Shown: piece after piece, positions 1-64,000 of the stretch
Numbering within the stretch: position 1 is the first letter of the stretch
Layout of the letters: the number at the start of each line of letters is the position of its first letter
From: Verrucosispora sp. NA02020
GTDB lineage: Bacteria; Actinomycetota; Actinomycetes; Mycobacteriales; Micromonosporaceae
DNA length: 64,000 bases
NCBI RefSeq assembly: GCF_013364215.1
Contig: NZ_CP054923.1
Location: forward strand, 2,046,001-2,110,000
Direction of reading: 5' to 3'
Translations under genes and position numbers: made by a program
The notes under the pieces: generated by a model
What the model was told of the DNA's origin: nothing
Database searches by the model: none
The model's input: only the letters and a program-made list of their open reading frames with translations

Positions 1-28
1 CAGGCGTTAGCAGGGGCCCTTCCTTGCA
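1..28. repeat. Partial copy of dispersed palindromic element (family A)
   Basis: The first bases of the window read as the right half of a palindrome that recurs at about 3.31, 5.25 and 55.10 kb: a GCGTTAGCAGGGG core followed by CCCTTCCTT. The left half lies off the window. It sits upstream of hemE. Function unknown; it looks like a REP or MITE-like element or a terminator hairpin. Confidence 0.7.
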
Positions 29-87
29 CGCCCGCTACGTCACAAAGCCGGCGGTGGGCGCGGGGTGGGGATCGGCCGCGTGGCACG

Positions 88-1182
88 ATGGCCGCGATGG
101 CCACCGAGACCACGGGCGACGCCGCCCGAGACGACGCAACCCGCCCCGACGGGCCGGCCGACTCGCCCTTCGTGCGGGCGTGCCGCCGCCGGTCCGTCCC
201 ACACACCCCGGTCTGGTTCATGCGCCAGGCCGGCCGCTCGCTGCCGGAGTACCGCCAGATCCGGGCCAACGTGGCGATGTTGGAGTCCTGCCGCCGCCCC
301 GAGCTGGTCACCGAGATCACCATCCAGCCGGTACGCCGGCACCACGTGGACGCGGCGATCCTCTTCAGCGACATCGTGGTGCCGGTCGCCGCCGCCGGGG
401 TCGACCTGGACATCGTGCCCGGGACCGGCCCGGTGGTGGCCGAACCGGTCCGCACCGCCGCCGACGTCGCGCGGATCCGACCCATCGACCGCAGCGACGT
501 CGGGTACGTCGACGAGGCGGTCCGGATGCTGGTCAAGGAGTTGGGCGACACGCCGCTGATCGGCTTCGCCGGTGCCCCCTTCACGCTCGCCAGCTACCTG
601 GTCGAGGGCGGGCCGTCGCGGACCCACGCCAAGACCAAGGCCCTGATGTACGGCGAGCCCGAGCTGTGGCACGCGCTGGCCGGCCGGCTGGCCGAGGTGA
701 CGTTGGCCTTCCTGCGCGTACAGATCGAGGCCGGGGTCTCCGCCGTACAGCTCTTCGACTCCTGGGCCGGCGCGCTCTCCGAGGCCGACTACCGTCGCTT
801 CGTGCTGCCCCACTCGACGGCCGTGCTCAGCGGGCTGGCCGACTCGGGTGTGCCCCGGATCCACTTCGGGGTGGGCACCGCCGAGCTGCTCGGCGCGATG
901 GGCGAGGCCGGTGCCGACGTGGTCGGCGTGGACTGGCGTACGCCGCTGGACGTCGCGACCGGCCGGATCGGGCCGGACAAGGCCGTGCAGGGCAACCTCG
1001 ACCCGTGCCTGCTGTTCGCCCCGTGGCCGGTGATCGAGGCCGAGGTGCGGCGGATCCTCGACGAGGGCCGGGCCACCCCCGGGCACGTGTTCAACCTCGG
1101 CCACGGCGTCCTGCCGGAGACCGATCCGGAGGTGTTGACCCGGGTGGTCGCGCTGGTCCACGAGCTCTCCGCCCGGGACTGA
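88..1182 (+). CDS. hemE: Uroporphyrinogen decarboxylase HemE
   Basis: Cytosolic enzyme that removes the four acetate carboxyls of uroporphyrinogen III to give coproporphyrinogen III. The 364-residue product has both family signatures: [16 protein letters not shown] near residues 41-56, holding the substrate-binding arginines, and [13 protein letters not shown] near 158-170. Length is typical. Met codons at 88 and 97 are both possible starts; the first is used here. The next gene begins 5 bases after the stop and a third overlaps it, so hemE-hemY-hemQ is one operon. Confidence 0.96.
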
Positions 1183-1187
1183 CCGCC

Positions 1188-2597
1188 ATGGCGACGCGGT
1201 GGCGGGTGGCGGTGGTCGGCGGCGGCATCACCGGCCTGGCCGCCGCGCTGCGGTTGCGCGACCGGGCCCCCGAGGGCACCGAGATCACCGTGTACGAGCA
1301 GTCCGGCGCGCTCGGTGGCAAGCTGCGCACCGGCGAGCTGGCCGGCGGGCCGGTGGAGTTCGGCGCCGAGTCGTTCCTGATGCGGGACCCGGCCGGCGGT
1401 GAGTCGGCCGCGGTGACCCTGGTCCGCCGACTCGGGCTGGCCGACCGGATCGTGCACCCGACCGTCGGGCAGGCCGCCCTCGCCGTCGACGGCGGGCTGC
1501 GCCCGATCCCGGGCGGGACGCTGGTGGGCGTACCCGGGGATCTGGCGAAGGTGACGGCGGTGGCCCGGCCGACGCCGGAGGCCGACCACGACGGCGGTCG
1601 GCCGCTGCTCGGCCCGGGCGAGGACGTCGCCGTCGGCGCGCTGGTCCGCGCCCGCTTCGGCGACGAGGTGGTCGACCGGCTGGTCGACCCGATGCTCGGC
1701 GGCGTGTACGCCGGCCGCGCCGACGACCTCTCACTGGCCACCACCATGCCGGCGCTGGCCCGGGCGGCCCGGACGGAGCACACGCTGCTCGGTGCGGTAC
1801 GCGCGGCGCAGGCCGCCACCCCCCGCGCCCCCGGCGAGCCGGTCTTCGGCACCCTGGCCGGCGGACTGGGCACCCTGGTCGACGCCGCCGCGACGGCCGG
1901 CGGGGCGACCGTCCGGCGCAACGCGGCGGTCCGCGAACTGGCCCCGGTCGGCCCCGGTTGGCGGCTCACCGTCGGCCCCACCCGCGACCCGGAGCACGTC
2001 GAGGTCGACGCGGTGGTGCTGGCCGTACCGGCCCGCCCGGCGGCCCGCCTGCTCGCCGAGACGGCCGCCGAGGTGGCGGCGCGGATCGGCGAGTTGGACT
2101 ACGCCAGCGTCGCCCTGGTCACCCTGGCCCTGCCGGAGCCGGCGCTGCCGGCGCTCTCCGGCTTCCTGGTGCCCGGCACCGAGGGCCTGCTGATCAAGGC
2201 GTCCACCTTCTTCACCACCAAGTGGGGACACCTGCGCCGGTCCGACGGGCTGGCCCTGGTCCGCGCCTCGGTCGGCCGCTACCGCGACGAGGCCCAGCTC
2301 CAGCGCCCCGACCAGGACCTCGCCGCCACCGTGCACCGGGAGCTGTCGGGGGTGCTCGACACGCCACTGCCCGCCCCGGTGGACGGGCACGTGCAGCGGT
2401 GGGGCGGCGCGTTGCCGCAGTACACCCCCGGTCATCTCGACCGGGTGGCCGCCGCGCGGGCCGCGCTGCGGGCGACACGTCCGACGCTGGCGCTGGCCGG
2501 TGCGGGCTACGACGGGGTCGGCATTCCGGTCTGCGTCCGCTCCGGCGAGACGGCGGCCGAAGAGATCATCACAGCACTGGAGGGATCGGGCAGATGA
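1188..2597 (+). CDS. hemY: FAD-dependent protoporphyrinogen/coproporphyrinogen oxidase HemY (CgoX)
   Basis: Flavoprotein of 469 residues with an N-terminal dinucleotide-binding motif ([18 protein letters not shown], residues 6-23) and a C-terminal [16 protein letters not shown] segment typical of the family. In Actinobacteria this enzyme oxidises coproporphyrinogen III to coproporphyrin III, the step after HemE and before iron insertion. The ATG at 1188 is chosen because it follows the hemE stop directly; the open frame upstream is antiparallel noise over hemE. Its stop overlaps the hemQ start (ATGA), suggesting translational coupling. Confidence 0.95.
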
Positions 2598-3295
2598 CCG
2601 AGCAGAGCAACGCGGCCCGGCTGCGGGAACTCAACGACACCATCCGCTACACGATGTGGTCGGTGTTCCGGGCCAGCGCGCCGCTGCCGTCACTGCGCGA
2701 CAACGTGACCGGCGAGGTCGAGTCGCTGATCGAGGAGTTGGCCGGCAAGGACGTCGTGGTGCGCGGCACGTACGACGTCTCCGGCCTGCGCGCCGACGCG
2801 GACCTGATGATCTGGTGGCACTCCTCGTCCAGCGACGACCTCCAGGACGCGTACCTGCGACTGCGGCGGACCACCCTGGGGCGGGCGCTGACCCCGGTCT
2901 GGTCACAGATGGCGCTGCACCGGCCGGCCGAGTTCAACAAGAGCCACATCCCGGCGTTCCTGGCCGGCGAGGAGGCCCGCGCCTACCTCTGCGTCTACCC
3001 GTTCGTGCGCTCGTACGACTGGTACCTGCTGCCCGACGCCGAGCGGCGTGAGCTGCTCGCCGAGCACGGCAAGATGGCCCGGGGCTACCCGGACGTCCGT
3101 GCCAACACGGTCGCCTCGTTCGCGCTCGGCGACTACGAGTGGATGCTGGCCTTCGAGGCGGACGAACTGCACCGCATCGTCGACCTGATGCGTGACCTGC
3201 GCGGCTCGCGGGCACGGCTGCACGTCCGCGAGGAGGTGCCGTTCTACACCGGTCGCCGCCGCCCGATCGCCGACATCGTCTCCGCACTCGCGTGA
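2594..3295 (+). CDS. hemQ: Coproheme decarboxylase HemQ (ChdC)
   Basis: Chlorite dismutase-fold protein of 233 residues that converts coproheme to heme b with peroxide, the last step of the coproporphyrin-dependent pathway. The [11 protein letters not shown] segment carries the likely proximal heme histidine, and [14 protein letters not shown] supplies tyrosines of the kind used for radical decarboxylation. It starts inside the hemY stop codon. Having hemE, hemY and hemQ together indicates the coproheme route; the ferrochelatase gene is not in this window. Confidence 0.95.
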
Positions 3296-3310
3296 TACGC
3301 CGGCCGAGGT

Positions 3311-3366
3311 GTAAGGAAGGGCCCCGTGCTAACGCCTCGTGCATAGCAGGGGACCCCTGCTAACAC
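3311..3366. repeat. Dispersed palindromic element, family A copy 2
   Basis: A GTAAGGAAGGGCCCC left part, a GTGCTAACGCCTCGTGCATAG centre and a right part that is itself palindromic (AGCAGGGGACCCCTGCT). It lies between convergent hemQ and an LPMO gene, so it may act as a two-way terminator. The arms are less perfect than in the copy near 55.1 kb. Confidence 0.8.
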
Positions 3367-3370
3367 CAAC

Positions 3371-3470
3371 GCGTAGCGCACGGCACCATCGCGTAGCGCA
3401 CGGCACCATCGCCCGGCGGACGCCGGCATCGCGCAGCGCAGGCCGGCATCGCCCGGCGTGCGGCGGCATC
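3371..3470. repeat. Tandem array of five 20-bp units
   Basis: Five consecutive 20-base units, each ending in CATC. The first two are identical (GCGTAGCGCACGGCACCATC, 3371-3390 and 3391-3410) and the next three are diverged. The array fills the gap between convergent hemQ and the LPMO gene and abuts the family A palindrome. No coding role seen. Confidence 0.8.
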
Positions 3471-3490
3471 GGCCGACGCGACGAGCCGGC

Positions 3491-3524
3491 CGGGGCCGCG
3501 CCCGAGGGAGTAGGCGCGGCCCCG
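3491..3524. terminator. Hairpin terminator of the CBM2-LPMO gene
   Basis: Perfect 12-bp inverted repeat (CGGGGCCGCGCC at 3491-3502, complement at 3513-3524) with a 10-base loop, just downstream of the minus-strand LPMO stop. There is no clear T-tract, as is common in high-GC actinobacteria. Confidence 0.7.
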
Positions 3525-3531
3525 TCCGGGG

Positions 3532-4620
3532 TCAGGTGGTCGCCGTGCAGGTCAGCGTCGGTGCGCTCGACCCGCTGCCGGAGGCCAGGAAGCCGAAGGT
3601 GGTGCTGGCTCCGGCTCCGAGGCCTCCGTTGTAGCTGACGTTCTGGGCGGTCACCGTCGAACCGCTGGAACTGAGGGTGGCGTTCCACGCCTGGCTGACC
3701 TGCTGGCCGCTGGCGTACGTCCAGGTCACCCGCCAACTCCGGATGGCCGCGCTGCCCGCGGTCACCTGCACCTCACCCTGGAAACCACCGGACCAGGTCG
3801 AGGTCACCCGGTACGTCGCCGCGCAGGCACCCGCCACCGGCGGTGCGGTGGTCGTCGGCGGCGTGGTGGGCGGGTCGAAGGTCGGCGTCGGCGTTGGCGA
3901 GGCCGGCGGGGTGGTCGGGGGAGGCGTGGTGCCGCCACCGAACTGCACGTCGCTGCAGATGTAGTACGACTGGTCCGTGTGGCTGGCCTGCCAGACGGTG
4001 AACAGCACGTGCCGTCCGCTGCGACCCGGCGCGTTCACCGGGATCTCGGTGGACACCCCGTCGACCTCGCGCTGCCACTGCGAGGCCGGAGTGTTGCCGA
4101 TCTGGCCGACCAGTTCCAGGTCCGACCAGGCAAGGGGCTTGGTCAGTACGTCGTAGCCCTGCCGGGAGGCGTACACCCGGATGTAGTCGGCACCGTGGCT
4201 GGCCTGGTCGAAGAACTTGAGCCGGAAGCTGTTGGCCACCGAGGTGGTCCGCCAGGCGCCGACGGCGTCCAACGCGTTGTAGCGCCCGCTCTCGGTACGG
4301 CCACCGGAGCAGAGCTGGCCGTTCGGGATGGCGCCCTGGTGGTTGCCGGCCACCCCCTCGCGGAACAGGCCGTTCCAGTTCCACATGGCGTTCGGGTTGG
4401 CCTGCCAGGCCTGCCAGCACATCGGGTCCTCGGTGGCCATCCGCGGGTTCTGGAAGTCACCGCCCCAGCGCTGCCAGCAGCCGTAGTTGCGGGAGATCGG
4501 GTTGGCCACCGAACCGTGCGCGGACACCGGAGCGACAAGCGCTGTGGAGAGCAGCAGCATGGCACCGGCCGCCACACCCAACAGCGACAGTGCCCGTGAT
4601 TTTCGAACTAGCTTGGACAT
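3532..4620 (-). CDS. Secreted AA10 lytic polysaccharide monooxygenase with C-terminal CBM2
   Basis: Secreted copper enzyme that oxidatively cleaves crystalline polysaccharide. A signal peptide (about residues 1-34) ends before His35, so the mature protein would start with the histidine-brace HGSVANP. The second brace histidine is His142 in QASHGADY. The AA10 domain runs to about 228, followed by a Pro/Thr linker (230-262) and a CBM2 (266-362). The region RNYGCWQRWGGDFQNP and the DEDPMCWQAWQA-like stretch recall the LPMO10B group of Streptomyces and Micromonospora, known for C1/C4 oxidation of cellulose and activity on chitin. The ATG at 4620 is chosen because it places the signal peptide at the N-terminus. 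Confidence 0.93.
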   Translation of the reverse strand: MSKLVRKSRALSLLGVAAGAMLLLSTALVAPVSAHGSVANPISRNYGCWQRWGGDFQNPRMATEDPMCWQAWQANPNAMWNWNGLFREGVAGNHQGAIPNGQLCSGGRTESGRYNALDAVGAWRTTSVANSFRLKFFDQASHGADYIRVYASRQGYDVLTKPLAWSDLELVGQIGNTPASQWQREVDGVSTEIPVNAPGRSGRHVLFTVWQASHTDQSYYICSDVQFGGGTTPPPTTPPASPTPTPTFDPPTTPPTTTAPPVAGACAATYRVTSTWSGGFQGEVQVTAGSAAIRSWRVTWTYASGQQVSQAWNATLSSSGSTVTAQNVSYNGGLGAGASTTFGFLASGSGSSAPTLTCTATT

Positions 4621-4726
4621 GGAGCCCCCAGGGGGAGTCGTCGGATCGCGACATCGCCCGGATCGCACGGGAGTTGCCTCTCCCGGCCTGATCACGTTGC
4701 CCTGGCTTCGCCCGAAGAATGGCACA

Positions 4727-4755
4727 CACCATCGCCACTGGTCAATTCGATGGTG
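4727..4755. promoter_or_regulatory. Inverted repeat upstream of CBM2-LPMO
   Basis: Arms CACCATCG (4727-4734) and CGATGGTG (4748-4755) with a 13-base spacer, lying between the elaA stop and the start of the downstream LPMO gene, both on the minus strand. It could be a terminator for elaA or an operator for the LPMO promoter. It is not a CebR box. Confidence 0.35.
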
Positions 4756-4779
4756 GGCTGGGCGGGACTGCCCGGCTGC

Positions 4780-5220
4780 TCAGACCACGCGGCGCATCGG
4801 GGTGTGCGAGATGCCGTCCTCGACGTACTCGGGCCCGCTGGCCGTGAAGCCGTACCTGGCGTAGAGGGCCACCAGGTGCGACTGGGCGTCCAGCACGCAG
4901 GGACGGTCACCGATCCGGGCCAGCGCCTCCGTCATCAGCCGTCCGGCGTGCCCGCCGCCGCGCGCCGCCGGGGCCACCACCACCCGTCCGATCCTGGCGA
5001 CGCCGTCCGGGTCGGCCAGGATCCGCAGGTACGCGACGGGTGCGCCGCCGTGGGCCAGCCAGAGGTGCCAGGTGCCCGGTTCGACGTCCCGTCCGTCGAG
5101 TTCCGGGTACGGGCACTGCTGCTCGACCACGAACACGTCGGCGCGCAGGCGTACCAGGTCGTGAAAGGTCCGGGCGTCCAGGTCGGTGAAGCGCGCGACC
5201 CGCAGTTCGGTGCTCGACAC
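4780..5220 (-). CDS. ElaA-type GNAT acetyltransferase
   Basis: Small GNAT-fold protein (146 residues) resembling ElaA: LVRLRADVFVVEQQCPYPELDGRD is the family hallmark (seen near residues 26-49), and the acetyl-CoA loop is represented by VVVAPAARGGGHAGRLM. The acceptor substrate is unknown for the family. It precedes the LPMO gene on the same strand but is separated by about 160 bases, so joint transcription is uncertain. Confidence 0.85.
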   Translation of the reverse strand: MSSTELRVARFTDLDARTFHDLVRLRADVFVVEQQCPYPELDGRDVEPGTWHLWLAHGGAPVAYLRILADPDGVARIGRVVVAPAARGGGHAGRLMTEALARIGDRPCVLDAQSHLVALYARYGFTASGPEYVEDGISHTPMRRVV

Positions 5221-5248
5221 CCGGCCAGGTTAGGCCGTGCCCGGTCGC

Positions 5249-5304
5249 GTGAAAGGAGGGGTCCCCTGCTAACGCCTCGTGCATAGCAGGGGACCCCTGC
5301 TAAC
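5249..5304. repeat. Dispersed palindromic element, family A copy 3
   Basis: Closely matches the copy at 3.31 kb: the centre GCTAACGCCTCGTGCATAGC is identical, and the outer arms are AGGGGTCCCCTGCT and AGCAGGGGACCCCTGCT. It lies between two minus-strand genes. It is followed to about 5400 by a low-complexity GGCGGCGC-rich stretch with no gene. Confidence 0.8.
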
Positions 5305-5401
5305 GCGTGGGCGCGGCGGCGCCAGCGTGCGCGGCGGCGCTAGTGCGGTGCGGCGCTGGCGCGCGGGGCGGCGTTCAGCGGGGGAGCCGTCGCGCGGTGG
5401 G

Positions 5402-5662
5402 TCAGGCGGGGCGGGCGCCGACGGCGTCGCGGATCTCGGCACCCTGCTCCGTCTCCACCGCCCGTGCGCAGTGCCCGCAGCAGAAGAAGCGGCCGGAGAC
5501 CTCCACGCCGTGTCCGAGGATCTTGACGCCGCAGTGTTCGCAGATGGGGGCCAGCTTGTGGCTGGCGCACTCGAAGCTGTCGAACGTGTGCACGTCACCG
5601 CTGACCGTGCGCACCTCGAACGCCAGCCAGTAGTCGTTACCGCAGACCTCACAGGTGGCCAC
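5402..5662 (-). CDS. Small zinc-ribbon-like protein of unknown function
   Basis: An 86-residue protein with three cysteine pairs: CEVC near residues 4-7, CEHC near 41-44, and CCGHC near 60-64, plus nearby histidines, so it probably binds one or two zinc ions. No enzymatic motif was seen. The family is not recognised by name. GC-rich third positions support it as a real gene. Confidence 0.75.
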   Translation of the reverse strand: MATCEVCGNDYWLAFEVRTVSGDVHTFDSFECASHKLAPICEHCGVKILGHGVEVSGRFFCCGHCARAVETEQGAEIRDAVGARPA

Positions 5663-6069
5663 GACGGATCCCTCCAGTTAGAGCCTTTTGTGCAAGTTTG
5701 CCCTGATCTAGGCTTGGTGCGACGCGAAATCGCGCTGACTCGTCCGGTTCGCTCGGCGTGTCGCCGACGCGCGTCGGCTGCCGTGTGCCATCGGCCGCAG
5801 CGTGCTTTGGTCCCAGCGCGTCGGCCACGGCGCGAGGCGTCCGGCCGGGCGCGGGCGGTCCGGTGGGCCGACGTCGGGCGGGCGCTGGCGTGCTGATGAT
5901 CGTGAGGCGGGAGGAAGTGTGGGCGGACCTGGATCGACGCGCGGGCGCGACCTGAGGGGCCTCGGATGCGCGTACCGTGCGTTTTATCGATAGCGGTCTT
6001 TACTGTTAACAATGTTTAAATTATGTTGGTGGCACCTCACCAGGCAACATGCCGAAAGGGAGTGCCGCC
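5663..6069. other. Intergenic region upstream of CBM5-LPMO, with AT-rich promoter block
   Basis: About 400 bases without a convincing gene. Between roughly 5985 and 6035 the sequence becomes markedly AT-rich (TTTATCGATAG, CTGTTAACAATG, TTTAAATTATG), which stands out in this genome and probably holds the promoter and operator of the LPMO gene. No CebR or DasR-type palindrome was found. Confidence 0.5.
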
Positions 6070-6816
6070 ATGCGTCGAAGAATCACCCTCCCGCTCGTCG
6101 CCGCCGGGGCCATGGTCTCCACCCTGGCCGTCGCGACCCCGGCCCAGGCCCACGGCTACGTCTCGTCGCCGCCGAGCCGCCAGGCGCTCTGCGCCCAGAA
6201 CCGCGTACCGGACTGCGGCCAGATCCGCTGGGAGCCGCAGAGCGTGGAAGGCCCCAAGGGGCTCCGCACCTGCCACGCCAACATCTCCCACTTTGCCGTC
6301 CTCAATGACGACAACCGGGGCTGGCCCGCCACCTCGGTCGGCACCACGGTCACCTTCACCTGGGTCAACACCGCGCAGCACGCCACCCGCGACTGGGAGT
6401 ACTTCATCGGCAACACCCGGGTCGCGGTGTTCAGCGGCGGCAATCGCCAGCCGGGTCCCACCGTCTCGCACACCGTGAACCTGTCCGGCTACTCGGGCCG
6501 CCAGAAGCTGCTGGCCGTCTGGAACATCTCGGACACCGCCAACGCCTTCTACTCCTGCGTCGACCTCCAGATCGGCGGCGGCAGCGGCAACCCCACGCCG
6601 AGCCCGAGCCCGACCACCCCGCCGGCACCGTCGCCGACCCCGACGACCGGCCCGACCACCAACCCGCCGGCCGGGGGCACGTGGACCGCCGGCCGGGCGT
6701 ACGCCGTGGGCGACCAGGTCACCTACGGCGGGCGCACGTACCGCTGCCGGCAGGCGCACACCGCCATCGCCGGATGGGAGCCGCCGAACGTACCGGCGCT
6801 GTGGACCCAGGCCTGA
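6070..6816 (+). CDS. Secreted AA10 lytic polysaccharide monooxygenase with C-terminal CBM5, probably chitin-active
   Basis: A 248-residue secreted copper monooxygenase. The signal peptide ends in PAQA before His28 (HGYVSSPPSRQ), and the second copper histidine is His104 in TAQHATRDWEYF. The compact AA10 domain ends near 169; a Pro/Thr/Ser linker (174-203) joins a CBM5/12 chitin-binding module (GTWTAGRAYAVGD to the end). This architecture matches chitin-oxidising enzymes of the CBP21 type. The ATG at 6070 is preferred to an in-frame ATG at 6049 because AAAGGGAG lies 7 to 8 bases upstream and it starts the signal peptide directly. Confidence 0.93.
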   Translation: MRRRITLPLVAAGAMVSTLAVATPAQAHGYVSSPPSRQALCAQNRVPDCGQIRWEPQSVEGPKGLRTCHANISHFAVLNDDNRGWPATSVGTTVTFTWVNTAQHATRDWEYFIGNTRVAVFSGGNRQPGPTVSHTVNLSGYSGRQKLLAVWNISDTANAFYSCVDLQIGGGSGNPTPSPSPTTPPAPSPTPTTGPTTNPPAGGTWTAGRAYAVGDQVTYGGRTYRCRQAHTAIAGWEPPNVPALWTQA

Positions 6817-6908
6817 CCAGCGTGAGGTGCGGTCGGGCCCGGCCCGCGCCGCACCTCACGCCGGCTCCCCACCCGGCGGTACGCGCCGCCGCGTCCCACC
6901 GGCGTGCC

Positions 6909-7517
6909 GTGCGGTCCGTCGCGTCGCGTCGCTGGCCTGCCGCACTGCCCGCCCTGCTCGTCGTGCTGCTCGCCGCCGGATGCGGCGGCTCGTCCGTGCC
7001 GGCTGCGGACCAGGCGCCGAGCGGTACGCCGTCAGCGGTCGCCGCCCCGGCCACGCCCTCCGTCACGACCGAGATGACCGGCATCGACCTGCTGTTCCTG
7101 TCGATGATGGCTGGGCACACCGAGCAGACCCTGGAGATCGTCCGGCTGGTGCGGGACCGGCTGGTCGACGATGAGCTACGGACCCTGGTGGCCGCCATCG
7201 AGGTGACCGAGACCGACGAGCTGGCCGACGCGCGTGCCTGGCTGGCACAGGCCGGTCGCACCGCGCGGGCCGACGATCACGCCGGGCACGGCACCGGCCC
7301 GGACCAGTTGGCCCGGCTCCGCGACGCCGCGCCCGGCCAGGTCGACGCGGTACTCGTCGAGGTGCTCGGCGCCCACCAACAGGCCGCCGCCGACCTGGCC
7401 CGGGCGCACCTCGCGGCCGGCACCGACGAGCGGGTACGCGACCTCGCCCAACGCGTCGGGCAGTCGCGTACCGCCCAGGTGGCGATGCTGACCGCGCGCC
7501 CGGCGGCCGACGGCTGA
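6909..7517 (+). CDS. DUF305-family lipoprotein
   Basis: Predicted surface lipoprotein with lipobox LLAAGC followed by a Ser/Ala/Pro-rich tether and a helical DUF305 domain (FLSMMAGHTEQTLEI, later VLGAHQQAAADLARAHL). The repeated MAGH and GAHQ histidine positions suggest ferritin-like helical pairs that may bind metal, but no function is established. GTG at 6909 is chosen because it gives a compact signal peptide; an in-frame GTG at 6822, just after the LPMO stop, would add 29 basic residues. Confidence 0.8.
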   Translation: MRSVASRRWPAALPALLVVLLAAGCGGSSVPAADQAPSGTPSAVAAPATPSVTTEMTGIDLLFLSMMAGHTEQTLEIVRLVRDRLVDDELRTLVAAIEVTETDELADARAWLAQAGRTARADDHAGHGTGPDQLARLRDAAPGQVDAVLVEVLGAHQQAAADLARAHLAAGTDERVRDLAQRVGQSRTAQVAMLTARPAADG

Positions 7518-7542
7518 CCCGGCACGACGCGGGCCGACGGCC

Positions 7543-7571
7543 GACCGCCGGACGCGACGTGGCCGGCGGTC
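7543..7571. terminator. Bidirectional hairpin between DUF305 gene and msrB
   Basis: Inverted repeat GACCGCCGG (7543-7551) and CCGGCGGTC (7563-7571) between convergent genes; it reaches the msrB stop codon. Confidence 0.55.
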
Positions 7572-7980
7572 AGGCGGTGCTGGGGTCCAGGCGGATGGAG
7601 AGCGAGTTCACGCAGTGCCGGGTGTTCTTCGAGGTGAAGCCCTCGCCCCGGAAGACGTGCCCCAGGTGGCTGTCGCAGCGGGCGCAGCGGATCTCGACCC
7701 GCCGCATGCCGTGGCTGTCGTCCTCGATCTCGGTGATCGCGCCCGGGATGGCGTCGTCGAAGCTCGGCCAGCCGCAGTGCGAGTCGAACTTGGTGTCGCT
7801 CGGGTACAGCTCCGCGCCGCAGGCACGGCAGCGGTACATCCCCGGCGTCTTGGTGTCGACGTACTCTCCGGTCCATGCCGGTTCGGTGCCGGCCTCGCGC
7901 AGTACCCGGAACTCCTCGGGGCTGAGCCGGACCCGCCACTCGTCGTCGGTGCGGGGCAGTTCGCTGTCGGGAAGACTCAC
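7570..7980 (-). CDS. msrB: Peptide-methionine (R)-S-oxide reductase MsrB
   Basis: Repairs oxidised methionine (R-sulfoxide). The product (136 residues) contains two zinc-binding CxxC pairs (CRAC and CARC), the SHCGWPSF substrate motif, and the catalytic cysteine in RHCVNSLSI near the C-terminus. GTG at 7980 (VSLPDSELP) is chosen over an upstream ATG because this is the usual N-terminus and the extra residues are not conserved. It is divergent from the polymerase gene that starts 48 bases away. Confidence 0.93.
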   Translation of the reverse strand: MSLPDSELPRTDDEWRVRLSPEEFRVLREAGTEPAWTGEYVDTKTPGMYRCRACGAELYPSDTKFDSHCGWPSFDDAIPGAITEIEDDSHGMRRVEIRCARCDSHLGHVFRGEGFTSKNTRHCVNSLSIRLDPSTA

Positions 7981-8027
7981 CGGACAACCGTACGTCGAAG
8001 GTCGGACCCATCGCATATGGTCGCGCC

Positions 8028-9053
8028 ATGGCAGGTGCGAAGGCTGCGGCCGAGGAGATCGAGGTCGCCGGGCACACGGTACGGCTCTCCAGCCCGGATC
8101 GGGTGATCTTCCCGAAGCGCGGCTTCACCAAGGCCGACGTCTTCCACTACTACCGCAGCGTCGGCGACGGCATCATGCGGGCGCTGGGCGACCGCCCGAC
8201 GACCCTGCAACGCTTTCCGGACGGCATCGAGGGCGAGATGTTCTTCCAGAAGAGGGTGCCGACGCGGGGTGTGCCGCCCTGGGTGCGTACCGCCGAGATC
8301 AGCTTCCCCAGCGGACGCAGGGCGGCGGAGCTGTGCCCGGCGGACCTCGCCCACGTGGCGTGGGCCGCGCAGATGGGCACCGTGGTGTTCCACCCCTGGC
8401 CGGTACGCGCCGCCGACATCGACCGTCCCGACGAGCTGCGCGTCGACCTCGACCCGCAGCCCGGCACCGACTTCGCCCACGCGGCCACCGCCGCCGCCGA
8501 GCTGCGCGTGATCCTCGACGAGCTGGGGGTGCCGGGCTGGCCGAAGACCTCCGGCGGCCGGGGCGTGCACGTCTACCTGCGTATCCAGCCGCACTGGAGC
8601 TTCGTCGAGGTGCGCCGGGCCACCATCGCGCTGGCCCGGGAACTGGCCCGCCGCCGCCCCGAGCTGGTCACCACCGCGTGGTGGAAGGAGGAACGCGGCG
8701 AACGCGTCTTCATCGACTACAACCAGATGGCCCGGGACCGCACGATCGCGTGCGCGTACTCGTTGCGGGCCAACGCCCGGGCCACCGTCTCCACCCCGGT
8801 CACCTGGGACGAGCTGCCCGACGTCGACCCCGACGACTTCGACCTGCGGACCGTGCCGCAGCGGTTGGCCGAGCGCGGCGACCCGCACGCCGGCATCGAC
8901 GACGCCGCGTGGGACATCACCCCGCTGCTGGAGTGGGCCGAGCGGGACGCCGCAGCCGGCGAAGGCGACTTGCCGTACCCGCCGGACCACCCGAAGATGC
9001 CCGGCGAACCGAAGCGGGTCCAACCCTCCAAGGACCGCGACCGCCCCCGCTGA
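8028..9053 (+). CDS. Stand-alone LigD-type primase-polymerase (PolDom)
   Basis: A 341-residue archaeo-eukaryotic primase-superfamily polymerase like the Pol domain of LigD in bacterial end joining, where it adds nucleotides at breaks. Visible motifs are the metal-binding DLDP (in RVDLDPQPG), the SGGRGVHVYLR strand with the catalytic histidine, and FIDYNQM near the third motif. No ligase or nuclease domain is fused. A LigC-type ligase lies 2.4 kb downstream on the other strand; Ku is not in the window. It may serve in NHEJ or base-excision gap filling. Confidence 0.9.
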   Translation: MAGAKAAAEEIEVAGHTVRLSSPDRVIFPKRGFTKADVFHYYRSVGDGIMRALGDRPTTLQRFPDGIEGEMFFQKRVPTRGVPPWVRTAEISFPSGRRAAELCPADLAHVAWAAQMGTVVFHPWPVRAADIDRPDELRVDLDPQPGTDFAHAATAAAELRVILDELGVPGWPKTSGGRGVHVYLRIQPHWSFVEVRRATIALARELARRRPELVTTAWWKEERGERVFIDYNQMARDRTIACAYSLRANARATVSTPVTWDELPDVDPDDFDLRTVPQRLAERGDPHAGIDDAAWDITPLLEWAERDAAAGEGDLPYPPDHPKMPGEPKRVQPSKDRDRPR

Positions 9054-9102
9054 CCCGTGCCGTGCCGTGCCGCTGTCGATCCGGTGTGCTCGGCAAGGTC
9101 AC

Positions 9103-9163
9103 GCTCGATCCTGGATCGAGTGGCTTTGGAGCGCGCGGACAACCACTCGATCCAGGATCGAGC
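9103..9163. repeat. Perfect 21-bp inverted repeat with nested palindromes
   Basis: Arms at 9103-9123 and 9143-9163 are perfect reverse complements with a 19-base loop. Each arm itself contains CTCGATCC and GGATCGAG, so it can also fold as two small hairpins. It lies between convergent genes and is likely a bidirectional terminator or a dispersed element. Confidence 0.8.
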
Positions 9164-9205
9164 GGGATCTTGAGCGGCTCACGGGACCATCGGCCGAGGA
9201 GAGGG

Positions 9206-9658
9206 TCAGATACTGAGCTTCATGCCCTCGTGACTCGGGACGAAGCCGAGGCCGAGATAGAAACGGTGTGCGTCATGGCGGCTCTTGTCGCTGGTGAGCT
9301 GCACCAGCCCACAGCCGCGCTGCCGGGCGCGGTCGATCGCCCAGGTCATCATCAGGCGGCCCACGCCCCGCCCGCGCTGGTCCGAGCGGATCCGCACCGC
9401 CTCGATCAACAGCCGCTCCGTGCCGTGCCGGCCGAGTCCCGGGATGTAGGTGAGCTGCATGCATCCCAGCACCTCACCGTCGGCCTCGGCGACGACGAGG
9501 TGGTTACGCGGATCGGCACCGATGTCGGCGAACGCCTTCTCGTAGACGGCGTCGACCTCCCCGACGTCACGAGTACGCCCCAACACGTCGTCGGCGAGGA
9601 GATCGAGGACGGCGGGTAGGTCGGCCCGGACCGCCTCCCGGAAGAACACGTCGCTCAT
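9206..9658 (-). CDS. GNAT-family N-acetyltransferase
   Basis: A 150-residue GNAT protein. Motif A is RSDQRGRGVGRLMMTWAI, the acetyl-CoA pyrophosphate loop; the last strand pair is RFYLGLGFVPSHEGMKL. The substrate cannot be predicted. It is convergent with the polymerase gene across the 21-bp inverted repeat. Between its start and the next gene (9659-9852) there is a possible gene remnant. Confidence 0.88.
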   Translation of the reverse strand: MSDVFFREAVRADLPAVLDLLADDVLGRTRDVGEVDAVYEKAFADIGADPRNHLVVAEADGEVLGCMQLTYIPGLGRHGTERLLIEAVRIRSDQRGRGVGRLMMTWAIDRARQRGCGLVQLTSDKSRHDAHRFYLGLGFVPSHEGMKLSI

Positions 9659-9710
9659 CCCGCGAGCGTCCCACAGCGGCGCGAACCGATGCGCGGGGGA
9701 GCAGCGTCAT

Positions 9711-9840
9711 CCGTCGTTCTGGCGGGTGACGCCCTGTATCACCGCGATCGGGGCGCCGGCGGGTCCGCACTCGACCGGCAGGGGCGGCAGGTGGCCCGGC
9801 GGCTCGTCCTCGGTGAGTGGGGCCTCGACGTATCCGGATC
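9711..9840 (-). pseudogene. Possible 3' remnant of an unknown gene
   Basis: Minus-strand reading from about 9840 to a stop near 9711 gives a protein-like tail of about 40 residues (including EAPLTEDEPPGHLPPLP and GAPIAVIQGVTRQNDG) with coding-like composition, but no start codon precedes it in frame before the hydrolase gene. It may be the end of a decayed gene. Weak evidence; could be chance. Confidence 0.25.
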
Positions 9841-9852
9841 TTCCTCGGGTCG

Positions 9853-11442
9853 CTAACGGGCGGGGCAGCGCTTGCCTTCGGCGGGGACGGTGAGGTCGAT
9901 CAGGTACGCGTCGACGGCCTCGGTGATGCAGGGCGTCTGCGGGTATGCGGTGTGCCCCTCGCCCTCCCAGGTCAGTACGCGTCCGACGCCGAGCATCTCG
10001 GCCAGGGCCGGGGTCTGCTCGTAGGGCGTGGCCGGGTCGCCGGTGGTGCCGATGACCAGGATCGGCGGGGCACCTTCGGCGCGACCGGTGGGGTAGGGGT
10101 CGCTGCCGCCGGGCCACTCGGTGCAGGAGATCAGGCCGGTGGCGAGCGCCGGACCGAAGAGCGGGTACTGCGTACGCCACTCGGACTGCAACTGGCGGAT
10201 CCGTTGCAGGCTGGGGCGTTCCTCGTCGTCGGCGCAGTTGATCGCCGTGTTGGCGTCGAAGAGGTTGGTGTAGCGGCCGTTGTCGTCGCGGTCGGTGTAG
10301 TTGTCGGCGAGCTGGAACACCGCGTCGGGGTTGCCCTGGTCCAGCTGGTCGATGGCGCGGGCGAGCTGCCGCCAGCCGGTCTCGTTGTAGAGCGACGAGA
10401 TGACCGCGTAGAAGATCCAGCCGGAGGTGGCCTCGCGGCCGTCGGCGGAGCGGACGGGGGAGGACTTGGCCTTGTCGATGGCGGAGACGACTGCGGCTCG
10501 GGCGTCGGGGGCGATCGGGCAGTTGCCGGCGTTGGCCGCGCACCACCGGCCGAAGTTGTCGAAGGCGCGCTCGAAGCCCTTGGCCTGGCTCTCCGAACCG
10601 GCGATCAGATTCTGTCGGGGGTCGACCGCGCCGTCGAGCACCAGCGCCCGCACCCGCTGCGGGAAGAGTTGGGCGTACGTGGCGCCGAGCAGCGTGCCGT
10701 ACGAGTATCCGAGGTAGGTCATCTTGTCGTCGCCGACGGCCGCGCGGATCGCGTCCATGTCCCGGGCGGTCTGCTCGGTGGAGTAGAGCTTGAGCTGGTC
10801 GCCGTACTTGTCGCCGCAGCTCTGGCCGATCCGCTTGGCCATGGTCACGTAGACGTCGAACTTCTCCTGGCTCTCCGGGTCGGGGTCGTAGCCGAAGACG
10901 CCGTCCAGGTCGGCGTCGGAGATGCACTCGACCGGACTGGACCGGGCCACGCCGCGCGGGTCGAAGCCGATGATGTCGAACCGTTGCAGGATGCTGTCGG
11001 GCAGGCCGCCGAACTGCTCGCCGAAGGAGAGGTAGACGGCGGTGTCCACGCCCGACCCACCCGGGCCGCCCGGGTTGATCAGCAGCGAGCCGATCCGGTT
11101 GCGCTGGTTGTCGGAACGGACCCGCAACAGGGCGATCTCGAAGGTCTCGTCGGCGCCGGGGCCGGTGGTGGCGCCGGTGCCGCCGGCCCAGTCGCGCGGC
11201 ACCTGGATGCGGGCGCAGTCGTACCGGACGCCGGGGGCGCTGCGTCCGACCAGGTCGTCGGGGACATCGGGGCAGGCCCGCCAGTCGGGTGCCGTGCCGG
11301 GTGGGGCGGCCGACCCTTGCGCCTCGACGTCGGCGCGCGGCGCGAAGGCCGGCAGCGTGCAGCCGGCGGTGACGACCATGGCGGCGGTCAGGCCGGCCAG
11401 GGTGAGCCGCAGGCGGCGGATCCGGTCGGAAGTACGGGTCAC
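9853..11442 (-). CDS. Tap-like alpha/beta hydrolase lipoprotein (tripeptidyl aminopeptidase family)
   Basis: Extracytoplasmic serine hydrolase of 529 residues. Lipobox VTAGC places the lipid on Cys28. The oxyanion strand GSLLINPGGPGGSG (119-131), nucleophile elbow GYSYGT (Ser247), the acid in GTTGDPATPYE and histidine in EGEGHTAYPQ form the triad arrangement of the SlpD/SlpE/Tap family. These enzymes trim N-terminal tripeptides from secreted proteins. The C-terminal Tap-like domain ends with conserved cysteines (CITEAV and KRCPAR). Start GTG or ATG at 11442 gives the signal peptide directly. Confidence 0.92.
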   Translation of the reverse strand: MTRTSDRIRRLRLTLAGLTAAMVVTAGCTLPAFAPRADVEAQGSAAPPGTAPDWRACPDVPDDLVGRSAPGVRYDCARIQVPRDWAGGTGATTGPGADETFEIALLRVRSDNQRNRIGSLLINPGGPGGSGVDTAVYLSFGEQFGGLPDSILQRFDIIGFDPRGVARSSPVECISDADLDGVFGYDPDPESQEKFDVYVTMAKRIGQSCGDKYGDQLKLYSTEQTARDMDAIRAAVGDDKMTYLGYSYGTLLGATYAQLFPQRVRALVLDGAVDPRQNLIAGSESQAKGFERAFDNFGRWCAANAGNCPIAPDARAAVVSAIDKAKSSPVRSADGREATSGWIFYAVISSLYNETGWRQLARAIDQLDQGNPDAVFQLADNYTDRDDNGRYTNLFDANTAINCADDEERPSLQRIRQLQSEWRTQYPLFGPALATGLISCTEWPGGSDPYPTGRAEGAPPILVIGTTGDPATPYEQTPALAEMLGVGRVLTWEGEGHTAYPQTPCITEAVDAYLIDLTVPAEGKRCPAR

Positions 11443-11493
11443 GAGCTGGGCCTCCGTGATCGGGTCGACGGCCGCGGGTCGGTCGGGTGCGGG

Positions 11494-12600
11494 TCAGTCG
11501 GACGCGGATCCCACCGGCACCGCCGGGTCACCCCGCAGGACCTGGTCCACGTCGAACCGCACCGGCCGGTCGAGTTGATCGTATCGGCAGGAACGCGGGT
11601 CGCGGTCGGGCCGCCAGCGCACGAACCGCGCGGTGTGCCGGAACCGGTCGCCCTCCATCGCGTCGTACGCCACCTCGACCACCAGCTCCGGGCGGACCGG
11701 CTCCCATTCCAGGTTCTTGGTGCCGGTCCACCGGCTGACCCCGCCCGGGATGCGCTGGCCCCGCTCGTGGTCGCCGTGCACCCACGGGTGTGCGGCGCCG
11801 ACGTCGCGATAGGGCGCCAACTCCTCCAGCAGCTCGGCCCGGCGGGCCATGGTGAACGAGGCGCTCACGCCGACGTGGTGCAGCAGACCCTCGTCGTCGT
11901 AGAGCCCGAGCAGCAGCGAGCCCACCACCGGGCCGGACTTGTGCCACCGGAAGCCGGCCACCACCGCGTCGGCGGTACGCGCGTGCTTGACCTTGAACAT
12001 CAACCGCTTGCCCGGCTCGTACGGCAGGTCGGCCGGCTTGGCGATCAACCCGTCCAACCCGGCGCCCTCGAACACGTCGAACCAGCGGCGGGCGGTGTCC
12101 GCGTCGGTGGTGACCTGGGTGACGTGCACCGGTGGGCGTACCCCGGCCAGCGCCTGCTCCAACCGGGCGCGGCGGGTCGGGTAGGGCGCGTCGAGCAGGC
12201 TCTCGCCGTCCAGCGCCAGCAGGTCGAAGGCGACGAAGTCGGCCGGAGTGGTCTCGGCCAGCAGTGTCACCCGGGACGCCGCCGGGTGGATGCGCTGGGC
12301 CAGCAACTCGAAGTCGAGCCGGGGCTGCCCGCTCGGGCCGTCCCGGCGGATCACGATCAGCTCTCCGTCGACCGCGCAGCGCTCCGGCAGTTGCCGACGG
12401 GCCTGCTCCACCACCTCGGGGAAGTAGCGGGTCATCGTCTTGCCACCCCGGCTGGCCAGCTCCACCTCGTCGCCGTCGCGGAAGACGATGCAGCGGAATC
12501 CGTCCCACTTGGGCTCGTAGGTCATCCCGGTCGCGGTCGGGATCGACGCCACACTGCGGGCCAGCATCGGCTCCAGCGGCGGGTTGATCGGCAGGTCCAC
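11494..12600 (-). CDS. ligC: ATP-dependent DNA ligase, LigC type
   Basis: A 368-residue ligase with adenylation motif I EPKWDGFR (Lys31 takes AMP), motif III (DFVAFDLLAL), motif IV (GLDGLIAKP) and motif V (KRLMFKVKH), then an OB-fold domain. It lacks Pol and nuclease domains and so resembles mycobacterial LigC rather than LigD. It joins nicks and may work with the separate Pol protein encoded 2.4 kb upstream. The start is a GTG at 12600 beginning MDLPINPPLEPMLA, a normal N-terminus for the family. Confidence 0.93.
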   Translation of the reverse strand: MDLPINPPLEPMLARSVASIPTATGMTYEPKWDGFRCIVFRDGDEVELASRGGKTMTRYFPEVVEQARRQLPERCAVDGELIVIRRDGPSGQPRLDFELLAQRIHPAASRVTLLAETTPADFVAFDLLALDGESLLDAPYPTRRARLEQALAGVRPPVHVTQVTTDADTARRWFDVFEGAGLDGLIAKPADLPYEPGKRLMFKVKHARTADAVVAGFRWHKSGPVVGSLLLGLYDDEGLLHHVGVSASFTMARRAELLEELAPYRDVGAAHPWVHGDHERGQRIPGGVSRWTGTKNLEWEPVRPELVVEVAYDAMEGDRFRHTARFVRWRPDRDPRSCRYDQLDRPVRFDVDQVLRGDPAVPVGSASD

Positions 12601-12736
12601 GGCGACCAGTCAACCAGACCACACCGACAACGGTGAGGCAGATCACCGCCGCGCCGTGGGCGCGGTGTCCGCCCGTACGCCCTGCCGCCCGGCCCGGGCG
12701 AATCAGGAAACCGCAGGTCAGAGCTACTTTCGCGGA

Positions 12737-12949
12737 GTGTCGGAGTGGGTGTGCGGGTGCTGCGGGCGGTGGCGGGTCAGCGTCGAGCTGATCCAGCGCC
12801 GGTACGTGTACCGGCTGGTCCAGCACTATCCGCAGCGCTTCGGCGGGGGCAAGAACGTCCTCGGCGAGGTGGGCTCGGTGCCCGAGCTGGCGGAGCTGCT
12901 GCGTCGGCGTACCCCGGTGAGCCTGGCCGACCTGCGCGAAGCCGCCTGA
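12737..12949 (+). CDS. Small conserved-looking protein, unknown function
   Basis: A 70-residue protein beginning SEWVCGCCGRWRVSVEL, with a CxCC cluster, followed by a helical segment (YVYRLVQHYPQRFGG) and a PELAELLRRRTPVSLADLRE tail. It may be a small metal- or nucleic acid-binding protein. GTG at 12737 is preferred because the upstream frame crosses the ligase promoter. Confidence is moderate because of its size. Confidence 0.6.
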   Translation: MSEWVCGCCGRWRVSVELIQRRYVYRLVQHYPQRFGGGKNVLGEVGSVPELAELLRRRTPVSLADLREAA

Positions 12950-12978
12950 ACCGCCCTGCGCGAAGCCGCCTGATCCGG

Positions 12979-13899
12979 TCAGAAGCGGGCGAAGGAGCGG
13001 ATCGGCGCGCGGGGACCGAACTTCGGTGCCTGGACGCCGGCGACCTCCAGCAGCCGGCAGACCCGGCCCCGGTGTCCCCGGAACGGTTCCAGCAGCTCCA
13101 GCAGCCGGGCGTCGTCACCACGCGGCTCACCGGCCAACGCCCAGGCCACCGTGTTCGGTACGTGGTAGTCGCCGACGCTCACCGCGTCCGCGTCGCCGTA
13201 CGCCACGCGTACCACCTCGGCGGCGGTCCAGACGCCGATGCCGGCGACGGCGGTCAACCGGCGGGTGGCTTCGGCGCTGTCCGCGCAGCGCTCCAGCCGG
13301 TCGGCGACGGCGGCGGCCCGGCGCAGGGTCTCGGCCCGGCGCTGTTCGACCCCGAACGGGTGGAACACCCAGTACGGAGTGGCCGCGACGGCGGCCGGCT
13401 CGGGCGGCAGCAGCAGCGACACCGGCCCCGGTGCCGGTGCGGCGAAGTGGCGGACGGTGGCGGCGTACGCCCGGTAGGCCTCCTTGCCGGTCACCTTCTG
13501 CTCGAAGACGGCCCGGAGCACCCGGGGGAAGACCAGGCCGGTGGCGGGCATCCGCAACCCGGCGTGTCGGGCCGCGAGTCGCGCCACCACGGGATGCGAC
13601 CGGGCCAGGTCGGCGAAGCCGGTCAGGTCGTCACGCAGCCCGGCGACGGCGTCGGCGTGCGCGACCAGCCAGTCGCCACCCGGCCCGTACCCGTCGGCCC
13701 GCAGCTCGGACCCGGTCCCGTGCAGCGCGAGGGTGCCGGGTCCGGCCGGTGTACGGGTCGCCCACCACAGGGTGTCGTCGACGATCCGGGCGCACGGGTC
13801 GTACGGGCTGAAGGTGAGCGGCCGGATCGTGGCGGCCAGCCGGTAGCCGGGTGGCGGGCGCAGCGTCCGGCTCGCGGTCGGCGCGGTCCCGGTCACCAC
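12979..13899 (-). CDS. AlkA-like DNA-3-methyladenine glycosylase (HhH-GPD)
   Basis: Base-excision repair glycosylase of 306 residues. The helix-hairpin-helix is seen in LTAVAGIGVWTAAEVVRVAYG, and the catalytic aspartate is in DAVSVGDYHVPN. The N-terminal part (YRLAATIRPLTFSPYDPC) matches the AlkA-N type sheet domain. It removes alkylated bases, generating abasic sites that the nearby polymerase and ligase could help repair, though that link is inferred from position only. Confidence 0.9.
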   Translation of the reverse strand: MVTGTAPTASRTLRPPPGYRLAATIRPLTFSPYDPCARIVDDTLWWATRTPAGPGTLALHGTGSELRADGYGPGGDWLVAHADAVAGLRDDLTGFADLARSHPVVARLAARHAGLRMPATGLVFPRVLRAVFEQKVTGKEAYRAYAATVRHFAAPAPGPVSLLLPPEPAAVAATPYWVFHPFGVEQRRAETLRRAAAVADRLERCADSAEATRRLTAVAGIGVWTAAEVVRVAYGDADAVSVGDYHVPNTVAWALAGEPRGDDARLLELLEPFRGHRGRVCRLLEVAGVQAPKFGPRAPIRSFARF

Positions 13900-14373
13900 C
13901 CCACTCTGCCATCCGGTCCGGGGCGCCGGGGCGGCGCGGTCCGGGCACGCCCTCGGCGGCGGTGCGCGGGCCGACCAGCGGACACCGTCCGTTCACCCCT
14001 GGGCCACCTGAACGGCCAGGATTCTTCGGGCAGATAATCCCAAAGATATATGTATCTGGCGAGATCATTGGGCTTCGGCGGCGACGCCACGGATTCATCG
14101 CTGTCCCGCTCCCGGACCCGCTGCTATGGTCCGACCTGCGCGGCACCCGTCCAGTCAGCACCTGACACCGGTGCGTGGTCGAGGAACGGCCGAACGGTCA
14201 GCGAATCGATCACCGAGCCGCGCACAACGGGGAGCTGTGCAGAAAGGCATTCGGGGATGACTGCTGGAGCGGTTGTTCGGTCCGGGCGGCGGGGAGCCGT
14301 CGTCTCGTCACACCGGCGTCACCACTGACGTGGCCGCCCGGGAGGTGACCCGCCGAACTCGACGGCCGGTCAC
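13900..14373. other. Intergenic region upstream of the Stealth locus
   Basis: About 470 bases with no convincing gene. Around 14043-14057 there is an AT-rich palindrome (AGATA-TATG-TATCT), unusual here and a possible regulatory or promoter site. Short open frames of 65-104 codons cross it but lack ribosome sites and family resemblance. Confidence 0.4.
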
Positions 14374-16188
14374 GTGATAGCGCTGCGCGTCTACCGCCTG
14401 CTGCCGCTCGCTGCCCGGCGCCGCCTGCTGCGGCTGCTTCCGGAGCACCGGCGGATCGGCGTCGTGCGTACCCTCACCCGACCTCGCGGCGGCGAGACCC
14501 TGCATCCGGTCGGCGCCTCGGTGACCGTCACCGACGACGGCGTCCGCACCGAGGCCGAGGTGGTCGCGGCGGCCACACCGTTGCAGATGTGGCACCGCAA
14601 CCTGACCGCCGTCACCTCCACCCTGGAGTCCGCCGGCATCGAATACCACTGCGTCCGCAACGACGACTACCTGCGCAGCACGGTGGCGGTGCTGGACGAC
14701 GAGCAGGACGACCTGCGTGACCTGGTCGGTTCCGCGCCGGAGCTCGCCGGGGCACACGTCCGCGTCGTCGAGGTCCGGCCCGGACGCCACCAGCCCGACC
14801 TGGCGCCGACCGAGGTGATCCAGGTGTGGTTCCCGGTGACCGACGTGCGGGCCGGTGTGGTGCTGGGCGCGGAGTTCGCCTGCGAGATCGAGCTGTGGAC
14901 CCGCGTCGAGGACGTGGTGCGCGCACCCCGGCACAACGCGGTCATCGACGAGGCGCCGGCCGTCGCCGAGCCGGTCCGGGTCGCGGCGGCACTGCTCAGC
15001 CACTTCGTGCCGGAGGCCGACGACCACCACTACGGCACCCGCCGTGACCTCGCCGTACGCGCCCCGGACCGGGTCGGGTTCCCGATCGACGCGGTCTTCA
15101 CCTGGGTGGACGGCTCGGACCCGGAGTGGCAGGAGCGCAAGCAGGCGGCACTCGGCACACCCGGCGACGCGCTGCACGCCATCGCTGCCAACACCTCCCG
15201 CTACCACAACCGCGACGAGCTGCGGTACGCGATGCGGGCGCTGCACAGCTTCGCGCCCTGGCTGCGGAAGATCTTCGTGGTCACCGACAGCCAACTGCCG
15301 AGTTGGCTCGATCCGAGCCACCCGATGATCACCGTGGTCTCGCACGCCGACCTCTTCGCCGACCTCGGCGGCCTGTCGTCGTTCAACTCGCACGCCATCG
15401 AATCCCGGCTGCACCGGATCGACGGCCTGGCGGAACACTTCCTCTATCTCAACGACGACGTCTTCCTGGGCCGCCCGCTCCTGCCCACGCACTTCTTCCA
15501 CGCCAACGGGATCGCGAAGTTCTTCCTGTCCCCGGCGCAGTTCGGGCTCGGCGAGGCGAAGCCCGGCGACCCACCGGTGAACGCCGCCGGGAAGAACAAC
15601 CGCCGGCACATCCAGCGGCAGTTCGGGGTGACCATCACGCAGAAGATGAAGCACACCCCGTTCGCCCTGCGGCGCAGCATCATGCACCAGATCGAGGAGG
15701 TGCTCCGGGCGGACGTCACCGCCACCGCCCAGCACCTGTTCCGGCACCACGAGGACCTGTCGATCCCGTCGTCGCTGCACCAGTACTGGGCGTACCTGAC
15801 CGGCCAGGCCGTACCCGCCGACATCGAGTACGAGTACGCCGACCTCGGCCATCCGTCCACCCCGGCCCGTCTCGCCGAGCTGCTGGCGCGCCGCCACCGC
15901 GACGTGTTCTGCCTCAACGACACCGATTCGGATCCGCGCGCGTTCGCCGACCAGGAGCGGATGCTGGCCGACTTCCTGCCCCGCTACCTTCCCTTCCCTG
16001 CACCGTTCGAACTGCCCGACGACGAGGTGGCGGAACGCCGCACGCTGAGCGCCAGCGCACTGTGGCGTGACGCGCAGCAGTCGGTGCCGAGTGCGCGCCA
16101 GCCCTCGGTGGACGCTCCGACGCTGCCGAACAGCATGCTCAAGACGCTCGGCGACCTCAGAGGCGTCCCACTGCGTCCGGACGGCTGA
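14374..16188 (+). CDS. Stealth-family sugar-phosphate transferase (paralogue 1)
   Basis: A 604-residue protein with the four Stealth regions: CR1 IDAVFTWVDGSDPEW (238-252), CR2 from about 278 to 365 (DELRYAMRALHSFAPW, FLYLNDDVFLG), CR3 about 406-435 (GKNNRRHIQRQFG, TQKMKH) and CR4 about 510-545. Stealth proteins transfer hexose-1-phosphate to make phosphodiester-linked capsule or wall glycans and are related to GlcNAc-1-phosphotransferase. The N-terminal 230 residues form a separate domain also found in the second paralogue. GTG start. It is followed by a glycosyltransferase fusion on the same strand. Confidence 0.92.
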   Translation: MIALRVYRLLPLAARRRLLRLLPEHRRIGVVRTLTRPRGGETLHPVGASVTVTDDGVRTEAEVVAAATPLQMWHRNLTAVTSTLESAGIEYHCVRNDDYLRSTVAVLDDEQDDLRDLVGSAPELAGAHVRVVEVRPGRHQPDLAPTEVIQVWFPVTDVRAGVVLGAEFACEIELWTRVEDVVRAPRHNAVIDEAPAVAEPVRVAAALLSHFVPEADDHHYGTRRDLAVRAPDRVGFPIDAVFTWVDGSDPEWQERKQAALGTPGDALHAIAANTSRYHNRDELRYAMRALHSFAPWLRKIFVVTDSQLPSWLDPSHPMITVVSHADLFADLGGLSSFNSHAIESRLHRIDGLAEHFLYLNDDVFLGRPLLPTHFFHANGIAKFFLSPAQFGLGEAKPGDPPVNAAGKNNRRHIQRQFGVTITQKMKHTPFALRRSIMHQIEEVLRADVTATAQHLFRHHEDLSIPSSLHQYWAYLTGQAVPADIEYEYADLGHPSTPARLAELLARRHRDVFCLNDTDSDPRAFADQERMLADFLPRYLPFPAPFELPDDEVAERRTLSASALWRDAQQSVPSARQPSVDAPTLPNSMLKTLGDLRGVPLRPDG

Positions 16189-16256
16189 ACCCGTCGCGCC
16201 GGTCGTCAGCGGTGTTCGCCTTCGTCGTCTGTACGTCATTCTTAGTGGAGCCCAGT

Positions 16257-18986
16257 GTGGTAGGCCCTGCGCCTCAGGTCACGATCATCGTCCCGGTCTA
16301 CAACGTCGAGAGCTACCTCCCCGAGACACTCACGTCGATCGCGGCGCAGACTGTGTTCGCTCAGTGTCGCGTGATCCTCGTGGACGACGGCAGCACCGAC
16401 GGATCCGAATTGCTGGCGAAGCAGTTCGCTGCAGAACACGCGAACGCGACCGCTGTCCGGCAGGTCAACAGCGGGCCGGGCGCAGCCCGGAACCTTGCAC
16501 TGGACATGGCGGATACGCCGTACGTCACGTTCGTCGACTCCGACGACATCCTGCCGCCCCGCGCCATCGAGCTGCTGCTCGCCGCGATCCTGAGGCACCG
16601 GGCGAGCATCGCGATCGGCGACATGAACACCTTTCCGAAGCCGACCGCCTTCCTGTGGAAGAAGCCGTTCGGGAAGGGGGACCGACTGTTGGACAGTGTG
16701 GTGGACGCACCCGAGCTGGTCTTCGACGCCGGTCCGTGTCACAAGCTCTATGACCTTGCGCAGATTCGGGAGCATGGCTTCCGCTTCCGCGAGGGTGTGC
16801 ACTTCGAGGACGCCTTCCTGGCCATCCCGATGTTGCTCAAAGCGGAGCGGATCGCCCTGGTGGACGAGGTGGTCTACGAGTACCGCCGCCGCGGCAGCGG
16901 TGACTCCATCATGGACAACCTGTTCATCAGGGCGCAGAACTACTGGGACCACCTTGACCTCTGCGAAACCCTTGCAGAACTGCGCCCCGAACTGGATGTG
17001 TTCCGCCGCGAGGTATTGGAGCGCTTTCTCGTCCGCAGCTACCAGGGCTTCGCCATGCGTGCGCACACCTTGTTCGGTGATGCGGACCTGTGGCGGATCT
17101 TCGAGCGGTGCAGTCGGATCTACCAGGACATCGATCCGTCCTTCATTGCACGCTGGACCGCCGACACCCGGCACCGTGTTCCCTTCCTGGCCTTCAAGTC
17201 GTACGACTTCGACCTCTTCGCGCGGCCGTGGGAGCGGGTGCAGGGAGTGGTGGCCTGTGGGGGTGAACTGTTCCTGGACTACCCGATCGCGCCCGCACTG
17301 CTTCCGTTGACCAAGGTCAGTGCGGTTGCGGTACGGCTGGAGCAGGTCCGGGTCGCCGAGAACGGCACGATGGTCACCCTGTCGGGGCAGGTCCAGGTGA
17401 ACGGCCTGCCCATGCATCGTCCGGTCCGTACCCCGCTGGGGCTGAGGGTGCGGGGCAGTGGGCTGACCGTGCCAGCGCTGCCGCAGCGTCGTCCGGATCT
17501 CAAGTCTGCTGACGACAGCCGCGAGTGGGCCGGCTTCACCGCCGAGATCCCCGCAGCTCAACTCCGTAACGGCAACCACAGCCTGCGTCTGGTCTTCCAG
17601 ACCGAGACCGGACAGGCGTCCAGCCAGGCGGTGATCACGGCGGCCTACCTGCGGGACGCGCCGATGAAGCTGGTGGGAGACACTCGGATCCTGCCGAACT
17701 TCATCGGACGGGACAGCGCGGCCCTTCAGGTTCTCCGTGCCTCGGGCGCAACCGGTCAGCGGCGATGGCAGCGGATGCTGGTTCGTAAGGACCTCCGGCA
17801 TGCCGTCGGGCGGCAGCCGTTCTGGAAGCAGCGTCTGCTGCGTCTGATCACCGAGCCGCTGATGCGTCGTCGTGACATCTGGCTGATCGGTGAGCGCAAG
17901 GACACCGCCCAGGACAATTCCTGGCATCTCTTCCGGCACCTGCGGAAGTCCGAACCCAAGCGGAACGTGTACTACCTTATCGCCAAGGGGAGCCCGGACC
18001 GCGAACGGCTGCGAGGGCTGGGTAACGTCGTCACGTGCGACTCGCTCCGTCACAAGTTCCTGCTCCTGCACGCCAGCAAGCTGATTAATTCGTATGACAT
18101 CGACTCGTACATGCTGCCGTCGAAGTGGGACAGGACGGCATTCCTCAAGCACCTGAACTGGCGGATCGGCGCCGATCGCGTCTTTCTTCAGCACGGCGTC
18201 ACGGACAAGGACGTCAGCGGTGGGTTGCATCGGGCCAAGACCGGGGTGGATCTCTTCGTCGCCGCTGCTGGCCTGGAGGCCGAGTACGTCGCGGAACACT
18301 TCGACTACGGCAGCGCTGCCCAGCGGCTCGGTTTTCCGCGCTTCGACGCCTTGGTGCCCGAGCGGGGTGGTCGGCGTATCCTGCTGATGCCCACCTGGCG
18401 TAGTTACCTGGTCAGCCCCTCCTACAACCCGGGACTGCCACCGCGGCTTCCGTTTGAGTCCTCGCGTTACGCCCTGTTCCTACAGGAGTTGTTCGCCAGT
18501 GAGGAGCTGAAACAGAGCCTCCGCCACCACGGGTACACCCTCGAATTCCTGCCGCACTACGAGATGCGGCAGGTGTCGACGAGTCTGGTGCCCTCGGATC
18601 CGTGCTTCGCGGTTGTCGATCAGACTCGGCGCAGCGTGCAGGACGCACTTCGGCAGTGCGACCTCTTCATCACGGACTATTCATCCACCGCGTTCGACGT
18701 CGCGTACCTCGGCACCCCGATGATCTACGCCCACTTCGACAGTGCGGAGTACTTTTCGATCGGGGGATACCGTCGGGGATACTTCGCCCACCATGAACAC
18801 GGGTTCGGTCCCGTCTGTGAGACGGCTGAGGAGACGGTCCGGGCCATCGTCGGCTATCTGGAGAACGGCTGTCTCCGTGAGGAGGAGTACTCGCGGCGGG
18901 CGGCTGACTTCTTCGCGATTCAGGACCAGCACAACAGCCGACGGGTGAGCGCGGCTATCGCCGCTCTACCCGGCCCACGACGGTGA
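16257..18986 (+). CDS. Bifunctional GT2 glycosyltransferase / CDP-glycerol glycerophosphotransferase
   Basis: A 909-residue fusion. The N-terminal GT-A glycosyltransferase starts QVTIIVPVYN, with VDDGSTDGS (42-50) and the metal site VDSDD (93-97). A middle beta-rich region (about 350-480) follows. The C-terminal part (about 510-900) is a TagB/TagF-type polyol phosphate transferase with QHGVT (His646), LMPTWR and TDYSSTAFDVAYLGTP. It should add sugars and glycerol- or polyol-phosphate units to a surface polymer. GTG at 16257 is preferred because a GGAG lies 6 bases upstream; an in-frame GTG at 16212 adds 15 residues. Codon use is less GC-rich than the neighbours. Confidence 0.9.
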   Translation: MVGPAPQVTIIVPVYNVESYLPETLTSIAAQTVFAQCRVILVDDGSTDGSELLAKQFAAEHANATAVRQVNSGPGAARNLALDMADTPYVTFVDSDDILPPRAIELLLAAILRHRASIAIGDMNTFPKPTAFLWKKPFGKGDRLLDSVVDAPELVFDAGPCHKLYDLAQIREHGFRFREGVHFEDAFLAIPMLLKAERIALVDEVVYEYRRRGSGDSIMDNLFIRAQNYWDHLDLCETLAELRPELDVFRREVLERFLVRSYQGFAMRAHTLFGDADLWRIFERCSRIYQDIDPSFIARWTADTRHRVPFLAFKSYDFDLFARPWERVQGVVACGGELFLDYPIAPALLPLTKVSAVAVRLEQVRVAENGTMVTLSGQVQVNGLPMHRPVRTPLGLRVRGSGLTVPALPQRRPDLKSADDSREWAGFTAEIPAAQLRNGNHSLRLVFQTETGQASSQAVITAAYLRDAPMKLVGDTRILPNFIGRDSAALQVLRASGATGQRRWQRMLVRKDLRHAVGRQPFWKQRLLRLITEPLMRRRDIWLIGERKDTAQDNSWHLFRHLRKSEPKRNVYYLIAKGSPDRERLRGLGNVVTCDSLRHKFLLLHASKLINSYDIDSYMLPSKWDRTAFLKHLNWRIGADRVFLQHGVTDKDVSGGLHRAKTGVDLFVAAAGLEAEYVAEHFDYGSAAQRLGFPRFDALVPERGGRRILLMPTWRSYLVSPSYNPGLPPRLPFESSRYALFLQELFASEELKQSLRHHGYTLEFLPHYEMRQVSTSLVPSDPCFAVVDQTRRSVQDALRQCDLFITDYSSTAFDVAYLGTPMIYAHFDSAEYFSIGGYRRGYFAHHEHGFGPVCETAEETVRAIVGYLENGCLREEEYSRRAADFFAIQDQHNSRRVSAAIAALPGPRR

Positions 18987-19050
18987 TCCGACGACAACGC
19001 CGCGTCAGCCCGGCCAGGCCGGTAGGACAGACCGGTGCCGAAGGAGCAAG

Positions 19051-20817
19051 ATGAGCGACGGGACCCCTTCTCCGCCGGAGACGCCACGGGCGGTGGCCGA
19101 GCCGTCGGGTTTCGTGGAGGTCTATCGGCGGGTGCTGAGCCCGCAGACCCGTCGGGCCATCGCGAAGAAGGTCAGTCCGCGTACCCGGCACCAGCTCAAG
19201 CAGTGGGTGGCCCGCGCCGCGGGGGACAGCCAGACCGCCGGCCGGCGGGGTGAGCGGTTGGCGCGTCGGCAGCCGGAACTGTTGGCCGGGGCGGACCGGG
19301 CGGTGGTCGTCGCCGACCAGGCTCCCCGGATCGCCCAGGTGGCGGCGACCGTCACCCCGGCCCGGGTACGGGCGGAGAACCTGGCGGCGGTGACGACGGC
19401 ACTGGACGAGGCCGGCGTAGCGTACTTCCGGGTCCGTGGTGCCTCCCACCGGTCGTCGGTGGTCGCGGTCGACGCGGCGGATTGGGAGCGGGCGTGCGCC
19501 GCACTGGCCGCCGCCTGCGAGCGGGCACCCGGCTACGTCACGGTGCTCACCGACGGTGCGACGGGGACAACTGCCCCCGGGTTTGAGGCGAAGACCTGGC
19601 GCCGTGTCGCGGGCGCCACGGTGCTGCGGTTGACCTGGTATTGGACCGACCCCCGGCACCGGTTGGTGCTGGGTCAGGCGTACGGGTGCGAGGTGGAGTT
19701 CTGGACCCGCCAGGGGGCGGTGCTCGTCGCCCCGCGTCCGAACCGGGCGACGGCGGAGGTGGCCGCCGAAGAGCCCTCGGTGGAGGTTTCCGAGTCGCTG
19801 TTCACCGGGCTGGAGCCGACCGGCACCACGGCGACGGCCCGGACACGGCCCGCGTTCGCCGGTGCGCGTCCCTTCGACGTCACGTTCCCGGTCGACGTGG
19901 TCTACACCTGGGTCGACGGCACCGATCCGGACTGGCTGCGCCGCCGCGCCGAGGTGACGGGTGTGCCGTACCACAGTGAGGCGGCGAGCGCGGCGCGCTT
20001 CCTCAGCCGGGACGAACTGCGGTACTCACTGCGTTCGCTGCACCTGTACGCGCCCTGGGTGCGCAACGTCTACCTGGTGACCGACGACCAGGTGCCGCAG
20101 TGGTTGGCGCGGTCCGCGCCGGGCATCCGGGTGGTCAGCCACCGGGCGATCTTCTCCGACCTGTCGGTTCTGCCCACCTACAACTCGCACGCCATCGAGA
20201 GCCAACTGCACCACATCGACGGGCTCTCCGAGCACTTCCTCTATTTCAACGACGACGTGTTTCTCGGTACCGAGGTGCTGCCCTCGGACTTCTTCCTGGC
20301 CAACGGCATCTCCCGCTTCTTCCCCTCGCCCGCGCTGGTGCCGCCCGGAGCGGCGACCGTCGAGGACATCCCGTCGTCGGCGGCGGGGAAGAACAACCGC
20401 GCCCTGATGGCCGAACGGTTCGGGACGGTGCTGACGCAGAAGATGAAGCACATGCCGCACGCGCTGCGGCGCAGTGTGCTCTACGAGATCGAGGAGAACT
20501 TCGCCGAACCGCACGGCCGGACCGCCGGCAGCCGTTTCCGGAGCATGACGGACCTGTCGATCGCCTCGTCGTTGCACCACTACTACGCGTTCCACACGGG
20601 ACGGGCAGTGCCGGGGGACCTGCGGTACGCCATCGCCGAACTGTCCCACCCGGACACGCCCGCCCGGCTCGCGCACCTGCTGGCCCGTCGGGACCGGCAC
20701 GTGTTCTGCCTCAACGACGCCTTCTCCACCGAGGAGGACCTGGCCGACCAACTCAAGGTCGTCACCCCGTTCCTGGACACCTACTTCCCGGTGCCCAGCC
20801 CGTGGGAGAACGGCTGA
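19051..20817 (+). CDS. Stealth-family sugar-phosphate transferase (paralogue 2)
   Basis: A 588-residue paralogue of the gene at 14.4 kb with the same order of conserved regions: CR1 VDVVYTWVDGTDPDW (281-295), CR2 (SRDELRYSLRSLHLYAPW, then YFNDDVFLG), CR3 (AAGKNNRALMAERFG, TQKMKHMPHALRRS) and CR4 near FCLNDAF. It starts at an ATG with a strong GAAGGAG ribosome site. Two Stealth genes around a GT2/TagF fusion suggest a repeating unit with two different sugar-phosphate linkages, or two alternative acceptors. Confidence 0.92.
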   Translation: MSDGTPSPPETPRAVAEPSGFVEVYRRVLSPQTRRAIAKKVSPRTRHQLKQWVARAAGDSQTAGRRGERLARRQPELLAGADRAVVVADQAPRIAQVAATVTPARVRAENLAAVTTALDEAGVAYFRVRGASHRSSVVAVDAADWERACAALAAACERAPGYVTVLTDGATGTTAPGFEAKTWRRVAGATVLRLTWYWTDPRHRLVLGQAYGCEVEFWTRQGAVLVAPRPNRATAEVAAEEPSVEVSESLFTGLEPTGTTATARTRPAFAGARPFDVTFPVDVVYTWVDGTDPDWLRRRAEVTGVPYHSEAASAARFLSRDELRYSLRSLHLYAPWVRNVYLVTDDQVPQWLARSAPGIRVVSHRAIFSDLSVLPTYNSHAIESQLHHIDGLSEHFLYFNDDVFLGTEVLPSDFFLANGISRFFPSPALVPPGAATVEDIPSSAAGKNNRALMAERFGTVLTQKMKHMPHALRRSVLYEIEENFAEPHGRTAGSRFRSMTDLSIASSLHHYYAFHTGRAVPGDLRYAIAELSHPDTPARLAHLLARRDRHVFCLNDAFSTEEDLADQLKVVTPFLDTYFPVPSPWENG

Positions 20818-20826
20818 GAGACGACC

Positions 20827-20864
20827 GTGGCCGGCCGCGCCCGTAACGGGCTGCGACCGGCCAC
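20827..20864. terminator. Bidirectional hairpin between Stealth 2 and lipoprotein gene
   Basis: GTGGCCGG...GCCCGT (20827-20844) pairs with ACGGGC...CCGGCCAC (20846-20864), forming a long stem between convergent genes. Confidence 0.65.
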
Positions 20865-20879
20865 CGGTGACGGATCGGA

Positions 20880-21566
20880 TCAGTAGTCCGAGCCGCTGTC
20901 CGACTTGGTCTTCGAGGGCGGGGAGACCGCCTTCGGGGTGCCCTTCGGCAGGCACTCCAGGTTCTTGCTGCCGTCCGGGTTCACCACGAACCAGGTACCG
21001 CCGACGCCCTGGCCCTTCCACTGGCCGGGCTTCTTGTCACCGATGTAGGTGTAGAGCGGCCAGCCGTCGAGCGTGATCTGACGGGTGCCGTCGGGGCGGG
21101 TAATGGTGCCCACCGCGTCGTCCGAGACGCCCTTGAGCTTCGGGTTGCCGTCGGTCAGCGCGGCCGGCCACACCTCGATGCACTGGCCCTCGCAGTTGCT
21201 GGCCGGCGGGTCGTTGGTGTCGTTGTCGAAGCGGTACAGGAGGAATCCGTCCTGGTTGACGACCGCGCTGCCCATCCGGGGGAACTTCTTACCGGTGAGG
21301 CTCTCGGTCAGCTCGACGCCGTCGGGCAGGGGAACGTCGTTCGCGTCCTCGGCGCCGGGTGATGCCGAGGCGCCCGGGGTGGCGCTCGCCTCCGGGTTCG
21401 CGCTGACCTCCGGGTCGGCGGTCACGGTGGGCTCGGCCGCGGCAACGGCGACCGGCTCGACCGCGCCGGCGTTCGTCCCGTCGTAGCCTGCGGGAGCGCA
21501 AGCCGTAAGTACGACCATGGCGCCCACGGCGCTCACAGCGATGACGGTCCGCTTGATCTGTGCCAC
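20880..21566 (-). CDS. Secreted-repeat lipoprotein (COG4315 type)
   Basis: A 228-residue predicted lipoprotein with lipobox VLTAC (Cys23) and a Thr/Ala/Glu/Pro-rich tether. The folded part has two copies of the repeat found in Lipoprotein_15 proteins: GFLLYRFDNDTNDPP...CEGQCIEVWPA and ITLDGWPLYTYIGDKKPG. The role of the family is unknown; some members have been linked to redox or extracellular electron reactions, which is only suggestive. It precedes no obvious partner; the ECF sigma/anti-sigma pair lies 200 bases upstream on the same strand. Confidence 0.88.
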   Translation of the reverse strand: MAQIKRTVIAVSAVGAMVVLTACAPAGYDGTNAGAVEPVAVAAAEPTVTADPEVSANPEASATPGASASPGAEDANDVPLPDGVELTESLTGKKFPRMGSAVVNQDGFLLYRFDNDTNDPPASNCEGQCIEVWPAALTDGNPKLKGVSDDAVGTITRPDGTRQITLDGWPLYTYIGDKKPGQWKGQGVGGTWFVVNPDGSKNLECLPKGTPKAVSPPSKTKSDSGSDY

Positions 21567-21712
21567 GTGCCCTCCTCATGCTTGACAGTCACCGGGATAT
21601 ACGGGGACGACAGTGTCAAGGTTGAATGCGAAACGGTGGCTCATTTCACAGCGGACCGTTGAACCGGACGGCCCGAACCTGCGTATGAGTGCGTATCCGC
21701 AGACCAGCGCCA

Positions 21713-21746
21713 TGAAGGCCCGCCTCCGAACGGAGACGGGCCTTCA
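21713..21746 (-). terminator. Hairpin terminator after the anti-sigma gene
   Basis: TGAAGGCCCGCCTCC (21713-21727) pairs with GGAGACGGGCCTTCA (21732-21746), one mismatch, loop of 4. It lies 16 bases downstream of the minus-strand anti-sigma stop. Confidence 0.75.
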
Positions 21747-21761
21747 CTCACGCGGTGCGGA

Positions 21762-22538
21762 TCAGGGGGCGGGCACGGTCAGCAGCGACCGGGCGGTGCC
21801 CCTGCCGTTCACCTCCTGCACCTCGACGTGCTTGATGTCCTCCATCTGCACCGACGTGGTCGCGGAGAGGGCGGCCCGGGTCGGGTTGCTGTTGGTGCCG
21901 TACCCGGACGTCGGCACCGTCCAGGTGGAGACGACCTCGGTGCTGTTGTCCTTCTTGACCACGACCAGCCGGCAGGTGCGCGGACCGGGCAGCCGGCCCA
22001 GGCTGAAGTCCATCTTGGTGCCGAAGTCCTTGTCGATGAGCCAGAACGTGCCCTCGACGCCGGTGCTCGGGTCGGTGACGTCGACCTGCTCGCCCTCCTG
22101 CTCGTTGCCGCCGACGCCGGGGCCCGGGTTACCGGTGCCGCCGCCCGACGGGTCGAACGGGGCGCTGCTCGGCCCCCCGGCGATGGGCGGCGCGCTGTTG
22201 TCACCGGCCAGGTTGCTGAACACCACGCCGGTCAGGCCGCCGAACACCACCACGGCCGCCGCAGTCGCCAGGATCTGCCGGAACCGGGCCTTGCGCCGGT
22301 GGCTGCGCAACGCCACGAGCGTACGGTCCAGCAGGACCGGATCGGAGTGTGTCTGCTCCAGCGCCGTCACCGACTCCTCGTCGATGTCGGAGAGCAGCCC
22401 GACCACCGGCACCATCGATTCCAGTTCGGCGGCGCAGGCCCAGCAGGTCGCGAGGTGTTCCTCGAACCGCTCCATGTCCTGTTCGTCCAGTACGCCGAGC
22501 GCGTACGCGGCGACGTCCATGTGGTCTACCCGGCTCAT
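21762..22538 (-). CDS. Membrane anti-sigma factor with zinc-binding ZAS domain
   Basis: A 258-residue regulator that probably holds the upstream-encoded ECF sigma factor inactive. The N-terminal ZAS motif is HLATCWACAAE (His28, Cys32, Cys35). A single transmembrane helix lies near residues 90-108. The extracellular part is Gly/Pro-rich and then a C-terminal domain (about 155-258) of the anti-sigma-K type. Its start codon overlaps the sigma gene stop, indicating coupled translation. Confidence 0.9.
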   Translation of the reverse strand: MSRVDHMDVAAYALGVLDEQDMERFEEHLATCWACAAELESMVPVVGLLSDIDEESVTALEQTHSDPVLLDRTLVALRSHRRKARFRQILATAAAVVVFGGLTGVVFSNLAGDNSAPPIAGGPSSAPFDPSGGGTGNPGPGVGGNEQEGEQVDVTDPSTGVEGTFWLIDKDFGTKMDFSLGRLPGPRTCRLVVVKKDNSTEVVSTWTVPTSGYGTNSNPTRAALSATTSVQMEDIKHVEVQEVNGRGTARSLLTVPAP

Positions 22539-23227
22539 TCCGTCACCCCCCGTTCCTGTAGAGCTGTGCGCAGCGCGCGCAGTGCGTAGTAGACCCGCGA
22601 CTTCGCGGTGCCCAACGGCAGCCCGAGTTCCTCGGCCGCCTCCGGCACCGTCCGGCCCCGGAAGTACGTCGCCACCAGGATCTCCCGGTGCGATTGACTC
22701 AACGTCCGCAACGCGTCCGCCACCGTCATCGAGCGCAACACCCGATCGGTGCTGTCCGACTCGGCGAAGGCGGTCAGGTCCCGGTCGTACGTCTCGGCCG
22801 GCCGGGCCTGCTCGCTGCGGTGCTCGTCGATGGCGATCCGGCGGGCCACCGTCACCAGCCAGGGCCGAAGCGATCCCTGTCCCTGCGTGCCCAACCGGTG
22901 CGCGTTGCGCCAGGCCCGCAGCAACGTCTCCTGGACGATGTCCTCCGCCCGCTGCCGATCCCCACCGGTCAGCCGCATCACGAACATCAGCAGCGGGCCG
23001 GCGTGTTCGGCGTAGAGCGTGCGGATCAACTGGTCGGAGTGGGCGGCCTCGGTCGTCGTGGCCTGGTGTCGGCCAGGGGCAGGTCGCGGCGTCACCGGGC
23101 TATTCTGGCGAGACGTCGCGCGGGAGTCGACCCCACGGTCGGACGTGGTCGGCCGCGACTGGGACCGAGCGGACATCCAGTCCACCCGCACCCGGTCGCC
23201 CTGCCAACCGACCGCCAGTGCATGCAT
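22535..23227 (-). CDS. ECF RNA polymerase sigma factor
   Basis: A sigma-70 family ECF factor. Region 2 spans about residues 68-135 (LYAEHAGPLLMFVMRL, DIVQETLLRAWRN) and region 4 about 170-222 (SQSHREILVATYF, VPEAAEELGLPLGTAKSRV). The best ribosome site in the 5' part (GGAGGT, 5 bases away) points to the ATG at 23227, giving 230 residues with a basic, low-complexity N-terminal extension of about 60 residues. Later starts at 23176 (ATG) and 23095 (GTG) would remove most of it but have poorer ribosome sites. Confidence 0.88.
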   Translation of the reverse strand: MHALAVGWQGDRVRVDWMSARSQSRPTTSDRGVDSRATSRQNSPVTPRPAPGRHQATTTEAAHSDQLIRTLYAEHAGPLLMFVMRLTGGDRQRAEDIVQETLLRAWRNAHRLGTQGQGSLRPWLVTVARRIAIDEHRSEQARPAETYDRDLTAFAESDSTDRVLRSMTVADALRTLSQSHREILVATYFRGRTVPEAAEELGLPLGTAKSRVYYALRALRTALQERGVTE

Positions 23228-23311
23228 GCAGACCTCCGGATGTCCATGGACAGAAAGCCGTCCCCCCACGGGCATGGCTGCCGAGTAGTACGGAGGGCCT
23301 CGCCGAACGGA

Positions 23312-24169
23312 TCAACGGCGGACGGAAAAAATCCCCGGTGGGGGTGGTGTGGAGTCGCTGGCGTCGCTGTCGCGTACCGCCGGGACGCCTCCGACGAACC
23401 GGTCCAGGTCCGCGCCGGCAAGCACCCGGCCCGGGAACCAGTCGCCGGCGGCCCGCCGCGTCAGCGCCGCCACCGGCGGATCCTGACGGCCGGCGACCAG
23501 CACCAGGTTGCCGTAGCGCCGCCCGCGCAGCACCCCGGCGTCGGCCACCAGGCAGGCCCGGGGCAGCAGGTCCCGGACGGTCGCGACCTGTCCACGGGCG
23601 TACCGCAGCGGCGGGCCGTCGGCCAGGTTCGCCAGGTACCACCCGCCGGGCCGGAGCACCCGGGCCACCTCGGTGGCGTACTCGACCGAGGTCAGCCGGG
23701 CCGGTGTCCGGGAACCGGCGAAGACGTCCGCGACGATCACGTCGTAACCGGCGTCCCGCCCGGCGGCCAGCACCGCCCGCGCGTCGTCCACCCGGACCTT
23801 CACCCGCGCATCGGGTCGCCAGGGCAGCTCCCGGCGGACCAGCTCGACCAGCGCACCGTCCACCTCGACGACCCGCTGCACCGAGCCGGGGCGGGTGGCG
23901 GCGACGTACCGGGGCAGGGTGAGCGCACCGCCACCCAGGTGCAGCACCCGCAGTGGCGCGCCGGCGGGTGCGACCAGGTCGATCGCGGCGGCCAGGCGGC
24001 GGACGTACTCGAACTCCAGGTGGGTCGGGTCGGTCAGGTCCACATGCGACTGCGGGGCGCCGTCCAGCAGCAGCGTCCACGACCCGGGCCGGTCCGGGTC
24101 GGGCGCCAGCTCGGCCTGCCCGGTGTCGACCTGCGCGGTGATCCGGTCGGCGTCGCGCCGCCGACCCAT
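23312..24169 (-). CDS. Spermidine synthase-like SAM-dependent methyltransferase
   Basis: A 285-residue Rossmann protein of the spermidine synthase/methyltransferase superfamily: VLHLGGGALTLPRY is the cofactor loop, VEVDGALVELVR the acidic strand and YDVIVADVFAG the active-site region. A true aminopropyltransferase would usually have a longer N-terminal beta domain, so it is probably a class I methyltransferase of unknown substrate. It shares 1 base with the nurA-like gene upstream, so it is the last gene of the herA-sbcD-sbcC-nurA run. Any role in DNA repair is unproven. Confidence 0.82.
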   Translation of the reverse strand: MGRRRDADRITAQVDTGQAELAPDPDRPGSWTLLLDGAPQSHVDLTDPTHLEFEYVRRLAAAIDLVAPAGAPLRVLHLGGGALTLPRYVAATRPGSVQRVVEVDGALVELVRRELPWRPDARVKVRVDDARAVLAAGRDAGYDVIVADVFAGSRTPARLTSVEYATEVARVLRPGGWYLANLADGPPLRYARGQVATVRDLLPRACLVADAGVLRGRRYGNLVLVAGRQDPPVAALTRRAAGDWFPGRVLAGADLDRFVGGVPAVRDSDASDSTPPPPGIFSVRR

Positions 24170-25125
24170 CAGCGACCCCTCCGGGCGGCGGCGGTCAACG
24201 CGCGGTGCAACAGCCGGGAGTCGCCCAACCGGGAGCGCAGCAGCCGTTCCAGCCCGGCGATCGGCACCAGGTTCTGCGGGGCGCGGGGGTCCTTGTAGGG
24301 AGTGGAGGCGAACCGGGGCAGGGTGACCAGCGACAGGTCGGCCAGCCGCACCACCTCGGCGATCTCCAGGTCTGCCGAGCACTCCAGCCGGACGATCCCG
24401 GCCCAGGGCGCACCGGCGGCCACCGGTAGCCGGACGTACCACGACCAGCCGCCCCACGCGGTGCCCAGACGGAACACCGGGGAGCGGTGCCCGGCGGCGA
24501 GCCCGGTGACCACCGCGGTGAGCCGGGCGTCGAGATACTGGCTGTGCTGGGTCTTGATGTAACCGAGGGTGCGCGGCAACTGCCGCCGGTTGCGCAGCGG
24601 TCCGTCCACCACCAGCAGGTCGTCGTCGGTACGCGCGGCGGACGAGACCTCCACCTCCAGCGCGGTCAGCGGCCCCTGCACGGCGGCCGGCAGCTTGGCC
24701 AGCTCCCCGGTGCCGCTGACCCGGTGCACCGGATAGCGGACGGTGCCGGCGACCACGTCGGCGGCAGACGGGCTGGCCGTGAAGAGTCCCCGGCCCACCT
24801 TGGCGCCGGCCAGCTGGGCCGCGCCCCGCTCCAGGTCGCACCGGACCACCCCGGCGGCGTACGACGCGGCCAGGCCCGGGAACGAGGTGCCGTCCTCCTC
24901 CGCCGTCCAGACGCTGGCGTCGATCCGGCGTACGCCGTCGACCAGCAGCACCACGTCCGGGGCGCGCACCCCGGGCCGGGGGCCGATCGCCCGCCAGTCC
25001 ACCACCGGCAGTTCGTGGTCCGCCTCCACCTGGGCGCTGCTCGGCGCGGCCGGTCCGGCCGACGCCTCGAACGAGGCCCCGTAGGCCGGATCCCACGCGT
25101 CGACGAAGAACCGTCCCGCGCTCAC
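24169..25125 (-). CDS. nurA: NurA-like nuclease
   Basis: A 318-residue protein with the motif pattern of NurA, the 5' to 3' exonuclease and endonuclease partner of HerA: LLVDGVRR (Asp63), an acidic LEVEV strand (157/159), LLVVDGPL (Asp174) and GYIKTQHSQYL (Lys191). These match the motif I, II, III and conserved lysine positions of the RNase H-like fold. Its place next to sbcC, sbcD and herA on one strand strongly supports the call. GTG start with AAAGG upstream. Sequence identity to archaeal NurA is expected to be low; profile search would settle it. Confidence 0.75.
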   Translation of the reverse strand: MSAGRFFVDAWDPAYGASFEASAGPAAPSSAQVEADHELPVVDWRAIGPRPGVRAPDVVLLVDGVRRIDASVWTAEEDGTSFPGLAASYAAGVVRCDLERGAAQLAGAKVGRGLFTASPSAADVVAGTVRYPVHRVSGTGELAKLPAAVQGPLTALEVEVSSAARTDDDLLVVDGPLRNRRQLPRTLGYIKTQHSQYLDARLTAVVTGLAAGHRSPVFRLGTAWGGWSWYVRLPVAAGAPWAGIVRLECSADLEIAEVVRLADLSLVTLPRFASTPYKDPRAPQNLVPIAGLERLLRSRLGDSRLLHRALTAAARRGR

Positions 25126-25137
25126 GGGACGAACCTT

Positions 25138-25244
25138 TCGTTCGCGACTGCGGGGCTCCGCTGCGCTGCACTCCTCGCGCTCACGGGGTCACGCCTCTCG
25201 TTCGCGACTGCGGGGCTCCGCTGCGCTGCACTCCTCGCGCTCAC
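25138..25244. repeat. 60-bp tandem direct duplication between sbcC and nurA
   Basis: The stretch TTCGCGACTGCGGGGCTCCG... is repeated at exactly 60 bases (25141-25184 and 25201-25244; 44 identical bases, extending a few upstream). A third partial unit (CGCTCACGGG...) spans the nurA start. The sbcC stop lies in the second copy. On the minus strand each unit contains GTGAGC and GAGGAG, so it can offer start codons or ribosome sites. Confidence 0.85.
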
Positions 25245-27715
25245 CGGCCGGTCCGCTCGATGCGGGCCGAGCGGGCGTCCTTACGGACCTCGAAGCGGAC
25301 CGGGATGCGTTCCGCCAGGGCTGGCACGTGGGTCACCACGCCGACCATCCGGTCACCCCGGGCGGCCAGATTCTCCAGGGTGGCGGCGACCGTGTCGAGG
25401 GTGGCCGCGTCGAGGGTGCCGAAGCCCTCGTCCAGCACGATCGACTCCAGGCTGGCCGCCGTGGTGGACATCCCGGCCAACTGCTCGGAGAGCGCCAGCG
25501 CCAGGGCCAGGGACGCCTGGAACGTCTCACCGCCGGAGAGGGTACGCACACCCCGGCGCAGCCCGGCGTCGTAGTGGTCGACGACGAAGAACTCGCCCTT
25601 GTCGTGGACCAGGTCGTACTGCCCGCCGGAGAGTTCCCGCAGGATCCCCGAGGCGCCGTCGACCAGCAGGTCCAGCGCCTCGGCCAGCAGCCACCGCTCG
25701 AAGTTGTTGGCGCGCAGGTGCCCCGCCAGCGCCCGCGCCACCTGCGCCTGGCGTTCGTGCTCGGCCCGCTGGGCGCGCAGCTCCTCGGCCTGGGTGCGGC
25801 GTTCGGTCAGCCGGCGCAGGTCGGCCTCGGCCCGTTCCACGGCGACCGTGGCGGCGCGTACCGGATCGTCGGAAGCGGGCATACCGGCGGCGGTGAAGAT
25901 GCCCGCGATCCGGGCCGCGACCTCGGTGGCCACCGCCTCGGCCGCGGCGACCGACTGCGCCGAACCGGCCCGCTGCGTCCGGCGCTGCCGCACCTGCTCG
26001 TCGGCCCACTCCGACAGCGTCGTCCACGCGGCGGCGACGTCGTCCCGGTCGGCCGCCGGTGGTCCGAACCGGGCCACCCCGTCGCGTACCCCGTCGAAAC
26101 GCCGCCACGCCGACCGTAGGCGCTCCTGTGCCGCGTCCAGCGTGCCCCGGGCCCGCCGGGCGGTGTCCCGACCGGCCCGCACCCCCGCCGCCGCCTCGTC
26201 GAGTGCCTGCCGCAGCCGCGCGTGCTCGGCCACCGTCGCCCGCAGCGCCTCGGCGGTGGCCGCCCCGGCCAGCCGTTCGTCCACCTCGGTGAGGCGGGTC
26301 CGCAGTCCGTCCTGCTCGGCGCGGGCCCGCAACAGCACCCGTTCCAGGTCCCGGGCGGCCGAGTCGCGCTCGGCCAGCAGCCGCTTGGCCGCCTCGCTGG
26401 CCGCCCGCGCCGCCTTGCCGGCCGCGACCGCCTGCGCCACCGCCGAACCGGCGGGCATCGCCGGCACCCGGGCGACGGTCTGCTCGCAGACCGGGCAGGA
26501 GTCGCCGTCGCTCAGGTGCGCCCGCAACGCCGCCGCCTGGTCGGCCGCCTTCGCGTCCTCGTGGGCCTGGAACGCCGCCGCCAACTCCGCCTCGGCCCGG
26601 TCGGTCGCCGCCCGCGCCTCGGCCAGCGCGCCGGCCGCCGCCTCGTGCTCGGCACCGGCGGTCCGCACCACGGCGCGTACCTGCTCCGCCTCGGCGGCGA
26701 GCCGGTCCCGGTCGGCGTACGCGCGCAGCAGCATCCGCAGCGCGCTCTCGTCACCGGCGGCGGCCAACTCCCCGCGCAGCTTCTCCTCACGCTCCTCGGC
26801 CAGCGACACCGCGCCCGCCGCCGCGTCCGCCTCGGACCGCGCGGCGTCCACCGCCCGGGCCACCTCGGCCACCCCGTCCGGCGCCCGGACCTCGCCCAGC
26901 ACGGTCAACTCGGCGTCCAGCGCCGCCAGCGCCGACCCGGCCTCGCGCACCGTCGCCCGCGCCGCGTCCAGCTCCGGTACGGCTGCCGCCACCGCCTCCG
27001 CCAACTCCCGCATCCGGCCAACATGGTCGGTGACCTGCGCCAACGTGGCGTCGTCGGCGTCGGCGAGCCCGGCCAGCAGCTGGTCGACCGTCTCCAGTCT
27101 GGCCTCGGCCTGCCCGGCGCGGGCGGTGGCCCGCTGCTGCACCTGCTCGTAGACGCCGAGACCGAGCAGGTTGACCAGGATCTGCTGCCGGGTCGCGGGA
27201 CGGGCGTGCAGGAAGTCGGCGAACTGCCCCTGTGGCAGCACCACGCAACTGGTGAACTGCTCGTACGGCAGACCCACCGCCTCCAGCACGGCGGTCTCCA
27301 TCTCGGCCGGCGTACCGGCGACCACCTCGCCCAGGTCCTCCGGGCTGAGCCCGGTGTCCAGCTTGGTGACGTCGAAACCGTCGGGCATCAGTTGCAGACC
27401 GGCGTTCGCGGTCTTCGCGTTGCCCCGGCTGTCCCGGCGCACCACCCGGGTGGCCACGTAGCGGGCCCCGCCGGACTCGAAGACCAGCCGGACCCGCGCC
27501 TCGGTCGACGACGGGGCCAGCGCGTTGCCGAGCCCGCGCGCGCCACCCCAGCGCGGCACCGTGCCGTAGAGCGCGAAGCAGATCGCGTCGAGCACCGTCG
27601 ACTTGCCCGAACCGGTCGGCCCGACCAGGGCGAAGAAGTCGGCGTCGGTGAAGTCGACGGTGGTCTCGTCCCGGAAGACGGTGAAGCCCGCCATGTCCAG
27701 CCGCATCGGCCGCAT
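25241..27715 (-). CDS. sbcC: SbcC, Rad50-like SMC ATPase of the SbcCD nuclease
   Basis: An 824-residue ATPase that with SbcD opens and trims DNA ends and cleaves hairpins. The N-terminal Walker A is GPTGSGKST, near residues 33-41. Two long Ala/Glu/Arg-rich coiled coils flank the zinc hook CPVC. The C-terminal signature LSGGETFQASLALALALSE and Walker B SIVLDEGFGTLD close the ATPase head. Its ATG overlaps the sbcD stop by one base (TGATG). Shorter than the E. coli protein (about 1050) but normal for actinobacteria. Confidence 0.95.
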   Translation of the reverse strand: MRPMRLDMAGFTVFRDETTVDFTDADFFALVGPTGSGKSTVLDAICFALYGTVPRWGGARGLGNALAPSSTEARVRLVFESGGARYVATRVVRRDSRGNAKTANAGLQLMPDGFDVTKLDTGLSPEDLGEVVAGTPAEMETAVLEAVGLPYEQFTSCVVLPQGQFADFLHARPATRQQILVNLLGLGVYEQVQQRATARAGQAEARLETVDQLLAGLADADDATLAQVTDHVGRMRELAEAVAAAVPELDAARATVREAGSALAALDAELTVLGEVRAPDGVAEVARAVDAARSEADAAAGAVSLAEEREEKLRGELAAAGDESALRMLLRAYADRDRLAAEAEQVRAVVRTAGAEHEAAAGALAEARAATDRAEAELAAAFQAHEDAKAADQAAALRAHLSDGDSCPVCEQTVARVPAMPAGSAVAQAVAAGKAARAASEAAKRLLAERDSAARDLERVLLRARAEQDGLRTRLTEVDERLAGAATAEALRATVAEHARLRQALDEAAAGVRAGRDTARRARGTLDAAQERLRSAWRRFDGVRDGVARFGPPAADRDDVAAAWTTLSEWADEQVRQRRTQRAGSAQSVAAAEAVATEVAARIAGIFTAAGMPASDDPVRAATVAVERAEADLRRLTERRTQAEELRAQRAEHERQAQVARALAGHLRANNFERWLLAEALDLLVDGASGILRELSGGQYDLVHDKGEFFVVDHYDAGLRRGVRTLSGGETFQASLALALALSEQLAGMSTTAASLESIVLDEGFGTLDAATLDTVAATLENLAARGDRMVGVVTHVPALAERIPVRFEVRKDARSARIERTGR

Positions 27716-28863
27716 CAGTGCTCGACCTCCTCGATCAGCTCGTCGAAGAGTTCCCGGACTCCGTCGTCGGCGTGCCCCCGGTTGTCCAGGTAGTCGGCGA
27801 AGAGTTGACGGGGCGACCGGCCGGCCCGCTGGGCGACCCGGGTGCCGCTGCCCGGCGCGGGCACCAGCTCCGGATCGATGCGGATCTCCAACGCGCGGGG
27901 GAGCAACTCCTGCACGTCCTCCCGCAGCCCGGCCCGGGGCTGCTCGCGGACGTACACCCGCAGCCAGCCCTCCGGCGCGGTGATCTCGGCGAGCTGGGCC
28001 AGCGTGCCGCGTACCGTGTGCAGCGCCGTCGCCTCCTCGACCGGCACCTCCCGGACCCGTGCCGCCGTCGTGGCGGTCACCTCGACCAGGGTCACCGACG
28101 GGACGTTCTCCTGCTCGCCGAAGTCCACCGCCAGCGGGGCGCCGCTGTAGCGGATCGGGCACGGCCCCTGCACCCGCTGGGCGCGGTGCAGGTGCCCCAA
28201 CGCGACGTAGTGGGCGGTGCCGGGGAAGACCGTGGCGGGCACGGCGTACCCGAGCACGGTGTGCGCGTCCCGCTCACCGCCACCGGTGCTCGCGCCCACC
28301 ACGGTCAGGTGCGCGGTGACCAGGTGCACCCGGTCCGGCTCGTCGAAACCCTCGGTCAGCCGGGTGAGGATGCGGCCCAGGTGGTCGGCGTACGTCTGGT
28401 TGGTCTCGGCGGCGGTCAACTCGTACATCTCCACCGCGCGGATCGCGTACCGCTGGGACAGGAACGGCAGCGCGGCCAGCCGCCAGCGTTCCCCGTCGGC
28501 GGTGGTGCCGTCCACGACGTGCTCGGCCGGATCCTCGCGGACCGCACCGCGCAAGGTGATGCCGGCGGCCTCGGCCCACGGGCGCAGCGCGTCCAGCGCC
28601 GCGCCGTTGTCGTGGTTGCCGCCGATGGCCACCACGTCGGCGCCGGTGCGGCGCAGCGCGGTCAACGCGCGGGTGACCAGGCGGGTCGCCTCCGCCGTCG
28701 GCGCGGCGGTGTCGTAGAGGTCGCCGGCGATGACGACCAGGTCGGGCCGCTCCTGGCGGGCGATGTCGATGACACCGGCCAGCACCTGCTTGTGCTCCTC
28801 GGCCCGGGACTGCCCCTTGAGGACCTTGCCCACGTGCCAGTCCGAGGTGTGCAGGATCTTCAC
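27715..28863 (-). CDS. sbcD: SbcD, Mre11-like nuclease subunit
   Basis: A 382-residue metallophosphoesterase with the full set of metal motifs: HTSDWHVGK (residues 5-13), AGDLYDTAAP, IGGNHD, VTAHLTVVG and LGHLH. It is a manganese-dependent exonuclease/endonuclease that works with SbcC. It starts 35 bases after the herA stop and overlaps sbcC, consistent with a herA-sbcD-sbcC operon. Confidence 0.95.
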   Translation of the reverse strand: MKILHTSDWHVGKVLKGQSRAEEHKQVLAGVIDIARQERPDLVVIAGDLYDTAAPTAEATRLVTRALTALRRTGADVVAIGGNHDNGAALDALRPWAEAAGITLRGAVREDPAEHVVDGTTADGERWRLAALPFLSQRYAIRAVEMYELTAAETNQTYADHLGRILTRLTEGFDEPDRVHLVTAHLTVVGASTGGGERDAHTVLGYAVPATVFPGTAHYVALGHLHRAQRVQGPCPIRYSGAPLAVDFGEQENVPSVTLVEVTATTAARVREVPVEEATALHTVRGTLAQLAEITAPEGWLRVYVREQPRAGLREDVQELLPRALEIRIDPELVPAPGSGTRVAQRAGRSPRQLFADYLDNRGHADDGVRELFDELIEEVEH

Positions 28864-28898
28864 GGGTAGCCCTCTCCTCGTGGCGAAGACGATGTCGT

Positions 28899-30704
28899 CT
28901 AGAAGGGGATGTCGTCGTCGGCGCTGCCGCCGCCGGAACCCACCACGGCGAACGGGTCGGCGGACTGGGTGATCGAGCGCAACGTCTGCGACGGTGCCGC
29001 ACCGGCCTCGGAGACCCGGGTAGCCCAGGCCGGGAACGGGAACTCCAGGCAGAGCGGCACCGGGATGTCGGGCTGGTTGACGAACATCGTGCCGGGTTTG
29101 GCCAGCAGCGCCCGCTGCCGTTGCGCCGGGGGCAGGAAACCGTACTCGGGGCGGGACGCCTCGGCCGGGTCGAGCCGTCCGACCACCCGGATCGCCGAGT
29201 TGGTGACGATGCGCCGCTCCACCTCGCTGGCGGTCTGCTGCGCGCCGATCAGGATCACCCCGAGCGAGCGGCCCCGCTCGGCGATGTCCAGCAACACCTC
29301 CTTGATGGGGGAGGAGCCCTCGCGGGGGGCGTACTTGTTCAACTCGTCGAGCACCACGAAGAGCAGCGGCTTGGCGCCCTGCTTCTCCTTGTTGTCGAAC
29401 TCGGTCTTCAGGGTCACGCCGACCACGAAGCGCTGCGCGCGATCCGGCAGGTTGTGCAGGTCGACGACGGTGACCTGGGCCGACTCGGCGGTGTTGATCG
29501 AGTGTGGGCGGCGGGTCGCCAGGTCGCCCCGGATCAACCGGGACAGGTCCTTCTTGCTGCCGATCAGCCGCCGGGCGAAGGCGTTCACGGTGCCCAGGCC
29601 GACCGCGCTGCCCGCCCAGTCGCTGCGGGTCTCGTCGTCGCTGAGCTGCTCGACGATGTGGTCGACCAGGTCGGCGTACGTGCCCAGGCGCACCCCGTCG
29701 ACGCTGACCCCGCCGTCGGCGGGCTGGGCGTAGCGGGCCAGGTGCGCGGCGACCGAGTGCACCACCATCGTGTACTGCTGCCGCTCGTCGTCGGCGTCGG
29801 CGAAGACGTACGGCAGCAGGCGCTTCTCGCAGAACTCGGTCAGCGTCCAGTAGAAGCTGTCCACCCCGGTCAGTCGGTTGTGCACGTCGGGCGTGCCGGA
29901 GGAGTCGCCGACCCGGGGTGGGGCGTACACCCGGACGTCCGGGAAGGCGTCGGCGACCAGGCCGAGCCGGGCGTACGCGGCCCGGGTGGGATCGTCCAGC
30001 CGGGCGTTCGGGTGGTCGAGGAAGAGCAGGTCCTCGCCCTTGACGTTGAAGATCAGCGCCTTGGCGTTGACCGCGTCCCCGCCGAGCTGGCCGGAGCGGA
30101 ACACCGAGTAGAGCAGGAAGGTGGCGAAGCTGGTCTTGGTGGCCACCCCGGAGATGCCGGAGATCGACACGTGGGCGCCACGGGTGCCGTCGAGGAAGTC
30201 GGCGTTGAGGTAGACCGGCACCCCGTCGCGCCCGGTGCCCATCGGGACGCGTCGCTCCATCCGGTCGAAGTGCAGCGCCCGGGCGCGCGCGTCCCCCTCG
30301 GCCCGGTGCACCACCGCGCCCGGGTGCGGCGGCACGTAGAACTCCGGGTCCACCCGGGTGGTGGTGATCTCCGCTGCCTCCTGCACCTGCGCCGGCAGCG
30401 TGCCGTCGGCGATGGCGAACACGTCGGAGTCGAACTGTGCGCCCTCGTGCCGCGCACGGACCTGGGTGACCACCCCGGCGATGGTCACCGGCTCGCGGTC
30501 CGGCAGCTCCCGCCGGGTCACCACCACGTCGTCGAGCTGGAGGTAACTGCCGGGGGCGACCGCCGTCCAGAACTGCAGCGGCGTGGCGTCGGCGGTGCCG
30601 AGCACCCGACCGACCCCCTCACCCGGGCCGTCGAGCCCGCCCGGGTCGACCCCCTCGCGCGGGCCGTCGAGCTCGCCCGGGCGGTGGATCCCCTGGTCAG
30701 TCAT
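28899..30704 (-). CDS. herA: HerA-like FtsK/HerA-superfamily ATPase
   Basis: A 601-residue hexameric motor-type ATPase. It starts with a HAS-barrel-like domain (about 33-115, VLGTADATPLQF, GSYLQLDDVVV). The ATPase has a modified P-loop GISGVATKTS (183-192), Walker B LLFVVLDELN (Asp453, Glu454) and sensor GAQQT (488-492). HerA translocates on DNA and drives NurA in archaea. It is the first gene of the run herA-sbcD-sbcC-nurA. ATG at 30704 is used; an upstream in-frame start adds 13 residues with no ribosome site. Confidence 0.87.
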   Translation of the reverse strand: MTDQGIHRPGELDGPREGVDPGGLDGPGEGVGRVLGTADATPLQFWTAVAPGSYLQLDDVVVTRRELPDREPVTIAGVVTQVRARHEGAQFDSDVFAIADGTLPAQVQEAAEITTTRVDPEFYVPPHPGAVVHRAEGDARARALHFDRMERRVPMGTGRDGVPVYLNADFLDGTRGAHVSISGISGVATKTSFATFLLYSVFRSGQLGGDAVNAKALIFNVKGEDLLFLDHPNARLDDPTRAAYARLGLVADAFPDVRVYAPPRVGDSSGTPDVHNRLTGVDSFYWTLTEFCEKRLLPYVFADADDERQQYTMVVHSVAAHLARYAQPADGGVSVDGVRLGTYADLVDHIVEQLSDDETRSDWAGSAVGLGTVNAFARRLIGSKKDLSRLIRGDLATRRPHSINTAESAQVTVVDLHNLPDRAQRFVVGVTLKTEFDNKEKQGAKPLLFVVLDELNKYAPREGSSPIKEVLLDIAERGRSLGVILIGAQQTASEVERRIVTNSAIRVVGRLDPAEASRPEYGFLPPAQRQRALLAKPGTMFVNQPDIPVPLCLEFPFPAWATRVSEAGAAPSQTLRSITQSADPFAVVGSGGGSADDDIPF

Positions 30705-30864
30705 CAGACGGCTCCGGTCGGCTGGTCGTCGCGGTCGGCACACACGCCCTGCATCCTGCCGGAGGAGTACGACAGGCCGCCACGCGACGCGGCGGAGACC
30801 ACGCCCCGGCCACCCGCCGGGCGCGTACGGCGACCGACCGTGGACCCTGCGTGCCGGTGGCCGC

Positions 30865-33168
30865 CTACCGGTGTCGTCGTGGCGGCTGCCCGGTCGGGTC
30901 GAGCCGCCCGGCCAGCTCGTGCACGGCCGCCTCGTACCCCCGGTCGGTGTGGTACGGCCAGTGCTGGTCGATCGGGGGCGGGACGGTGTCGTCCGGGTCG
31001 ACGACGACCGCGCGGGGATCGCGGAGCCGACGGTCGACCGTACCGGCCGGCCCCGACACGCGTGGACGCTCGCCCGGGTGGTGCGCGGAGAAGATCGGCC
31101 CGCCCACCGGGTCGGTGTCGCGCCACAGGTTCACCCACCGCCAGCCGATCCGATCGCCCAGCTCGTGCAGGGTCGCGTCGCCGAGGAAGGCGGGGAAGAG
31201 GCGGGCGTAGAGCCGGTGCAGCGGGCTGCCGTGGGTCAGCAACGCCACCCGCTGCCGCACCGAGTCCGGCAACTGGAGCAGCGTGGCGGCGGCGAGGACG
31301 GAACCGTGACTGTGCCCGGAGAGCACCACGTCGCCCCGGGCGGTCAGCGCGGTGACCCGCTTGGCCAGCTCCGGCACGGCCCGCTCGGCGTAACAGGGCG
31401 GCGCGAACGGATGCACCGTACGCGGCCAGAACGTGCCCAGGTCCCAGATCACCGCCACCGTGCGCCGGGTCTCCTCGGACCGGTACGAGAGCACCCCGAG
31501 CACCAGGATGCCGAGGCCGACCAGCCCGATCACGTACATCCCGACGTCGGTGGCGATGGCCAGGTTCGTGGTCGCCGTGCCGTCGGTGTGGATCATCCGT
31601 CGGCTCAGGTCCGACGGTCCGATGCCGATCAGGTCGAGCCCCACCGCGGCCACGCCGATCAGCGAGAGCACCAGGAAGACGATGAAGGCCGGGGTGAGCT
31701 GCTCGGCGATCGCGGCCCGGGCGACCACCTCGCGGACGGCCCGGCGTCGGTTCACGGCCTCCGGCGGCACGTCGGGGAAGTCCCGCCGCACGACCTCCTC
31801 GGCCATCCGACGTCGTCGGCGTCGGCTGCTCAGCACCCGCCACATGGTCGTGGCGGCCACCACCACGATCGCCACCAGGCCGGCGAGCGCGGCCCACCGG
31901 TAGGAGACGGGTGGTTCCAGCGGTGGTGCGCCGGGCAGGTTCGGCCGGGCCGGGTTCGGGATCTCGCCCCGGTCCAGGAAGTCGGCGACCCGGTAGACCA
32001 GGGCGGCGGAGAACCCGTACGCGGCGGCGATCGCCGCCGCGGCGAACACCGGCGCGGCCAGGCCGCTCAACCAGGACGTGCCCTTCCCCGCGCCGTGTCG
32101 TCGCTGGTGCAGCGTGGCGGCGGTGAGCACGGCCAGCAGGGCGGCCTGGACCGCGACCAAGGCGGCCACCGCCCCTTCGTAACCGGGCAACTGCTCACGG
32201 GGCGGGGGCGGCTCCAACGGGATCACGGTGTAGACCAGCGTCAGCACGGTGAGCCCGGTGGCCACGACCCGCACCGGGCGGATGCCCCGGAAGTCCACCG
32301 GTCCCCGGCCCTGCCCGTCGCCGACCCGGCGAGCGGGCATCGTGAGCAATACCACGCAGGCCGCGAGCAGCAACCAGGCCGCCACGAACAGCACGTACGC
32401 GACCGGGGTGGGAAAGATGTTGATCTGTGCGCCGAGCAGGATGACGTCCAGGGTGCCCAGCCCGACCGCCCGGTGGATGGCGCGCAGCCGCTGCACCACG
32501 AGCGCGTCGTTCCAGAAACCCGGACTGTCGATCCGGTCCTCCCCGTCGCCGCCCCGGTCCTGGCCGCGTGCGGCCGGGAACGCCTCGAAGACCCGGGCGG
32601 ACCGCTCGCCGAGCCACCAGAGCAGCCGCAGCGCACCGATCGGGACCAGCGCGAGCAGCGCCAGGCGCGGTCCCAGCGGCAGGTACGACAGCCAGGACAG
32701 GTACGGGCGGTTCCGCACGCAGGGTTCGTAGGGCGTGCACTGCCAGCCGACGATGTCCACGGTCACGCCGACGATGGAGAGAACGAACGCGACCGTCAGG
32801 GTGGCGGCGAGCAGACGGCAGAGCGGACCGATGGGGCTGCCGCTGCCGCCGGTCGGCGGCCGGGCCCACACCGCCAGGTTGACCAGCATGAAGGGCAGCA
32901 GAAAGAGCAGCGACAGGGTACGCACCGCGCCGCCCGCGGTGAGCGCACCCCAGCGGTACGCCTCCACGTGCATCCCGCCCGGCCGGTCGCTGATCCCGAA
33001 GCCGGGGCGGGGGCGGTAGAACCCGGCGTTCGTGTCTCCGGCGACCCGGATCACCACGGGATGGTCGAGCAGCGACTCGGCGGAGGTGCCGGAGACACCG
33101 TGCACCCGTAGCTCGACCACCTCGTGTGCCAACGCCCCGCCTCCCGGCAGTTGCCGATCCGGGTTCAC
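30865..33168 (-). CDS. Multi-pass membrane protein with a split alpha/beta hydrolase domain
   Basis: A 767-residue protein. The N-terminus carries a hydrolase-like first strand (VVELRVHGVSGT, about 18-28). At least eight hydrophobic segments follow between about 85 and 560. The C-terminal 180 residues form the rest of a serine hydrolase: GDVVLSGHSHGSVLAAATLL (Ser near 618), WRDTDPVGG (possible acid) and PIDQHWPYHTD (possible histidine). It may be a membrane-inserted lipase or peptidase, but the substrate is unknown. The gene is single, separated from the herA run by 160 bases. Confidence 0.8.
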   Translation of the reverse strand: MNPDRQLPGGGALAHEVVELRVHGVSGTSAESLLDHPVVIRVAGDTNAGFYRPRPGFGISDRPGGMHVEAYRWGALTAGGAVRTLSLLFLLPFMLVNLAVWARPPTGGSGSPIGPLCRLLAATLTVAFVLSIVGVTVDIVGWQCTPYEPCVRNRPYLSWLSYLPLGPRLALLALVPIGALRLLWWLGERSARVFEAFPAARGQDRGGDGEDRIDSPGFWNDALVVQRLRAIHRAVGLGTLDVILLGAQINIFPTPVAYVLFVAAWLLLAACVVLLTMPARRVGDGQGRGPVDFRGIRPVRVVATGLTVLTLVYTVIPLEPPPPREQLPGYEGAVAALVAVQAALLAVLTAATLHQRRHGAGKGTSWLSGLAAPVFAAAAIAAAYGFSAALVYRVADFLDRGEIPNPARPNLPGAPPLEPPVSYRWAALAGLVAIVVVAATTMWRVLSSRRRRRRMAEEVVRRDFPDVPPEAVNRRRAVREVVARAAIAEQLTPAFIVFLVLSLIGVAAVGLDLIGIGPSDLSRRMIHTDGTATTNLAIATDVGMYVIGLVGLGILVLGVLSYRSEETRRTVAVIWDLGTFWPRTVHPFAPPCYAERAVPELAKRVTALTARGDVVLSGHSHGSVLAAATLLQLPDSVRQRVALLTHGSPLHRLYARLFPAFLGDATLHELGDRIGWRWVNLWRDTDPVGGPIFSAHHPGERPRVSGPAGTVDRRLRDPRAVVVDPDDTVPPPIDQHWPYHTDRGYEAAVHELAGRLDPTGQPPRRHR

Positions 33169-33224
33169 GGTAGTGAGCCGACCTGCGGCTACGTGGCGGA
33201 TTACGGCAACTCGCCCCGGTGGCG

Positions 33225-33971
33225 TCAGCCTCGGGCGTAGCGCAGCAGCAGGGTGCCGTCGGCGGCGTGCAGCACGTGCCGTAGTGGCAGGTGTCGGGCG
33301 GGACTCGGGTCACCGGCGGTGATCCGACCCGCGCCCGCGCCCGCGAGCAGTGGGGCGACCGACAGGCAGACCTCGTCGACCAGGTCGTCGGCGGTGAGCG
33401 CGCCGAACAGGTGCGGGCCGCCCTCACAGAGCACCTGGTCGAGCCCGCGTCGGCGCATCTCGGCGAGGCCGGCGACGAGGTCGACCCGGTCGTCGCCGCA
33501 GGGCACCACGTCGGCCACGGTGGACAGCCCGGTCGGTGGGACGGCGTCGGACCGGGTGAGCACCAGGGGGCGTACCGGGGCGTCGGCGAAGGCGGCCTGC
33601 TCCGGGTCGAGTCGTCCGCTGGCGGAGACCACCACCAGGGTCGGGTACTCGGTCAGCCCGTGCCTCCGCCGCCAGGCACGACGGCGTTCGTCGAGCCGGA
33701 TCGCCCGGTAGCCCTCGTGGCGCAGCGTGCCGGCGGCCACCAGCAGCGCGTCGCAGAGCATCCGCAGCAGCCCGAACACCCGCTTGTCGGGCTCACCGGA
33801 GAGCCCGGCGGAGTAGTCGTCGAGGCTGACCGCGCCGTCGACACTGGTCACGAAGTTCATGCGCAGGTGCGGTCGGTCGGCACGCCGGTAGAGGGCGGTC
33901 AGCGCGTCGTCGTCGACCGGCCCGGGTGACGGCTCGGGCCAGAGTGCGTGGATCGGAAGTCCGACGGTCAT
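33225..33971 (-). CDS. Pyrimidine reductase family protein (RibD C-terminal domain)
   Basis: A 248-residue dihydrofolate reductase-fold protein like the reductase half of RibD: RMNFVTSVDGAVSLD, LLVAAGTLRHEGY, LCEGGPHLFGAL and LLAGAGAGRI. It lacks the deaminase domain, so it may reduce a riboflavin precursor or another aminosugar-pyrimidine, or act on a different NADPH substrate. ATG at 33971 is used. It does not lie with other riboflavin genes. Confidence 0.85.
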   Translation of the reverse strand: MTVGLPIHALWPEPSPGPVDDDALTALYRRADRPHLRMNFVTSVDGAVSLDDYSAGLSGEPDKRVFGLLRMLCDALLVAAGTLRHEGYRAIRLDERRRAWRRRHGLTEYPTLVVVSASGRLDPEQAAFADAPVRPLVLTRSDAVPPTGLSTVADVVPCGDDRVDLVAGLAEMRRRGLDQVLCEGGPHLFGALTADDLVDEVCLSVAPLLAGAGAGRITAGDPSPARHLPLRHVLHAADGTLLLRYARG

Positions 33972-34121
33972 TCGCCGGCCGGACCGGTGACCGGAGGGGT
34001 GGGGCGAGGGGTACGGTGCTGGCAGTCGCACCAGTTACGGCCCGGACACTCGTCGTGCCGCCGTGTCCGGCACGCTCGGCAGATCATGCTGGCAGCCTAT
34101 GCCGGGGGAGGATGACGCAGC

Positions 34122-34667
34122 ATGTCACGTCAGATCTTCACGCTGCGGATGTCGCTGTCCGGGCTGCGTCCCACGATCTGGCGACGGGTCCTGGTGCCCG
34201 GTGGTTACACCCTCGACCGTGTTCACCGGGTGGTACAGCACGCGATGGGGTGGCGCGACTGCCACCTGCACTCGTTCGAGATCGACGGGGTGCAGTACGG
34301 CGAACCCGACCCCGACGGCGAGTTGGGCGTGCACGACGAGTTGGACGTACGCCTGGACGCGGCGGTGGGCAAGGGCGCCCGGTTCCACTACACGTACGAC
34401 TTCGGTGACTGGTGGGAGCACGACCTGGTGGTGGAGGACGCCTTCGCCGCCGATCCGGACGAGCGCTACCCGATCTGCCTGGACGGTGAGCGCGCCGGGC
34501 CGCCGGAGGACGTCGGCGGTCCGCAGGGTTACCTACTGCTGCTCGCCGCGCTGAGCGACCCCGGCCACCCGGAGCACCGGGCGATGCGGGAATGGGTGGG
34601 TCCCGGATTCGACCCGGACGCCTTCGACGCAGGTAGGGTCAGCACGCTGCTGCGCCGACTCTGCTGA
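34122..34667 (+). CDS. Plasmid pRiA4b ORF-3-like protein
   Basis: A 181-residue member of the pRiA4b ORF-3 family: FTLRMSLSGLRPTIWRRVLVP at the start, HSFEIDGVQYG in the middle and YTYDFGDWWEHDLVVED, the family core. Function is unknown; members occur on plasmids and chromosomes and some are fused to SEC-C or other DNA-related domains. A hairpin follows the gene. Confidence 0.88.
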   Translation: MSRQIFTLRMSLSGLRPTIWRRVLVPGGYTLDRVHRVVQHAMGWRDCHLHSFEIDGVQYGEPDPDGELGVHDELDVRLDAAVGKGARFHYTYDFGDWWEHDLVVEDAFAADPDERYPICLDGERAGPPEDVGGPQGYLLLLAALSDPGHPEHRAMREWVGPGFDPDAFDAGRVSTLLRRLC

Positions 34668-34695
34668 TTCGTTACTCAGCGATCACGTTGAGCAG

Positions 34696-34722
34696 CCCCG
34701 CGCTTCGTTCGTGAGCGCGGGG
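34696..34722 (+). terminator. Hairpin terminator after the pRiA4b ORF-3 gene
   Basis: CCCCGCGCT (34696-34704) pairs with AGCGCGGGG (34714-34722), loop of 9, followed by TAAACATTTT. Confidence 0.75.
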
Positions 34723-34745
34723 TAAACATTTTCGCGGTAACGATC

Positions 34746-34759
34746 TGGGAACGCTCCCA
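34746..34759. promoter_or_regulatory. CebR-type operator 1
   Basis: 14-bp palindrome TGGGAACGCTCCCA, matching the CebR consensus TGGGAGCGCTCCCA at 13 of 14 positions. It lies just upstream of a TTGACA -35 element of the cebE promoter. Confidence 0.87.
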
Positions 34760-34767
34760 GCGGGCTA

Positions 34768-34796
34768 TTGACACTCCGGATACCTCCCGGCAATCT
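34768..34796 (+). promoter_or_regulatory. Predicted cebE promoter
   Basis: TTGACA at 34768-34773 and a weak -10 CAATCT at 34791-34796, spaced 17 bases. It lies between two CebR-type operators, which would let the repressor block or loop the promoter. Confidence 0.6.
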
Positions 34797-34798
34797 CA

Positions 34799-34812
34799 TG
34801 GGAGCGTTCCCA
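34799..34812. promoter_or_regulatory. CebR-type operator 2
   Basis: 14-bp palindrome TGGGAGCGTTCCCA, one mismatch from the CebR consensus, just downstream of the predicted -10 and probably over the transcription start. Confidence 0.87.
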
Positions 34813-34935
34813 AGATGGCGTGGATCACAGTCCCGCCCCGAGCGCCCGACACCGACAGACCAGGTCGGTGCCGGATGGCGCTGCGGCACCCCCCACCACA
34901 CATAAACCAGCCTCACCACTGAAAGAGGGGTCAGG

Positions 34936-36222
34936 ATGAGCCTCACCACGCGGCGTACCCGCCTGGCGGCAGGCGCGCTGGCGGCGGTCACCGCTGTCGG
35001 CGGTCTCGCGGCCTGCGGAAGCGACGACAGCAACACGGGCGAGGGCGGCAAGCCCGCCAAGCTGGTCGTCGACACCTTCGGCGAGTTCGGCTACGACGAG
35101 CTCGTCAAGCAGTACGAGCAGGAGACCGGCATCAAGATCGAGCTGCGGAAGACCGCGCAGCTCGGCGAGTACCGGCCGAAGCTGGTCCGGTACCTGGCCA
35201 CCGGCAAGGGCGCGGCGGACGTCACCGCGCTGGAGGAGGGCATCCTCAACGAGTTCAAGGCCAACCCGCGCAACTGGGTCGACCTCAACCCGCTCGTCGA
35301 GGACCACTCCAAGGAGTTCCTGCCCTGGAAGTGGGAGCTGGGCAAGGCTCCCGACGGGCGCCTGATCGGCCTGCCGACCGACGTCGGCAGCCTCGCGGTC
35401 TGCTACCGCAAGGACCTGTTCCAGGCCGCCGGCCTGCCCACCGAGCGTGACCAGGTCTCGGCGCTCTGGCCGGACTGGAACGGCTTCCACCAGGCCGGTA
35501 AGAAGTACAAGGACGCGACCGGCAAGGCGTTCATCGACTCGATCACCGCGGTCTCGAACGGTGTGCTGTTCCAGCAGGGCAGCGACCTGTTCTACGACAA
35601 GGAGAACAACATCATCGCGGACTCCAGCCCCGCGGTGAAGGCCGCGTGGGACACCGCGACCTCGATGTCGGACATCTCCGCCAAGGCGGCGACCTGGTCG
35701 CCGGAGTGGTCGGGCGGCTTCAAGCAGGGCACCTTCGCGGCGACCTTCTGCCCGTCCTGGATGCTCGGCATCGTGGCGGACAACTCGGGTGAGGCCAACA
35801 AGGGCAAGTGGGACGTCGCGGCCGTGCCGGGCGGCGGCGGCAACTGGGGCGGCTCGTGGCTGGCCGTGCCGGAGCAGAGCGCGCACCAGAAGGAGGCGGC
35901 GAAGCTCGCCGAGTTCCTGACCAAGGCCACCAGCCAGGTCGACGCCTTCAAGCTCAAGGGCCCGCTGCCCACCAACCTGGAGGCGCTGAAGGACGAGGCG
36001 TTCCTCAGCTACACCAACGAGTACTTCAGCGACGCGCCGACCGGCAAGATCTTCGGTGAGAGCGTCGCCAAGATCGAGCCGGTCCACCTCGGCCCGAAGC
36101 ACCAGGCGGTCAAGGAGAACGCGCTCGAGCCGGCCCTGCGGTCGTTCGAGAACGGGCAGGCCAACAAGGACAAGGCCTGGGAGCAGTTCGTGAAGGACGC
36201 CGCCATCCAGGGCGCCTTCTGA
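34936..36222 (+). CDS. cebE: Cellobiose/cellotriose-binding lipoprotein of ABC importer (CebE-like)
   Basis: A 428-residue extracellular solute-binding lipoprotein (family 1). Lipobox GLAAC anchors Cys27. The mature part has the two-lobed sugar-binder pattern, e.g. LVVDTFGEFGYDELVKQYEQ near the start and a WSPEW segment typical of oligosaccharide sites. It precedes two permease genes and a GH1 beta-glucosidase, and the promoter has two CebR boxes, which together indicate uptake of cello-oligosaccharides. GAAAGAGGGG upstream of the ATG is a good ribosome site. An MsiK-type ATPase is not in the window. Confidence 0.92.
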   Translation: MSLTTRRTRLAAGALAAVTAVGGLAACGSDDSNTGEGGKPAKLVVDTFGEFGYDELVKQYEQETGIKIELRKTAQLGEYRPKLVRYLATGKGAADVTALEEGILNEFKANPRNWVDLNPLVEDHSKEFLPWKWELGKAPDGRLIGLPTDVGSLAVCYRKDLFQAAGLPTERDQVSALWPDWNGFHQAGKKYKDATGKAFIDSITAVSNGVLFQQGSDLFYDKENNIIADSSPAVKAAWDTATSMSDISAKAATWSPEWSGGFKQGTFAATFCPSWMLGIVADNSGEANKGKWDVAAVPGGGGNWGGSWLAVPEQSAHQKEAAKLAEFLTKATSQVDAFKLKGPLPTNLEALKDEAFLSYTNEYFSDAPTGKIFGESVAKIEPVHLGPKHQAVKENALEPALRSFENGQANKDKAWEQFVKDAAIQGAF

Positions 36223-36234
36223 CAGTGATTTCCC

Positions 36235-36272
36235 ACCGGTGGCGTCCGGGGACTACCCCGGGCGCCACCGGT
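36235..36272 (+). terminator. Intercistronic hairpin between cebE and cebF
   Basis: ACCGGTGGCG (36235-36244) pairs with CGCCACCGGT (36263-36272), with an inner CCGGGG/CCCCGG stem. Such a structure after a binding-protein gene often acts as a partial terminator or RNA stabiliser that keeps the binding protein in excess. Confidence 0.65.
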
Positions 36273-36341
36273 CGGTCCCCGTCTGGGTTGCACCCTGCGC
36301 GTGGGCCCCCTCGGAAGGGCTCCCGCCGGGAAAGGAAAATC

Positions 36342-37307
36342 ATGAGCCTCTCGGCCACGACGGCCCCCCCGTCGAACGTCACACCACCCGGCTCCGAGCC
36401 CCCGCGTCGGCGCGGGTTCCTGCTCAACCGCCTGGATCTGAAGTACTCCCCGTACCTCTACATCGCGCCGTTCTTCCTGATCTTCGGCATCTTCGGGTTG
36501 TACCCGATGCTGCGTACCGCCTGGATGTCCCTGCACGACTGGGACATGATCGGCGACCAGACGTTCATCGGGCTCGACAACTACGCCGCCCTGATCAAGG
36601 ACGACTACTTCTGGAACGCGCTCTACAACACGTTCGGCATCTTCGCGCTGTCGACCATCCCGCAGTTGCTGCTCGCGCTCTTCCTGGCGAACCTGCTCAA
36701 CAGCACCCTGCTGCGCGCCAAGACCTTCTTCCGGCTGGCGATCTTTATCCCGAACGTGGTCTCGGTGGCCGCCGTCGCGATCGTCTTCGGCATGCTGTTC
36801 CAGCGGGAGTTCGGCCTCATCAACTGGGTGCTCAGCTTCGTCGGCGTCGACAACATCGACTGGGACGGCCAGCGGTGGAGCTCCTGGACCGCGATCGCGA
36901 CCATGGTCAACTGGCGCTGGGTCGGTTACAACACCCTGATCCTGCTCGCCGGGATGCAGGCCATCCCGAAGGACCTCTACGAGGCCGCCTCGATCGACGG
37001 CGCCGGCCCGTGGCGGCAGTTCTGGCAGATCACCGTCCCCATGGTCCGCCCCACCCTGATCTTCGTGATCATCCTCTCCACGATCGGCGGCATGCAGCTC
37101 TTCACCGAGCCGCTGCTCTTCGCCAACGGCAGCATCCTCGGCGGTAACCAGCGGGAGTTCCAGACCCTGGCGATGTACATGTACGAGAAGGGCATCGAGA
37201 ACCTCAACACCGCTGGTTACGGCGCCGCCGTCGCCTGGGCGATCTTCCTGATCATCGCGTTGATGTCGCTGCTCAACTTCCTACTCGTCCGCCGTTCGGC
37301 CAAGTGA
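36342..37307 (+). CDS. cebF: Cello-oligosaccharide ABC permease CebF-like
   Basis: A 321-residue membrane permease with six predicted helices, the first near SPYLYIAPFFLIFGIFGLYP. The cytoplasmic EAA loop is EAASIDGAGPWRQFW, where the ATPase docks. It begins with an ATG after AAAGGAAAA; an in-frame start further upstream would run through the hairpin and is unlikely. Second gene of the ceb operon. Confidence 0.92.
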   Translation: MSLSATTAPPSNVTPPGSEPPRRRGFLLNRLDLKYSPYLYIAPFFLIFGIFGLYPMLRTAWMSLHDWDMIGDQTFIGLDNYAALIKDDYFWNALYNTFGIFALSTIPQLLLALFLANLLNSTLLRAKTFFRLAIFIPNVVSVAAVAIVFGMLFQREFGLINWVLSFVGVDNIDWDGQRWSSWTAIATMVNWRWVGYNTLILLAGMQAIPKDLYEAASIDGAGPWRQFWQITVPMVRPTLIFVIILSTIGGMQLFTEPLLFANGSILGGNQREFQTLAMYMYEKGIENLNTAGYGAAVAWAIFLIIALMSLLNFLLVRRSAK

Positions 37308-37317
37308 GGAGAGAGCT

Positions 37318-38160
37318 GTGACCTCGGCTTCCCGGCGCCTGTGGCGCACCAGTCCGCTGACCTACATGGCGCTCGTCCTGGCGGCGCTGCTGTCGATCTA
37401 CCCGTTCTACTACATGATCGTGATCGGGACGCGCACCCTGGACTCGATCAACGACGTACCGCCGCCGCTCACCCCGGGCGGTGCCTTCGGTGACAACTTC
37501 GGGCGCGTCCTCGACAACGACGCGGCCAACTTCCTCACCGGCCTGATGAACTCGGTCATCGTCTCCTCGGTGGTCACCCTGTCGGTGGTCCTCACCGGCT
37601 CGCTGGCCGGCTTCGCCTTCGCGAAGCTGCGCTTCCGGGGCCGCAACATCCTGCTGCTGATGATCGTCATCACCATGATGATCCCGACCCAGCTCGGCAT
37701 CATCCCGCTCTGGGGCATGATGCAGGAATTGAACTGGTTCGGCACCCTGTACGCCGTCACCGTGCCGTTCCTGGTCAGCGCGTTCGGCGTGTTCATGATG
37801 CGGCAGTACGCCAGCCAGGCGATCTCCGACGAGCTGATCGAGGCCGGTCGGGTCGACGGTGCCAGCACGTTCCGGATCTACTGGAACATCGTGCTGCCCG
37901 CGCTGCGTCCGGCGGCGGCCGTGCTGGGTCTGCTGACCTTCATGGAGACGTGGAACTCCTTCCTCTGGCCGTACGCGATCCTCACCCCGGAGAACCCGAC
38001 CCTCCAGGTCTCGCTCTCCTTCCTCTCGTACGCCTACTACACCGACTACTCCCAGGTCTTCGCCGCCACGGCGGTCGGCACCCTGCCACTGGTCCTGGTC
38101 TTCATCCTGTTCGGCCGCCAGATCATCGGCGGGATCATGGAAGGTGCTGTCAAGTCGTGA
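37318..38160 (+). CDS. cebG: Cello-oligosaccharide ABC permease CebG-like
   Basis: A 280-residue permease partner of CebF with six hydrophobic segments and EAA loop [18 protein letters not shown] start 10 bases after the cebF stop, with GAGGAGAG before it. The stop overlaps the start of bglC (GTGA), so translation is coupled. Confidence 0.92.
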
Positions 38161-39590
38161 GCAACCCCGCCATCCCACCCGCGGTGGGCGTCCTCGACGA
38201 ACGCGCGCCGTTGACCTTCCCGTCCGACTTCCTCTGGGGCGCGGCCACCGCCGCCTACCAGATCGAGGGCGCGGCGAGCGAGGGTGGCCGTACCCCGTCG
38301 ATCTGGGACACCTTCAGCCACACCGAGGGCCGGACGGTTGCCGGGCACACCGGCGACGTCGCCTGCGACCACTACCACCGGCTCGGGGACGACGTTCGCC
38401 TGATGGCCGAGCTGGGGCTGAAGTCGTACCGGTTCTCGGTGTCATGGCCGCGGGTGCAGCCGGGCGGCACGGGCCCGGCCAACGCCGAGGGGGTGGACTT
38501 CTACCAGCGGCTGGTCGACGAGTTGCTGGCCAACGGCATCGAGCCGTGGCTCACCCTCTACCACTGGGACCTGCCCCAGGAGTTGGAGGACGCCGGTGGC
38601 TGGCCGGCCCGCGACACGGCGGCCCGGTTCGCCGACTACGCGCAGCTCATGGCGGGGGCGCTGGGCGACCGGGTGAAGTACTGGACCACGCTCAACGAGC
38701 CGTGGTGCTCGGCGTTCCTCGGGTACGGCTCGGGCGTGCACGCGCCCGGCCGCCAGAACGGTGCCGACTCGGTCCGCGCCGGACACCACCTGATGCTCGG
38801 CCACGGGCTCGCCGTCCAGGCGCTGCGCGCGGCCATCCCGAGCGCCCAGCTCGGCGTGACCGTCAACCTGTACCCGGTGACCCCGGCCAGCGACGCTCCC
38901 GGCGACCTGGACGCCGCCCGGCGCATCGACGGGCTGGCCAACCGGTTCTTCCTGGACCCGATCCTGCGCGGGTCGTACCCGGAGGACCTGGTCGCGGACC
39001 TGGCGAAGGTGACCGACTTCGCGCACGTCCACGACGGGGACCTGGCGGTCATCTCCACCCCGCTGGACGTGGTCGGCATCAACTACTACAGCCGGCACGT
39101 GGTGGCCGCGCCGGTGCCCGGCGAGGACCCGGAGGAGTACTGGCGGGCCCCGTCCACCTGGCCGGGCAGCGAGAACGTCCGGTTCGTCACCCGGGGCTTC
39201 CCGGTGACCGACATGAACTGGGAGATCGACGCTCCCGGCCTGGTGGAGACCCTGCGTCGGGTGCACGAGGAGTACACCGACCTGCCGCTCTACGTCACCG
39301 AGAACGGTTCGGCGTTCGTCGACGCGGTGATCGACGGCCAGGTCGACGACGTCGACCGGCTGGCGTACTTCGACGCCCACCTGCGCGCCTCGCACGAGGC
39401 GATCAGCGCCGGCGTGCCCCTGCGGGGATACTTCGCCTGGTCGCTGTTGGATAATTTCGAATGGGCCTGGGGTTATACCAAGCGGTTCGGGATGATCTAC
39501 GTCGACTACGACAGCCAGACTCGTATCCCCAAGTCCAGCGCCAGGTGGTACGCGGAGGTGATCCGACGCAACGGTCTGGCCGCACAATAA
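38157..39590 (+). CDS. bglC: GH1 beta-glucosidase (BglC-like)
   Basis: A 477-residue intracellular family 1 glycosidase that hydrolyses imported cellobiose or cellotriose to glucose. The acid/base glutamate is in TLNEPW and the nucleophile in YVTENGSA; the N-terminal [14 protein letters not shown] is a family signature. There is no signal peptide, in line with action after ABC uptake. GTG at 38157 overlaps the cebG stop. A C-terminal hairpin (39617-39646) separates it from cebR. Confidence 0.94.
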
Positions 39591-39616
39591 GGCGACGGCC
39601 AGCCAGTAACGGGTGG

Positions 39617-39646
39617 CCCGGCACCATCGCTGAACCAGGTGCCGGG
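39617..39646 (+). terminator. Hairpin between bglC and cebR
   Basis: CCCGGCACC (39617-39625) pairs with GGTGCCGGG (39638-39646), loop of 12. Confidence 0.6.
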
Positions 39647-39671
39647 TCCGCCCATGTCGGAGGAGCAGACG

Positions 39672-40718
39672 ATGACAACGCAGCGCACCCGGTCGCTCGG
39701 GCGCCCGACCCTCGACGCGGTCGCCGCCCGCGCCGGAGTCGGCCGCGGCACGGTCTCCCGCGTGGTCAACGGCTCCCCGCAGGTGAGTCCCGAAGCCCGC
39801 GCCGCCGTGCAGCAGGCAATCGCCGAGCTGGGGTACGTGCCGAACCGCGCGGCCCGGGCCCTGGTGACCCAACGAACCGACTCGGTGGCCCTGGTGGTCA
39901 GCGAGTCCGGTGAGCGCATCTTCGCCGAGCCGTTCTTCGCCGGCATCGTGCGCGGGATCAGCTCGGTCCTGCTGGAGACGCCGTTGCAGCTCTGGCTGGC
40001 GATGGCCCAGTCGCCGCTGGAGCGGGAACGGGTCGAGCACCACCTCACCAACCAGCACGTCGACGGGGTCCTGCTGCTGTCGCTGCACGACTCCGACCCG
40101 CTGCCCACCCTGCTGGAGGAGCGGGGGCTGCCCACCGTGCTGGGCGGACGCCCGGCCCGGATGCTGCACCCCGAGGCCCAACCCGCCTCCTTCGTCGACG
40201 TGGACAACGCCGGCGGCGCGCGGCAGGCCGTGGAGTACCTCGCCGCCCGGGGGCGACGCCGGATCGCCACCATCGCCGGCCCCCAGGACATGGGCGCCGG
40301 CCTGGCCCGGCTCGCCGGCTACCGGGACGCGGTCCGCACCGCCGGCTTCGGCGTCAACCCCGACCTGATCGGGTACGGCGACTTCAGCGAGGAGAGCGGG
40401 GCGACCGCGATGCGGCAGCTGCTGGACCGCTGCCCCGACCTGGACGCCGTCTTCGTCGCCGCCGACCTGATGGCCTTCGGCGCGATGCGGACGCTGCGCG
40501 AGACCGGCCGCCGCGTACCGGAGGACGTGGCCGTGATCGGCTTCGACGACGCGCCCATCGCCCGGCAGGCCAACCCGCCGCTCACCTCGGTGTTCCAGCC
40601 GGTCGACGAGATGGGCCGGCAGATGGCCCGCCTGCTGGTGGCCCGGATCCGCGGCGACCAGATCCCCGATCCGCACATCGTCCTGGACACCCAACTCGTC
40701 GAGCGCGCCACCGCCTGA
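39672..40718 (+). CDS. cebR: LacI-family repressor, CebR-like
   Basis: A 348-residue LacI/GalR regulator. The helix-turn-helix is near the N-terminus (TLDAVAARAGVGRGTVSRVVNG) and the hinge helix is YVPNRAARALVTQRT. The rest is a periplasmic-binding-like sugar sensor. It likely represses the ceb operon and the GH9 cellulase gene until cellobiose binds. ATG at 39672 has a GGAGGAG site 7 bases upstream; an in-frame ATG at 39654 is less likely. The 14-bp TGGGAGC-type boxes at 34.7, 34.8 and 53.47 kb fit this family. Confidence 0.92.
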   Translation: MTTQRTRSLGRPTLDAVAARAGVGRGTVSRVVNGSPQVSPEARAAVQQAIAELGYVPNRAARALVTQRTDSVALVVSESGERIFAEPFFAGIVRGISSVLLETPLQLWLAMAQSPLERERVEHHLTNQHVDGVLLLSLHDSDPLPTLLEERGLPTVLGGRPARMLHPEAQPASFVDVDNAGGARQAVEYLAARGRRRIATIAGPQDMGAGLARLAGYRDAVRTAGFGVNPDLIGYGDFSEESGATAMRQLLDRCPDLDAVFVAADLMAFGAMRTLRETGRRVPEDVAVIGFDDAPIARQANPPLTSVFQPVDEMGRQMARLLVARIRGDQIPDPHIVLDTQLVERATA

Positions 40719-40819
40719 CCCTGAGTATCGCTATTGCAGATCAGTCGGCCGCTGCGGCCGGTCGACAGCCTCACCTACTCTGACAGGCCCGGACAGAGTG
40801 TGCGCTGGAGGCTTCCAAC

Positions 40820-43267
40820 GTGGCGACGCTTCATTCGATGCCGACCGACACCCCATCTCCTGCAGCGGTAGCCGATGCCTTGACGGAGGCATTCACACAC
40901 CACAACGTACGCCCTATCCAGGACTTGCTGTCGCGGACGGGGCACGCGCATGCCCTGGCTGATCTCGATGCTCTGTTCACTGGCCGGGCCCCCGATTCGG
41001 AGATCGTGCGGGCCGTCCTCCGCGCTCAGGTCGGACACGTTGCCGGTCGACCTGATCTCCTTTTGTTGCTCGTCTCGTACCTCTACGCCCGAATCAACGA
41101 GATGTGGGATCTCTATGCCGATCAGGGTGGAGTGCTGCGGACGATCACCGAGGTGTTGCGCACGGGTTTTCCGGAATCTCCGGAACAGGTTCGAGGTGCC
41201 GGGTCCGGTCCACCTTCCACAGCGATCACCGAACATACCTCGATCATGCTGGAGAACATCTGGCTCGTGTCGCAGGGGATGGCAGTCAGCAGGGCTGTCA
41301 ATTCCTCCTGCATGGACGAGGTGGAGAAGCAGGCGGGTCGCATTGTGGCAGCGATGGACGATCAGATCTGCCGGATCCGGTCGATTCTGGACGGCGGTGA
41401 ATTGACCGACTGGTTGTCCGAGCACGCCAACGAGACGCGGGACTACTATCAAGCCCTCGTCTTTTGTGCCCAGGCAACGCGTCAATTCCTTCTGGCCGGG
41501 AGGAGAGCCGGCGATCAGGGCGTCCACGAGCGCCGGGAGGTTCTGGCCGAGGAGTTGGCCGGCTTCCTCGAAAAGGTAGAGCAGACCAGGCGTCGGCACC
41601 CGGCGAAGGCCTGGCTCTCCGGCGACCTTGCCGCACTCGCGGCCAACCTGCGGATCATGCGCGAGTGGGTGAACCGTGACTTCCTCTTCGTCGAGGATGC
41701 CACGGTCGTCTACATCTATCCGTTTGCGATTCCCAGCGCTGTGCTGGACCGGATGTGGCTGACGCCTGGTCGGGACGGATCGAGCGCGTCGACCGGGTAC
41801 GGTGCCGATCCGATCAGCGCGATCAGGAGTCGTTGTGAAGAGCGAGCGGTGCGTGTGCACGGGCGACCGATCAGTGCGGTCGTGGATCACGCGGTCGGCG
41901 ACGACTGGGGGGCGGAGTCCGACTATCGGGTGCTGGACGTGTCGCTGCCTCCGGTGTTGATCACGATGACGGACGCCGCGAAGACACAGACGACCCTCAC
42001 CGCCACGCTGAGGATCAGCAGCCTCGGGAATCACAGCCTCCGCCTTGAGGGCGCTCTGGTCGATGCGGACGTGCACCTCGTCAACCAGGCGCTTCGTCGT
42101 CCATCGGTCGTGATGGGAGCCAGCGAGAAGGTGCGCTTGGCGACCTCGGACCACACGGAGGCGTGGAGCAGACTCTCCGAGTATGCCCAAGAGGTGATCA
42201 CGGAATTCCTCAACGGGCTGAATGACGACCCATCGGTGGAGCAGTCCTTCGACGATGTCGTCCAGCGCACTGTAGGCACGGCGGTGGCACTGAGTCACTC
42301 GTTGTTGGTGGTTCATTCTCTCCAGGTCATTCAGGCCGACGGAACAGCCCGACATGCCTGCGGATCCGAGATCAGTGATGCCGCTGTCGTGGGCAGCAGC
42401 CTATTCGTCAGCCCCGTTGGCCGGGATGCCGTGACACTGGAGGAGTGGGTGCGTTATCGCCCATCGCCGGATGCCACCGACATCCTCGGCGACTACGGAT
42501 ACGACGGTGACATCGTCCTGCGTACGGCGAACACCACAGTGGTTTCCGCGCCAGAGACGCCGGACTGGATGGCTCTGAGCTACAGCGCTCAGGCCGAGTT
42601 CATCGCCACGCTTCCTGGCGTACTGCTCGGCTGGACTGCGGAGATCACCGAATACATCCGGCAGGCGCGGGACCAGCTCGACACGGCCCGACGGCTTCTT
42701 CAGGAGGCGCCGATGTCGACGGTCCAGGAGAGGAACGCACTGCAGCACACCATCTTGTCACTCGAACAACGGTATGCCGACCTCAGACTGGTCACGAGTG
42801 ACGTCCGGGCCAAACTCAACGGAATCAATTCCCCCACCCTCTTGCGTGACCTGATCAGGCGTTCCTATTTCGACCGCCTGTACGAGGCGGCTGGTCTTGC
42901 CGCGTACGAACGTTCCTTGTTGAGTCGGATTCAGGAGGCTGAGGATCTGTACCAGGCCGCCTCGGGGCTGTTCCGCGCCTTCGACGACCGGCTGGCCGCT
43001 GCCGAATCTCACCGGCGTCGGCGCCTGAACACCATCCTGACCACGTCAGCGACTCTTCTCGCCATCGCCTCCACCGCCGAACTCTATGGACTGCTCAACG
43101 ACCTCATCGAACCTCGGCCATGGGTGCTCGCGGTCGAGGTCACCTCGATCGGCGTATTTGCCCTGGCCATGGTGGGAGTTCTCGTTCTGGTCGGACGGCA
43201 GCCCCGAGCCAGGAACGCACGCCGTTCGTGGCGGGTGCCGTCAGGCGGGGCGGGTCCAGCGGCGTAG
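40820..43267 (+). CDS. Large unrecognised protein with CorA-like two-helix C-terminus
   Basis: An 815-residue protein, family not recognised. The N-terminal 650 residues are predicted soluble with no clear enzyme motif. About 610-735 is charged and helical (coiled-coil-like). Two hydrophobic helices end the protein (about 736-759 and 768-792), with ELYGLLND between them where CorA magnesium channels have YGMNF. This could be a distant CorA-like or two-helix membrane protein, but the GMN filter is missing. GTG start with GGAGG 8 bases upstream. Codon use is less GC-rich than the neighbours, so transfer is possible. Its last 27 bases overlap the convergent acyl-CoA dehydrogenase gene. Confidence 0.75.
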
Positions 43268-44464
43268 TTCGCGTTTGGCGAGGCTGGCGCGGTGCACCTC
43301 GTCGGGGCCGTCGGCGAGGCGGAGCGTACGGGCGTGGGTCCAGAGTGCGGCCAGGGGGGTGTCCTGGCTGACGCCGGCCGCGCCGTACGTCTGGATCGCC
43401 TTGTCGATCACCCACTCGGCCATCGCCGGCGTGGCGATCTTGATCGCCTGGATCTCGGTGTGTGCGCCCTTGTTGCCGACGGTGTCCATCAGCCAGGCGG
43501 TCTTGAGTACCAGCAGGCGGGCCTGCTCGATGCGGACCCGGGACTCGGCGATCCACTCCCGCACCACGCCCTGCTCGGCGAGGGGGCGGCCGAACGCGAC
43601 CCGGTCGGCGGCTCGGCGGCAGAGCAGTTCCAGGGCCCGTTCGGCCATGCCGATCAGGCGCATGCAGTGGTGGATGCGGCCGGGGCCGAGCCGCGCCTGG
43701 GCGATGGCGAACCCGGTGCCCTCGGCGCCGACGAGGTTCTCCGCCGGCACCCGTACGCCGTCGAAGTGGATCTCGGCGTGGCCGCCGTGCGGGGCGTCGC
43801 TGAAGCCGAAGACGGTCATCCCCCGGCGGACCGTGACCCCCGGAGTGTCCCGGGGGACCAGGATCATGCTCTGCTGCCGGTGCCGGTCGGCGCCCGGGTC
43901 GGTCTTGCCCATCACGATGAAGATCTCGCAGGCCGGGTCCATCGCCCCGGACGACCACCATTTTCGGCCGTCGACCACGTAGTGGTCGCCGTCGCGGCGG
44001 ATCGCGGTGGCGATGTTCGTCGCGTCGGAAGAGGCGACGTCCGGTTCGGTCATGCAGAACGCCGAGCGGATCTCACCGGCCAGCAGCGGGCCGAGCCACC
44101 GCTCCTGCTGGGCGGGGGAGCCGAACTCGGCGAGCAACTCCATGTTGCCGGTGTCCGGCGCGGCGCAGTTGAGCGACTCCGGGGCCAGGTGCGGGCTGCG
44201 GCCGGTCAGCTCGGCCAACGGCGCGTACTGAAGGTTGGTCAGCCCGGCGCCGTGGCGCGGATCGGGGAGGAAGAGGTTCCACAGGCCACGTCGGCGCGCC
44301 TCGTCCTTCAGCCCCGCCAGCACCGGCGGTCGGGCCCAGGGGTCACCGGCGGCGGCCACCTCGGCGGCGTACACGGCCTCGGCCGGGTAGACGTGATCAA
44401 CCAGGAACTCGGTCAGCTCCCCGCGCAACTGCTCGGTGCGGTCGTCGTACCCGAAGTGCATCAT
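43241..44464 (-). CDS. Acyl-CoA dehydrogenase family protein
   Basis: A 407-residue flavoenzyme. Visible are the FAD-binding [12 protein letters not shown] stretch, a [19 protein letters not shown] segment, the [16 protein letters not shown] helix and the C-terminal [15 protein letters not shown] loop. It resembles the ACAD10/11-type group that acts with an APH-like kinase, the gene just upstream. The start overlaps the kinase gene stop, so the pair is coupled. It probably oxidises a branched or 4-hydroxy acyl-CoA; substrate not known. Confidence 0.9.
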
Positions 44465-45522
44465 GCCTCCCTCAGCGTGGCCAGCCCGTGGGCGACCAGC
44501 GGGGCGACCATGCCGCCGATGGTGTCGAAACCCTCGCCGAGGGTCTGCCCGAGGGTGTGCCGGTAGTGGATGCCCTCGCAGATCACCGCGAGTTTGAAGC
44601 AGCCCAGTGCCACGTGCCAGTCGAGCGGGCCGACGTCGACGTCACTGCGGGCGGCGTACCGGTCGATCAGCTCCGCGCCGGTCGGGAACCCGGCACGCGG
44701 GCCGGGTCCGTCGGCGACCGGGTTGTCGACGGAGACGCCGCCGCCCAGGACGTCCCAGTACGTCAGCAGCAGCCCGAGATCGGCAAGCGGGTCGCCGAGC
44801 GTGGCCATCTCCCAGTCCAGCACCCCGGTCACGGTCATCGACCCCGTCGCCGGGTCGACGGCGGCGAGCAGGTTGTCCAGCCGGTAGTCGCCGTGCACGA
44901 GACGGCCCGTACCGGTGCTGTCGGGAACCGTGGCGGCGAGCCGGTCGCGCAGCTCGTCGATGCCGGGAAGCGGTCGGCTGCGGGACCGGTCGAGCTGCCC
45001 GGCCCAGCGGCGCACCTGCCGGGCCAGGTAGCCGTCGGGGCGGCCGAAGTCGCCCAGGCCGACCGCCGCCGGGTCGACGGTGTGCAGCGTGGCGAGGGTG
45101 TCCATCATCGCCATGGCCAGGTCGTGCCGCTGCCCGGCACTGAGCCGGTCGGTCTGCCGGCGCGCCCGGTACACCTCGCCGGGCACGCGCTCCATCAGAT
45201 AGAACGGCGCGCCCAGCACCTCCGGGTCGGCGCAGAGCAGCAGCGCGCGGGGGACCGGCACGTCGGTGGCGGCCAGCGCCGAGATCACCCGGAACTCTCG
45301 GGCCATGTCGTGCGCGGTGGCCAGCACGTGCCCGAGCGGTGGTCGCCGCAGCACCAGGTCACGGTCGCCGGCGTGGACCAGGTAGGTGAGGTTCGACCGC
45401 CCACCGGCGATCAGGTCGGCCCGCAGCGGCTCCCCGGCCGACTCCGGTCGATGCGTCGCGAGGTACGCGCCGAGACGGCCGAGGTCCAGACCGGCGGGGA
45501 AACGGGCAGCCGGATCGGTCAT
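44461..45522 (-). CDS. APH-like phosphotransferase, partner of acyl-CoA dehydrogenase
   Basis: A 353-residue kinase-like protein: [11 protein letters not shown] holds the catalytic Asp and Asn, and [18 protein letters not shown] the metal Asp. This family resembles the kinase domain of mammalian ACAD10/11, which phosphorylates 4-hydroxyacyl-CoA before dehydration; that role is inferred from family and neighbour. ATG at 45522 (MTDPAARFP) is used over an upstream start because the added residues are not conserved-looking. Confidence 0.85.
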
Positions 45523-45668
45523 TCGGACAGTTGATGGCAGCCCCGTCAGGTTGTCAAGGTCAGGTTTTGCCCAGGGGACATGCCGCAGCAACAGGGACGA
45601 AATGGTCAACTGCCACGCTCGGGTTCAGCCTGCCGGGATTGTGCCGGCCCGCCGAGCGGAGGGTTCAG

Positions 45669-46367
45669 ATGTTGCTGCGTGTACGGGTCACCCTGCCGGA
45701 CCGTCCAGGCACGCTCGGTCAGGTGGCGCGCACCCTCGGGGTATCAGGCGCGGACATCGTCCAGGTGGTCGTCCTGGAACGGCTCGGCGGCCGGGCGGTC
45801 GACGACTTCACCGTGGTCTGGCCGGGCGCCGCCCGGGTGGAACGGTTGCTGGCCGGTCTGGCCGCGATCCCGGGCGTACGCGTCGACGGGGTGTGGCGGG
45901 CGATCGGCGCGCCCACCACCACCGGGCAGGACGCGGAACTGCTGGCCCAGGTCGCCGCCAACCCGGCCGACGGGCTGGCCACCCTCGTCGACGCGGTACC
46001 CGGACTGCTCGCCGCCGAGTGGTCCGTGGCCGCGGTCGTACCGGTCGACTGGGCCTCCCGCACCGGCGGCGGCGGAGCGACGGTCGGGCACGCGAGCTGG
46101 CGTACGCCGATGCCGCCCCGGCTGCCGGAGGTGACCCCGCTGCGCGCCCGGTCGATGACCATGCCCGACGGCAGCCACTTCGCCATCGCGCCGTTCGGTC
46201 GCGCCGGACTGGTCCTCGTGGTCTCCCGCGAGCACAACGAGACGTTGACCCCGGCCGCCTTCCACAGCACCGAGGTCGACCGGCTCGCCCAGCTGGTCCG
46301 GGCCAGCGCGGTGATCCTCGGCGACCGGCTCGACCTGGTCGGCTCCCCGACCGTCGCCACCCCCTGA
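45669..46367 (+). CDS. ACT-domain amino acid-binding protein
   Basis: A 232-residue protein whose first 70 residues form an ACT domain (MLLRVRVTLPDRPGTLGQVARTLGVSGADIVQVVV). The rest lacks the GNAT signature of the next gene but has similar spacing. It may sense an amino acid and pair with the ACT-GNAT protein downstream. ATG at 45669 is used, with GGAGG 8-9 bases before it. Confidence 0.85.
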   Translation: MLLRVRVTLPDRPGTLGQVARTLGVSGADIVQVVVLERLGGRAVDDFTVVWPGAARVERLLAGLAAIPGVRVDGVWRAIGAPTTTGQDAELLAQVAANPADGLATLVDAVPGLLAAEWSVAAVVPVDWASRTGGGGATVGHASWRTPMPPRLPEVTPLRARSMTMPDGSHFAIAPFGRAGLVLVVSREHNETLTPAAFHSTEVDRLAQLVRASAVILGDRLDLVGSPTVATP

Positions 46368-46478
46368 CCGGCCGCGACCTGGTGTGACGCAGACCGCAGG
46401 GCCCGTGGCCGCTGGACACGACGGGGCAACCGGCCGGCAACAGCGGCAGGCCAGAGTGACAGGTGAAAGGAGGCGACC

Positions 46479-47540
46479 ATGACGCTGTGGCGGATCCGGG
46501 CCACCGTGGACGACCGACCGGGCTACCTGTCGGTGCTCACGGCGAGCCTCGCGCTACGTGGGGTCAACATCCTCACCGTGCAGGTGCACACCACCGAACG
46601 TGGCGCCGTCGACGACTTCCTCGTGGACGCGCCGGACACCCTCGACGAAGCGGGTCTGATCGCCGCCGTGGAACGGGGCCGGGGCCGGGACTGCTGGGTG
46701 GCGCGCAGCGAGGCGCGCGGCCTGGCGGACCAGCCGACCCGCGTACTCGGGCTGGCCACCCGGCTGGTCCACGACCCGGACGCCACCGGCGAGGTGCTGC
46801 GTGCCCTCCTCGGCGCGGACGAGGTGACCTGGCGTCCGGCACTCGCCGAGATGCGTATCGGAGTCGACGAGGCGACGATGCTGCTGGCCGACCCCAACGG
46901 CGGCTCCTACCTGCTGCGCCGGGTCGCGCCGAGCTTCACGCCCGCCGAGTACGCCCGCGCGCAGGCCCTGCTGGAGCTGGGCGCCACCGCCGCCCGCCGC
47001 ACCACCGAGCAGGTCACCGTGGTCCTGCCCGACGGCGCCGAGCTGACCGTACGCCCCGCCGTCGCCGACGACCTGGCGGCCGTGACCGAACTGCACGAGG
47101 CATGCTCGGCGGACACCCGCCAACGCCGCTACCTTGGCGGTGCCTGCCTGCCCACTCCGGCCCGGATGCGTCAGCTCCTGGAACCGGCGCGTGGGCAGAC
47201 CCTGATCGCCGCGACGACCGGCTCCGACGGGGCGGCGGAGTCGGTCGTCGCGATGGCGAACCTGCTCGCCGAGGGCGACGAGGCCGAGGTGGCCCTGCTG
47301 GTCCGCGACGACTGGCAGCGGCGCGGCCTCGGCTCGACCCTGCTGCGCCGGTTGACCCGGCAGGCCGAGTCCGCCGGGTACGCGGCCATGGTGCTGCACA
47401 TCCAGGCGGACAACACGGCCATGCTGCGTACCCTGCGTCGGCTGGCCCGACCCACCACCGCCGACCGCGACGGCTCCCTGCTCACCATGACGGTCCCCCT
47501 CGGGGCCGAGGTGTCGGCGGCGACGGAACGCGCCGGCTGA
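46479..47540 (+). CDS. ACT-GNAT amino acid-sensing protein lysine acetyltransferase (Kat-like)
   Basis: A 353-residue fusion: an N-terminal ACT domain (about 1-75, RIRATVDDRPGYLSVLTASLALRGVNIL) and a C-terminal GNAT (about 190-350, with LLVRDDWQRRGLGSTLLRRL as acetyl-CoA loop). This is the architecture of the Micromonospora aurantiaca enzyme MaKat, which is allosterically controlled by amino acids and acetylates acetyl-CoA synthetase. Identity as its orthologue is likely but not tested. A strong hairpin follows. AAAGGAGG lies just upstream of the ATG. Confidence 0.9.
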   Translation: MTLWRIRATVDDRPGYLSVLTASLALRGVNILTVQVHTTERGAVDDFLVDAPDTLDEAGLIAAVERGRGRDCWVARSEARGLADQPTRVLGLATRLVHDPDATGEVLRALLGADEVTWRPALAEMRIGVDEATMLLADPNGGSYLLRRVAPSFTPAEYARAQALLELGATAARRTTEQVTVVLPDGAELTVRPAVADDLAAVTELHEACSADTRQRRYLGGACLPTPARMRQLLEPARGQTLIAATTGSDGAAESVVAMANLLAEGDEAEVALLVRDDWQRRGLGSTLLRRLTRQAESAGYAAMVLHIQADNTAMLRTLRRLARPTTADRDGSLLTMTVPLGAEVSAATERAG

Positions 47541-47578
47541 CAGCACAGACGACCGACCTCCGGTGCGGAGGACGGTGA

Positions 47579-47615
47579 GGTGGGCGGGACTCCCGATGCG
47601 GGAGCCCCGCCCACC
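47579..47615 (+). terminator. Hairpin terminator of the ACT-GNAT gene
   Basis: GGTGGGCGGGACTCCC (47579-47594) pairs with GGGAGCCCCGCCCACC (47600-47615), one mismatch, followed by GCCCTTTCCC. Confidence 0.8.
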
Positions 47616-47714
47616 GCCCTTTCCCGTCCCTCACGCGCGTGTTGCGGCCGTCGTGTGCCGTGTCGCGCGTGGTGCCGTGTCGCGCGCTCTGCCGCGGCGC
47701 GCGCTCTGCTGCGT

Positions 47715-47785
47715 CGATCATGGAGTTGTGGTGCCCGTTGTCTGATGAAACGCCCCTGTTTGTCGATGCCACAACTCCATGATCG
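47715..47785. repeat. Perfect 17-bp inverted repeat
   Basis: Arms CGATCATGGAGTTGTGG (47715-47731) and CCACAACTCCATGATCG (47769-47785), spacer of 37 bases. The motif GATCATGGAGTTGTGG looks like one of the dispersed elements common in this group, but only one pair is in the window. Confidence 0.75.
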
Positions 47786-47881
47786 GCGGGGGTGGTGGCT
47801 GGCGGGGAGGTGTTGGGGCGGCTGGGGACGGGGAGAGCGCCCGGCCCCGGTGGGGCGAGCGCTCTCGGATGTCCGCAGTGG

Positions 47882-48076
47882 TCAGGCTCGTTTGGCGAGT
47901 TGGGCGACGAACGCCTGCCATGCGGTGGGATCGAAGGCCAGGGCGGGACCACTCGGGTCCTTGGAGTCCCGGACGCCGACGATGTCCGGCAGATTGTCGG
48001 TGACTTCCACGCAGTTCCCGCCGTTGGAGCTGCTCCGAGTGCTTGTGCGCCAGTGGGCGCCGGTCAGGTCAGCCAT
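47882..48076 (-). CDS. DUF397-domain protein
   Basis: A 64-residue DUF397 protein (WRTSTRSSSNGGNCVEV, VRDSKDPSGPALAFD, WQAFVA). It pairs with the upstream XRE regulator, overlapping it by 13 bases, as in WhiJ/BldB-type loci of actinobacteria. Members are small regulators often encoded next to a DNA-binding partner. Confidence 0.9.
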   Translation of the reverse strand: MADLTGAHWRTSTRSSSNGGNCVEVTDNLPDIVGVRDSKDPSGPALAFDPTAWQAFVAQLAKRA

Positions 48077-48810
48077 TCCCGCGCTCTCAGAAACTCGATG
48101 GACTGGTCACGCGGAAGCGCCACCGACCTCACGGTATCCCAGACGGCCCAGAGTGGAGCCACCTCATTGGTGATCCGTCCCTGGGCCTGATCGTCCAGGT
48201 AGCCGACGTCGTCCCCGTCCGCAGTCGTGGCGATAACGAACGGCCCGGCCTGGCCCGGGTGTAGACCGGCCGTCAGTGGAACGATATGCACCATGACGTT
48301 CGGCCGCTGCGCCATGGTGATCAGGCGGTCGAGTTGAGGTCCCACGACCTTCTGTGTGCCCCGGCGTAACGCGGCTTCGTCGATCACGAAGACCGCGAGC
48401 GGTGGTCGAGGCCGCTCGAACACCGCTGACTGCCGCTCCATCCTGAGTGCGACGAGGCTTTCGGTGTCGGCCATCAGGGGCCCGGAGGCGAGCACGGCCT
48501 GCGCGTATTCCTCGGTTTGTAGAAGCCCCGGAATCACCGACGACTCGTAACAGCGGAGTCCGGTCGCTTCCCGTTCGAGCTGCGTCCACGGCAGGAACCA
48601 CGCGGGCTCCTTACGTCGCAGTGCGTCCGGCCAAAGGTCCTCTATGTCCCGCCGCAGGATTTCTGCCACGAGGGCACGATGACGCATCTGCGGAACGCGT
48701 CCCTGGCTGACCCATCGCGCAGCGGTTTTCGGATCTACTCCGATCTGAGCTGCGAGGCTGTCGGCGGTCTCCCCGGCCGCTGCCATTGCGAGCTGAACAG
48801 CCCGATTCAT
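48064..48810 (-). CDS. XRE-family DNA-binding regulator with DUF5753
   Basis: A 248-residue WhiJ-like protein: an N-terminal helix-turn-helix (SLAAQIGVDPKTAARWVSQG), then a DUF5753 domain from about 80 on (SSVIPGLLQTEEYAQAVL and later YLDDQAQGRI). It probably controls the DUF397 partner and other genes in development or phage/host response. ATG at 48810 is used because GGAGCAGGGG lies just upstream; an in-frame ATG at 48828 adds six residues. Confidence 0.9.
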   Translation of the reverse strand: MNRAVQLAMAAAGETADSLAAQIGVDPKTAARWVSQGRVPQMRHRALVAEILRRDIEDLWPDALRRKEPAWFLPWTQLEREATGLRCYESSVIPGLLQTEEYAQAVLASGPLMADTESLVALRMERQSAVFERPRPPLAVFVIDEAALRRGTQKVVGPQLDRLITMAQRPNVMVHIVPLTAGLHPGQAGPFVIATTADGDDVGYLDDQAQGRITNEVAPLWAVWDTVRSVALPRDQSIEFLRAREWLT

Positions 48811-49020
48811 CCCCTGCTCCAAACACATCGTCCAGAATGTCTTCGGTACACACTCCTACGCGGTGTAACTGCCCCGCAACCCTTGGCAAGGTCTTGTTCA
48901 GATGGCGCGTTCGGTGGAGGTCAATCCCCCTAACCCGGCGGGCGCGTTCGTCCCGGGGGTCGCCGCCGGGCGAGCATCCGCGGCGGCCCCCGGTCCACCG
49001 AGGCGGCGAGGGAGGCTCCC

Positions 49021-49368
49021 GTGTCCACACCGAGACCGACGAACGATGTCCCGCCGTCGCGCTGGTCCGCACCCACCGATGGATCGCCATCTGTACCGTC
49101 GCTCGCCGCAGTGCTCGGTGGGGAAGCACTCGGCACCGTGGCGGTGGGGGACGTGATCCGGGTGCCGGAGGGGGCGTACCTGCCCGGGGTGGGAGAGCTG
49201 CTGCTCTACGTGGCCGAGGTGATCGGCCGGGCGCAGCAGCAGGACGGCCACGTGTGGGCCGAGGTGAGCGGGCATGCGGTGCAGGGGGACGGGACGCTCC
49301 AGGTCCGCCGCCGGTACGCCCGGGTGCGGGTGGACCAGGCTGTGGTCGTACCGCGTCGTGCCTGGTGA
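49021..49368 (+). CDS. Small protein of unknown function (first of a pair)
   Basis: A 115-residue protein. The N-terminal 35 residues are Ser/Pro-rich and disordered; the rest (TVAVGDVIRVPEGAYLPG, LLLYVAEVIG) looks like a beta-rich small domain. No family recognised. Its last 11 bases overlap the next gene. GTG start; ribosome site GAGGGAGG before it. Confidence 0.65.
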   Translation: MSTPRPTNDVPPSRWSAPTDGSPSVPSLAAVLGGEALGTVAVGDVIRVPEGAYLPGVGELLLYVAEVIGRAQQQDGHVWAEVSGHAVQGDGTLQVRRRYARVRVDQAVVVPRRAW

Positions 49369-49678
49369 GCGGCGTCGGCCGGACGGGACGCCGGTGGTCG
49401 AGCCCGGTGTGTACCTGTTGACCCGCGAGGCGGGTCCGCAGTTTCGCACGCCGATCGTGGTGCGGGTCGTCCGCGAGCAGGCCGACTGGCATCCGCCGTA
49501 CGGCTGGACCTGGATCCAGTGTTACCAGCTCGACCGGTACGGAGACGCGGTCGAGAAGCGGCAGTTGTTCGTGATGCCCGCCGGGTTGCGGCGACTCGTG
49601 CTCGCCCCATCCCCGCACACCCGACCACACCGCCACGATCGTGCGGTACGGATGTCTATCTTGGACAGTTTCCGTTAG
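49358..49678 (+). CDS. Small protein of unknown function (second of a pair)
   Basis: A 106-residue protein; the middle (EPGVYLLTREAGPQF, VVRVVREQADWHPPYGW) suggests a small beta-rich domain. No family recognised. The final residues MSILDSFR and the stop codon lie inside the perfect palindrome at 49658-49702, so the C-terminus is supplied by that element. The original end may have been elsewhere. Confidence 0.6.
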   Translation: MPGERRRPDGTPVVEPGVYLLTREAGPQFRTPIVVRVVREQADWHPPYGWTWIQCYQLDRYGDAVEKRQLFVMPAGLRRLVLAPSPHTRPHRHDRAVRMSILDSFR

Positions 49679-49702
49679 CTCCTAACGGAAACTGTCCAAG
49701 AT
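49658..49702. repeat. Perfect 21-bp palindromic element, family B
   Basis: ATCTTGGACAGTTTCCGTTA (49658-49677) and its complement (49683-49702) form a 21-bp perfect stem with a 3-base loop. A degenerate copy lies at about 54034-54070. It could be a terminator or a mobile hairpin element. Confidence 0.85.
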
Positions 49703-49788
49703 TGCCGTCGCCGCAGTACGGCCGTCGCCGGCTGCCGACGACGACGGACCCGCCGCACTCGCCGCCGCAGATGGAACCAGCCGCGAGG

Positions 49789-50505
49789 TCAGCGGGGTAC
49801 GTCGGCGGTGGCGCGGGCGGCGGCGAAGCGGGTGGCCTGGGGGTGGAATCCCTGGTAGTTGACGTGTGCGGCGAAGCTGAATCCGCCCTGGCAGAAGCGG
49901 TCGTTGGCGTTGCAGTACGACTGGATGCGGTCGGCGAAGCCGTTCAGTCGCCCCGCGCCCCGGGGGAAGATGCCGGAGCGTCGGCCGTCGGTGACGTTGA
50001 AGGGTTCACCGGCGGTGAAGGAGGGGTCGCCGAAGAGGAGGACTGACGAGACCCGGGTGGCGAGGTCGGCGGAGAGGCCGGCACGACTGCCGGTGCCGGC
50101 CAGCGCGTCGCCCATCACGTCGGCGCCCTGGGAGTAGCCCATCAGGACGAAGCGGGTGCCGGGGCACTGCGCGGCGGTCGCGGTCATCACCCGCTGCACC
50201 TCGGTGACGCCCTGGCGGACGCTGGCGACGTAGTTGCCGGAGGCCGGGTAGTCCAGCGGGGTGGTGCGGACGGTCTGCGGCAGGTCCCGGGTGATCTGCC
50301 GGGCCAGCGGCGTCAGCACGATGCCGAGGCCGGGGCGTTCGGTGGTGCCGCGTGCGCCGATGACCTCCAGGTCGGGGCAGGTGTTGCGGGGTGCCTCGGC
50401 GGCGAAGGTCATCGGGGCGATCGCGAGCCCGGCGAGGGCCACCACCCCGACCGCCACCAGGGCCAGCAGGCGTGTCCGACGTGTCCGACGGTGTCGTCCG
50501 CGCAT
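49789..50505 (-). CDS. Secreted cutinase-family esterase
   Basis: A 238-residue secreted esterase. After a basic signal peptide (about 1-36) the protein has CPDLEVIGARGT with the oxyanion region, the nucleophile GYSQG (in FVLMGYSQGADVM), the acid in CNANDRFCQG and the histidine in FAAHVNYQG. Cutinases hydrolyse cutin or other surface esters. Next to a cellulase it fits plant-matter degradation. Four cysteines could form two disulfides. Confidence 0.93.
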   Translation of the reverse strand: MRGRHRRTRRTRLLALVAVGVVALAGLAIAPMTFAAEAPRNTCPDLEVIGARGTTERPGLGIVLTPLARQITRDLPQTVRTTPLDYPASGNYVASVRQGVTEVQRVMTATAAQCPGTRFVLMGYSQGADVMGDALAGTGSRAGLSADLATRVSSVLLFGDPSFTAGEPFNVTDGRRSGIFPRGAGRLNGFADRIQSYCNANDRFCQGGFSFAAHVNYQGFHPQATRFAAARATADVPR

Positions 50506-50638
50506 TGTTCAGCTCCTTTTCCCAGGTCGACAGGGGTGCCGTTGGGTACGGGAGCGGTCGGCGTGCGGGTGGATCTTATGGATGTTCACACAATCTGCAC
50601 TGATGGTGAACCGATCGGGGTGTCGGCGCGTGCTGGAG

Positions 50639-50677
50639 GGGCGGTGTGGCCGAGCACGTCGGCCGGCCACACCGCCC
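50639..50677. terminator. Hairpin terminator after the GH9 cellulase gene
   Basis: GCGGTGTGGCCG (50641-50652) pairs with CGGCCACACCGC (50664-50675), plus two flanking GC pairs. It lies just downstream of the minus-strand cellulase stop at 50684. Confidence 0.7.
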
Positions 50678-50683
50678 CCGGGA

Positions 50684-54073
<3,390 letters not shown>

Positions 54074-55033
54074 TCACGAGTCCGGACGCCAACCGGCGGC
54101 GACGAGGGCGCGGCGGACCGTGTCGGCGACCTGGTCGGGGTGGGCGCGTACCAGCCAGGCGGGAAAGCGCAGGATACGGTCACCCGTCGTCCAGACGTCG
54201 TTCTGCCGCTGCATGTCCGCCGCCCACTGGCGTACGTCCATGTGGTGCGCCCCGTCGATCTCCACATGGATCCGCCACTCGCGCCAGTACGCGTCGAGCC
54301 AGCGCGTACGACCGGTGGTGTCGGTTCGTCGCTCCTGTAGGTCCGGTGCCGGCAGCCCGGCGCGGCGGCAGAGCCGGACGAAGTCGATCTCGCTGAGCGC
54401 CTGCGCGCCACCGGCGATGTCGTCGACGGTCTGCCGGATCAGTCGTCGCCGTGGTGCCCGGGGCAGGACGTCGAGCACGGCGGTGATCTCCTCGGGCAGT
54501 ACCCGTCTCTGCTGGCACCCGGCAGCCAGCACCTCCTGCGCCGCGCGGGTCGAAGGTGCCCAACTCGCCGCGTCCACCAGGGCACGTGCCGTGCTGGTCC
54601 GGGGCGGCCGGCCGACCTGAAGGTGGTCGGCGGGCAGCAGCGACGTCCGGTGCACCACCACGGCGGCCATGTCGAGCGGCAGCCGGCGCAGGGTGGTACG
54701 CCCGGACCGGCGGGTCGACGGCACGAGGACGTGCAGCGGCTCGGGCCGCAGGCCGCGTACTCCGGCCTCGGTAGCTGCGGTGGGACCGGCGAGGACCGCG
54801 CCGCGTCCGCAGGCCAGGACGGCCACCCAGAGTTGTTGGGTCCGGGTGAGTCGGCCGTTGCCGGAGAGCAGCAGGCCACGGCCGACGGAGCGCCATCGGC
54901 GGGAACGGACGAGACCCCGTAGCGTGCCCTCGGTCAGGACGGTCAGCGCCTGGGCGGTGGTGAGGACTCCGGCCTGCGCGAAGGCCAGCCACTCCAGCGG
55001 GTCGGCACGATCATCGGGTACGAGGGGCGGCAT
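54074..55033 (-). CDS. AbiEi-like antitoxin domain / DUF559 (Vsr-like) nuclease protein
   Basis: A 319-residue protein. The N-terminus (about 1-80) is an AbiEi antitoxin-type winged-helix region (LAFAQAGVLTTAQALTVL). The C-terminal third is a DUF559/Vsr-like nuclease fold: SEIDFVRLCRRAG, DAYWREWRIHVEIDGAHH, RQNDVWTTGDRILRF. Proteins of this kind are common in actinobacteria; cleavage has not been shown. The DG pair in VEIDGAHH is the expected acidic catalytic site. Confidence 0.8.
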   Translation of the reverse strand: MPPLVPDDRADPLEWLAFAQAGVLTTAQALTVLTEGTLRGLVRSRRWRSVGRGLLLSGNGRLTRTQQLWVAVLACGRGAVLAGPTAATEAGVRGLRPEPLHVLVPSTRRSGRTTLRRLPLDMAAVVVHRTSLLPADHLQVGRPPRTSTARALVDAASWAPSTRAAQEVLAAGCQQRRVLPEEITAVLDVLPRAPRRRLIRQTVDDIAGGAQALSEIDFVRLCRRAGLPAPDLQERRTDTTGRTRWLDAYWREWRIHVEIDGAHHMDVRQWAADMQRQNDVWTTGDRILRFPAWLVRAHPDQVADTVRRALVAAGWRPDS

Positions 55034-55096
55034 CGTCCGACTCTGGACATTCCAGCGGCGGGGCGCCAGCGGATTTCCGGTGCTGCGACGGCGGGG

Positions 55097-55154
55097 ATGT
55101 TAGGAAGGGCCCCCTGCTATACACGAGGCGTTAGCAGGGGGCCCTTCCTTACAT
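55097..55154. repeat. Dispersed palindromic element, family A copy 4
   Basis: Best copy: a 23-bp stem with one mismatch (ATGTTAGGAAGGGCCCCCTG at 55097-55116 pairs with the segment at 55135-55154) and loop TACACGAGGCGT. It lies between two minus-strand genes. Confidence 0.88.
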
Positions 55155-55205
55155 AACACCCAGCGCACCCATCAGAAGCGCGCGAGGGTCGCGGTCCGGG
55201 TGGGG

Positions 55206-55712
55206 TCAGCGGAGGTCGTCGGCGAGCAGGTCCATCAGGAGGCCGTCGTGCCAGCGGCCGTCGGCGCCGCGCTCGTAGCGACGGAGGACGCCGACGGTGC
55301 GGAAGCCGGCCTTCGCGTACGCGCGGATCGCGGCGGTGTTGGCCGCCGCCGGGTCGATGGTGAAGCGGTGGTGGCCGTGGGCGTCGACCAGGTGCCGGAC
55401 CAGGGTGCGGATGGCGTCTCCGGCGAGGCCCCGGCCGCGTACCGACGGGTCGAGGAAGATGTCCAGTCCGGCGTGGCGGTAGTCGGGGTCGTTCTCGGCG
55501 TACCACTGGATCGCCCCGACCACCCGGTCGTCGTGCTCGACGACGTACACCTCAAGGTCGTCGTCGGCGAGGTCGGCCTCGACGGCGGCGGTCAGGTCGT
55601 CGTCGCCGCGCCACCAGCGACGGACCTCGGGCTCGGCACGGATGGCGGCGAGCGTGGGCACGTCGTCGGCCGTCGCCCGCCGCAGGGTCACCGTCTCTCC
55701 GCGCAACGTCAC
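55206..55712 (-). CDS. GNAT acetyltransferase, aminoglycoside 6'-N-acetyltransferase-like
   Basis: A 168-residue GNAT protein. It contains ETVTLRRATADDVPTLAAI, the acetyl-CoA loop DPSVRGRGLAGDAIRTLVRHL and the IRAYAKAGFRTVGVLRRYE end typical of AAC(6')-related and other small GNATs. Drug acetylation is only a possibility; a housekeeping role is as likely. Confidence 0.85.
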   Translation of the reverse strand: MTLRGETVTLRRATADDVPTLAAIRAEPEVRRWWRGDDDLTAAVEADLADDDLEVYVVEHDDRVVGAIQWYAENDPDYRHAGLDIFLDPSVRGRGLAGDAIRTLVRHLVDAHGHHRFTIDPAAANTAAIRAYAKAGFRTVGVLRRYERGADGRWHDGLLMDLLADDLR

Positions 55713-55715
55713 GCC

Positions 55716-55916
55716 TCAGCCTCGCTGTTCGCCGTGTTCGACGCAGGTGGCGGACCAGCCGACCGGCAGCACCTGCACCTTCATCCGGCGTCGGCATCCG
55801 GCGCAGTACCGGGGCGGTTCCAGGGTGCGGGCCGCCGCGCAGCCTTCGTGGTCGCCGACCGCCACGGCCTCACCGCAGCGGTCGCACCACGTCCCGACCA
55901 GCTCGCCCATCGGCAT
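55716..55916 (-). CDS. bsaP: Biotin synthase auxiliary protein BsaP
   Basis: A 66-residue cysteine-rich protein: [19 protein letters not shown] and CVEHG. This pattern and its position right after bioB (stop/start overlap TGATG) match BsaP, an iron-sulfur protein reported to help BioB in mycobacteria. The role in this organism is inferred from context. Confidence 0.9.
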
Positions 55917-56911
55917 CAGAGCGTCGCCGACAGCGCCTTGACCGGCATCTTGAGGTCGTCGAGCAGCTTGAGGTCGTCGGTGGCCGGTCGACCGAGGGTG
56001 GTCAGGTAGTTGCCGACGATCACCGCGTTGATGCCGCCGAGCAGGCCGTCGCGGGTGCCCAGGTCACCGAGGGTGATCTCCCGGCCGCCCGCGTACCGCA
56101 GGATGGTGCGCGGCATGGCGAGCCGGAACGCGGCGATGGCGCGCAGCGCGTCCTTGCCCTCGACCACCGGACGGTCGCCGAGCGGGGTGCCCGGCCGGGG
56201 GTTGAGGAAGTTCAGCGGCACCTCGTGCGGGTCCAGTTCGGCGAGCTGGGCGGCGAACTCGGCCCGCTGCTCGACCGTCTCGCCGAGCCCGAGGATGCCG
56301 CCGCAGCAGACCTCCATGCCGGATTCGCGGACCATCCGCAGCGTCTCCCAGCGCTCCTCCCACGAGTGCGTGGTGACCACGTTCGGGAAGTACGACCGGC
56401 AGGTCTCCAGGTTGTGGTTGTACCGGTGCACACCCATGGCGACCAGCTCGTCGACCTGCTCCTGGCTGAGCATGCCGAGCGAGGCGGCGACCTGGATGTC
56501 GACCTCGGCCTTGATCGCGGCGACGCCCTCGCGCATCTGCGTCATCAGTCGCGCGTCCGGGCCGCGGACGGCGGCCACGATGCAGAACTCGGTCGCCCCG
56601 GTCGCGGCGGTCTGCTTGGCGGCCTCGACCAGCGACGGGATGTCCAGCCAGACCGACCGCACCGGCGAGGTGAACAGCCCGGACTGCGAGCAGAAGTGGC
56701 AGTCCTCCGGGCAGCCGCCGGTCTTCAGCGAGACGATGCCCTCGACCTCGACCTCCGGGCCGCACCAGCGCATCCGCACGTCGTGGGCGAGCTGGAGCGT
56801 GGCGGTCAGGTGCTCGTCGGGCAGGTTGAGCACCGCGAGGACACCGGCCTGGTCCAGGCCGACGCCACCCTCCAGCACCTGGGTACGGGCCTGGTCGAGG
56901 ATCTCTGGCAT
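55916..56911 (-). CDS. bioB: Biotin synthase BioB
   Basis: A 331-residue radical SAM enzyme that inserts sulfur into dethiobiotin. The 4Fe-4S cluster motif is CPEDCHFC (Cys67, Cys71, Cys74); further conserved stretches are [13 protein letters not shown] and [14 protein letters not shown] at 56911 is the family start; longer frames upstream are shadows. It overlaps bsaP by one base and is divergent from bioF. Confidence 0.96.
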
Positions 56912-57102
56912 GGCACGTACCCTACAAGGCCGTCCGACGGGCGGAAACGTGCGCGGCCCCGCCCCGGTGCCCTCCGGCGAGCCGTACGGCGCCACGCCGG
57001 GGCGGCCCGGACGGGTGGTAACTTCGCCCGGCGGAAGCGCCCGGGGCGACGACGTGCGACCGGGCGACGACGCCTGACGGTGGAAACCGGCGGGGAAGGG
57101 GC

Positions 57103-58245
57103 GTGGTGGTGGCGGACTGGCTGGCGGCCCTGGCACGCCGCGCGGACCTGCGGGCCAAGGCGGGACTGACCCGTCGGCTGCGTCCGCGTACCGCCGACGA
57201 CGCCGTGGTGGACCTGGCCGGCAACGACTACCTGGGCCTCTCCGCGCATCCCGAGGTGGTCGCGGCGGCGGCCAAGGCGCTCTCCGAGTACGGGCTGGGC
57301 GCGACCGGCTCACGACTGGTCCGGGGCTCCACCGACGCCCACCACGCGCTGGAGGACGCGCTCGCCGACTGGCTCGGCACCGACCGGTCGCTGCTCTTCT
57401 CCTCCGGCTACCTCGCCAACCTCGGCGCGGTCCGGGCGCTGGTGCGCCCCCGCACGCTGCTGGTCTCCGACGCGCACAACCATGCCAGCCTGATCGACGG
57501 GTGTCGCATCTCCGGCGCGGAGACCGTGGTGACCCCGCACGCCGACGTTGACGCGGTGGCGGCGGCCCTGGCCGGGGCACCCGGCCGTCCGGCGGTGGTG
57601 GTCACCGAGTCGGTCTTCTCCGTCGACGGTGACCTGGCGCCCCTGGCCGAGCTGCACGCGACCGCCCGCGCGCACGGGGCGCTGCTGCTGGTCGACGACG
57701 CGCACGCGCTCGGTGTCGTCGGTCCGGCCGGGGCCGGTGCGGTGGCCGCCGCCGGGCTGACCGGCGCGCCGGACGTGGTGGTCACCGCCACCCTCTCCAA
57801 GGCGCTCGGTGGTGCCGGCGGGGTGGTGGCCGGTCCGGCCGAGTTCGTCCGGCACCTGGTGGAGACCGCCCGGACCTTCATCTACGACACCGCGCTGCCG
57901 CCGGCCGTGGCCGCCGGGGTGCACGCCGCCGTCGGGCTGGCCCGTGACGGCGACGCCCTCCGCGCCGAACTGGCCGCCCGCGCCACGCTCGCGGTGGACC
58001 GCCTGCGCGCCGCCGGCCTGGAGGTCTCCGTCCCGGACGCCGCCGTCGTCTCGGTCACCGCCGCCGGCCCGGAGGCGGCGACCGCCTGGGCCGCCGCCTG
58101 CCGGGACCGGGGCGTGGCGGTCGGCTGTTTCCGGCCGCCCTCGACCCCGGACAGCCGGTCCCGGCTGCGGCTCACCATCGGTGCCGGGCCGTCCCGGGCG
58201 GACTTCGAGCGGGCCCTGGAGGTCATCGTGGAATGTGCGCCGTGA
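57103..58245 (+). CDS. bioF: 8-amino-7-oxononanoate synthase BioF
   Basis: A 380-residue PLP enzyme joining pimeloyl-ACP/CoA and alanine. The lysine that binds PLP is in [23 protein letters not shown] and [10 protein letters not shown] are family signatures. Begins with a run of GTG codons; the first is used. Its stop overlaps bioD. No separate pimelate-making bioC or bioH is seen nearby. Confidence 0.95.
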
Positions 58246-58970
58246 CGGATCAGTGGCGCGGACCGGTGCTGGTCACCGGGACCGACACCGAGGTCGGCAA
58301 GACGGTGGTGACCGCCGCGATCACGGCCGCCGCGCAGGCGGCCGGGCTGCGGGTGGCGGTGGTCAAACCCGGCCAGACGGGTACGGCCACCGGTGAGCCC
58401 GGCGACGTCGAGGCGGTCACCCGGCTCTCCGCCCCGATGACCGCCCGCACGCTGGCCGCCTACCCCGATCCGCTCGCCCCGTTGGCCGCCGCCCGGGTGG
58501 CGGACCTGCCGCCGCTGGAGTTGTACAACGCCGTCGACGCGATCCGCGAGGAGGCGGAGAAGCACGACCTGGTGCTGATCGAGGGCGCCGGTGGGCTGCT
58601 CGTCCCGATGGGGCTGCGACCCTCGGGCGAGGCGTGGACGGTGGCCGACCTGGCGGTGTCGTTGGGTGCCCCGGCGGTGGTGGTGGCCCGCGCGGGTCTC
58701 GGCACCCTCAACCACACCGCGCTCACCCTGGAGGCGCTGGACCGGCGTGCGGTGCCGGCGGGTGTGGTGATCGGCGCCTGGCCGGCCGACCCGGAGCTGG
58801 TGCACTGGGCCAACGTCAGCGACCTGCTGCCGAACCTGCTCGGTGCGTTGCCGTCCGGGGCCGGGGCGATGGACCCGGGGGTGTTCCGGCGGTCCGCGCC
58901 GGGCTGGCTGACCCCGGCGTTGTACGGCGTGCTCGACGACTGGCGGGCCTGGGCCGACGAGATCAACTGA
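58233..58970 (+). CDS. bioD: Dethiobiotin synthetase BioD
   Basis: A 245-residue ATP-dependent enzyme closing the ureido ring of biotin. P-loop GTDTEVGKT near residues 16-24; EGAGGLLVPM is the second substrate motif. It starts within bioF; a GTG at 58242 overlapping the bioF stop is the alternative and would remove three residues. Third gene of the biotin set. Confidence 0.94.
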   Translation: MCAVTDQWRGPVLVTGTDTEVGKTVVTAAITAAAQAAGLRVAVVKPGQTGTATGEPGDVEAVTRLSAPMTARTLAAYPDPLAPLAAARVADLPPLELYNAVDAIREEAEKHDLVLIEGAGGLLVPMGLRPSGEAWTVADLAVSLGAPAVVVARAGLGTLNHTALTLEALDRRAVPAGVVIGAWPADPELVHWANVSDLLPNLLGALPSGAGAMDPGVFRRSAPGWLTPALYGVLDDWRAWADEIN

Positions 58971-58981
58971 GGCCGACGAGA

Positions 58982-60226
58982 TCAACCGAGCGGGGCGCGC
59001 GTCACGACCAGGGCGTCCGGCATCCGGAAGGTGAGGTTGTCCGGGTAGCGGGGTGCGCGGAGCACACGGACCCGGGCCAGCAGCGGCGCCACCTCGGTCA
59101 CCACGGTCGCCGCCTCCATCCGGGCGAGTTGGTCGCCCACGCAGCGGTGTACGCCCGCGCCGAAGGCCAGGTGCCGGCGTGACCCGCGTTGCCCCGGCCG
59201 GAACCCGTCCGGTGACTCGACGACCGCCGGGTCGCGTCCGGCACCAGCCAGCCAGAGCACGATGCTGGTGCCCGCCGCCACCGCCGTCCCGCCCAGCGTG
59301 GTGTCCACGGCGGCGACCCGCCGCCAGGTGACGATCGGCGGTTCCCGTCGCAGCCCCTCCTCGACGACGTCGGTGACGGCCACCGTGCCGTCGCGCAGCC
59401 CGGCGAGCACGGTCGGTTCCCCGATCAGCCGGTGCATCAGCAGAGTGAGGAACTGCGAGGTGGTCTCCTGGCCGGCGACCAGCAGGAAGAACAGTGCGCC
59501 GACCACCACGTCGGGCGGGTGCCCGGCGTCCCGCAACGACGCGGCGAGCCCGCCGCCGGTGACCGCGAACTCGCGCAGCACCCGGTGGAAGCGACCCACC
59601 TCGGTGGCGAGGGCCTGCTGCCGGTCGGCGTCCAGGGGTGCCCAGAACAGTTCCAGCGCGGCGCGGGCGAACTCCTTCACCGCCGCCACCGGCGCGTCGG
59701 GCAACTCGACCAGCCGGGCCAGGACCAGCAGCGGCAGGTCGGCGGCGAGCGCGGCGTGCAGGTCGACGTGCACGCCCTCGTCGAGCGTCGCGTCCAGACC
59801 GGCCACCCGTCGGCGGACCAGCGCGGCGAGCCAGTCCCGCTGCTCGGCCACCCGCCTCGGGTGCAGCGCGTCGGCGACCAGCGCGCGGATCCCCGGGTGG
59901 TCGGCCCCGCCGTTGTTGGCCAGCGTGGGCGGCAACCGGAACCGGTGCGCGGCGAGGACGCGCAGCGCGGCCACCGGGATCGGGGTCACTGCGTCCAGGG
60001 CGTTGTCCGGGCGGTACGTCACCGGGTCGGTCAGCACCTGCCGCACCAGCGCGTGCCGGGTCACCAGCAGATGGGCGACACCCACGTGGTCGACGACCCG
60101 GACCGGGTCGACACCCGCCCCCGCACCGGCTCCGGCGGACCCGGCTCCCCGGGCATCGGCCATGGCGGCACCGGCCCCGGCGCTCGCGGTCGCCTCCGGG
60201 GCCTGCTCCCAGGCGCGGAACAGCAC
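58982..60226 (-). CDS. Cytochrome P450
   Basis: A 414-residue P450. The I-helix is LVAGQETTSQF, ExxR motif EGLRREPP, heme loop FGAGVHRCVGDQLARMEA with the axial Cys. The N-terminus (about 1-40) is Ala/Gly-rich and probably disordered. It is convergent with bioD and 11 bases away, so not in the same operon. A BioI-like role in pimelate formation is possible but unsupported by the sequence. Confidence 0.92.
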   Translation of the reverse strand: MLFRAWEQAPEATASAGAGAAMADARGAGSAGAGAGAGVDPVRVVDHVGVAHLLVTRHALVRQVLTDPVTYRPDNALDAVTPIPVAALRVLAAHRFRLPPTLANNGGADHPGIRALVADALHPRRVAEQRDWLAALVRRRVAGLDATLDEGVHVDLHAALAADLPLLVLARLVELPDAPVAAVKEFARAALELFWAPLDADRQQALATEVGRFHRVLREFAVTGGGLAASLRDAGHPPDVVVGALFFLLVAGQETTSQFLTLLMHRLIGEPTVLAGLRDGTVAVTDVVEEGLRREPPIVTWRRVAAVDTTLGGTAVAAGTSIVLWLAGAGRDPAVVESPDGFRPGQRGSRRHLAFGAGVHRCVGDQLARMEAATVVTEVAPLLARVRVLRAPRYPDNLTFRMPDALVVTRAPLG

Positions 60227-60235
60227 CGCGTCACG

Positions 60236-60919
60236 CTAGCGGGCCGCCGACGGCCGTCCCGCGCGCAGCCGCCACACCGTGGTGCGCTTCACCCGTACGC
60301 TCTCCAGCGCCTCGCTGACCGGCACGTCGTAGGCGGCCAGCTCGTCGAAGCGGTCCCGGGGCAGGAAGGCGCGTCCGGGATCGCCGACCAGCACGGTGGC
60401 CCCGGACCGGGCGGCGCGCAGCAGGAACCGCAGGACCCGGTTGGCCATCGCCTCGCTGTAGAACACGTCGCCGGCGAGCACCACCTCGGCGTCCCCGGCG
60501 TCCCGATCGAGGACGTCGCCGAGTTCGGCGTCGACGCGTACCCCGTTGGCTTCGGCGTTGAGCGCGACCGCCGCGACGGCCAGCTCGTCGACCTCCACCG
60601 CGCGCACGGCGGCGGCACCGGCCCTGGCGGCGGCGATCGCCACCAGGCCGGAGCCGGAGGCGAAGTCGAGGATCCGCCGGCCGGCGACGAGGTCCGGGTG
60701 GTCGGTGACGTACCGGGCGAGGCCCTGACCGCCCGCCCAGGCGAAGGCCCAGAACGGCGGCGGCCGGTCGCTGCGGAACTCACCCTCGGTCAGCTCCCAG
60801 AGGCCGATCGGCTCGTCCGCCTGGTGCAGCCGTACCTCGGGGACGAAGGCGACGGGACCGAGCCGGGCGTGCAACTGGACGAAGGCGGCGGAGAGAGCGG
60901 ACACCCGGTGATTGTCCAT
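60236..60919 (-). CDS. Class I SAM-dependent methyltransferase (ETFB/METTL20-like)
   Basis: A 227-residue methyltransferase: PFWAFAWAGGQGLARYV precedes the SAM loop ILDFASGSGLVAIAAARAG; VEVDELAVAAV binds the ribose. This layout recalls the METTL20/ETF-beta lysine methyltransferases. Substrate unknown. ATG at 60919 is used; an upstream GTG at 60925 is the alternative. The stop lies 9 bases from the P450 start, suggesting a joint transcript. Confidence 0.85.
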   Translation of the reverse strand: MDNHRVSALSAAFVQLHARLGPVAFVPEVRLHQADEPIGLWELTEGEFRSDRPPPFWAFAWAGGQGLARYVTDHPDLVAGRRILDFASGSGLVAIAAARAGAAAVRAVEVDELAVAAVALNAEANGVRVDAELGDVLDRDAGDAEVVLAGDVFYSEAMANRVLRFLLRAARSGATVLVGDPGRAFLPRDRFDELAAYDVPVSEALESVRVKRTTVWRLRAGRPSAAR

Positions 60920-61080
60920 CGTGACCCTGTTCGGCGTGTCGCGGGTGTCGCGTGACCGGTTCAATACCGTACGTGAAAAGGGGCATCTTGCTTCACACCA
61001 CGTGCGAACACGCCCGTCTACCGGCTGGCGCCCGGCCCTCATAGCGTGGCCGATGGAGGCGACCAACAGGAGGACAGATC

Positions 61081-61992
61081 GTGAGAAGGCTGTGGCGGAA
61101 CACGCTACGGATCGGGGTGGTACTGGCCTGCGTCACCGGTGTGCACCTGGCCATGTCCGCGCCGGCACAGGCGGCGTTCGCCACCGAACTCAGCGGCCTG
61201 CCGGACCGGTTCACCGCCGGAGGGCGGGTGGAGACGGTCTCCGCCGTGGTGTCCCGCTCCGACCAGGGCGGCTGCATCAAGGTGCGTTGGTCGATGGTGG
61301 TCGGTGTGCAGGGCGTACGGCTGGACCAGGTGCGGATCGACCGGATCGAGGAGAACGGTTCGTTCCCGGTGCAGGTGCGGACCGAGGGCAACGCGGCCCG
61401 GTTGACGGACCGGCAACTCGACCCGGGCACGCTCTGTCCGGGGCGTACGGTGACCGCCCAGTACCGGATCGCGTTCGCCCGGAACGCCGACCAGGGGCAG
61501 GTCCAGCTCGCCGTCGAGGCGTACGACCAGAACCTGCAGTTGCTGTCCCGTCAGACCGCGACCCGCGACGTGGTCGGCGGCCAGGGGGCGGCCCGGCCGA
61601 CGGCGGCGCCGAACCCGACCGGGGCGACGCCGTCGGAGTCGCCGCGGGAACTGGAGCCGCAGCCGACGGAGGACCCGCCGGAGGAGGGACCGGGGGAGAG
61701 GGTCGATGCCGGTGCCGCCGGTGGCGGAGCCGCCGCGCCGGACGCCGGAGCCGCCGGCAACGTCTCGCAGACCGGGGCGGGGCTCGGCCTGACCGAGGTC
61801 GCCTTCCTGCTCGGTGGGCTGCTGCTGTTCCTCGGCGTCGGCCTGCTGATGCGGCTGCGGCAGTTGACCAAGGATCCGGAACCGGTACCCGCCGACGGCG
61901 TCTCGGTGAGCGCCGCGGACCGCTGGGAGCGGCAACCCGGGCCGCGCCAGCGCTGGCGGACGGTACCCCGTGACGGTGGTCGGCTGGGCTGA
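61081..61992 (+). CDS. Secreted single-pass membrane-anchored protein, unknown function
   Basis: A 303-residue protein with a signal peptide (1-31), a beta-rich extracellular domain (about 32-165, with two cysteines C64 and C118-like), a Pro/Glu/Ala-rich spacer (170-235), one transmembrane helix (about 240-260) and a short basic cytoplasmic tail. No family recognised. It may be a wall-spanning surface protein. GTG start. Confidence 0.8.
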   Translation: MRRLWRNTLRIGVVLACVTGVHLAMSAPAQAAFATELSGLPDRFTAGGRVETVSAVVSRSDQGGCIKVRWSMVVGVQGVRLDQVRIDRIEENGSFPVQVRTEGNAARLTDRQLDPGTLCPGRTVTAQYRIAFARNADQGQVQLAVEAYDQNLQLLSRQTATRDVVGGQGAARPTAAPNPTGATPSESPRELEPQPTEDPPEEGPGERVDAGAAGGGAAAPDAGAAGNVSQTGAGLGLTEVAFLLGGLLLFLGVGLLMRLRQLTKDPEPVPADGVSVSAADRWERQPGPRQRWRTVPRDGGRLG

Positions 61993-62020
61993 CCGCTCGC
62001 GTACTTCACACACCGGGGGT

Positions 62021-62052
62021 GCGGCCGGCGCGGGATCTCCCGCGCCGGCCGC
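62021..62052. terminator. Bidirectional hairpin between secreted and TIGR03086 genes
   Basis: Perfect 15-bp stem GCGGCCGGCGCGGGA (62021-62035) and TCCCGCGCCGGCCGC (62038-62052). Confidence 0.8.
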
Positions 62053-62080
62053 CGTACTCGTCACGCCGTGCGGCGGGCGG

Positions 62081-62656
62081 TTACGGTGCCCAGCCGGGAT
62101 CGCGGCCGAACGCGCCGATCAGCCGGTCCTGCTCGTCGGCCTGCGGTGAGACGTCGACCTGGTCGTGCACCAGCCCGTTGCTCCGGTAGTCGCCGACGGC
62201 GCGGCGGAACCACCGGGCGCACTCGGCGACCGCGTCGGCGTCCATCCTCGGGTCGACGCCGATCGCCACGGCCAGGTCCCACCCGTGAACGAGATGCTCG
62301 GCGAGCAGTTGGTGCAGGTACTCCTCGGCGGGCGTGTCGCCGGCCGAGAGGTGCACGGTGCGGTGCAGCGCGCCGGGGGAGGCGGCGGCCAGTTCGGCCT
62401 GTGCCGCCGCGTCACGCGCCGCCACGACCGGATCGTCACCGAGCTGGTCGCCGTCGTACCGGTCGCCGACCTGCGCGACGGTCCGGCCGGCGAGCAGCGC
62501 GACACTCCAGCGCTGTTCACCGACGACGTGGTTGACCAGGGTGCGGACGTCCCACCCCGGGCACGGGGTCACCGCCGACCACTGCCCACCGCCGACCTGT
62601 TCCACCCGGTCGGTGAACTCCACCAGACTGCGTCGGTACACCTCGAGCAGATCCAT
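62081..62656 (-). CDS. TIGR03086-family metal-binding protein
   Basis: A 191-residue DinB/mycothiol-type four-helix protein. Motifs: PCPGWDVRTLVNHVVGEQRW and HLVHGWDLAVAIG, whose histidines could hold a metal ion. Members relate to mycothiol-dependent maleylpyruvate isomerase, but substrates are mostly unknown. Confidence 0.88.
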   Translation of the reverse strand: MDLLEVYRRSLVEFTDRVEQVGGGQWSAVTPCPGWDVRTLVNHVVGEQRWSVALLAGRTVAQVGDRYDGDQLGDDPVVAARDAAAQAELAAASPGALHRTVHLSAGDTPAEEYLHQLLAEHLVHGWDLAVAIGVDPRMDADAVAECARWFRRAVGDYRSNGLVHDQVDVSPQADEQDRLIGAFGRDPGWAP

Positions 62657-62740
62657 GGCGTCATTGTCGTCGTCGCCGACCGCTTCCGACGGCGGTTCGC
62701 CAGGTGCCGGAGACGGCCTGGTGGTCGGTGCGGTGCGGGC

Positions 62741-63352
62741 TCAGTCGAGCTGCGCCGGATCGAGGCCCAGTTCCCGGGCGGTCACCAGGCGTACCCACTC
62801 GGCGAACTGCCGTCGGGAGATCACCCGGTCGTGCACCGCGAGCTGGACCGCCAGGCCGTCCATGACCGCGCTGATCCGCCAGGCCGCGCCTGCCGGGTCG
62901 GTGCACTCGAAGACACCCTCGCGGACCCCGTCGGAGATCACCGTCGCGAGGTCCTGCCGCCACCGCAGGTCCAACTTGCGGGAGACCTTCTCCAACTCCG
63001 GGGTACGCAGCGACTCCGACCAGCCGTCGATCCACATGGACCAGGAGGTGGGTCGACCGGCAGGAGTGTAGAGCCGGAGGATGCGACGGAGCTTGGTCAG
63101 CGGCGGGGCACTGGACCGGGTCACCGTGTCCAGCCGGGCCAGATCCTGTTCGACCGCGTACGCGAAGGCCTGCGCGAGCAGGCGTTCCTTGGTGGCGAAA
63201 TGGTAGAAGACCAGGGCCTGGCTCACCCCGGCGGCCTGCGCCACGTCCGCCGTGCGGGTGTTCGCCAGCCCCCGCTGCACGATCACGTCACAAGCGGTGC
63301 GCAGCAGGGCATCCAGGCGGATCTCGGCCGCACGTCTCGTCACGTCCGTCAC
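62741..63352 (-). CDS. TetR-family transcriptional regulator
   Basis: A 203-residue repressor with an N-terminal helix-turn-helix (NTRTADVAQAAGVSQALVFYHF) and a ligand-binding domain of the BetI-like type. Targets are unknown; it may control itself or the TIGR03086 gene downstream. Confidence 0.9.
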   Translation of the reverse strand: MTDVTRRAAEIRLDALLRTACDVIVQRGLANTRTADVAQAAGVSQALVFYHFATKERLLAQAFAYAVEQDLARLDTVTRSSAPPLTKLRRILRLYTPAGRPTSWSMWIDGWSESLRTPELEKVSRKLDLRWRQDLATVISDGVREGVFECTDPAGAAWRISAVMDGLAVQLAVHDRVISRRQFAEWVRLVTARELGLDPAQLD

Positions 63353-63648
63353 CGTAGCCCATCAAGACGGACACGGCGTGTCACCAAACCCCTGGTGATC
63401 CGGCTTGCGACAGTCGGAACCCGGACACTCGCGACGTCCGTCCCGGGCCGTCTACCGAGCTGCGGTCCTGCTCTTGCGCGGCCCTCCACCATCGGCCGCG
63501 ATCAGGAGCAACCAGTGCAGGCTCCTAGGAAGCTCGCGGGGCGCGGTCTGCCGCACGGCGGAACCGGGCGCGCCGGGTGGGGCCCGATTTGGCAACCGTT
63601 CCACCGCTCGGCTAAAGTTCTCATCCGTCACCGGAAAACCGGAGACGT

Positions 63649-63721
63649 GCGGACGTAGCGCAGCTGGTAGCGCATCACCTTGCCAAGGTGAGGGTCGCGG
63701 GTTCGAATCCCGTCGTCCGCT
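63649..63721 (+). tRNA. tRNA-Gly (GCC)
   Basis: 73 nt: acceptor GCGGACG...CGTCCGC, anticodon loop TTGCCAA, T loop GGTTCGAATCC. No encoded CCA. Confidence 0.95.
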
Positions 63722-63755
63722 CGGAGCTGCCGCCACGCGTGACGGGGGCAACCTC

Positions 63756-63826
63756 GGTGGGGTGGCCGAGAGGCGAGGCAACGGCCTGCAAAGCCGTGTA
63801 CGCGGGTTCAAATCCCGTCCCCACCT
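63756..63826 (+). tRNA. tRNA-Cys (GCA)
   Basis: 71 nt: acceptor GGTGGGG...CCCCACC, anticodon loop CTGCAAA, T loop GGTTCAAATCC. No encoded CCA. Confidence 0.95.
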
Positions 63827-63843
63827 CGGTGTAACAACAGCAC

Positions 63844-63918
63844 GGGCGATTGGCGCAGTGGGAGCGCGCTTCCTTGACACGGAAGAGGTCACTGGTTCAA
63901 ACCCAGTATCGCCCACCA
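63844..63918 (+). tRNA. tRNA-Val (GAC)
   Basis: 75 nt including CCA: acceptor GGGCGAT...ATCGCCC, anticodon loop TTGACAC, encoded ACCA at the 3' end. Confidence 0.95.
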
Positions 63919-63935
63919 TCGATCGCAGTTCGAGC

Positions 63936-63964
63936 GGCCCGCTATCAGATCCTGATAGCGGGCC
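63936..63964 (+). terminator. Hairpin terminator after the tRNA cluster
   Basis: Perfect 13-bp stem GGCCCGCTATCAG (63936-63948) and CTGATAGCGGGCC (63952-63964), 3-base loop, following tRNA-Val by 17 bases. Confidence 0.85.
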
Positions 63965-64000
63965 GGTTCGTCTTCGGGTGACCGGCTGGCCCCGTCATCC

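Follow-up and report, generated by a model that had tools for sequence, protein, structure and literature searches.

In Sulfolobus, the homologues of HerA, Mre11, Rad50, and NurA are encoded in one operon, and each of them is essential, as described in PMC4351679. Co-transcription of herA, mre11, rad50, and nurA was reported for S. acidocaldarius, and archaeal Mre11 was described to interact with HerA (PMC2288612). In the bacterium Deinococcus radiodurans, translocation by HerA feeds the duplex to NurA for cleavage of the 5' strand (PMC9960219), and cells from which nurA and herA had been deleted were about ten times more resistant to UV and mitomycin C. According to a 2015 paper, the connection of sbcCD to HerA–NurA in D. 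radiodurans was still to be uncovered (PMC4663267).

A cluster of these four gene types was analyzed in a window of 64,000 nucleotides of the soil bacterium Verrucosispora sp. NA02020 (contig NZ_CP054923.1, positions 2,046,001 to 2,110,000); coordinates below are those of the window unless a locus or genome identifier is given. We propose, with a probability of roughly 0.7, that the four genes are one operon processing DNA double-strand ends, in which SbcCD hands over to HerA–NurA and HerA–NurA to RecA, beside AdnAB.

Layout of the gene cluster

The minus strand of the window carries open frames for HerA, SbcD, SbcC, and NurA, and all four genes are neighbors. The features are as follows.

30753..30774, minus strand: predicted herA promoter, TGTCGTAC-N8-CAGGAT, resembling the recA promoter of the genus
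30704..30745, minus strand: predicted leaderless 13-codon leader ORF; its stop shares one base with the herA start
28899..30704, minus strand: herA, HAS-barrel/FtsK-HerA hexameric DNA translocase of the Deinococcus type, 601 aa, start ATG
27715..28863, minus strand: sbcD, Mre11-family nuclease subunit (TIGR00619, Metallophos)
25241..27715, minus strand: sbcC, Rad50-family ATPase with a CPVC hook (AAA_23 and SbcC_Walker_B above cut-off)
25138..25244, minus strand: two copies of a ~60-base, apparently start-codon-associated repeat between sbcC and nurA
24169..25125, minus strand: nurA, RNase H-like nuclease of the bacterial type, 318 aa, start GTG
23312..24169, minus strand: spermidine-synthase/methyltransferase-like gene (NF037959, 97.1 bits, cut-off 40), overlapping the nurA stop by one base

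The start of sbcD lies 35 bases beyond herA, the sbcC start ATG at 27715 (a position that was worked out) shares one base with the sbcD stop, and 115 bases separate the sbcC stop from the nurA start because the ~60-base repeat is present there twice. The one-strand cluster with small or overlapping gaps described in an earlier note on this DNA was thus confirmed, with all frames open and with the four genes adjacent on one strand as in the archaeal operon. The SAM methyltransferase gene that the same note had seen overlapping the end of the cluster was also found there, with its ATG at 24169 falling one base inside the nurA stop. This spermidine-synthase/methyltransferase-like gene adjoined nurA in 8 of 58 loci, every one from Micromonosporaceae, and is probably a passenger.

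Both copies of the repeat lie ahead of nurA, and the repeat opens with the start-codon context GTGAGCGCG. Ten copies with at most 3 mismatches were found genome-wide, compared with none in the reversed control. At the same site before nurA, one relative (L038) has four copies, and in another (L037) sbcC and nurA share four bases if the start picked by script is used, leaving no room for the repeat. The element looks like a start-codon-associated repeat of variable copy number. Elsewhere in the window, two candidate DNA-repair frames were noted by eye from their motifs, which we take to be an ATP-dependent DNA ligase (11494–12600, minus strand) and a DNA-glycosylase-like frame (12979–13899, minus strand), so that DNA-repair genes other than those of the cluster may lie within 20 kb.

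Identity of the four proteins

HerA matched 7f6d_B, from the Deinococcus HerA–NurA structure, at E 5.9e-150 (phmmer). In a pairwise alignment, the Walker A K/T, D220, Walker B D487/E488, R495, and R552 of drHerA had identical counterparts, and all of the features of a bacterial-type HerA (Walker A/B, catalytic acid, and pore arginines) were present. Among the NurA-binding acidic residues of drHerA, D78 alone was kept in the alignment, with E80 and D81 replaced. The archaeal equivalog model NCBIfam NF040819 gave 12.9 bits, below its cut-off of 970.

The motifs from which NurA had been proposed (VDG, VDGPL, and GYIKTQ) are present in the product of 24169–25125. The Pfam family PF09376, suggested in the earlier note as a check, failed to recognize it (13.2 bits against a cut-off of 21, with 0 of 1 genomes above threshold). 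As this signal was sub-threshold, we used profile and fold comparison, which is more sensitive. The NurA profile matched the solved structures 7f6d_H (E 1.8e-55) and 1zup (E 3.3e-17), and the expected RNase H-like fold of NurA was borne out. In the alignment with 7f6d, D63, K191, and R281 correspond to D53, K201, and R309 of drNurA, and the three residues were invariant across 33 alignment rows. Archaeal NurA structures were among the matches from VIA-align, and no archaeal NurA was among the Foldseek matches at E <=0.001.

SbcD scored 178.2 bits on TIGR00619 (cut-off 77.65) versus 48.5 on Mre11_Sulfo, with Metallophos also above cut-off. The best family for SbcC was TIGR00618, at 265.7 bits and under its cut-off of 478.5, versus 84.6 bits on Rad50_Halo. 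Bacterial models thus scored far higher for both proteins, and neither was of the archaeal Mre11/Rad50 type. The term "archaeal-style", which had been applied to the cluster, holds for the gene content and order; it does not hold for the proteins, as HerA and NurA go with the Deinococcus type and the Mre11 and Rad50 homologues are bacterial SbcD and SbcC.

Distribution in bacteria and plasmids

All 61 sampled genomes of Micromonosporaceae contained HerA, and the conservation in this family claimed from the sequence holds together with the gene identities and the layout. Of 150 genomes of the order, 28 had HerA at E 1e-20, among them 19 from Micromonosporaceae. At the same threshold, HerA was found in 17 of 296 genomes of the class (3 of them Micromonosporaceae), so that most genomes of the class were without it, and in 65 of 246 genomes of the phylum, some at about 30% identity. 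In two loci of the phylum group (L092 and L093), a distant HerA (about 30% identity) is joined on one strand by neighboring SbcCD and by weak matches to NurA, and it is possible that they represent a far branch of the operon.

From a scan of named genomes, the best 80 of at least 546 loci were kept, mostly metagenome bins whose titles may be wrong. Four-gene loci among the matches listed were titled Acidimicrobiia, Actinomycetes, Chloroflexi, Gemmatimonadota, Acidobacteria, Spirochaetaceae, and Pseudomonadales. The cluster is limited neither to actinobacteria nor to the present organism, and several bacterial phyla carry it. Because the same set recurs as a unit in other bacteria, the operon is probably a dedicated and little-studied DNA-repair pathway.

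HerA was matched at E 1e-10 in 6 of 72,556 plasmid records, and all four genes were found on Streptomyces and Sphaerospermopsis plasmids and on an 11.8 Mb Nonomuraea record labelled as a plasmid. The Streptomyces plasmid (L229, 8872–16441) has the full HerA-SbcD-SbcC-NurA set, with TIGR02680, TIGR02678, and DUF2397 genes and an ImmA/IrrE peptidase a few genes away. The cyanobacterial plasmid (L228, 7937–14937), typed as conjugative, has NurA-HerA-SbcD-SbcC.

The cluster might instead be an anti-phage or anti-plasmid defence module. HerA–nuclease pairs such as TdpAB and Nezha-type systems serve in defence, SbcCD-like proteins occur in defence systems, and 4 of 10 patchy copies matched PADLOC models nearby, but the Pfam neighbors of the patchy copies were mostly ordinary, and we consider defence unlikely.

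Linkage and co-inheritance

Linkage was assessed in 138 loci, comprising 58 stretches chosen for diversity and contig room and the best 80 of at least 546 named loci; at least 3 duplicate another locus. In this sample, all four genes lay on the same strand in 108 loci, arranged as HerA-SbcD-SbcC-NurA (62), NurA-HerA-SbcD-SbcC (45), or a variant (1), and no member gene was found on the opposite strand in any of the 138. The four-gene, one-strand grouping exceeds chance. The 30 incomplete loci, also drawn from the 58 chosen stretches and the best 80 of at least 546, comprised seven with at least 2 kb on both sides (L075, L076, L103, L105, L144, L155, and L159) and 23 with less on at least one side.

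The herA–sbcD gap exceeded 900 bases in 18 loci, two of which are the same record. The gaps examined in 17 loci held mostly unrelated frames, with the four genes still near each other. Similar gap sizes had hinted at a fifth gene shared by these loci, an idea that was rejected because the inserted frames were mostly unrelated, with one common to L077 and L081.

In FastTree gene trees of 95 rows of good length, each pair of genes shared 53–62 of 92 splits, compared with at most 2 in 50 shuffles, and 3 to 8 supported splits conflicted among the four trees. The two gene arrangements gave no clean split on any gene tree, yet 2 changes each suffice. Judged from these trees, the four genes look co-inherited as one set.

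SbcD was surveyed in 38 hand-picked genomes. In the 18 with HerA, SbcD was found at E <=2.5e-105 in 18 of 18 (48–100% identity), and 6 of them also had a second, distant SbcD. In the 20 without HerA, the best SbcD was no better than E 1.7e-40 in any genome, and seven had no match. In a tree built from 58 SbcDs of the operon and 21 stand-alone ones, 2 label changes were required versus 18.6 in shuffles. The tree was enlarged with stand-alone copies from Pseudomonadota, Bacteroidota, Bacillota, Fusobacteriota, and Deinococcota, which came from 7 of 149 plasmid records, and two long rows were dropped; with 60 operon and 28 stand-alone rows, 2 label changes were required versus 24.0 in shuffles. 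Operon SbcDs stood apart from stand-alone SbcDs with the single exception of L217. This locus carries an operon-type SbcCD that groups with the operon SbcDs, in a genome without HerA at E 1e-20, and is possibly a relic of the operon. That the operon SbcDs arose once is likely rather than certain, because the trees were quick, unrooted searches in which some added rows had long branches or odd composition.

Alternatively, the operon could house two separate functions, with SbcCD clearing hairpins and crosslinks by itself and HerA–NurA doing something else, such as holding back growth or recombination in the manner of D. radiodurans. The improved survival of the Deinococcus nurA-herA deletion fits this explanation, as does Thermus, which was described to have the NurA–HerA pair alone (PMC5448004). 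Among the matches listed, two Eremiobacterota-titled loci (L103 and L105, the latter titled only "Bacterium isolate SZAS-1") likewise have NurA–HerA, flanked to the left and right by at least 8 kb that are free of SbcCD. The co-inheritance of all four genes and the tie of the SbcD lineage to HerA argue against it, and we regard separate functions as quite unlikely.

AdnAB in the same genome

PDDEXK_1 matches were found in 38 of 38 genomes, with or without HerA. The host genome has a tandem gene pair with UvrD helicase and PDDEXK_1 domains, one member of which matched 6ppj/7sjr at E <=2e-172; we take this pair to be AdnAB. These two observations led us to reject HerA–NurA as a replacement for AdnAB. 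As the host has the AdnAB pair, HerA-SbcCD-NurA would be an additional pathway, which raises the new question of why a second resection machine is retained in a genome with AdnAB, given that every sampled member of the family has HerA.

Predicted promoter and regulation

The predicted herA promoter was first spotted by eye in upstream stretches and sits seven bases before the GTG of the leader ORF, upstream of herA. Of the 30 closest family loci, 13, including the present one, share this layout, in which the promoter is followed by a leader ORF (12 to 33 codons) that stops at the herA start; the first promoter element varies slightly. All 15 genomes of the genus carry the recA promoter TGTCGGAC-N8-TAGCGT, and a GTG follows it after six or seven bases. 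The recA gene of the host (L281, G000:C1:1955258-1957135) carries an in-frame, intein-like insert that splits it, with RecA model positions 1–198 and 193–262 about 1.07 kb apart, and the same split was seen in 3 of 15 genus genomes.

With up to 3 mismatches, the herA-promoter pattern gave 29 genome-wide matches versus 12 in the reversed control, most of them uninformative. Of three other matches at 2 mismatches, two were without the leaderless layout, and the third, TGTCGTAC-N8-AAGAAT (L241, G000:C1:5063329-5063352, minus strand), lies seven bases before a GTG, with the same leaderless spacing as at herA. The gene behind it encodes a bifunctional 3'-5' exonuclease/DNA polymerase (NF011538, 673.9 bits, cut-off 389). 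A pattern built from the herA and recA promoters gave 4 genome matches and none in the control, a partly circular result as it was built from those two; one of the other two matches has no long frame behind it, and one precedes a 405-codon frame.

Upstream of herA in Micromonosporaceae, LexA boxes scored about the same as in shuffles (7.71 versus 7.43), as did the PafBC consensus (7.33 versus 7.24), which is mycobacterial; in the other loci of the class, this consensus scored somewhat better than shuffles (8.17 versus 7.23). From the likeness among the herA, recA, and L241 promoters and to the published mycobacterial damage promoter tTGTCRgtg-8-TannnT (PMC5656591), we predict that the herA operon is damage-induced.

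Proposed function

A joint role of the four genes in end resection is the reading that the data support best. SbcC–SbcD would recognize DNA ends, including blocked or hairpin ends, and nick or clip them. A HerA hexamer would then load on the duplex and pump DNA into a NurA dimer, which would melt it and cut the 5' strand, so that RecA would be presented with a single-stranded 3' tail, and this machine would act beside AdnAB rather than in its place. We infer the hand-over from SbcCD to HerA–NurA from the D. radiodurans mechanism, the archaeal Mre11–HerA interaction, and the gene linkage. The protein identities and fold, the catalytic residues, and the linkage and co-inheritance of the genes were seen in the data; co-transcription, for which the gene spacing and overlaps speak, physical coupling of SbcCD with HerA–NurA, the direction of resection, and induction by damage are predicted. 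A pro-repair role in vivo is not assured, because the Deinococcus nurA-herA deletion was more resistant.

A broader interpretation is tentative, and we hold it to be possible but short of probable. In bacteria, the set would be an old end-resection module in which HerA–NurA and an SbcCD lineage of its own, distinct from the housekeeping SbcCD, form one inherited unit across several phyla and plasmids. In Micromonosporaceae, it would share with recA a damage promoter of the PafBC type, independent of LexA, and serve as a second machine beside AdnAB, specialized for blocked ends.

Comparison with known systems

TdpAB is a defence system, and we know of no link between it and SbcCD. The NurA-like subunit here was not closest to TdpB, and TdpAB is farther from it than drNurA is.

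In the open-access literature searched, no title or abstract start described a HerA-SbcCD-NurA cluster in actinobacteria or joined HerA, NurA, and Micromonospora, and any claim to novelty for the operon in bacteria is provisional.

The archaeal Sulfolobus operon, whose genes are listed as herA, mre11, rad50, and nurA (PMC4351679), has the same four activities; it differs in that the archaeal HerA model and the Pfam NurA model stay below cut-off here, SbcD and SbcC are bacterial, and the host also has AdnAB. D. radiodurans HerA is of the same subtype as HerA here, including the unusual Walker A GISGVATKT, and its NurA (7f6d; PMC9960219) has the fold and catalytic residues in common with NurA here; a connection of sbcCD with HerA–NurA was described there as yet to be uncovered (PMC4663267), and in the present genome the genes lie in one cluster. 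Oceanithermus profundus has the same four genes together in a bacterium in a different order, nurA-hepA-sbcD-sbcC, a set explained in PMC5448004 by later recruitment of SbcCD, whereas the loci analyzed here look co-inherited.
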